Virus record (IMG/VR): IMGVR_UViG_3300049596_000453
Location: 1-21,831 of that record
Length of the DNA stretch: 21,831 nt
Origin: a virus
Strand: one strand, 5' to 3'
The notes beneath the pieces were generated by a model. It saw nothing but the letters and a program-made list of their open reading frames with translations. It did no database searches and was not told the origin of the DNA. Made by a program: the position numbers and the translations under genes. This document shows, in pieces, positions 1 through 21,831 of this stretch; position 1 is the first letter of the stretch, and every line of letters begins with the position of its first letter.

Positions 1-115
1 ACGGACCGCCAGCTTCGTCTTCGATACTAACAAAAGTATTGCCTTCACCGAACACTGGATTTTCTTCTTCACGATGAACTGCTACTTTAAGAATTGTAGT
101 TACGTATTTTGTCAT
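1..115 (-). CDS. Unknown phage protein, N-terminal 38 residues only
   Basis: The first 38 codons of a minus-strand gene that runs off the left edge. The peptide starts MTKYVTTILKVAVHREEE and contains NPVFGEGNTFVSIEDEAGGP. Its ATG (115..113) overlaps the TGA of the upstream epimerase gene in an ATGA junction, so it looks translationally coupled and part of the same operon. I see no domain I can name. The alternating hydrophobic pattern at the start suggests a beta strand. Function unknown; the reading as a real gene rests on the tight junction and uninterrupted frame. Confidence 0.7.
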   Translation of the reverse strand, partial: MTKYVTTILKVAVHREEENPVFGEGNTFVSIEDEAGGP

Positions 116-984
116 TTCGAAATCTCCAATTTATATTGATCTAAACACATGTCTTCAATAGTTTTAGTAAGTGTAGCATAGTCACTGAGTCTATCAACAA
201 CAGAAGCTACAGCATCTCCTTGACGACGGCCACAAATAATACGATTAAGTTTTTTACCTGTAACTTTCTCCATAGTGTCCAAAACCTCTAGAACACTAAA
301 TCCTGTATTACTACCAAGGCATTCGTACGGAGTATTCATAGGACCATTCTCAACAGCCTTTACAATTGCAGAAGCAAGATCCACAACGTGGATATAATCG
401 CGAATGCAAGTACCATCACGAGTATCATAATCATTGCCGTATATATTAATGTTGGCAAATTTACCAGCGCTAGCCATAGCAGCAACACGAATAAGATGAG
501 AGGGAGCGCCAAGTTGCCTATTAACGCCGTCAGTACCAGATACGTTAAAAAAGCGAAAAATAGTGTGGCCACTTGATTTCTCCTTAATAATATCTTCTGC
601 TGCTACTTTGCTTTTAGCATATGGTGAAGCCATTTCCCATGCGCTTGATGTACTAGCAAAGATAAAATTATCAGTATCAACTCTGTTGAACATGTTTGCA
701 GTGCCCATAGCATTTACACGATAGTATTCTGTTGGCTCTTTTAAAGAGTCTGGTACAACACTACGACCAGCTAAATGAACAACCGCGTCATACATATAAT
801 ACGGGCCATGTGTTTGTGTAACATCTGCTTCGCTAAAGTTGCTTACATACTTCAATACGTTGTTATGTTGGCCGTGAATGTTTGTATCCCAACCGTCTAC
901 ATCATGACCGTGTTCTGCAAGAAGCTTACAAACATGACTACCAATATAGCCAGTTGCACCAGTTACTAGTACATGCATTCTCAT
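112..984 (-). CDS. NAD-dependent epimerase/dehydratase, GalE-like, short form
   Basis: Extended short-chain dehydrogenase, 290 aa from the chosen start. The Rossmann nucleotide-binding motif TGATGYIG is at residues 8-15, the LAG strand motif at 71-73, and the catalytic Tyr-x-x-x-Lys pair is Y122/K126 (SPYAKSK) after an STSS segment at 111-114. FFNVSG at 145-150 and a downstream YIHVVDLA match the substrate-side motifs of UDP-glucose/galactose 4-epimerases. GalE is usually about 330-340 aa, so this is shorter; the N-terminal half is complete and the shortening lies in the loops and C-terminal substrate domain. It probably acts on a nucleotide sugar, perhaps for glycosylating virion or DNA or altering host surface sugars, but the substrate cannot be told. 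The start at 984 was chosen because its ATG overlaps the preceding TGA (ATGA); an in-frame ATG at 999 would add five residues. Confidence 0.88.
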   Translation of the reverse strand: MRMHVLVTGATGYIGSHVCKLLAEHGHDVDGWDTNIHGQHNNVLKYVSNFSEADVTQTHGPYYMYDAVVHLAGRSVVPDSLKEPTEYYRVNAMGTANMFNRVDTDNFIFASTSSAWEMASPYAKSKVAAEDIIKEKSSGHTIFRFFNVSGTDGVNRQLGAPSHLIRVAAMASAGKFANINIYGNDYDTRDGTCIRDYIHVVDLASAIVKAVENGPMNTPYECLGSNTGFSVLEVLDTMEKVTGKKLNRIICGRRQGDAVASVVDRLSDYATLTKTIEDMCLDQYKLEISK

Positions 985-1130
985 TTGAGATTCATCCACA
1001 AACCAACTTGCGCAAACGCGTAACCAGTCCAGATCATACCGTTAGAAACTTCACCTTTTGACCATTGCAATATTCCAACGATCAGATATCCAATGCCGGT
1101 TGCTCCGACAATCAAATGTTCAATGCTCAT
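981..1130 (-). CDS. Small membrane protein, 49 aa
   Basis: A short gene between tRNA-Leu and the epimerase. The product starts MSIEHLIVGATGIGYLIVGI and ends VGLWMNLK. One clear hydrophobic segment (about residues 5-21) and a second weaker one (about 34-45) suggest one or two membrane passes with a short polar loop LQWSKGEVSNG. The ATG at 1130 has AAAGG five bases upstream; a longer in-frame reading from ATG 1148 adds KK-rich residues but has no ribosome site. Its stop overlaps the epimerase ATG by four bases, which supports it being a translated, coupled gene. Function unknown. Confidence 0.6.
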   Translation of the reverse strand: MSIEHLIVGATGIGYLIVGILQWSKGEVSNGMIWTGYAFAQVGLWMNLK

Positions 1131-1155
1131 ATAAGCCTTTTTCATCATATAATTT

Positions 1156-1242
1156 TGGTACGAGAGACGGGACTCGAACCCGTATGCCCATTACAGACGG
1201 GAGATTTTAAGTCTCCTGAGTATACCATTTCTCCACTCTCGC
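1156..1242 (-). tRNA. tRNA-Leu(UAA) with encoded CCA
   Basis: Read on the minus strand from 1242: acceptor GCGAGAG pairs with CTCTCGT (one G-U), and the anticodon stem GGAGA/TCTCC encloses loop CTTAAAA, giving anticodon UAA. A long variable arm follows, as expected for a class II leucine tRNA, then T-arm ACGGG-TTCGAGT-CCCGT. The discriminator A is followed by genomic CCA (1158..1156). It decodes UUA, a codon favoured in AT-rich phage DNA. It sits inside a protein-coding operon, so it is probably cut from a longer transcript. Confidence 0.95.
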
Positions 1243-1252
1243 GTTATCCTAT

Positions 1253-1366
1253 TTAATAAGTGTCAATTAAATGCTGCATAAGTTTTTCTGGCAGCATGGA
1301 AATGTGATACCACACTGTCCAGAATACCAGGTTATACAAAATCATTTCTGCTGTTTCAAGTTCCAC
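1253..1366 (-). CDS. Small ORF, 37 aa, unknown
   Basis: GTG start at 1366 with AGGAAAA six or so bases upstream, stop TAA just before the tRNA. The peptide reads MELETAEMILYNLVFWTVWY then HISMLPEKLMQHLIDTY. Its middle (MILYNLVFWTVWYHI) is strongly hydrophobic and aromatic and could lie in or on a membrane. It is the first open frame after the promoter at 1391-1419. The evidence is the ribosome site, the promoter and the filling of a gap; no family recognised. Confidence 0.45.
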   Translation of the reverse strand: MELETAEMILYNLVFWTVWYHISMLPEKLMQHLIDTY

Positions 1367-1390
1367 TTTGTTTTCCTGCCTTAAGTATTA

Positions 1391-1419
1391 ATTTTACACT
1401 ACGTTGTAGAGGTTGTCAA
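1391..1419 (-). promoter_or_regulatory. Sigma70-type promoter for the tRNA-epimerase operon
   Basis: On the minus strand: -35 TTGACA (1419..1414), 17-nt spacer, -10 TAAAAT (1396..1391). It overlaps the last codons of the 110-aa gene and points toward the small ORF, tRNA-Leu, the membrane protein and the epimerase. Confidence 0.65.
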
Positions 1420-1726
1420 CATATTTTTTCACAATTTTTTCACTAGTCTCAGTTACAAAATCATGGCTCATAAACTTTTTGATTTGAATCATTTCTTTCG
1501 CTAGCGTAGTGTATATATCTGTAACGCTTCTATTTTGTTTAGCAATAGTTATAAGATATTTATATTCGCAATTTATTTCATGACAAAGTCCAAGAGCATT
1601 ATCTTTTAATGGTTCATCTCGCCCTTTTACAGTAATAATATCTGGGTAAGTATTTAACTCTACACAACAAAATCTAATAAAGTTTTCTGTTAGCGTGACA
1701 TCAAGATCAGTAACATTAATTTTCAT
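1394..1726 (-). CDS. Unknown 110-aa protein with degenerate metallopeptidase-like helix
   Basis: Starts MKINVTDLDVTLTENFIRFC. Coupled to topoisomerase gp52: its ATG shares one base with the gp52 stop (TAATG), with AAGGAA upstream. The segment TTLAKEMIQIKKFM (about residues 74-87) occupies the place where small phage proteins of the SprT/zincin kind carry an HExxH zinc site (HEMIHVKQ-like), but both histidines are replaced (KEMIQ). That relation is from memory of such families and is not proven here. If right, this copy cannot bind zinc in the usual way and would be a binding or structural protein. Otherwise unknown. A promoter for the next operon overlaps its 3' end. Confidence 0.7.
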   Translation of the reverse strand: MKINVTDLDVTLTENFIRFCCVELNTYPDIITVKGRDEPLKDNALGLCHEINCEYKYLITIAKQNRSVTDIYTTLAKEMIQIKKFMSHDFVTETSEKIVKKYVDNLYNVV

Positions 1727-3072
1727 TAAATTCCTTCCAGATCTGTTAGGAACTGATTTTTTGGAGTTTCTTTGAGCCAGAATTTAAGATCTTTTTCAGC
1801 TTCTTTAATTTCTTTTTCTAGAGACTTTACCATTTCATCTGTAAGACTCATGATGTTAATACGCAATAGTTTTTCTGCATCGTCATTCACTAATGGAATC
1901 AAAGCATCAACCATCTGGTCAATAACATCTTTCTTCTTTTTGTTCTTAAAAACAATCTTGTCATCAAGCACAGCTTGAATAAAGTTCATTTTAACATTCA
2001 ACCATCGAGCTAACTCTTTAGCTTCTTGTTTACGTAGTTCAATACGCTTGCCTAGGATACCAATGCGGTATTCAACAAAATCTTTAATTAGTTCGCGTTC
2101 ATCTTTGTATTCGCGAAGCTTACCTTTAAAGTCGATTACAGTAAGGTTTTCACTCATTGGTTTACTGAGCTTAAACTTACTAATAATTTTGTCGTCATCC
2201 CAGCCAGAAGAAGTATTTTGCTTAAGCTTTATTTCAAAAGAGAAACCAGTTTTATCGCAAAGATCGTCGTAGGATACAATATCACCATCTTCTTCCAGTT
2301 TGTCTAGAGTCTTAACATAAGATTCGCGATCAAGGCCGTAAGGTACTTCTGTAATACGCAAAACTGTTTTGCTTACTTTTTCGAACTTACCATATACGAT
2401 ATGACGCTCTTCAGCTGCATCGTATTCTACCGTGCCGTTGAATTCAGGAAACGAAACCGGTAAACGCCTTGCAATTTTTCCAGTGGATAGATACTCACTA
2501 ACAGCTTTACAAAGTGATTTCTGGCTTCGTGGAAGAATGTTTGTAGCAAAGCCGGTAGCAATACCTTTAGTTCCGTTTGCAAGCACTAGCGGAATTACTG
2601 GTACATAGAAAGCTGGTGGTTCGTGTTCAGGATCTTCATGCGCAGGAGCAAGATCAACGTCACGAATATACTTATCAAAGTTTTCGTGTAGTCGAGTGTA
2701 CACATAACGTGCAGCACCTGCTTCTTGAACTAGACGAGTACCAAATGAACCTCGGCCTTCTACAAGACAAATGTTATTATTCCACGTAGCTGCCATAAGT
2801 TGGCCTGCACCAGCAGCTGAACCTTCACCGTGATTGTATCCATAATCTGAAATAATACCAGCAACTGCAGAAACTTTTTTAAAGTCTCGCTTGGAGTTGA
2901 GGATAGAAGAATACAGATAGAATCGTTGAACTGGCTTTAAGCCATCAATCATGTTTGGAATCGCACGAGATTCCACAGTGTACATAGCAAATGACAGCCA
3001 TTCGTTAGCCGCAACTTTCGAAATTGGATAGTCATTTGAGTTTTTGTCAACTGCAAATTTTTCTAGGGTCAT
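1726..3072 (-). CDS. 52: DNA topoisomerase II medium subunit (gp52-like)
   Basis: 448 aa, near the 442 aa of T4 gp52. This is the DNA breakage-reunion (GyrA/ParC-type) subunit that with gp39/60 forms the phage type II topoisomerase, relaxing DNA and helping start replication forks. Early residues AIPNMIDGLKPVQRF (37-51) match the conserved DGLKPVQRR region of the family; YNHGEGSAAGAGQLMA (79-94) and EGRGSFGTR (105-113) follow. GAARYVYTRL (119-128) holds the likely catalytic tyrosine Y123 after R122. The second half is a long charged coiled-coil-like region (EKEIKEAEKDLKFWLKE near the end). Start ATG 3072 has GAGGAAA upstream and its own consensus promoter. It follows the large subunit by about 60 bases. 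Confidence 0.96.
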   Translation of the reverse strand: MTLEKFAVDKNSNDYPISKVAANEWLSFAMYTVESRAIPNMIDGLKPVQRFYLYSSILNSKRDFKKVSAVAGIISDYGYNHGEGSAAGAGQLMAATWNNNICLVEGRGSFGTRLVQEAGAARYVYTRLHENFDKYIRDVDLAPAHEDPEHEPPAFYVPVIPLVLANGTKGIATGFATNILPRSQKSLCKAVSEYLSTGKIARRLPVSFPEFNGTVEYDAAEERHIVYGKFEKVSKTVLRITEVPYGLDRESYVKTLDKLEEDGDIVSYDDLCDKTGFSFEIKLKQNTSSGWDDDKIISKFKLSKPMSENLTVIDFKGKLREYKDERELIKDFVEYRIGILGKRIELRKQEAKELARWLNVKMNFIQAVLDDKIVFKNKKKKDVIDQMVDALIPLVNDDAEKLLRINIMSLTDEMVKSLEKEIKEAEKDLKFWLKETPKNQFLTDLEGI

Positions 3073-3096
3073 TACATTTCCTCACTTAATATATCC

Positions 3097-3125
3097 ATTA
3101 TACACTAGTTTTGCGCAATTGTCAA
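3097..3125 (-). promoter_or_regulatory. Perfect consensus sigma70-type promoter of gene 52
   Basis: Minus strand: TTGACA (3125..3120), 17-nt spacer, TATAAT (3102..3097), about 25 bases upstream of the gp52 start. It gives gp52 its own transcript in addition to read-through from the large subunit. Confidence 0.85.
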
Positions 3126-3134
3126 CATTTATTC

Positions 3135-4967
3135 TTATGAAAACATGTAATCTTTACGAAGTTGTGCACTTTCGCCGAACATCATTTCCATCATTTTTGC
3201 ATCATCAATTGTAACAATATCATATTGTGGTTTGTTGATAATACGGTCGTATTCTGATTCCGTCAATGAACCCAGACCTTTAATGTAACGATGCTTGTAA
3301 CCATTTTCTTTTGATTTAAATTTGCTTGCTTCTTCGTATGTGTAGAACCATTTAACATCATCATTCTTTGATGAAATCATGATAGGTGTACGAGTAATCT
3401 TTACACGCTTTTCAGCAAACAAACGTGGCCAGAATTTAAAGAAGAAAGCAAGAAGCAATGGGCTGATGTGTCCAATACCATCATGGTCAGCGTCGGTTAA
3501 TGTAGCAACACTTGAATATGTCATTTCATCAACACTATCTGGATTGTTAATGTCCAATCCAAGAACAGCAATCAACTCAGACAATTCTTTGTTCTTAAGA
3601 ACTTCAGCAGGTTTCATATCCCATGTGTTCATAATAACACCACGCAATGGCATTGCACCTACTTTATTAGGATCTCGCACTTTAAGCAAGAAGCCCATAG
3701 CTGAGTCACCTTCTACAATCTTAAGAGTAGCATCTGGACTATTAGCCGCGATGTGTTTAGCTACTTTTACTTTACGAAGATTTTTCTGACCAGCCAACGC
3801 AGCACGTTTGTCAGCAGCAATTTTCTTAGCAAGTTGTGCTTCGATAATCGGATCAATAATAGATGCAGTGTTTAGAATTTTCTTTGCAATAGTTGTTGCA
3901 TCTTTAACACCAGCTTCTTCTGAGTGATCGCGAACGTTGCTCATTGGGTTAGTCAAACGTTCTTTTGTTTGCGAATCAAACTTTGGATTAGTAAAGTTTC
4001 TTGCAAACATTACAAATGTAAGACCACCTTTGATAGTTGATTTTGCAACTTCAATCTTGTGCTTACGCTTTACCATCGTTACCAGTTCATCAAGAACTGC
4101 GTTGGTAAGGTAGTCTACATATGTGCCGCCTTGACGAGTATTAACACCATTAATAAATGAGTTAGAACGGAAACCATCTTCAGAAGCTGCATAGAAGAAA
4201 GAAAGATTATCAGTCTTTTCAATGATTGCTTCACCATTTTCACCTGTAAACATCTTAGCGTATTTCTTAAGATCGTTTACTTTAATACGTCTCTTATTAA
4301 AAGAAAAATCAATTTCAGGGAAAGCCATTTGAAGACCAGTTAAACGATCTTCAACCAACTCGATAGTGTCAAGTTCGTCTAAGCCTTTTACTTCGAAAAG
4401 ACTGTAGTCAGGAACAAACGAAACTTCAGTGCCACTCTCATCAGCACAATCTTTAATTGCAACATCAACATCTTCGCCACCATTTTTGCAACGAACTTCA
4501 ACTCGCTTACCATCTCTCCAAGTTCTACCAACGAACTTAGAAGAAAGAAAGTTTGTAGCAGCAGAACCAACGCCGTTAGTACCAATAGTTACTCGGCTGT
4601 CATCAAAACTTGTACCTGCGTTTACTCGTGTCCAAGCAGCAACAGGTTGAAGAATTTTTTCGCCACTTGTTTCGTCAAACACTTCACCTTGTGGAATGCC
4701 ACGACCATTGTCGGTAACTACAACTACACCATTTTTAACAGATACGTCAATCCTGTTTGCAAATTTAAAATTAGTACGAATTGCTTCGTCAATAGAGTTG
4801 TCAAGAATTTCATCGATCATCTTTGACAGAGCAGGAACATACTTTGCAGTTTTCCAATTGCCCATAACAAAGCGCTCGATTTCTTCCTGAGAGCTCGAGC
4901 CCATGTACATGCCGATACGTTCACGAACGTGCTGTCGAGCAGTAAGAATTCTAAAATTTTCAGCCAC
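3135..4967 (-). CDS. 39: DNA topoisomerase II large subunit, gp39 and gp60 parts fused
   Basis: 610 aa ATPase subunit of the phage type II topoisomerase (GyrB-like). GHKL ATP-binding motifs: DEILDNSIDEA (52-62) with N57, DNGRGIP (86-92), GTNGVGSAA (129-137). The transducer domain follows, with the likely QTK-loop lysine at SQTKERLTNP (332-341). The TOPRIM part has EGDSA (419-423) and DADHDG (492-497), which bind the metal used in DNA cleavage. In T4 these parts are split between gp39 (ATPase) and gp60, the latter with a 50-nt translational bypass; here one frame encodes both and no gap is seen. The start is GTG (4967..4965) with GGAG upstream. Two promoters lie upstream in the divergent gap. 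Confidence 0.96.
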   Translation of the reverse strand: MAENFRILTARQHVRERIGMYMGSSSQEEIERFVMGNWKTAKYVPALSKMIDEILDNSIDEAIRTNFKFANRIDVSVKNGVVVVTDNGRGIPQGEVFDETSGEKILQPVAAWTRVNAGTSFDDSRVTIGTNGVGSAATNFLSSKFVGRTWRDGKRVEVRCKNGGEDVDVAIKDCADESGTEVSFVPDYSLFEVKGLDELDTIELVEDRLTGLQMAFPEIDFSFNKRRIKVNDLKKYAKMFTGENGEAIIEKTDNLSFFYAASEDGFRSNSFINGVNTRQGGTYVDYLTNAVLDELVTMVKRKHKIEVAKSTIKGGLTFVMFARNFTNPKFDSQTKERLTNPMSNVRDHSEEAGVKDATTIAKKILNTASIIDPIIEAQLAKKIAADKRAALAGQKNLRKVKVAKHIAANSPDATLKIVEGDSAMGFLLKVRDPNKVGAMPLRGVIMNTWDMKPAEVLKNKELSELIAVLGLDINNPDSVDEMTYSSVATLTDADHDGIGHISPLLLAFFFKFWPRLFAEKRVKITRTPIMISSKNDDVKWFYTYEEASKFKSKENGYKHRYIKGLGSLTESEYDRIINKPQYDIVTIDDAKMMEMMFGESAQLRKDYMFS

Positions 4968-5000
4968 TATTTTACTCCATTGTAGTGCGTTACATATGTA

Positions 5001-5029
5001 ATTATAACATAAAAATCCAGCAATGTCAA
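5001..5029 (-). promoter_or_regulatory. Perfect consensus promoter of the topoisomerase large-subunit gene
   Basis: Minus strand: TTGACA (5029..5024), 17-nt spacer, TATAAT (5006..5001). The -10 box ends 34 bases from the GTG start. Confidence 0.88.
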
Positions 5030-5057
5030 CTGGCTTTTGTAGAATAATTCCACATCA

Positions 5058-5065
5058 GATAAATA
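5058..5065 (+). promoter_or_regulatory. Late-promoter motif before the tail-tube-like gene
   Basis: GATAAATA fits NATAAATA, the relaxed form of the T4 late consensus TATAAATA read by gp55-containing RNA polymerase. It lies about 40 bases before a structural gene that has no sigma70-type promoter on its strand, which is the expected arrangement for a late gene. Confidence 0.6.
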
Positions 5066-5093
5066 TAGTATCACAGTTTTCATCAAATGTCAA
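5065..5093 (-). promoter_or_regulatory. Possible second upstream promoter of the topoisomerase gene
   Basis: Minus strand: TTGACA (5093..5088), 17-nt spacer, weak -10 TACTAT (5070..5065). It stands in tandem upstream of the consensus promoter at 5001-5029 and touches the opposite-strand late motif by one base. The -35 is perfect; the -10 matches at four of six positions. Confidence 0.4.
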
Positions 5094-5105
5094 TAGGAAA
5101 ATCAT

Positions 5106-5594
5106 ATGATTACAAATTATTTGTCACCAGTTTCGTTTAAAATCGTCATAGATAGGCTTCCGAAGGTAGAATTCTTCACACAGAAGATAAACATACCGTC
5201 TTTATCTATGGTTTCTCCATTACAAGCTTCTCCATTACTTAATATATATCAAGTACCAGATCGTATTGAATATGCTGAGCTTGATATTAGTTTTATCGTA
5301 GATGAGAATATGGCTAATTATGAAGAGATTTTAAGATGGTTAGAAGGAATGGGTGCGCCACAATCTTCTAATCAGAGATTAAACTTACAAAATAGTAAAT
5401 ACGGTTTTAAATCTGATATAACAGTTTTAGTTGAAAATAGTTCAAGAAATCCAAATATTGAATTTACATTTACTGAATGTTTTCCAACTACATTAAGTGG
5501 AATTAATCTTGACGTAACTTCTACTGATATAGCATATCCAGAATGTAGTGTAACCTTTAGATATACAAATATGAATTTTAAAAAAATTAGTTGA
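5106..5594 (+). CDS. Tail-tube-like virion structural protein
   Basis: 162 aa, starting MITNYLSPVSFKIVIDRLPK. The layout LxPVxFxxxIDRLPxVxFFxQxxxIPxLS, then a VDExxxNYEEILRWLEGMG block (about 65-83) and a closing beta segment (PECSVTFRYTNMNF), is typical of T4-like gp19-type tail tube proteins and their paralogues in marine myoviruses. By analogy it would be a ring-forming tail component. Paralogues of this fold are common, so it may be the main tube protein or a minor or terminator version. It stands alone as a structural gene next to uvsY, comparable to T4 where baseplate gene 25 adjoins uvsY. ATG 5106 has AGGAAAA eight or so bases upstream. Behind a late-type motif, so expected late. Confidence 0.72.
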   Translation: MITNYLSPVSFKIVIDRLPKVEFFTQKINIPSLSMVSPLQASPLLNIYQVPDRIEYAELDISFIVDENMANYEEILRWLEGMGAPQSSNQRLNLQNSKYGFKSDITVLVENSSRNPNIEFTFTECFPTTLSGINLDVTSTDIAYPECSVTFRYTNMNFKKIS

Positions 5595-5619
5595 CATTTC
5601 TCCGTTCTTATGATACAAT
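5591..5619 (+). promoter_or_regulatory. Sigma70-type promoter of uvsY
   Basis: TTGACA (5591-5596), 17-nt spacer, TACAAT (5614-5619) with a TG extended -10 at 5611-5612. It overlaps the last codon and stop of the structural gene. An inverted repeat TTCTTA/TAAGAA (5605-5610, 5619-5624) brackets the -10. Confidence 0.82.
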
Positions 5620-5655
5620 AAGAATGTAAGGACTTACCACTAACGAAAGTATATT

Positions 5656-6093
5656 ATGAGCACTGATGATATCAGCGAAATCTGGTCGAAAGACGCAAAA
5701 ATTGACGAAGCAAATTTAGTAGCAGAATCTAAAAAGATTCCTGAGCTACACAACAAATATTATACCATGTATTATAAGGAAGCGTTGCGAGTAAAAAAAC
5801 TTCGTTATGATTATAAAGAACTTGAGCTTGCAAAACGCGAATGGCTAGATGGTTCTATGGCTGAAGAGGATCTTAAAGAGCGTGGGTGGAAGACGTCACA
5901 AAGAAAAATCTTGCGTACTGATATAGACAAGTATTTGCAAGCTGATCCTGATATTATTCGCCTAAGTCTTAAGATTGATTATCATACTGCTAATGCAGAT
6001 TTTCTTGAAGACATCATTAAAACAATTCATAGCAGAAACTTCATCATCAAGTCAATGATCGATGTGCTGAAATTCCAACACGGTGAGTACTAA
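5656..6093 (+). CDS. uvsY: Recombination mediator UvsY
   Basis: 145 aa, close to the 137 aa of T4 UvsY. UvsY loads the UvsX recombinase on gp32-coated single-stranded DNA and is needed for recombination-dependent replication. The all-helical, highly charged sequence matches the family: a Lys/Tyr-rich helix (YYKEALRVKKLRYDYKELEL, about 40-59), a DxxKYLxxDxDIIRLSLKIDYH block (about 95-115) equivalent to the T4 VLSADKDVLKVDTSLQY region, and a C-terminal helix IHSRNFIIKSMIDVLKFQ matching T4 IKSRGFAIKHIQDMRAF. Its partners UvsX, gp32, gp59 and UvsW are all encoded in the window. The ribosome site is weak (GAAAG at about 5645). Confidence 0.93.
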   Translation: MSTDDISEIWSKDAKIDEANLVAESKKIPELHNKYYTMYYKEALRVKKLRYDYKELELAKREWLDGSMAEEDLKERGWKTSQRKILRTDIDKYLQADPDIIRLSLKIDYHTANADFLEDIIKTIHSRNFIIKSMIDVLKFQHGEY

Positions 6094-6099
6094 TAAATA
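6092..6099 (+). promoter_or_regulatory. Late-promoter motif before uvsW
   Basis: AATAAATA (NATAAATA form) overlaps the uvsY stop and ends 27 bases before the uvsW start. UvsW is a late protein in T4, so a late motif fits; no TTGACA-type promoter lies in this gap. An AT-rich 8-mer can arise by chance. Confidence 0.5.
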
Positions 6100-6126
6100 G
6101 TACTATACACTAGTTGAGGTTTAATT

Positions 6127-7620
6127 ATGTCTGACGTGATCAATGTAGAACAAAAAAATGCGGTTTATTTGTTAGTAACTGCAGACCCAGGTACACGTCA
6201 AGAAATAGCTGAGTATTTCAGTTTTAAACCTGCTGGATATCAATTTACTCCGGCATATAAGAACAAAATGTGGGATGGTACTATTCGTTTATATCAACCA
6301 CTTAGACCTGTTCTTTATGTCGGACTTTTCCCTCGTCTCAAAAAATTCTGTGAAGACCGTGGTTACATATTAAATGCGCCAGATCATTTAATACACGGTG
6401 AAAAAGTATCAGATGATTATGGCTATGAAATTGCAAAAGAAATTAATTGCAAATTTCAACCAAGAGATTATCAAAATCAATATATTGTAGATGCTATTCG
6501 TGATAATCGTTCATTGTCATTATCGCCTACATCATCTGGTAAATCGTTAATTATCTATTTAATTCAGCAGCATTACTTCAGAAATTTTGATCATAGGACA
6601 CTTATTATTGTTCCTACAATTTCTCTTGTCCATCAAATGGCTGGAGACTTTATTGACTATGGTTGCGATAAAAATCTAATATATAAAATTCAAGGTGGCG
6701 TTGATAAAAAGACAAGCGCGCCAATTGTTATTTCAACATGGCAATCATTGATGAAACTTGACAAAGATTGGTTCAGCCAATTTAAAGTTGTACTTGGAGA
6801 TGAAGCACATTTATTCCAAGCTAAATCACTCCAAAAAATTATGGAAGGTTTAGATGAATGTTATTACAGACATGGATTTACAGGTACACTAAAATCTGAA
6901 GAAAGCAAGACTCATCGTCTTGTTCTCGAAGGCTGCTTTGGTTCTGTGCGCAAACACGTATCTACTAAAGATCTTATGGATTCTGGTACTGTTGCTGATT
7001 TTAATATCAAAGCGATTGTGCTTTCTCACAGTGCTGATGCACGTAAAAACTTTTATTCTGCATTTTCTAAAATTAAAGAAACGAGTAAGAAATATCCAGC
7101 TGAACGCGAGTTCTTAGTAAGTAGCAATAAAAGAAATATTTTTATTAGAAATTTGCTTTGGTCTCTCAAAGGACAAAACAATTTGGTATTGTTTGATCTA
7201 GTTGAAAAGCATGGTAAAATTCTTGAACCTATGCTTCGCAAAGATGATCGTCAACTTCACTTCATCTATGGTAGTACTAAAGGTGAAGAGCGTGAACGCA
7301 TTCGTCATATGATTGAGAATGATCCTATCAAGCAACACGACATCCTTGCTTCGTATGGTGTTTTTTCTACAGGTGTAAACTTGAAAAAGCTTGATAACGT
7401 AATCTTTGCTTCTGGTTCTAAATCTGAAGTCAAGGTGTTGCAGTCTATTGGTCGTGCTTTGAGAAAAGGTAACGATGCTGATAAAGCAACTCTATACGAT
7501 ATCACTGATGACTTAACATATGGAAGCTTTGAGAACTATACATTACAACACTTTCGTAAACGTATCGAAATTTACGGACAAGAAGAGTTCCAGTTCCGCA
7601 TCTACACAATCGAGATCTAA
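6127..7620 (+). CDS. uvsW: ATP-dependent DNA helicase UvsW
   Basis: 497 aa, T4 UvsW is 503 aa. Superfamily 2 helicase that unwinds R-loops and branched DNA, drives fork regression and switches replication from origin- to recombination-dependent mode. An N-terminal substrate domain (about 1-105) precedes the Q-motif-like FQPRDYQ (110-116), Walker A PTSSGKS (134-140), motif Ia IVPTISLVHQ (161-170), motif II DEAH (225-228), motif III FTGT (251-254) and motif VI QSIGRALRKG in the C-terminal RecA fold. Start ATG 6127 has GAGG upstream. The 3' end is faced by a consensus promoter on the opposite strand (7647-7674), which could make antisense RNA. Confidence 0.97.
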   Translation: MSDVINVEQKNAVYLLVTADPGTRQEIAEYFSFKPAGYQFTPAYKNKMWDGTIRLYQPLRPVLYVGLFPRLKKFCEDRGYILNAPDHLIHGEKVSDDYGYEIAKEINCKFQPRDYQNQYIVDAIRDNRSLSLSPTSSGKSLIIYLIQQHYFRNFDHRTLIIVPTISLVHQMAGDFIDYGCDKNLIYKIQGGVDKKTSAPIVISTWQSLMKLDKDWFSQFKVVLGDEAHLFQAKSLQKIMEGLDECYYRHGFTGTLKSEESKTHRLVLEGCFGSVRKHVSTKDLMDSGTVADFNIKAIVLSHSADARKNFYSAFSKIKETSKKYPAEREFLVSSNKRNIFIRNLLWSLKGQNNLVLFDLVEKHGKILEPMLRKDDRQLHFIYGSTKGEERERIRHMIENDPIKQHDILASYGVFSTGVNLKKLDNVIFASGSKSEVKVLQSIGRALRKGNDADKATLYDITDDLTYGSFENYTLQHFRKRIEIYGQEEFQFRIYTIEI

Positions 7621-7646
7621 TAGTATATTGCTGAAGCCATAAGGCT

Positions 7647-7674
7647 ATTATACATAGGTTCTCAGAACTGTCAA
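7647..7674 (-). promoter_or_regulatory. Consensus promoter pointing antisense into uvsW
   Basis: Minus strand: TTGACA (7674..7669), 16-nt spacer, TATAAT (7652..7647), all twelve box positions matching. Transcription would begin near 7640 and run into the uvsW 3' end. No minus-strand gene of plausible quality follows. Confidence 0.6.
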
Positions 7675-7698
7675 CAATTATTTTAGTGTAAATACTGG

Positions 7699-7727
7699 TT
7701 GACATTTTTTCAAGATTGTGATACAGT
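7699..7727 (+). promoter_or_regulatory. Sigma70-type promoter of the gene 55-47-46 operon
   Basis: TTGACA (7699-7704), 17-nt spacer, TACAGT (7722-7727) with TG at 7719-7720 (extended -10). About 30 bases before gene 55. Confidence 0.8.
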
Positions 7728-7757
7728 ATACTAAATATGCATATAAGGAGTATTTAA

Positions 7758-8372
7758 ATGATTGACAAACCAACACGAGCACCCCGCAATTACGTTAACA
7801 ACAAGGATCTTCTTGATGCGCTCGTACAATACAAAAAAGACTGTATCGAAGCTGATGATGCAGGAGATGAACGACCACGTGTACCTGATTATATTGGTCG
7901 TTGTATTTTTCAGATTGGTACTCGACTAGCGACAAAGCCAAACTTTTCTGGCTATTCGTATAAAGAAGACATGATTTCAGACGGTATTGAAAACTGCCTA
8001 TTGTACATTCATAATTTTAATGCAGAAAAATCTCAGAACCCGTTTGCTTATTTTACACAGATTATTTGGTATGCTTTCTTACGCAGGATTGCTAAAGAAA
8101 AGAAACAAATGTACATCAGATTTAAATCTTCGCAACATTTACTTGCTACTGGTGGTACATACACAGGTGAAGATTTAACTGTTCACTTGACTACATCAGC
8201 AGAATATATGAACGACTTTATTAAAGATTTTGAAGAAAAAATCGAAAAAGATAAAGCAAAGAAAAAAGAATCAATTGATATTGACGATGAAGATATTACT
8301 ATTGACGAAGTTATTGATGAAGTTATTATTGCTGATATTATTATTGATGAAGACGACGGAGGAAAAGTTTGA
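7758..8372 (+). CDS. 55: Sigma factor for late transcription gp55
   Basis: 204 aa, T4 gp55 is 185 aa. Directs host RNA polymerase to late promoters (TATAAATA type) together with gp33 and the sliding clamp. The sigma region 2-like core is at about 70-118: YKEDMISDGIENCLLYIH followed by FNAEKSQNPFAYFTQIIW and RRIAKEKKQ. The last 45 residues are an unusual Ile/Asp/Glu-rich tail (ESIDIDDEDITIDEVIDE onwards, ending DEDDGGKV), apparently without the short hydrophobic C-terminal end that T4 gp55 uses to bind the clamp. Strong ribosome site AAGGAG. The stop overlaps the TTG start of gene 47. Late-type motifs elsewhere in the window are its presumed targets. Confidence 0.93.
   Translation: MIDKPTRAPRNYVNNKDLLDALVQYKKDCIEADDAGDERPRVPDYIGRCIFQIGTRLATKPNFSGYSYKEDMISDGIENCLLYIHNFNAEKSQNPFAYFTQIIWYAFLRRIAKEKKQMYIRFKSSQHLLATGGTYTGEDLTVHLTTSAEYMNDFIKDFEEKIEKDKAKKKESIDIDDEDITIDEVIDEVIIADIIIDEDDGGKV
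8264..8360 (+). repeat. Low-complexity GAT/ATT-rich tract at the end of gene 55
   Basis: Imperfect repetition of ATTGATGAAG, ATTGACGA and GATATTATT units encodes the acidic Ile/Asp/Glu tail of gp55. Such tracts change length easily by slippage. Confidence 0.6.
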
Positions 8373-9430
8373 AAATAGCTATTGTTACTGATATGCATAT
8401 CGGTGTTCGTGGTGATGCTAAATTATTTTTAGATCATCAGGAACGATTCTTTTCAGAGATATTTTTCCCGCACATTGATAAACATGATATTAAAATCATT
8501 TTTGATTTGGGTGATACATTTGACCGCCGTAAATTTATTAACTATATTTCTCTTGAACGCGGTAAAAAATTCTTCTTTGATCAGATTGCAAAAAGAGGTA
8601 TCGAGTATCATGCTCTAGTAGGTAATCACACAACGTATTATACTAATACTAACGAAGTAAACTCTATGAATTTGCTTTTACGTGAGTATGACAAGTTTCA
8701 TATTTACGAAAACAAGTGTGAAGAGTTGCAACTCGGTTCAACTAAGTTTTTGATGGTGCCGTGGATTAATAATAGCAATTATAAAGATATACTAGAAACT
8801 ATTCGTGCATCAGATGCCGACATGTGCATGGGTCACTTTTCTATTCAAGGCTTTGAAATGGATAAAGGTCACTTATGCGACTCTGGTTTAACGAGTGATT
8901 TGTTTACAAACTTCCAAGCGGTTTATTCTGGACACTTTCACCATCCTTCCACTTATAATAATATTTCATATCTTGGTTCTCCTTATGAACTAACATGGTC
9001 TGATTATCAAGGTAAACGTGGTTTCCGAGTACTTGATACTGAAACAAGAGAATTAGAATGGATTTTAAATCCCAATACTATTTTCCACAAAATCGAATAC
9101 GATGATGCTGATATGACTATTGACGATATTGCTAGCTTAGATGTAAGCAATCTTAAAGATACATTTATTAAAGTTATTGTAAAGAACAGAGTAAACCCGT
9201 ATATCTATGATTTGTTCCTAAATAAATTAACAGATGCTGGTGCTGCTGATGTTAAGACTGTCGAAGATTCACTTAACTTGGAATCTGAAGGCTTGAATGA
9301 AATTATGGATGAAACAAAAGATACTAAAGACATCTTACATACATATATTGATGGCTTAGAAACCAAAGTTGATAAAGCACAGATAAAAAAATTGATTGAT
9401 GAACTATACGTTGAGGCTTCGAATATTTAA
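8369..9430 (+). CDS. 47: Recombination endonuclease subunit gp47 (Mre11/SbcD-like)
   Basis: 353 aa, T4 gp47 is 339 aa. Nuclease half of the gp46/47 complex that resects DNA ends for UvsX loading and host DNA breakdown. Calcineurin-type phosphoesterase motifs: D8 and H10 (TDMHIG), GDTFDR (48-53), GNH (85-87), GHF (155-157) and GHFHHPS (188-194). A C-terminal capping domain follows. The start is TTG at 8369, chosen because residues IAIVTDMH begin the domain right away and GGAGGA stands at 8358-8363; it overlaps the gene 55 stop. The stop shares one base with the gene 46 ATG (TAATG), so the two subunits are coupled. Confidence 0.97.
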   Translation: MKIAIVTDMHIGVRGDAKLFLDHQERFFSEIFFPHIDKHDIKIIFDLGDTFDRRKFINYISLERGKKFFFDQIAKRGIEYHALVGNHTTYYTNTNEVNSMNLLLREYDKFHIYENKCEELQLGSTKFLMVPWINNSNYKDILETIRASDADMCMGHFSIQGFEMDKGHLCDSGLTSDLFTNFQAVYSGHFHHPSTYNNISYLGSPYELTWSDYQGKRGFRVLDTETRELEWILNPNTIFHKIEYDDADMTIDDIASLDVSNLKDTFIKVIVKNRVNPYIYDLFLNKLTDAGAADVKTVEDSLNLESEGLNEIMDETKDTKDILHTYIDGLETKVDKAQIKKLIDELYVEASNI

Positions 9431-11151
9431 TGAAAATTCAATTTAAGAAAATACGATACAAGAATTTGTTATCGTCTGGTAATTCATTTACTGAAATCTT
9501 TTTAGATAAAAGCAAAACCACTCTTATTAGCGGTTCAAATGGCAGTGGAAAATCTACGCTACTTGACGCTATTACGTTTGCGTTGTATGGTAAAGCTTTT
9601 CGCAAAATTAATAAGCCACAACTTATTAATACCATCAACGAAAAAGATTTGGTTGTAGAAATAGAATTTAATATTGGAACACAGCAATATCTTATTCGTC
9701 GTGGTTTAAAACCAAACATTTTTGAAATTTTGTTGAATGGTAATTTGGTAAATCAAGATGCAGCAGCACGAGATTATCAAGTATATCTTGAACAAAACAT
9801 TCTTAAATTAAACTATAAATCTTTTACTCAGATCGTTATTCTAGGTAGTGCTACGTATGTTCCTTTTATGGAATTACCTGCACAAGGCCGTCGTGAAATT
9901 ATTGAAGATCTTCTTGACATTCAAGTATTCAGCACTATGAATACTTTGCTAAAAGAAAAAGTTGTTGCTAATAAAGAAAGCATTACTGAAAATAGTTATC
10001 AAAAAGATTTGATTGAAACTCGCATTGATTCTGCAAAAGACCATAACGAATCTATTCGCAAAATTAGAGAAAAAGAAGTAGATAAGATTAAAGAAAAGAT
10101 GAAAGAGCATCTTGATACTATCGAAAAAGAAAAATCTGCTATTGACATTATTGATGCTGAAATAGCTTTGCTTGATACTAGATGTGTAGATAAAGCATCT
10201 ATTAAATCTAAAAACGAAAAAGCAAAAACATTAAGACAAGAATTACAATCTAATCTTCGTAGCATTAATAAAGAGTTATCTTTCTATCACGATAACGATA
10301 ATTGTCCAACTTGTAAACAAGGTATTGCTCATACTTTTAAAGATAATGTTATTACTGAAAAAAGTAAAAGAGTAAGTGAAATTGAAACTGCAATTGATGA
10401 ATTGTCAGCTAAAATTGACGTACACGAAGCTAACCTCAATCGTATTTCTGCTATAGAAGAAGAAATTAAACAGAAAGCTCTTAAATGTTCTGATCATCGT
10501 GCTAATATTAAAATGTCTAAGAACGCTCTCATTTCATTTAAAGATGAATTGAATGCAGCTGAAGAAGATGTCGAAGCAGTTGACACGACAAAGCTTGAAG
10601 AATATAATACTACATTAAAAGATATTGAACGTAGACAAACACATCTATTTAATGAAAAAGAAGTTATTGCAGTTACAGGTGCAATGCTTAAAGACGGCGG
10701 TATTAAAGCCAAAATCATTAAGCAATATGTTCCAATAATGAACAAACTTATCAACAAATATTTAGGTGCGTTTGATTTGTTTGTTGAATTTAATCTTGAT
10801 GAAAACTTTAATGAAGTAATTAAATCTCGTTTTCGCGATACATTCTCATATGCTTCGTTTTCAGAAGGCGAAAAGCTTCGTATTACTTTAGCTATTATGT
10901 TATCATGGCGAGCAGTTGCTAAGTTGCGTAATTCAGTATCTACTAATTTGCTTATTCTTGATGAAACACTTGATGGTGCATTAGATGGAGTTGGTATTGA
11001 AATGTTAATTGAAACATTACATAACTTAAATTCTGACGATAATATTTTTGTTATCTCACACCGTGGACATCAGTTTGGCGATAAATTCATGTCTCATATT
11101 AAATTCGATAAAGTTAAAAACTTTAGTCAAATTGCAGCTTTAGCAACATAA
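9430..11151 (+). CDS. 46: Recombination endonuclease subunit gp46 (Rad50/SbcC-like)
   Basis: 573 aa, T4 gp46 is 560 aa. ATPase partner of gp47. Walker A GSNGSGKST (35-43); Q-loop region TQIVILGS followed by the SbcC-type LPAQGRREIIEDLLDI; long coiled coils on both sides of a zinc hook CPTC (C292, C295); ABC signature FSEGEKLRI; Walker B NLLILDETLDGALD near 505-518; switch histidine in ISHRGH. All catalytic parts are present. A perfect consensus promoter lies inside the gene at 10580-10608, in the second coiled coil. Confidence 0.97.
   Translation: MKIQFKKIRYKNLLSSGNSFTEIFLDKSKTTLISGSNGSGKSTLLDAITFALYGKAFRKINKPQLINTINEKDLVVEIEFNIGTQQYLIRRGLKPNIFEILLNGNLVNQDAAARDYQVYLEQNILKLNYKSFTQIVILGSATYVPFMELPAQGRREIIEDLLDIQVFSTMNTLLKEKVVANKESITENSYQKDLIETRIDSAKDHNESIRKIREKEVDKIKEKMKEHLDTIEKEKSAIDIIDAEIALLDTRCVDKASIKSKNEKAKTLRQELQSNLRSINKELSFYHDNDNCPTCKQGIAHTFKDNVITEKSKRVSEIETAIDELSAKIDVHEANLNRISAIEEEIKQKALKCSDHRANIKMSKNALISFKDELNAAEEDVEAVDTTKLEEYNTTLKDIERRQTHLFNEKEVIAVTGAMLKDGGIKAKIIKQYVPIMNKLINKYLGAFDLFVEFNLDENFNEVIKSRFRDTFSYASFSEGEKLRITLAIMLSWRAVAKLRNSVSTNLLILDETLDGALDGVGIEMLIETLHNLNSDDNIFVISHRGHQFGDKFMSHIKFDKVKNFSQIAALAT
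10580..10608 (+). promoter_or_regulatory. Consensus promoter inside gene 46
   Basis: TTGACA (10580-10585), 17-nt spacer, TATAAT (10603-10608), all twelve box positions matching. Transcripts from about 10615 would cover the end of gene 46, the 74-aa gene and gene 43. Confidence 0.5.
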
Positions 11152-11154
11152 AAT

Positions 11155-11379
11155 ATGCAGCATACCGTAGAAGATCTTATTCGTAAAGTAAATGTTATGG
11201 TTGATAAAGCAATTCAAATTCGTACTGAACGGCTTAGATATGATACAAGAGGAGGTGATCCATATGATGAAGATTTATGCAAGCACCTTCTCAGTCAAGT
11301 TCAACAGTTAGCTGCAGAAATAGCTAATGATCGTGAAGGCGATGAAATTAAAACAGAAGAATTAAAAAGTAAAATGTAG
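11155..11379 (+). CDS. Unknown 74-aa helical protein between genes 46 and 43
   Basis: Starts MQHTVEDLIRKVNVMVDKAI and is largely helical and charged, with a central RYDTRGGDPYDED stretch that breaks two helices. It begins three bases after the gene 46 stop, so it shares that operon, and ends where the gene 43 -35 box begins. No ribosome site of note. No family recognised; small genes at this place are common in T4-like phages. Possibly an accessory of replication by position only. Confidence 0.7.
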   Translation: MQHTVEDLIRKVNVMVDKAIQIRTERLRYDTRGGDPYDEDLCKHLLSQVQQLAAEIANDREGDEIKTEELKSKM

Positions 11380-11408
11380 TTGACACTTCTTGTTTTGCAT
11401 GTTACAAT
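11380..11408 (+). promoter_or_regulatory. Sigma70-type promoter of gene 43
   Basis: TTGACA (11380-11385), 17-nt spacer, TACAAT (11403-11408), thirty bases before the DNA polymerase start. The -35 overlaps the stop of the preceding gene. Confidence 0.85.
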
Positions 11409-11437
11409 GGTTAATATTATGATACACAAGGTTTATT

Positions 11438-13978
11438 ATGTCTAGTTTTTACACGTCTGTTGAGCGGTTTGGCAACAGCATCCTTTGGCGCGGTTACGAA
11501 AACGGTAAACGTTTTGAGCGCAAAGTTAAGTATTGTCCTACCTTGTTTGTTGGAAGCAAAGACACTGCATCTAAATATCGTTCTTTGATTAACAATCGTC
11601 CTATGAATCCTATTCAAATGGATTCGATGAAAGACGCAAAAGATTGGATTGAACAATACAAAGATGTGCACGGCTTTGAAATTGCTGGTAGTACTAACTA
11701 CGTAGCTCAATTTATTCAAGAGCAATATCCCGATGCTATAGATTACGATGTTACTAAAGTTAACATTGTGTCTTTCGATATCGAGGTTGATATTAGCAAC
11801 GGCTATCCTAATATGGATACTGCTGATAAAGAAATTACTTCTATTGCTTATAAGTCTTCAAAGACCAGCGTCTATCATTTGCTCGGTCGTAAAGACTACG
11901 ATAAAACTAAAACGCTGTTGAACATCGATCCTTCTGATATTGACTTTACAAAATTTGATTCAGAAGAAGAGTTGCTTCGCAAATTCAAACAACTTTGGAT
12001 GAGCGACTATCCAGATATCGTTACAGGCTGGAACGTAGAGTACTTCGATATTCAATACATCATTACTCGTATGCGTAGTTTGTTTGGTGAAGAGTGGATT
12101 AAAGATCTTTCGCCGTGGCGCAATCTTCGTCAGCATGGTCGTGAATTCTTTGGTAAGATGCAAAACACTTATGAAATTAGTGGTGTTGCAGTTGTTGACT
12201 ACATGGATGCGTTCAAGAAGTTTGGCTACAAATACGGCCCACAAGAATCTTATAAGCTTGATCACATTGCTAATGTTGTGCTTGGTGAAAAGAAACTTGA
12301 TTACTCTGAGTACGGTACACTTACAGAATTGTACGAACAAAATCCGCAATTGTATTTGGACTACAACCTTAAAGATACTTGGCTTATTCAGCGTTTTGAA
12401 GATGAAACCGGTTTGCTTTCTCTTGTTATGACTGTTGCTTATGGTGGTGGTGTTAATTTCAATGATGCATTTGGTACTGTTGGTATCTGGGAAACAACCC
12501 TGTATCGTAGACTCATTAAAGCTGGTCGTGTTCCTCCTATCAAAGGTGGTCCTGGTCAGCGAGCTGGTGACCTTGTCGGCGGCTATGTTAAAGATCCAAA
12601 AGTTGGTATGCATCCTTGGGTTGTATCATTCGATTTGAACTCACTGTATCCACACTTGATGCTGCAATACAACATGTCTCCAGAAACTTATTTGGAAAAC
12701 GAACGTCAATACGTAACACAAGAAATGGTGCTTGCTGACAAATTCCAAAACACAGATAAGTCAATGTCTGTTTGTGCAAATGGTGCATGTTTCACAAATG
12801 AATTTAAAGGTGTTATTCCTGAGATCATTGATGAATACTATGGCAATCGTTCTGTGATTAAAAAGAAGATGTTGAAGGTTGAACAAGAACTTGAGAACAC
12901 AAAAGATCCTCGCGAAAAAGAAAATCTAAAGCGCGAAGCTAACAACTTGCATAATCAGCAAATGGCTATTAAGATTGCGATGAACTCGTTGTATGGTGCA
13001 ACAGCTAACATTTACTTCTTGTATTACATTAACGACATGGCTGAAGCAATCACAACATCAGGTCAACTTTCTATTCGTTATGCTGAAAAATCTGTTAATA
13101 CGTACTTGAATAAGTTGCTTAAAACAGAAAATAAAGATTACATCATGTACATCGACACCGATTCTATCTATGTTGATATGTCTGGTGTTATTAAAGCTTC
13201 GTTTGGTACAGTTGATGTTGAGCGTTCTAAAGGTGAAGAGTTTCTCGATAAAGTTTGCAAAATGAAAATCGAAGGTATCATCGAAGCTGGCTATGTTGAG
13301 CTTGCTGAAAAGATGGGTGCATATCGGCAAGCAATGTCGATGAAGCGTGAAAAGATTACTGATAAAACAGTATTCATTGCTAAAAAGCGTTACATTATGA
13401 ATACTCTTAACTCAGAAGGCGTTCATTACGATACTCCAAAAATTTCTGTAACAGGTCTCGAATCAGTTCGTTCTTCTACTCCAGAAGTATGCCGCGATAA
13501 ACTTAAAGACTCTTTTAAAGTTATTATGAATCAAGACGAACAGGCTGTTCAGCAGTTTATTGAAGACTTCCGACAGGAATTCTTTAAGTTAACCGCTGAA
13601 GATATTGGTCGTAACTCTGGCACAGACAACATTGACAAGTATATTGATCGTACAAACGGTTACAAGAAGGGTTGTCCAATGCACGTTCGTGGTGCTATTT
13701 TGTACAACAACCATCTCAAGCAAAAAGGTCTAGATAAAAAGTTTAGGTCTGTTGTTGGTGGTGATAAAGTTAAGTATGTTCATCTTAAAACTCCAAACCC
13801 TATTCGTGAAAACATTATCGCATTTCCAGGCGTGTTACCAAAAGAGTTTGCGCTTGAAAAATACATTGACTACGAAACACAATTCGAAAAAGTGTTTCTT
13901 AGTCCGTTACAATCGATTCTCGAAGCTGTTGGTTGGTCTGCAGTAAAAATTTCAACACTTGACGATTTCTTTGTCTAA
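11438..13978 (+). CDS. 43: DNA polymerase gp43, family B
   Basis: 846 aa, T4 gp43 is 898 aa. Replicative polymerase with proofreading. Exo I SFDIEVD has D114 and E116, aligning with T4 D112/E114; Exo II is in TGWNVEYFDIQYI; Exo III is the YNLKDTWLI stretch. Polymerase motif A SFDLNSLYPHL holds D399 (T4 D408); motif B is KIAMNSLYGA; motif C YIDTDS holds D573 and D575. All catalytic acids are present, so both activities are expected. About 50 residues shorter than T4, with the loss spread over loops. Gene 43 has its own promoter. Several long opposite-strand frames inside it are shadows. Confidence 0.98.
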   Translation: MSSFYTSVERFGNSILWRGYENGKRFERKVKYCPTLFVGSKDTASKYRSLINNRPMNPIQMDSMKDAKDWIEQYKDVHGFEIAGSTNYVAQFIQEQYPDAIDYDVTKVNIVSFDIEVDISNGYPNMDTADKEITSIAYKSSKTSVYHLLGRKDYDKTKTLLNIDPSDIDFTKFDSEEELLRKFKQLWMSDYPDIVTGWNVEYFDIQYIITRMRSLFGEEWIKDLSPWRNLRQHGREFFGKMQNTYEISGVAVVDYMDAFKKFGYKYGPQESYKLDHIANVVLGEKKLDYSEYGTLTELYEQNPQLYLDYNLKDTWLIQRFEDETGLLSLVMTVAYGGGVNFNDAFGTVGIWETTLYRRLIKAGRVPPIKGGPGQRAGDLVGGYVKDPKVGMHPWVVSFDLNSLYPHLMLQYNMSPETYLENERQYVTQEMVLADKFQNTDKSMSVCANGACFTNEFKGVIPEIIDEYYGNRSVIKKKMLKVEQELENTKDPREKENLKREANNLHNQQMAIKIAMNSLYGATANIYFLYYINDMAEAITTSGQLSIRYAEKSVNTYLNKLLKTENKDYIMYIDTDSIYVDMSGVIKASFGTVDVERSKGEEFLDKVCKMKIEGIIEAGYVELAEKMGAYRQAMSMKREKITDKTVFIAKKRYIMNTLNSEGVHYDTPKISVTGLESVRSSTPEVCRDKLKDSFKVIMNQDEQAVQQFIEDFRQEFFKLTAEDIGRNSGTDNIDKYIDRTNGYKKGCPMHVRGAILYNNHLKQKGLDKKFRSVVGGDKVKYVHLKTPNPIRENIIAFPGVLPKEFALEKYIDYETQFEKVFLSPLQSILEAVGWSAVKISTLDDFFV

Positions 13979-13982
13979 CAAG

Positions 13983-14011
13983 TTGACATTACGTATAGCT
14001 TGTGTTATTAT
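13983..14011 (+). promoter_or_regulatory. Sigma70-type promoter of the MazG-like gene
   Basis: TTGACA (13983-13988), 17-nt spacer, TATTAT (14006-14011). An inverted repeat TAGCTT/AAGCTA (13996-14001, 14019-14024) flanks the -10. Confidence 0.8.
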
Positions 14012-14048
14012 AGATCATAAGCTACATATTTTAAAGTAAGGATATATC

Positions 14049-14546
14049 ATGGAAAATTGGGCTACAGATCTTAGCAAGATCAACATGTCGCGTAACAAAA
14101 ATTGGGCGAACGACATTAATGCAATGCACCACAAATTTGGTGTTAAAGAATGGTTCGAAGCCAATAAAAGCAATAAAGAACTTATGGCAAATTATCTTAC
14201 TTTCCGTTTGAATATGTGCCTAGAAGAATTGCTTGAAACTGCAAATGCTGCAGATCTTGATCTTGGTATTAATGAAGATGGTAAATTTGCTTTCATGGGT
14301 GATGCATCTAAAACTGATCCAGAAGAAATTGTAGATGGTCTTATTGATCTTTCTGTTTTTGCTGTTGGTACACTTGATGTGTTTAATGTTGATGCTAATA
14401 AAGCATGGGATAATGTTTATAAAGCAAACATGAACAAATCTACAGGAGTTAAACCAGGACGCCCTAACCCGTTTGGTCTACCAGATTTGATTAAGCCATC
14501 AGACTGGGTTGCACCTTCTCATAAAGGTAATCACGGAGATTTTTAA
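14049..14546 (+). CDS. MazG-like nucleoside triphosphate pyrophosphohydrolase
   Basis: 165 aa all-alpha NTP pyrophosphatase. The metal-binding motif EELLE (59-63) and the second acidic helix EEIVDGLIDL (92-101, with E93, D96 and D100) fit the ExxE(12-28)ExxD pattern of the MazG/dUTPase-2/PRA-PH superfamily. It also has the usual late helix AWDNVYKANMNK (119-130). Such enzymes cleave (d)NTPs to NMP and pyrophosphate; in phages they are linked to nucleotide pool cleansing or alarmone control, but the substrate cannot be told here. N-terminal NWATDL..INMSRNKNWANDI may be a docking extension. Ribosome site AAGGAT. Followed by heme oxygenase after 43 bases. Confidence 0.82.
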   Translation: MENWATDLSKINMSRNKNWANDINAMHHKFGVKEWFEANKSNKELMANYLTFRLNMCLEELLETANAADLDLGINEDGKFAFMGDASKTDPEEIVDGLIDLSVFAVGTLDVFNVDANKAWDNVYKANMNKSTGVKPGRPNPFGLPDLIKPSDWVAPSHKGNHGDF

Positions 14547-14553
14547 TTCCGTA

Positions 14554-14561
14554 AATAAATA
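14554..14561 (+). promoter_or_regulatory. Late-type motif before heme oxygenase
   Basis: AATAAATA (NATAAATA form) 28 bases before the heme oxygenase start. The only promoter-like signal in this 43-base gap. It may be chance in AT-rich DNA; read-through from the MazG-like gene is the alternative. Confidence 0.35.
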
Positions 14562-14589
14562 TATTCATGCACAATGAGGAGGTTACATA

Positions 14590-15144
14590 ATGTCGAATAA
14601 ATTAAAAGAGCTTACTTGGGCTCACCATCAATCTGCTGAACGCAGAGCTTTTGCTAGAGAACTAATGGGTGGTAAAATTGATCCAAAACTTTACCACAAG
14701 TTTCTCACATGTCAATATATGAACTATGCAGTTCTAGAAAAACATACAAAAATCCCAGTAAACTTAAACTCTATTAAGAGAGCGCCTCGTATTTTTCAAG
14801 ATATTCGCGAGTTAGAAACATTGTTTGGTTTTGAACCAGACGGTAAATTCCCGCCATCTGTTGATGAATATGCTGCTCATGTTACTGCGCTTGCGGAAAA
14901 AAATGACAACCAATCTCTACTAGCTCATATGTATGTTCGCCATTTTGGTGAGTTGCATGGTGGCCAAATGATTAAGAAAAAGATTCCAGGTAATGGGATT
15001 ATGTATGAATTTGACGGTGATACTAAAGTTCTAATTGAAGAATTTAGAAAACTACTTAATGATGACATGGCCGATGAAGCAAAAATCTGTTTTGATTTTG
15101 CATCAAAATTGTTTGATGAATTATCTCTGGAAATCAAAGAATAA
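14590..15144 (+). CDS. ho: Heme oxygenase (biliverdin-forming)
   Basis: 184 aa, shorter than most heme oxygenases (200-240 aa). Opens heme to biliverdin, CO and Fe2+ using O2 and electrons from reduced ferredoxin or a similar donor; cytoplasmic. The proximal segment WAHHQSAERRAF has the HxxAE pattern with likely heme ligand H13. The distal helix HMYVRHFGELHGGQMIKK (113-130) matches the canonical AHxYTRYxGDLSGGQxLKK, with the flexible glycines G120, G124 and G125. The canonical Asp (Asp140 of mammalian HO-1) is E121 and the Ser is H123. Strong ribosome site GAGGAGG. Its product biliverdin is the substrate of the bilin reductase 400 bases downstream, so the pair forms a two-step pathway from heme. 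Confidence 0.92.
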   Translation: MSNKLKELTWAHHQSAERRAFARELMGGKIDPKLYHKFLTCQYMNYAVLEKHTKIPVNLNSIKRAPRIFQDIRELETLFGFEPDGKFPPSVDEYAAHVTALAEKNDNQSLLAHMYVRHFGELHGGQMIKKKIPGNGIMYEFDGDTKVLIEEFRKLLNDDMADEAKICFDFASKLFDELSLEIKE

Positions 15145-15151
15145 TTTTTTG

Positions 15152-15179
15152 TTGACACACTCACACACTAGTATATAAT
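15152..15179 (+). promoter_or_regulatory. Perfect consensus promoter of the bilin reductase operon
   Basis: TTGACA (15152-15157), 16-nt spacer, TATAAT (15174-15179). It starts transcription after heme oxygenase, so the two small genes, the bilin reductase and the phosphoesterase can be expressed apart from the oxygenase. Confidence 0.88.
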
Positions 15180-15213
15180 CTTTATATGGGACAATAAAAT
15201 AAGGAGAAATCTT

Positions 15214-15417
15214 ATGCAGTTTGAAGATGAAACCGTATCGTTCGAAGAACTCGAACTAATTAAAAATACAGCAAAAGCCAATAGATTGTTGCGAAGCGAA
15301 TCTGCAAGAACGAAGCGAAAAGAATTAAAGCAAATTCGCGAAACTAAAATTCTCAATGAATGGGCTAGACAACGTAGAGAGCGTAAACAAAATGCAAAAC
15401 AAAATCACAACACTTAA
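15214..15417 (+). CDS. Unknown small basic protein, 67 aa
   Basis: An acidic start (MQFEDETVSFEELELIKN) is followed by a strongly basic, probably helical remainder (RTKRKELKQIRETK, then WARQRRERKQNAKQNHNT). The charge split suggests RNA, DNA or protein contact, but no domain is recognised. Good ribosome site AAGGAG at 15201-15206 and a consensus promoter. Its last 26 bases overlap the next gene, suggesting coupled translation. It lies between heme oxygenase and bilin reductase; no link to bilins can be shown. Confidence 0.75.
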   Translation: MQFEDETVSFEELELIKNTAKANRLLRSESARTKRKELKQIRETKILNEWARQRRERKQNAKQNHNT

Positions 15418-15577
15418 TGTAGAAGAAGATCCTCTTACTGGGGATTTTTTTCTGCAGCTTACAGATGAAATATGCGAAGAGCTAGGATGGACCGTTGGTG
15501 ATACTCTTATATGGGAAGAACTACCAAACAATTCTTGGTCAATAAAGAAAAAAGATAATGTACCCGCTGTGGAATAG
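15392..15577 (+). CDS. AbrB-like small protein, 61 aa
   Basis: Starts MQNKITTLNVEEDPLTGDFF and has LGWTVGDTLIWEEL. The order beta strand, DP-TGD turn, then (L)GWxxGDxLxWxxxxxxSWxIKK is that of AbrB/MazE swapped-hairpin folds, seen in many T4-like marine phages as a small conserved protein. It may bind DNA, but the family also includes non-regulators. The start at 15392 was preferred to an upstream in-frame ATG at 15356 because ITTLNVEEDP begins the conserved domain and AGAGAG precedes it. Overlaps both neighbours (26 and 20 bases). Confidence 0.75.
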   Translation: MQNKITTLNVEEDPLTGDFFLQLTDEICEELGWTVGDTLIWEELPNNSWSIKKKDNVPAVE

Positions 15578-16241
15578 ATTAAACGAATATGCTGAGTATA
15601 TTAATAGCCGCTTTAATGATAAGTTTCAGCGTTATGACAATCCAAAGTATACTGAAGATCTTCATTTTAAAGATTGGAATGATACTTTCTGGAAATCGGA
15701 ATTAATAGATAAAGCACATCTTAAAACTATTGCACCTAAAGACGGCAAAGGTTTGTGGTTAATGCATATTAATATTTTTCCAAAAACAGGAATTGAACTT
15801 CCTGTTCTAGGTTTTGATATTGTAGCAGGTCCTAAAAAGATTACGGGTTCTTTTATGGACTTTTCTCCATTACATGGTTTTTCACATCCATATACAAAAT
15901 ATATGGAGACAAAGGTAAAAGATCTTGAATGGAATAAGCAGAGAGAATTGCCACCTTGGGCTAAAGAGATTTTTTCAGAGAACATGATTGCGGTTGGCAA
16001 TATTAATACTGAAGAAGAATTAGAGCAATTTATTAAAGTAACGAGTGATTTACTTAATTACTATTTGGATAACTTAGAAAAAGATGCTGTTAAAGCTGAA
16101 CGCGATACTAAGCCAATTCTAAATAAGTATTGTTCTAACCAAAAGCTAAATCCTCATTTGCATAGATCTATTCTTGCTATGGGAATTTCTGAAGAAGATA
16201 AAAACCTATACGTAAATAACGTATTGTTTGAGGAATTATAA
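15558..16241 (+). CDS. pcyX: Ferredoxin-dependent bilin reductase, PcyX/PcyA-like
   Basis: 227 aa, the length of phage bilin reductases (PcyA is about 245, PebS about 233). Reduces biliverdin with ferredoxin electrons to a phycobilin. LPVLGFDIVAG (81-91) and GSFMDFSPL (97-105) match PcyA LPMFGVDVVGG and the IADLSPV motif, so D101 equals catalytic Asp105. RELPPWAKEIFSENMIAV (129-146) matches RELPEWG-IFSDFCIFV, and NKYCSNQ with the C-terminal YVNNVLFEEL matches NYCSKQQ and YMTTVLFDLP. By the same offset N72 stands at PcyA Glu76, as in four-electron enzymes. P199 stands where PcyA/PebS carry the second conserved Asp (NDKTRR becomes NPHLHR). These features suggest PcyX, known from uncultured oceanic viruses to make phycoerythrobilin; the subfamily needs a tree. 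Starts inside the previous gene (20-base overlap). Confidence 0.88.
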   Translation: MYPLWNRLNEYAEYINSRFNDKFQRYDNPKYTEDLHFKDWNDTFWKSELIDKAHLKTIAPKDGKGLWLMHINIFPKTGIELPVLGFDIVAGPKKITGSFMDFSPLHGFSHPYTKYMETKVKDLEWNKQRELPPWAKEIFSENMIAVGNINTEEELEQFIKVTSDLLNYYLDNLEKDAVKAERDTKPILNKYCSNQKLNPHLHRSILAMGISEEDKNLYVNNVLFEEL

Positions 16242-16242
16242 A

Positions 16243-17166
16243 ATGAAAATTGCAGTATGCTCTGATGTCCATTTAGAATTTGGACCTATTACACTTCAAA
16301 ATACTGAAGGCGCTGACGTGTTAATCTTGTCGGGTGACATCTGTGTCGCTAATGATTTGAATGATCGTGCAGATCCTGCAATTCTTGGCATGACAAACAA
16401 GAGTAATATCTATCATGACTTCTTTCAGAATTGCTGCCGCGAATTTAAGCACGTTGTTTACATCTCCGGTAATCACGAGCATTATAACGGTGATTTTGCA
16501 CTAACTTATTCTAGACTAAAAGAAAAACTAAGTTACTTAACTAACTTGCATATCCTTGAAAAAGAATATGTTACGTTTGATGATGTTACTTTTATTGCTG
16601 GAACTCTTTGGACTGATATGAACAAAGAAGATCCAAGTACTCTGTATGCAATTAAAGGTTATATGAATGACTATAGAATCATCAAAGATACTTCTACTCT
16701 AGTAACATACAAAGCTCATATCTTAAAAGATAAGCCAGTTGGAATGACTGACGAAGAATGGATTGCATTGCCTTATGATGAACGTCATACTGTTGAATTT
16801 AAGACGCGTACAGGATCATTCACGCCGACAAAGTCTGTTGAAGAACATAAAGCTATGTTAGACTTTATTGATGCAACCGTAAAAGGATTGCCAAACGAAA
16901 AGTTTGTAGTAGTTGGACACCATGCTCCTTGTAAGCTTTCAGTTAAGCCAGAATACGAAGATGACACGATGGTTAATGGTGCTTATTCTTCTGATTTGTC
17001 AGAGTTTATTCTTGATCGCCCACAAATTAAAGTATGGACACACGGGCATACTCATGACAAATATGATTATATGGTTGGTTCTACTCGTGTTATTTGTAAT
17101 CCTCGCGGTTACATCAAATATCAAGAAATCGCAGATAATTTTGAATTACAATATTTTGAGGTGTAA
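16243..17166 (+). CDS. Calcineurin-like metallophosphoesterase
   Basis: 307 aa. Metal-binding motifs in order: D8 and H10 (CSDVHLEFG), LSGD (29-32), SGNHEHY (75-81), VVGHHAP (about 222-228) and WTHGHTHD (about 265-272). This is the complete set for the family, so an active phosphodiesterase or phosphatase is expected; the substrate is unknown. It is distinct from gp47, lacking the gp46 partner and capping domain. ATG 16243 was chosen over a TTG at 16228 because GAGG at 16230-16233 is well placed and MKIAVCSD starts the domain. One base after the bilin reductase stop, so co-translated with it. Confidence 0.88.
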   Translation: MKIAVCSDVHLEFGPITLQNTEGADVLILSGDICVANDLNDRADPAILGMTNKSNIYHDFFQNCCREFKHVVYISGNHEHYNGDFALTYSRLKEKLSYLTNLHILEKEYVTFDDVTFIAGTLWTDMNKEDPSTLYAIKGYMNDYRIIKDTSTLVTYKAHILKDKPVGMTDEEWIALPYDERHTVEFKTRTGSFTPTKSVEEHKAMLDFIDATVKGLPNEKFVVVGHHAPCKLSVKPEYEDDTMVNGAYSSDLSEFILDRPQIKVWTHGHTHDKYDYMVGSTRVICNPRGYIKYQEIADNFELQYFEV

Positions 17167-17168
17167 AT

Positions 17169-17594
17169 ATGGTTGATATGATTAGTAGTTATGACGTCTT
17201 TACTAAACGTATGGAAGAAAAATATCCAAAAATGTTTTCTGGGCCGTATGGTGGCTTTTGTGTAGGCGAAGGTTGGTATCATATTATTGAATTACTGTTT
17301 GAGCATATTCAAACACATATTGATTGGAATAATGCACGAGCTGAAAGACATCCGGATCTTTGTTATAAACCAATTGAGCAAGTTGTAGTTGAACAAATTA
17401 AAGAAAAGTTTGGTGGCTTGCGCTTTTACTATAGAGGCGGCAACGATACTATTGCTGGTATGATTGCTATGGCAGAAACTTGGGCTGAACATACATGTGA
17501 AACTTGTGGTGATCTAGGTAAGCGTCGCTCAGGCGGTTGGATTCGTACACTATGCGATAAACATGAAGAAAAACGCCAAGCTACTATCTCTTAA
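17169..17594 (+). CDS. Unknown 141-aa protein with zinc-ribbon-like end
   Basis: A conserved phage-type protein with a central KFGGLRFYYRGG segment (80-91) and a C-terminal putative metal site C110, C113 (CETCG) and C129, H132 (LCDKH) separated by GKRRSGGWIRT. The KFGGLRFY...CExCG...GWIRTLCDxH order recurs in many phage and bacterial hypothetical proteins, from memory. Zinc binding is inferred from the spacing. Ribosome site GAGGTG; it follows the phosphoesterase after two bases. Function unknown. Confidence 0.8.
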   Translation: MVDMISSYDVFTKRMEEKYPKMFSGPYGGFCVGEGWYHIIELLFEHIQTHIDWNNARAERHPDLCYKPIEQVVVEQIKEKFGGLRFYYRGGNDTIAGMIAMAETWAEHTCETCGDLGKRRSGGWIRTLCDKHEEKRQATIS

Positions 17595-17862
17595 GACGTG
17601 GGATGAATGGGAGTCTGACGGCTTCCATGTTATTCGTGGCCAAAGAGCTACGGCATATAACTCAAATAATAAAGCTTTATTTGATAAATCGCAAGTAACT
17701 AAAACTATTCATCATTCATACAATGAACGAAAACATGTTACTGAGGTAAGTCGCAATAGTGAACCAAAACCAGAGTATGTTTATTACGCCGATGGTTCTG
17801 GATATGTAAATTATGGCGGCCCATGTGGACCACTGTATTTTGATAGAAATGGAAACACATAA
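17563..17862 (+). CDS. Unknown 99-aa protein
   Basis: Starts MKKNAKLLSLKTWDEWESDG. The N-terminal LKTWDEWESDGFHVIRGQRA (about 10-29) looks like the short W..G(Y/F)xVxxGxKA element found at the start of several phage and plasmid proteins. The C-terminal part is rich in Tyr, Gly and Asn (VYYADGSGYVNYGGPCGPLY), as in disordered or extended regions. It starts 32 bases inside the preceding gene without a clear ribosome site, so translation may depend on coupling. TAATG junction with the next gene. Confidence 0.65.
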   Translation: MKKNAKLLSLKTWDEWESDGFHVIRGQRATAYNSNNKALFDKSQVTKTIHHSYNERKHVTEVSRNSEPKPEYVYYADGSGYVNYGGPCGPLYFDRNGNT

Positions 17863-18077
17863 TGAGATTCTGGACCATTGTTTATCCCGGTGATAACAAC
17901 GAAGTAATTTACGAAACGTTATCTGACGCAGAGATTATTGCTACATACTGGAATCACTGGTACGGAAAAATGTGTGAAAAGTTTGGTAAAGACCATGTTG
18001 ATGCGCATTACTGCAAGCAAGACTGTATTGACGACTGGACAGTTGTGCACTGGGCTGTGGAGAGTAAAGATGACTAA
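17862..18077 (+). CDS. Unknown 71-aa protein
   Basis: Starts MRFWTIVYPGDNNEVIYETL. Contains DAEIIATYWNHWYGKM and a closing WTVVHWAVE. Tryptophan-rich (five) with Cys at two places (KMCEKF, YCKQDC). Compact alpha/beta pattern; no named domain, although I have seen similar short proteins in T4-like phages. Start ATG shares a base with the previous stop and its end overlaps the next ATG by eight bases, so it is part of a tightly packed run. Confidence 0.7.
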   Translation: MRFWTIVYPGDNNEVIYETLSDAEIIATYWNHWYGKMCEKFGKDHVDAHYCKQDCIDDWTVVHWAVESKDD

Positions 18078-18270
18078 AATACAAGATTTGTTAAACCTTG
18101 AAGCAACATTGTCTAATAATGGACAAAAAGATTCTGAAGAATATCGTCAAGCGCATATTGAGATCAAGCAACTACGCGGTACTGAAGCCCCAGTTTGTTG
18201 GGGCGACGATGACTGCTCAACATTAATCTTGTCTCAATGTCCTTGGCGCATAGACTGCTATAAGGAATAA
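18070..18270 (+). CDS. Unknown 66-aa protein
   Basis: Starts MTKIQDLLNLEATLSNNGQK. An N-terminal helix pair is followed by a Cys-containing tail with four cysteines (VCWGDDDCSTLILSQCPW and DCYKE), perhaps a small metal or disulfide site. ATG 18070 was chosen because GGAGAG precedes it by six to seven bases; upstream in-frame ATGs lie deep in the previous gene. Function unknown. Confidence 0.7.
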   Translation: MTKIQDLLNLEATLSNNGQKDSEEYRQAHIEIKQLRGTEAPVCWGDDDCSTLILSQCPWRIDCYKE

Positions 18271-18273
18271 GTT

Positions 18274-18501
18274 TTGCAAAGAATAAATCGCGATGACACT
18301 GAACATGGTGTCGAATATTATAAAGCCAGCGAAGTAGATGATAAAATTAAATCTAATGCAGCTTGGGCGACTTTCATGTGCGCGCAATTGGTAGCAATCG
18401 AACGCGCCGAGTGCTCAAAGATTGCTAAGGGTTGGGTAAGACAATATGATGACGTTGCTGCGTCAATTTCTAGATCTATTGAAGCAAGAGGTAATGAGTG
18501 A
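18274..18501 (+). CDS. Unknown 75-aa helical protein
   Basis: TTG start at 18274 with AAGGAA six or seven bases upstream. Starts MQRINRDDTEHGVEYYKASE; the rest (AAWATFMCAQLVAIERAECS and KIAKGWVRQYDDVAASISRSI) is helical with two cysteines. Its stop overlaps the GTG of the membrane peptide (GTGA). Function unknown. Confidence 0.65.
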   Translation: MQRINRDDTEHGVEYYKASEVDDKIKSNAAWATFMCAQLVAIERAECSKIAKGWVRQYDDVAASISRSIEARGNE

Positions 18502-18596
18502 ACTGGGAAAAGCTACAATTTTTAATTACTTGTGTAATGTTTATAGCAACATTAATTGGATTTCTTGCAATAATATTTACATGGATTAGTGCATAA
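18498..18596 (+). CDS. Small single-pass membrane peptide, 32 aa
   Basis: GTG start overlapping the previous stop by four bases (GTGA), with AAGAGG at 18486-18491. Product MNWEKLQFLITCVMFIATLI then GFLAIIFTWISA: a short charged head and one hydrophobic helix of about 23 residues filling the rest. The size, coupling and hydrophobicity support a real membrane peptide, like the many small inner-membrane proteins of T4-like phages. Function unknown. Confidence 0.6.
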   Translation: MNWEKLQFLITCVMFIATLIGFLAIIFTWISA

Positions 18597-18601
18597 ACTA
18601 G

Positions 18602-18630
18602 TTGACAGTTTATAGTTTTTGTTATATAAT
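18602..18630 (+). promoter_or_regulatory. Perfect consensus promoter of the gp33-gp59 operon
   Basis: TTGACA (18602-18607), 17-nt spacer, TATAAT (18625-18630). Transcripts should begin at about 18637, at the base of the hairpin 18639-18657. Confidence 0.88.
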
Positions 18631-18638
18631 AGATATAA

Positions 18639-18657
18639 CAAGTGGTATTGCCGCTTG
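18639..18657 (+). promoter_or_regulatory. 5'-terminal leader hairpin
   Basis: CAAGTGG pairs with CCGCTTG (seven pairs, one G-U) around a TATTG loop. It begins about two bases after the expected transcript start, the place where a stem would protect the mRNA 5' end. No U-run follows, so it is not a terminator. Confidence 0.5.
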
Positions 18658-18682
18658 ATTGTTTAAACATAAAGGAAAAATA

Positions 18683-18895
18683 ATGAAGAAGGGTACTATA
18701 CCAAGAACTATTGTTACTGAAAAAGCTGGTAAACGCTTAGCAGTAGATTATTTTGAAACTACAACAGGTTCGGGCGTTCGATATTATGTTAATGACGTTC
18801 TTGTTGAAGAAAAACTTTTTGAAGGCAAAAGTATTCATTGGGCACAATCTGCGGCTCATCATTGGCTAGATGCTATTAAACCTCTAAACGGATAA
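18683..18895 (+). CDS. Unknown 70-aa protein
   Basis: Starts MKKGTIPRTIVTEKAGKRLA; a beta-rich first half (YFETTTGSGVRYYVNDVLVE) is followed by a helix HWAQSAAHHWLDAIKP. ATG 18683 was chosen for AAGGAAAAA just upstream; a TTG at 18659 would add eight residues but lies in the leader hairpin's flank. First gene after a perfect promoter, ending four bases before the gp33-like gene. Function unknown. Confidence 0.75.
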   Translation: MKKGTIPRTIVTEKAGKRLAVDYFETTTGSGVRYYVNDVLVEEKLFEGKSIHWAQSAAHHWLDAIKPLNG

Positions 18896-18899
18896 TATA

Positions 18900-19136
18900 A
18901 TGGCAATTGTACCAAGAACACCAGAAAAAGTTCATCACGAAATCCAAGAAATGCTATCAAAAGGTGTAAATTATATTGATGCTCTTGTGGAGTATGCAAG
19001 AATAAATCATTTAGAAATTGAAACAGTTGCCGACATTGTTAAAAAATCTTCTATCTTAAAAGAAAAAGTAAGAAGCGAAGCAGTTGAATTAAGAATGGTA
19101 TATGACGATGATCAAGACATCACAAAGTTATGCTAA
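18900..19136 (+). CDS. 33: Probable late transcription coactivator gp33
   Basis: 78 aa, T4 gp33 is 112 aa. gp33 bridges host RNA polymerase and the sliding clamp for late transcription with gp55. The core NYIDALVEYARINHLEIETV then ADIVKKSSILKEKVRSEAVEL (about 24-64) resembles the helical IDAxxxYCExxxIExExxAxLVxxxLKxKIxxEAxxL pattern of gp33 in marine T4-like phages, from memory. Its position next to gp59 and gp32 matches T4, where 33, 59 and 32 cluster. The acidic end (DDDQDITKLC) does not show an obvious hydrophobic clamp-binding tip. Identification rests on motif and position together. Confidence 0.6.
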   Translation: MAIVPRTPEKVHHEIQEMLSKGVNYIDALVEYARINHLEIETVADIVKKSSILKEKVRSEAVELRMVYDDDQDITKLC

Positions 19137-19710
19137 TGATGATTCATTTCATTGGTATGTAAAATACCTTGCAATGAAGAAACATTTTACAACTGATGGA
19201 TATGATTATCACAAATATAATGGAAAAATAAGAGCATCATTTGACACGTTTAGAACTAGGAATGATGCTTACTTTTTCGAAAAGCTATCTAATAAAGAAA
19301 ATCCAGAAAAGTTAATGGTGGCTAATATGGTCATCAAACCAAATGTCTGGATTCGTGAAATCGTAGAACAAGAAGGTGAAGATCGGTATATTGATTGGCA
19401 AAGAAAAATAGATTCTTTGTCTCGCGTCTTTAAAACAGATCTAAATCTTCTTGACGATAACTTTCAAGCTAATTTTACTTCAGTAAATGGACAACATCCT
19501 TTTATTATGACTATGTACTTACAGAAGAAAATCAGTCTTGAAACATTTAGTATCATTGCGAAAATATCTAATATTTTTCCTTATTGGGAAAAAGAAATAG
19601 TTGACAAAATCGTAGCACGTGATATAATTAGGCTAATAAAGAAGTATAAACCTTTTTTAGAAATTGATGAAAAAAAGTTTAAAGATATCGTACGTGAACG
19701 CTTTTTCTGA
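19102..19710 (+). CDS. 59: Helicase loader gp59
   Basis: 202 aa, T4 gp59 is 217 aa. Loads the replicative helicase gp41 on gp32-coated forks. FHWYVKYLAMKKHFTTDGYD followed by YHKYNGKIRAS and RNDAYFFEKLSNK (about 16-63) match T4 KLYLMIKQHM-YDVIKYNWCMRVS-RRDKYFFQKLSEK. MVIKPNVWIREI matches NLVANQDAWIGDI, and the C-terminal half is helical as in T4. The start (ATG 19102, or 19108) lies 35 bases inside the gp33-like gene with no strong ribosome site. Gene 32's early-type promoter lies in its 3' end. Confidence 0.9.
   Translation: MTMIKTSQSYANDDSFHWYVKYLAMKKHFTTDGYDYHKYNGKIRASFDTFRTRNDAYFFEKLSNKENPEKLMVANMVIKPNVWIREIVEQEGEDRYIDWQRKIDSLSRVFKTDLNLLDDNFQANFTSVNGQHPFIMTMYLQKKISLETFSIIAKISNIFPYWEKEIVDKIVARDIIRLIKKYKPFLEIDEKKFKDIVRERFF
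19601..19628 (+). promoter_or_regulatory. Consensus promoter of gene 32 inside gene 59
   Basis: TTGACA (19601-19606), 16-nt spacer, TATAAT (19623-19628) with TG at 19620-19621 (extended -10). All boxes perfect. Transcripts would carry a leader of about 160 bases before gene 32. Confidence 0.75.
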
Positions 19711-19718
19711 TATAAATA
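19711..19718 (+). promoter_or_regulatory. Perfect T4 late promoter motif before gene 32
   Basis: TATAAATA, identical to the T4 late consensus, directly after the gene 59 stop. Start of transcription is expected near 19724, leaving a leader of about 70 bases. Confidence 0.75.
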
Positions 19719-19722
19719 AGAT

Positions 19723-19743
19723 TATGCAATTAAAACCTGCATA
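19723..19743 (+). promoter_or_regulatory. Leader hairpin of gene 32, possible translational operator
   Basis: TATGCA and TGCATA form a six-pair stem around a nine-base loop ATTAAAACC, 52 to 72 bases before the gene 32 ATG. The bases from there to the ribosome site are A-rich and poorly structured. T4 gene 32 has its autoregulatory pseudoknot and unstructured A/U leader at about the same distance. Confidence 0.4.
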
Positions 19744-19794
19744 TAAATCGCAATACAACAACGCTATATACAGCAAAACTAGGAGATAATTAAT

Positions 19795-20721
19795 ATGTCA
19801 TTTGACGCACTTAAAAAGAATCGTTCAGCCTCCCTCGGCAAATTGAACGCACAGCTCGAAAAAATCTCAACAAAGAGCTACTCAGATCCCAACGAAGGTA
19901 AAATGTGGAAACCAACCCGCGATAAAGCAGGTAACGGTTTTGCAATTATCCGTTTCTTGCCTGCTCCTAAAGGTGAAGAAATGCCATTTGTTCGCGTATG
20001 GGATCACGGTTTCCAAGGCCCAACAGGTCTCTGGTACATCGAAAACTCTCTCACTACCATCAATCAAGACGACCCTGTTTCAGAATACAACGGCAAGTTG
20101 TGGAATTCTGGCTTGGATTCAGACAAAGAAATTGCTCGCAAGCAAAAGCGCCGCCTGAAATACGTTGCTAACGTTTACGTTATTAAAGATTCTGGTAATG
20201 CAGATAACGAAGGCAAAGTATTCATGTTTTCCTTCGGCAAAAAAATCTTCGACAAACTTAACGATCTAATGAATCCACAGTTTGAAGATGAAGCACCGGT
20301 CAACCCGTTTGATCTTTGGGAAGGTGCTAACTTCCGTTTGAAAATCCGTCAATTCGAAGGATACCCAAACTACGATAAATCTGAATTTGATGCACCGGGT
20401 CCTTTGTCTGATGACGAAGCAGAACTCGAACGTATTTACAACTCAGAGCATGCATTGCAAGAATTGATTGATCCTAAGAACTTTAAGTCTTACAATGAGT
20501 TGAAAGCAAAACTTTACCGTGTTCTTGCTCTTGATGAAGAAGCTAGTGCTCCTTCTAAAGCAGCAGATGACAACGAGTTTGATCTAAGCAGCATGGGTAA
20601 TTCAGAAAAGGCTGCTCCAACTCCTACTTTAAAAGAAGCAAAATCTACTTCTAAGAAACCTGTTATGACAGATGACGACGATGACGATCTTTCTATCTTT
20701 CAGGAACTAGCTAATGGCTAA
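19795..20721 (+). CDS. 32: Single-stranded DNA-binding protein gp32
   Basis: 308 aa, T4 gp32 is 301 aa. Coats ssDNA in replication, recombination and repair, and binds UvsX, UvsY, gp59 and gp43. The basic N-terminal LAST-like motif KKNRSAS (7-13) serves cooperativity. The OB core begins with GNGFAIIRFLPAPKGEEMPF (47-66, T4 GNGQAVIRFLPS) and goes on with DHGFQGPTGLWYIENS, NEGKVFMFSFGKKIFDKLND and DLWEGANFRLKI. The T4 zinc site (H64, C77, C87, C90) is gone: the segment reads ENSLTTINQDDPVSEYN with no cysteine. The acidic tail ends DDDDDDLSIFQELANG. Ribosome site AGGAG. Two promoters, one early-type and one late-type. Stop overlaps the next gene by eight bases. Confidence 0.97.
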   Translation: MSFDALKKNRSASLGKLNAQLEKISTKSYSDPNEGKMWKPTRDKAGNGFAIIRFLPAPKGEEMPFVRVWDHGFQGPTGLWYIENSLTTINQDDPVSEYNGKLWNSGLDSDKEIARKQKRRLKYVANVYVIKDSGNADNEGKVFMFSFGKKIFDKLNDLMNPQFEDEAPVNPFDLWEGANFRLKIRQFEGYPNYDKSEFDAPGPLSDDEAELERIYNSEHALQELIDPKNFKSYNELKAKLYRVLALDEEASAPSKAADDNEFDLSSMGNSEKAAPTPTLKEAKSTSKKPVMTDDDDDDLSIFQELANG

Positions 20722-21040
20722 AAAACCTCATGAAGAGGTTTTAGATTATGACTTTGGTTTCAGCTTCATCGACGAAGAACTTCAAGAAAAAGAAGCTGAG
20801 GCCAAAGAAACTATTCAAAAAGTCAGTAGCGAAAAAGAGACGTTAAAAGAAAAATTAACAGACACTCAAGTAACTATTGACGATTTAGAATATCGTCTAA
20901 ATCTTCTATACAAATCCATTACGCCATTCTTAGACAACTTGTGTAAGAACCCAGATAAATCAACAATTTTCTGGCCTGATCGAGTTAAAAAGATTGAGGC
21001 GTATAAAAGTAAATTGCTTTCAATTGTAGAAGGAAAATAA
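20714..21040 (+). CDS. Unknown coiled-coil protein between gp32 and UvsX
   Basis: 108 aa, starting MAKKPHEEVLDYDFGFSFID. A DYDFGF(S/T) motif is followed by a long charged coiled coil (about 24-65, KEAEAKETIQKVSSEKETLK and onward) and a C-terminal NPDKSTIFWPDRVKKIEAYK (about 80-99). Proteins with this YDFGF...coiled coil...NPxKxxIxWPxRxxKIE layout occur in T4-like marine phages beside uvsX, from memory, and have no known function. Overlap with gp32's end and a two-base gap to uvsX point to a role in recombination, by position only. Confidence 0.8.
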   Translation: MAKKPHEEVLDYDFGFSFIDEELQEKEAEAKETIQKVSSEKETLKEKLTDTQVTIDDLEYRLNLLYKSITPFLDNLCKNPDKSTIFWPDRVKKIEAYKSKLLSIVEGK

Positions 21041-21042
21041 TT

Positions 21043-21831
21043 ATGAGTCTATTAGACAAGCTAGTGAAGAACAGTACAATTAAGTTAACTGCTCAACTTT
21101 CTAAATCCAAAGTTTTCGGTAAGAAAGATATGGCACCAACACAAGTACCAATGATTAACGTCGCGTTATCTGGTAGAATTGATGGTGGTGTTGTACCTGG
21201 ATTGCTCGTTCTTGCAGGTCCATCTAAGCACTTTAAATCGGCATTCGCGTTGTTGATGGCAGGCGCTTATATGCAACGAAATCCAGAAGCAATTCTTTTG
21301 TTTTATGATGCAGAATTTGGTACGCCTCAAGCGTACTTTGATTCATTTGGTATTGACGTAAACCGTGTTGTACACACACCAATTGTTAATGTTGAAGAAC
21401 TTAAGTTCGATATTACTCAACAACTTGACAAAATCGAAAAAGGCGATAAAGTTATTATCGTTATCGATTCTATTGGTAACCTTGCTTCTAAGAAAGAAGC
21501 TGAAGATGCTCTTGAAGGTAAATCAGTAGCTGACATGACTCGTGCTAAAGCACTTAAGTCTTTGTTCCGTATTGTTACTCCGCATCTTAACCTTAAAGAT
21601 ATTCCTCTCATTGCAGTTAACCACACTTATAAAGAGATTGGTTTATTTCCTAAGGATGTCGTGTCCGGCGGTACGGGTATCTATTATTCAGCAGATTGCA
21701 TCTGGATTATCGGTCGTCAGCAAGATAAAGTTGGTACAGAAATTCAAGGCTATCACTTCATTATCAACATTGAAAAATCTCGTTATGTTAAAGAGAAATC
21801 AAAGATTCCGATTAGTGTAAGCTATGAAGGT
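21043..21831 (+). CDS. uvsX: Recombinase UvsX (RecA-like), C-terminus cut by window edge
   Basis: 263 codons are visible; T4 UvsX is 391 aa. Forms filaments on ssDNA for strand exchange. Starts MSLLDKLVKNSTIKLTAQLS. Walker A GPSKHFKS (59-66) is of the T4 type (T4 GPSKSFKS), the catalytic glutamate region is FYDAEFGTP (88-96), Walker B VIIVIDSIGNL (about 137-147), and loop region motifs LIAVNHTYKEIGLFPKD and VSGGTG follow. ATG 21043 has AAGGAAAA upstream. Frame is open to the last base, so the gene continues outside the window. Confidence 0.96.
   Translation, partial: MSLLDKLVKNSTIKLTAQLSKSKVFGKKDMAPTQVPMINVALSGRIDGGVVPGLLVLAGPSKHFKSAFALLMAGAYMQRNPEAILLFYDAEFGTPQAYFDSFGIDVNRVVHTPIVNVEELKFDITQQLDKIEKGDKVIIVIDSIGNLASKKEAEDALEGKSVADMTRAKALKSLFRIVTPHLNLKDIPLIAVNHTYKEIGLFPKDVVSGGTGIYYSADCIWIIGRQQDKVGTEIQGYHFIINIEKSRYVKEKSKIPISVSYEG

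Follow-up and report, generated by a model that had tools for sequence, protein, structure and literature searches.

The window, which is the whole stretch of DNA analysed here and corresponds to a complete IMG/VR contig of 21,831 bases, carries the genes for a heme oxygenase (HO) and a ferredoxin-dependent bilin reductase (FDBR) within a T4-like replication core. We consider it likely that these genes make up a working, early-expressed phage pathway leading from heme to a reduced bilin, with a reductase sister to PcyX, in an alphaproteobacterial host lacking an FDBR of its own. In such a pathway, HO would open heme to yield biliverdin, CO and iron, and the FDBR would reduce biliverdin with electrons drawn from host ferredoxin. 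The conversion of heme to biliverdin and on to a reduced bilin had been put forward in an earlier sequence-only reading of this DNA, and it is supported by the profile, phylogeny and predicted fold of both enzymes, which agree; Pfam, PHROG and PDB searches give concordant identities for the two genes. The pair is no stray passenger, as it is kept in every relative examined.

The replication core around the pair comprises topoisomerase genes, UvsW, gp46/47 homologues, gp43 and a MazG-like gene, followed by HO and FDBR; 3' of the latter come a phosphoesterase gene and then gp59, gp32 and UvsX-like genes. Some of these names rest on position and on a reading of the sequence, while gp43, gp59 and gp32 are identified by profile and the gene order is kept across relatives. 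The relevant features are as follows:

11438..13978 (+), gp43 DNA polymerase (phrog_262, E 4.7e-291; ~44% identity to cyanophage gp43)
13983..14011 (+), sigma70-type promoter-like site (11/12, extended -10), between gp43 and MazG and upstream of HO
14049..14546 (+), MazG-like nucleotide pyrophosphohydrolase (phrog_671, E 1.1e-18; PRA-PH, E 5e-6), directly 5' of HO
14590..15144 (+), HO, 184 aa (PF01126, Heme_oxygenase, 77 bits, cut-off 23, E 1.9e-21)
14626-14628, codon of the HO proximal His13, invariant in 24 aligned relatives
14947-14967, HO distal-helix motif GELHGGQ, residues 120-126
15152..15179 (+), perfect sigma70-type promoter, TTGACA-16-TATAAT (12/12 match)
15214..15417 (+), small ORF A, 67 aa (phrog_15319, E 9.1e-5)
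15356..15577 (+), small ORF B, 73 aa (phrog_661, E 5e-12)
15558..16241 (+), FDBR, 227 aa (PF05996, Fe_bilin_red, 66 bits, cut-off 31, E 6.9e-18)
15723-15725, FDBR Lys56, at the position of PcyA Glu76 and PcyX Asp55
15765-15767, FDBR His70, corresponding to PcyA His88
15816-15818, FDBR Asp87, corresponding to PcyA Asp105
16243..17166 (+), calcineurin-like phosphoesterase, ATG at 16243, directly 3' of FDBR (PF00149, E 3.4e-9; phrog_1649, E 5e-52)
19102-19710 (+), gp59 helicase loader (PHROG profiles phrog_269 and phrog_224 for gp59 and gp32)
19795-20721 (+), gp32 single-strand binding protein

The layout described in the sequence-only reading is confirmed by these coordinates. The stop of HO and the start of FDBR lie 413 bases apart, with two small overlapping ORFs in between, and the pair is found between genes 43 and 33, with gp43 upstream and gp59, gp32 and a gp33-like gene, the last assigned by position only, downstream. 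Small ORF A is discernible between HO and FDBR in many relatives; small ORF B overlaps the start of FDBR by 20 bases, and its MazE-like match is weak and falls below the cut-off (E 0.09).

Searching viral contigs for the FDBR yielded 133 relatives, 80 of which were kept, and at these 133 related loci HO adjoins FDBR upstream wherever the contig extends that far, the pair being located between gp43/MazG and gp59/gp32. In a trait-independent sample, for which contigs were chosen by gp32 and at least 4.4 kb upstream of gp32 was needed, both genes were present in 29/29 contigs, a set that includes some near-duplicates and in which gp32 identities go down to ~70%. In the deeper members of the clade HO and FDBR are ~47-56% identical to those of the window, and in some of them the two genes are directly adjacent, like those of the pelagiphage Mosig. 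Both genes evolve under purifying selection, with dN/dS values against the window of 0.07-0.15 for HO and 0.08-0.13 for FDBR, as compared to 0.06-0.10 for gp43/gp32, all of them rough values since most pairs approach saturation at synonymous sites. Internal stops were absent from every HO and FDBR copy, and the possibility of chance or decayed ORFs is ruled out by conservation and dN/dS. At two loci (L233 3442-4035 and L254 6571-7179), HO has been swapped for a distant type carrying the canonical MGDLSGGQ motif, 35-38% identical and off the clade's HO in the tree, and the FDBR stays within the clade despite the swap. This exchange is a replacement without loss of the pair: HO is swappable in the clade, yet not dropped.

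The assignment of the reductase to the FDBR superfamily follows from its profile match and its fold. Its best solved relative is PcyX (5owg, E 3.6e-42), and an AF2 model built on window and locus sequences only (pLDDT 92.7) superposes on the PcyA-biliverdin complex with a Z of 24.2 over 218 residues (rmsd 2.5) and on PcyX with a Z of 21.8 over 177 residues (rmsd 1.7). The sequence-only reading had made its case depend on whether a tree would place the protein among the bilin reductases. In the ML tree of 50 proteins the FDBR fell inside them, in a window clade supported at 99/94 (24 representatives). The sister group of this clade is phage PcyX (100/99, 17 representatives; join 99/98), and it stands apart from cyanobacterial and cyanophage PcyA and from PebS/PebA. 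With the deeper members added, the window clade (91/76) again joins PcyX (100/100) and again lies outside cyanobacterial and cyanophage PcyA. Both trees leave out alphaproteobacterial PcyA and pre-PcyA, and their rows for Synechocystis PcyA, PebA, one PebS and PcyX 5owg are partial, taken from PDB alignments.

The active site sets the window clade apart from its sister group. The column of PcyA Glu76 holds Glu in 5/5 PcyA, Asp in 17/17 PcyX (Asp55) and Lys in each window-clade member read, and this Lys is fixed even in members that are just 47-54% identical; His70 and Asp87, the His-Asp pair of PcyX, are invariant across the clade. Glu76 is considered PcyA-specific and is required for 18-vinyl reduction by PcyA (PMC10151467). 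Asp55, in turn, has been termed PcyX-specific, and a phage FDBR devoid of it (CB_2) turned out to be a true PcyA (PMC11480375). The earlier suggestion of a PcyX-type reductase thus stands only in part: PcyX is the nearest known enzyme, but the window protein belongs to its sister clade, in which Lys takes the position of PcyX Asp55 and PcyA Glu76. Membership in PcyX is ruled out by this Lys and by a tree position outside the PcyX clade, membership in PcyA by Lys at position 76 and by clustering outside cyanobacterial and cyanophage PcyA, and membership in PebS/PebA by the tree. Since the reductase is sister to PcyX, keeps the His-Asp pair and has Lys where PcyA has Glu, its most likely product would be phycoerythrobilin, which is the product of PcyX (PMC11480375), or the two-electron intermediate on the way to it, 15,16-dihydrobiliverdin. 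Lys56 could also alter or abolish FDBR activity. A bolder proposal, which we regard as possible but tentative, is that the Lys-type reductases constitute an FDBR family of their own in which Lys56 redirects the protonation of biliverdin, leading to a product or use that would be new with respect to PcyA, PcyX and PebS, and that a large phage clade might have, among its core functions, the supply of a bilin to a host without its own FDBR. In any case, a natural Lys at a key proton-transfer position provides a new test of product choice in bilin reductases.

The heme oxygenase can be assigned to the HO-1 type on the grounds of its profile, its fold and its proximal His, and its AF2 model (pLDDT 90.5) matches the structures of HmuO and HO-1/HO-2. 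The position of the distal catalytic Asp is occupied by Glu (GE..GGQ) in the window's subclade and by Asp (GD..GGQ) in deeper members, so an acid is kept in both; two residues past it, every HO belonging to the clade proper has His in place of Ser. The PDB structure matches include a crystallised D136E mutant of HmuO (1wnx).

Seven perfect sigma70 sites are present in the window against 0.03 expected (3097-3125, 5001-5029, 7647-7674, 10580-10608, 15152-15179, 18602-18630 and 19601-19628), those at 10580 and 19601 falling within coding sequence. The site at 15152-15179 comes after the HO stop and 5' of the small ORFs and FDBR. Among relatives, a site matching at least 11/12 positions occurs in 38/48 distinct HO-FDBR gaps, as opposed to a mean of 0.9 under mononucleotide shuffling. 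By analogy with T4 early promoters, the pair would presumably be transcribed early by the host polymerase.

The pathway extends beyond the pair in the relatives. A 5-aminolevulinate synthase (AlaS; TIGR01821, E < 1e-165) is encoded ~25-29 kb downstream of FDBR in G001, G002, G004, G005 and G008, that is, in 5/5 examined contigs with ~25 kb or more downstream; the contigs of the window's own species end sooner. These phage AlaS loci (L102, at G001 172945-174141, L099, L100, L101 and L103) are mutually 74-80% identical. The synthase probably increases the tetrapyrrole supply, so that, on balance, glycine and succinyl-CoA would be channelled via heme into a reduced bilin. A plant-type ferredoxin encoded by the phage was considered as a partner for the FDBR and rejected, as no Fer2 domain was found in 27 phage records. 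Photosynthesis genes were said to be absent and none could be identified in the window; psbA/psbD, CpeT and phycobiliprotein genes were likewise looked for and not found in 18 records of up to 221 kb, most of them fragments, in agreement with the non-cyanobacterial setting that had been proposed. The controls for the ferredoxin, GAF, phycobiliprotein, psbA/D and CpeT searches matched in known genomes. The 221-kb G001 (L083-L094) also shows matches to GapR, CHASE2, guanylate-cyclase domains, CsgG, HSP20, class 3 lipase, carbamoyltransferase and PhoH.

Several indirect lines of evidence make it likely that the host is an alphaproteobacterium. Many relatives have, directly upstream of HO, a permuted tmRNA belonging to the alphaproteobacterial family (e.g. 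L054 8642-8989, L071 7978-8316, L081 3040-3337 and L090 4168-4476), although none was found in the window itself. GapR is encoded by G001, and Caulobacter is the only control genome that has it. The closest cultured phages to the gp23 of G001 are the Sinorhizobium phages phiN3/phiM12, with 66.8% full-length identity, but some cyanophages match this protein too, over split alignments. An exception to the tmRNA argument is phage Melnitz, which has an alpha-type tmRNA and yet a gammaproteobacterial host (PMC9004378). Whether the host belongs to the Rhodobacteraceae is evenly poised: three clade contigs reside in a Rhodobacteraceae bin, in which they may be mis-binned phage, and one (L098) in a Bacteroidetes bin. 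Leaving the phage-bearing bin aside, FDBR was found in 0/295 Rhodobacteraceae genomes, and a scan of genome collections returned phage contigs within bins only and no bacterial FDBR. Among 385 alphaproteobacterial genomes, the same bin aside, only one passed the FDBR cut-off, with a protein too divergent to root the tree, and no alphaproteobacterial PcyA turned up in plasmids or in a phylum sample. The probable host would hence be an alphaproteobacterium without its own FDBR, and given the lack of the reductase in the candidate host family, whatever reduced bilin an infected cell contains would come from the phage. As side observations, the alphaproteobacterial tmRNA found between MazG and HO in many relatives is a two-piece molecule, with tags such as ANENFAPSGLALAA, and one alphaproteobacterial genome (G322) encodes two very divergent FDBR-like proteins (L110 1474-2160 and L112 1474-2193) with bacterial-looking neighbours.

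The purpose of the pathway can be envisaged in several ways. Cyanophage ho1/pebS/pcyA have been proposed to provide the phycobilisome of their cyanobacterial host with bilins, and a similar maintenance of the antenna by the window phage would be in line with a gp43 closest to cyanophages and with the presence of related genes in cyanophages. This function is exceedingly improbable, and we reject it on the absence of psbA/D, CpeT and phycobiliprotein genes from the records searched; the reductase also lies outside the cyanophage PcyA and PebS clades, the tmRNA is of the alpha type and accompanied by GapR, and the capsid is nearest to those of Sinorhizobium phages. The replacements at catalytic positions (Lys56 and the Asp-to-Glu change in HO) might instead denote the loss of an ancestral activity in enzymes that now act as binding proteins. 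We deem this very improbable, for no variation is seen at His70, Asp87 or the HO proximal His, the fixation of Lys in members of such low identity suggests function rather than decay, and the replacement of HO by a canonical GDLSGGQ type in two phages suggests that activity is needed. Iron release had been offered as another purpose, in which the iron of host heme would be freed for phage iron enzymes and the reductase would just clear biliverdin so that HO keeps turning over. Iron is indeed a product of HO chemistry, G001 encodes the small subunit of ribonucleotide reductase, and iron supply has been considered as a role of the known cassettes (PMC11480375). However, AlaS in the same phages would drive new heme synthesis and thereby take up the iron freed by HO, and the FDBR, which is dispensable for iron release itself, is kept as strongly as HO. 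Because AlaS raises iron-consuming heme synthesis, the whole route would be roughly iron-neutral, and simple iron release is weakened to the point of being unlikely.

Bacteriophytochromes are present in many alphaproteobacteria, and a reduced bilin could load a host bacteriophytochrome or other bilin protein, or displace biliverdin from it, and so alter signalling, be it for light sensing or for sabotage. The phage PcyA of CB_2 is able to supply a phytochrome chromophore (PMC11480375), which is in keeping with this idea. On the other hand, no GAF-domain protein was found in 27 phage records, and the receptor would thus have to be that of the host; we view this role as rather unlikely. A phage GAF photoreceptor was itself rejected on the same search, and the photoreceptor chromophore suggested by the sequence-only reading finds no support, as regards a dedicated phage photoreceptor, in the GAF and phycobilisome searches. 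Each bilin receives two to four electrons from an FDBR. Early in infection, then, excess heme, porphyrin precursors and reducing power could be turned into a harmless antioxidant bilin, an explanation consistent with the joint making and consumption of heme by AlaS, HO and FDBR and with the conserved early-type promoter 5' of FDBR. The co-expression of phage HO and FDBR, however, left porphyrin accumulation unlowered in E. coli carrying a phage AlaS (PMC11480375), and such cytoprotection or redox sink appears a minor, though real, possibility. Setting these alternatives against the working pathway from heme to reduced bilin, the retention of FDBR wherever it could be checked makes the reduced bilin itself, or the removal of biliverdin, a likelier target of selection than iron alone.

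Phage pairs of HO and bilin reductase in hosts thought not to be cyanobacteria are already known, both from the Pelagibacter phage Mosig (EXVC030M, MT647606) and from published hemO-pcyX pairs and AlaS triples (PMC11480375), and their presence there has been termed enigmatic (PMC11480375). Mosig, a T4-like phage with a non-cyanobacterial host, likewise has HO followed by a PcyX-type FDBR, with ~35% identity to the window for both proteins (35% for HO). In Mosig, however, the two genes overlap and lie beside neck genes with a ferrochelatase nearby, whereas in the window a promoter-bearing gap separates them and they lie between gp43 and gp59. The key FDBR residue is Asp in Mosig and Lys in the window, and the HO motif reads MGDLSGGQ in the former and FGELHGGQ in the latter. 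PcyX_EBK42635, the phycoerythrobilin synthase from oceanic phage DNA solved as PDB 5owg, resembles the window FDBR in its fold and His-Asp pair and belongs to the sister clade, but its Asp55 is replaced by Lys56, and the window protein shares 33-38% identity with PcyX relatives. The published hemO-pcyA/X-valaS cassettes, including CB_2 (PMC11480375), share with the AlaS-bearing relatives of the window the presence of the three activities in one phage genome, and a 'broken cassette' with valaS away from hemO-FDBR has been described (PMC11480375). The marine contigs bearing such cassettes were assigned to pelagiphages by gp13 (PMC11480375), as opposed to the window clade, with its nearest cultured capsid in Sinorhizobium phages and its Lys-type FDBR. 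The cyanophage PcyA and PebS (P-SSM4, P-RSM6 and P-SSM2) belong to the same superfamily and are also carried by T4-like phages, but they form separate clades, PcyA with Glu76 and PebS with a different active site, and cyanophages carry photosynthesis genes, such as psbA. As far as can be seen in the literature compared, the new elements are thus the Lys-type sister clade, the near-universal place of the pair in the core of a T4-like clade, the displacement of HO with the pair kept and an alphaproteobacterial setting beyond the pelagiphages. A clade that retains the pair as it would a replication gene, and not as an occasional passenger, makes the enigma testable.

Towards its left end the contig also encodes, on the (-) strand, an NAD-dependent epimerase family protein (112-999), perhaps a surface-sugar gene, and a tRNA-Leu with anticodon TAA (1156-1242).
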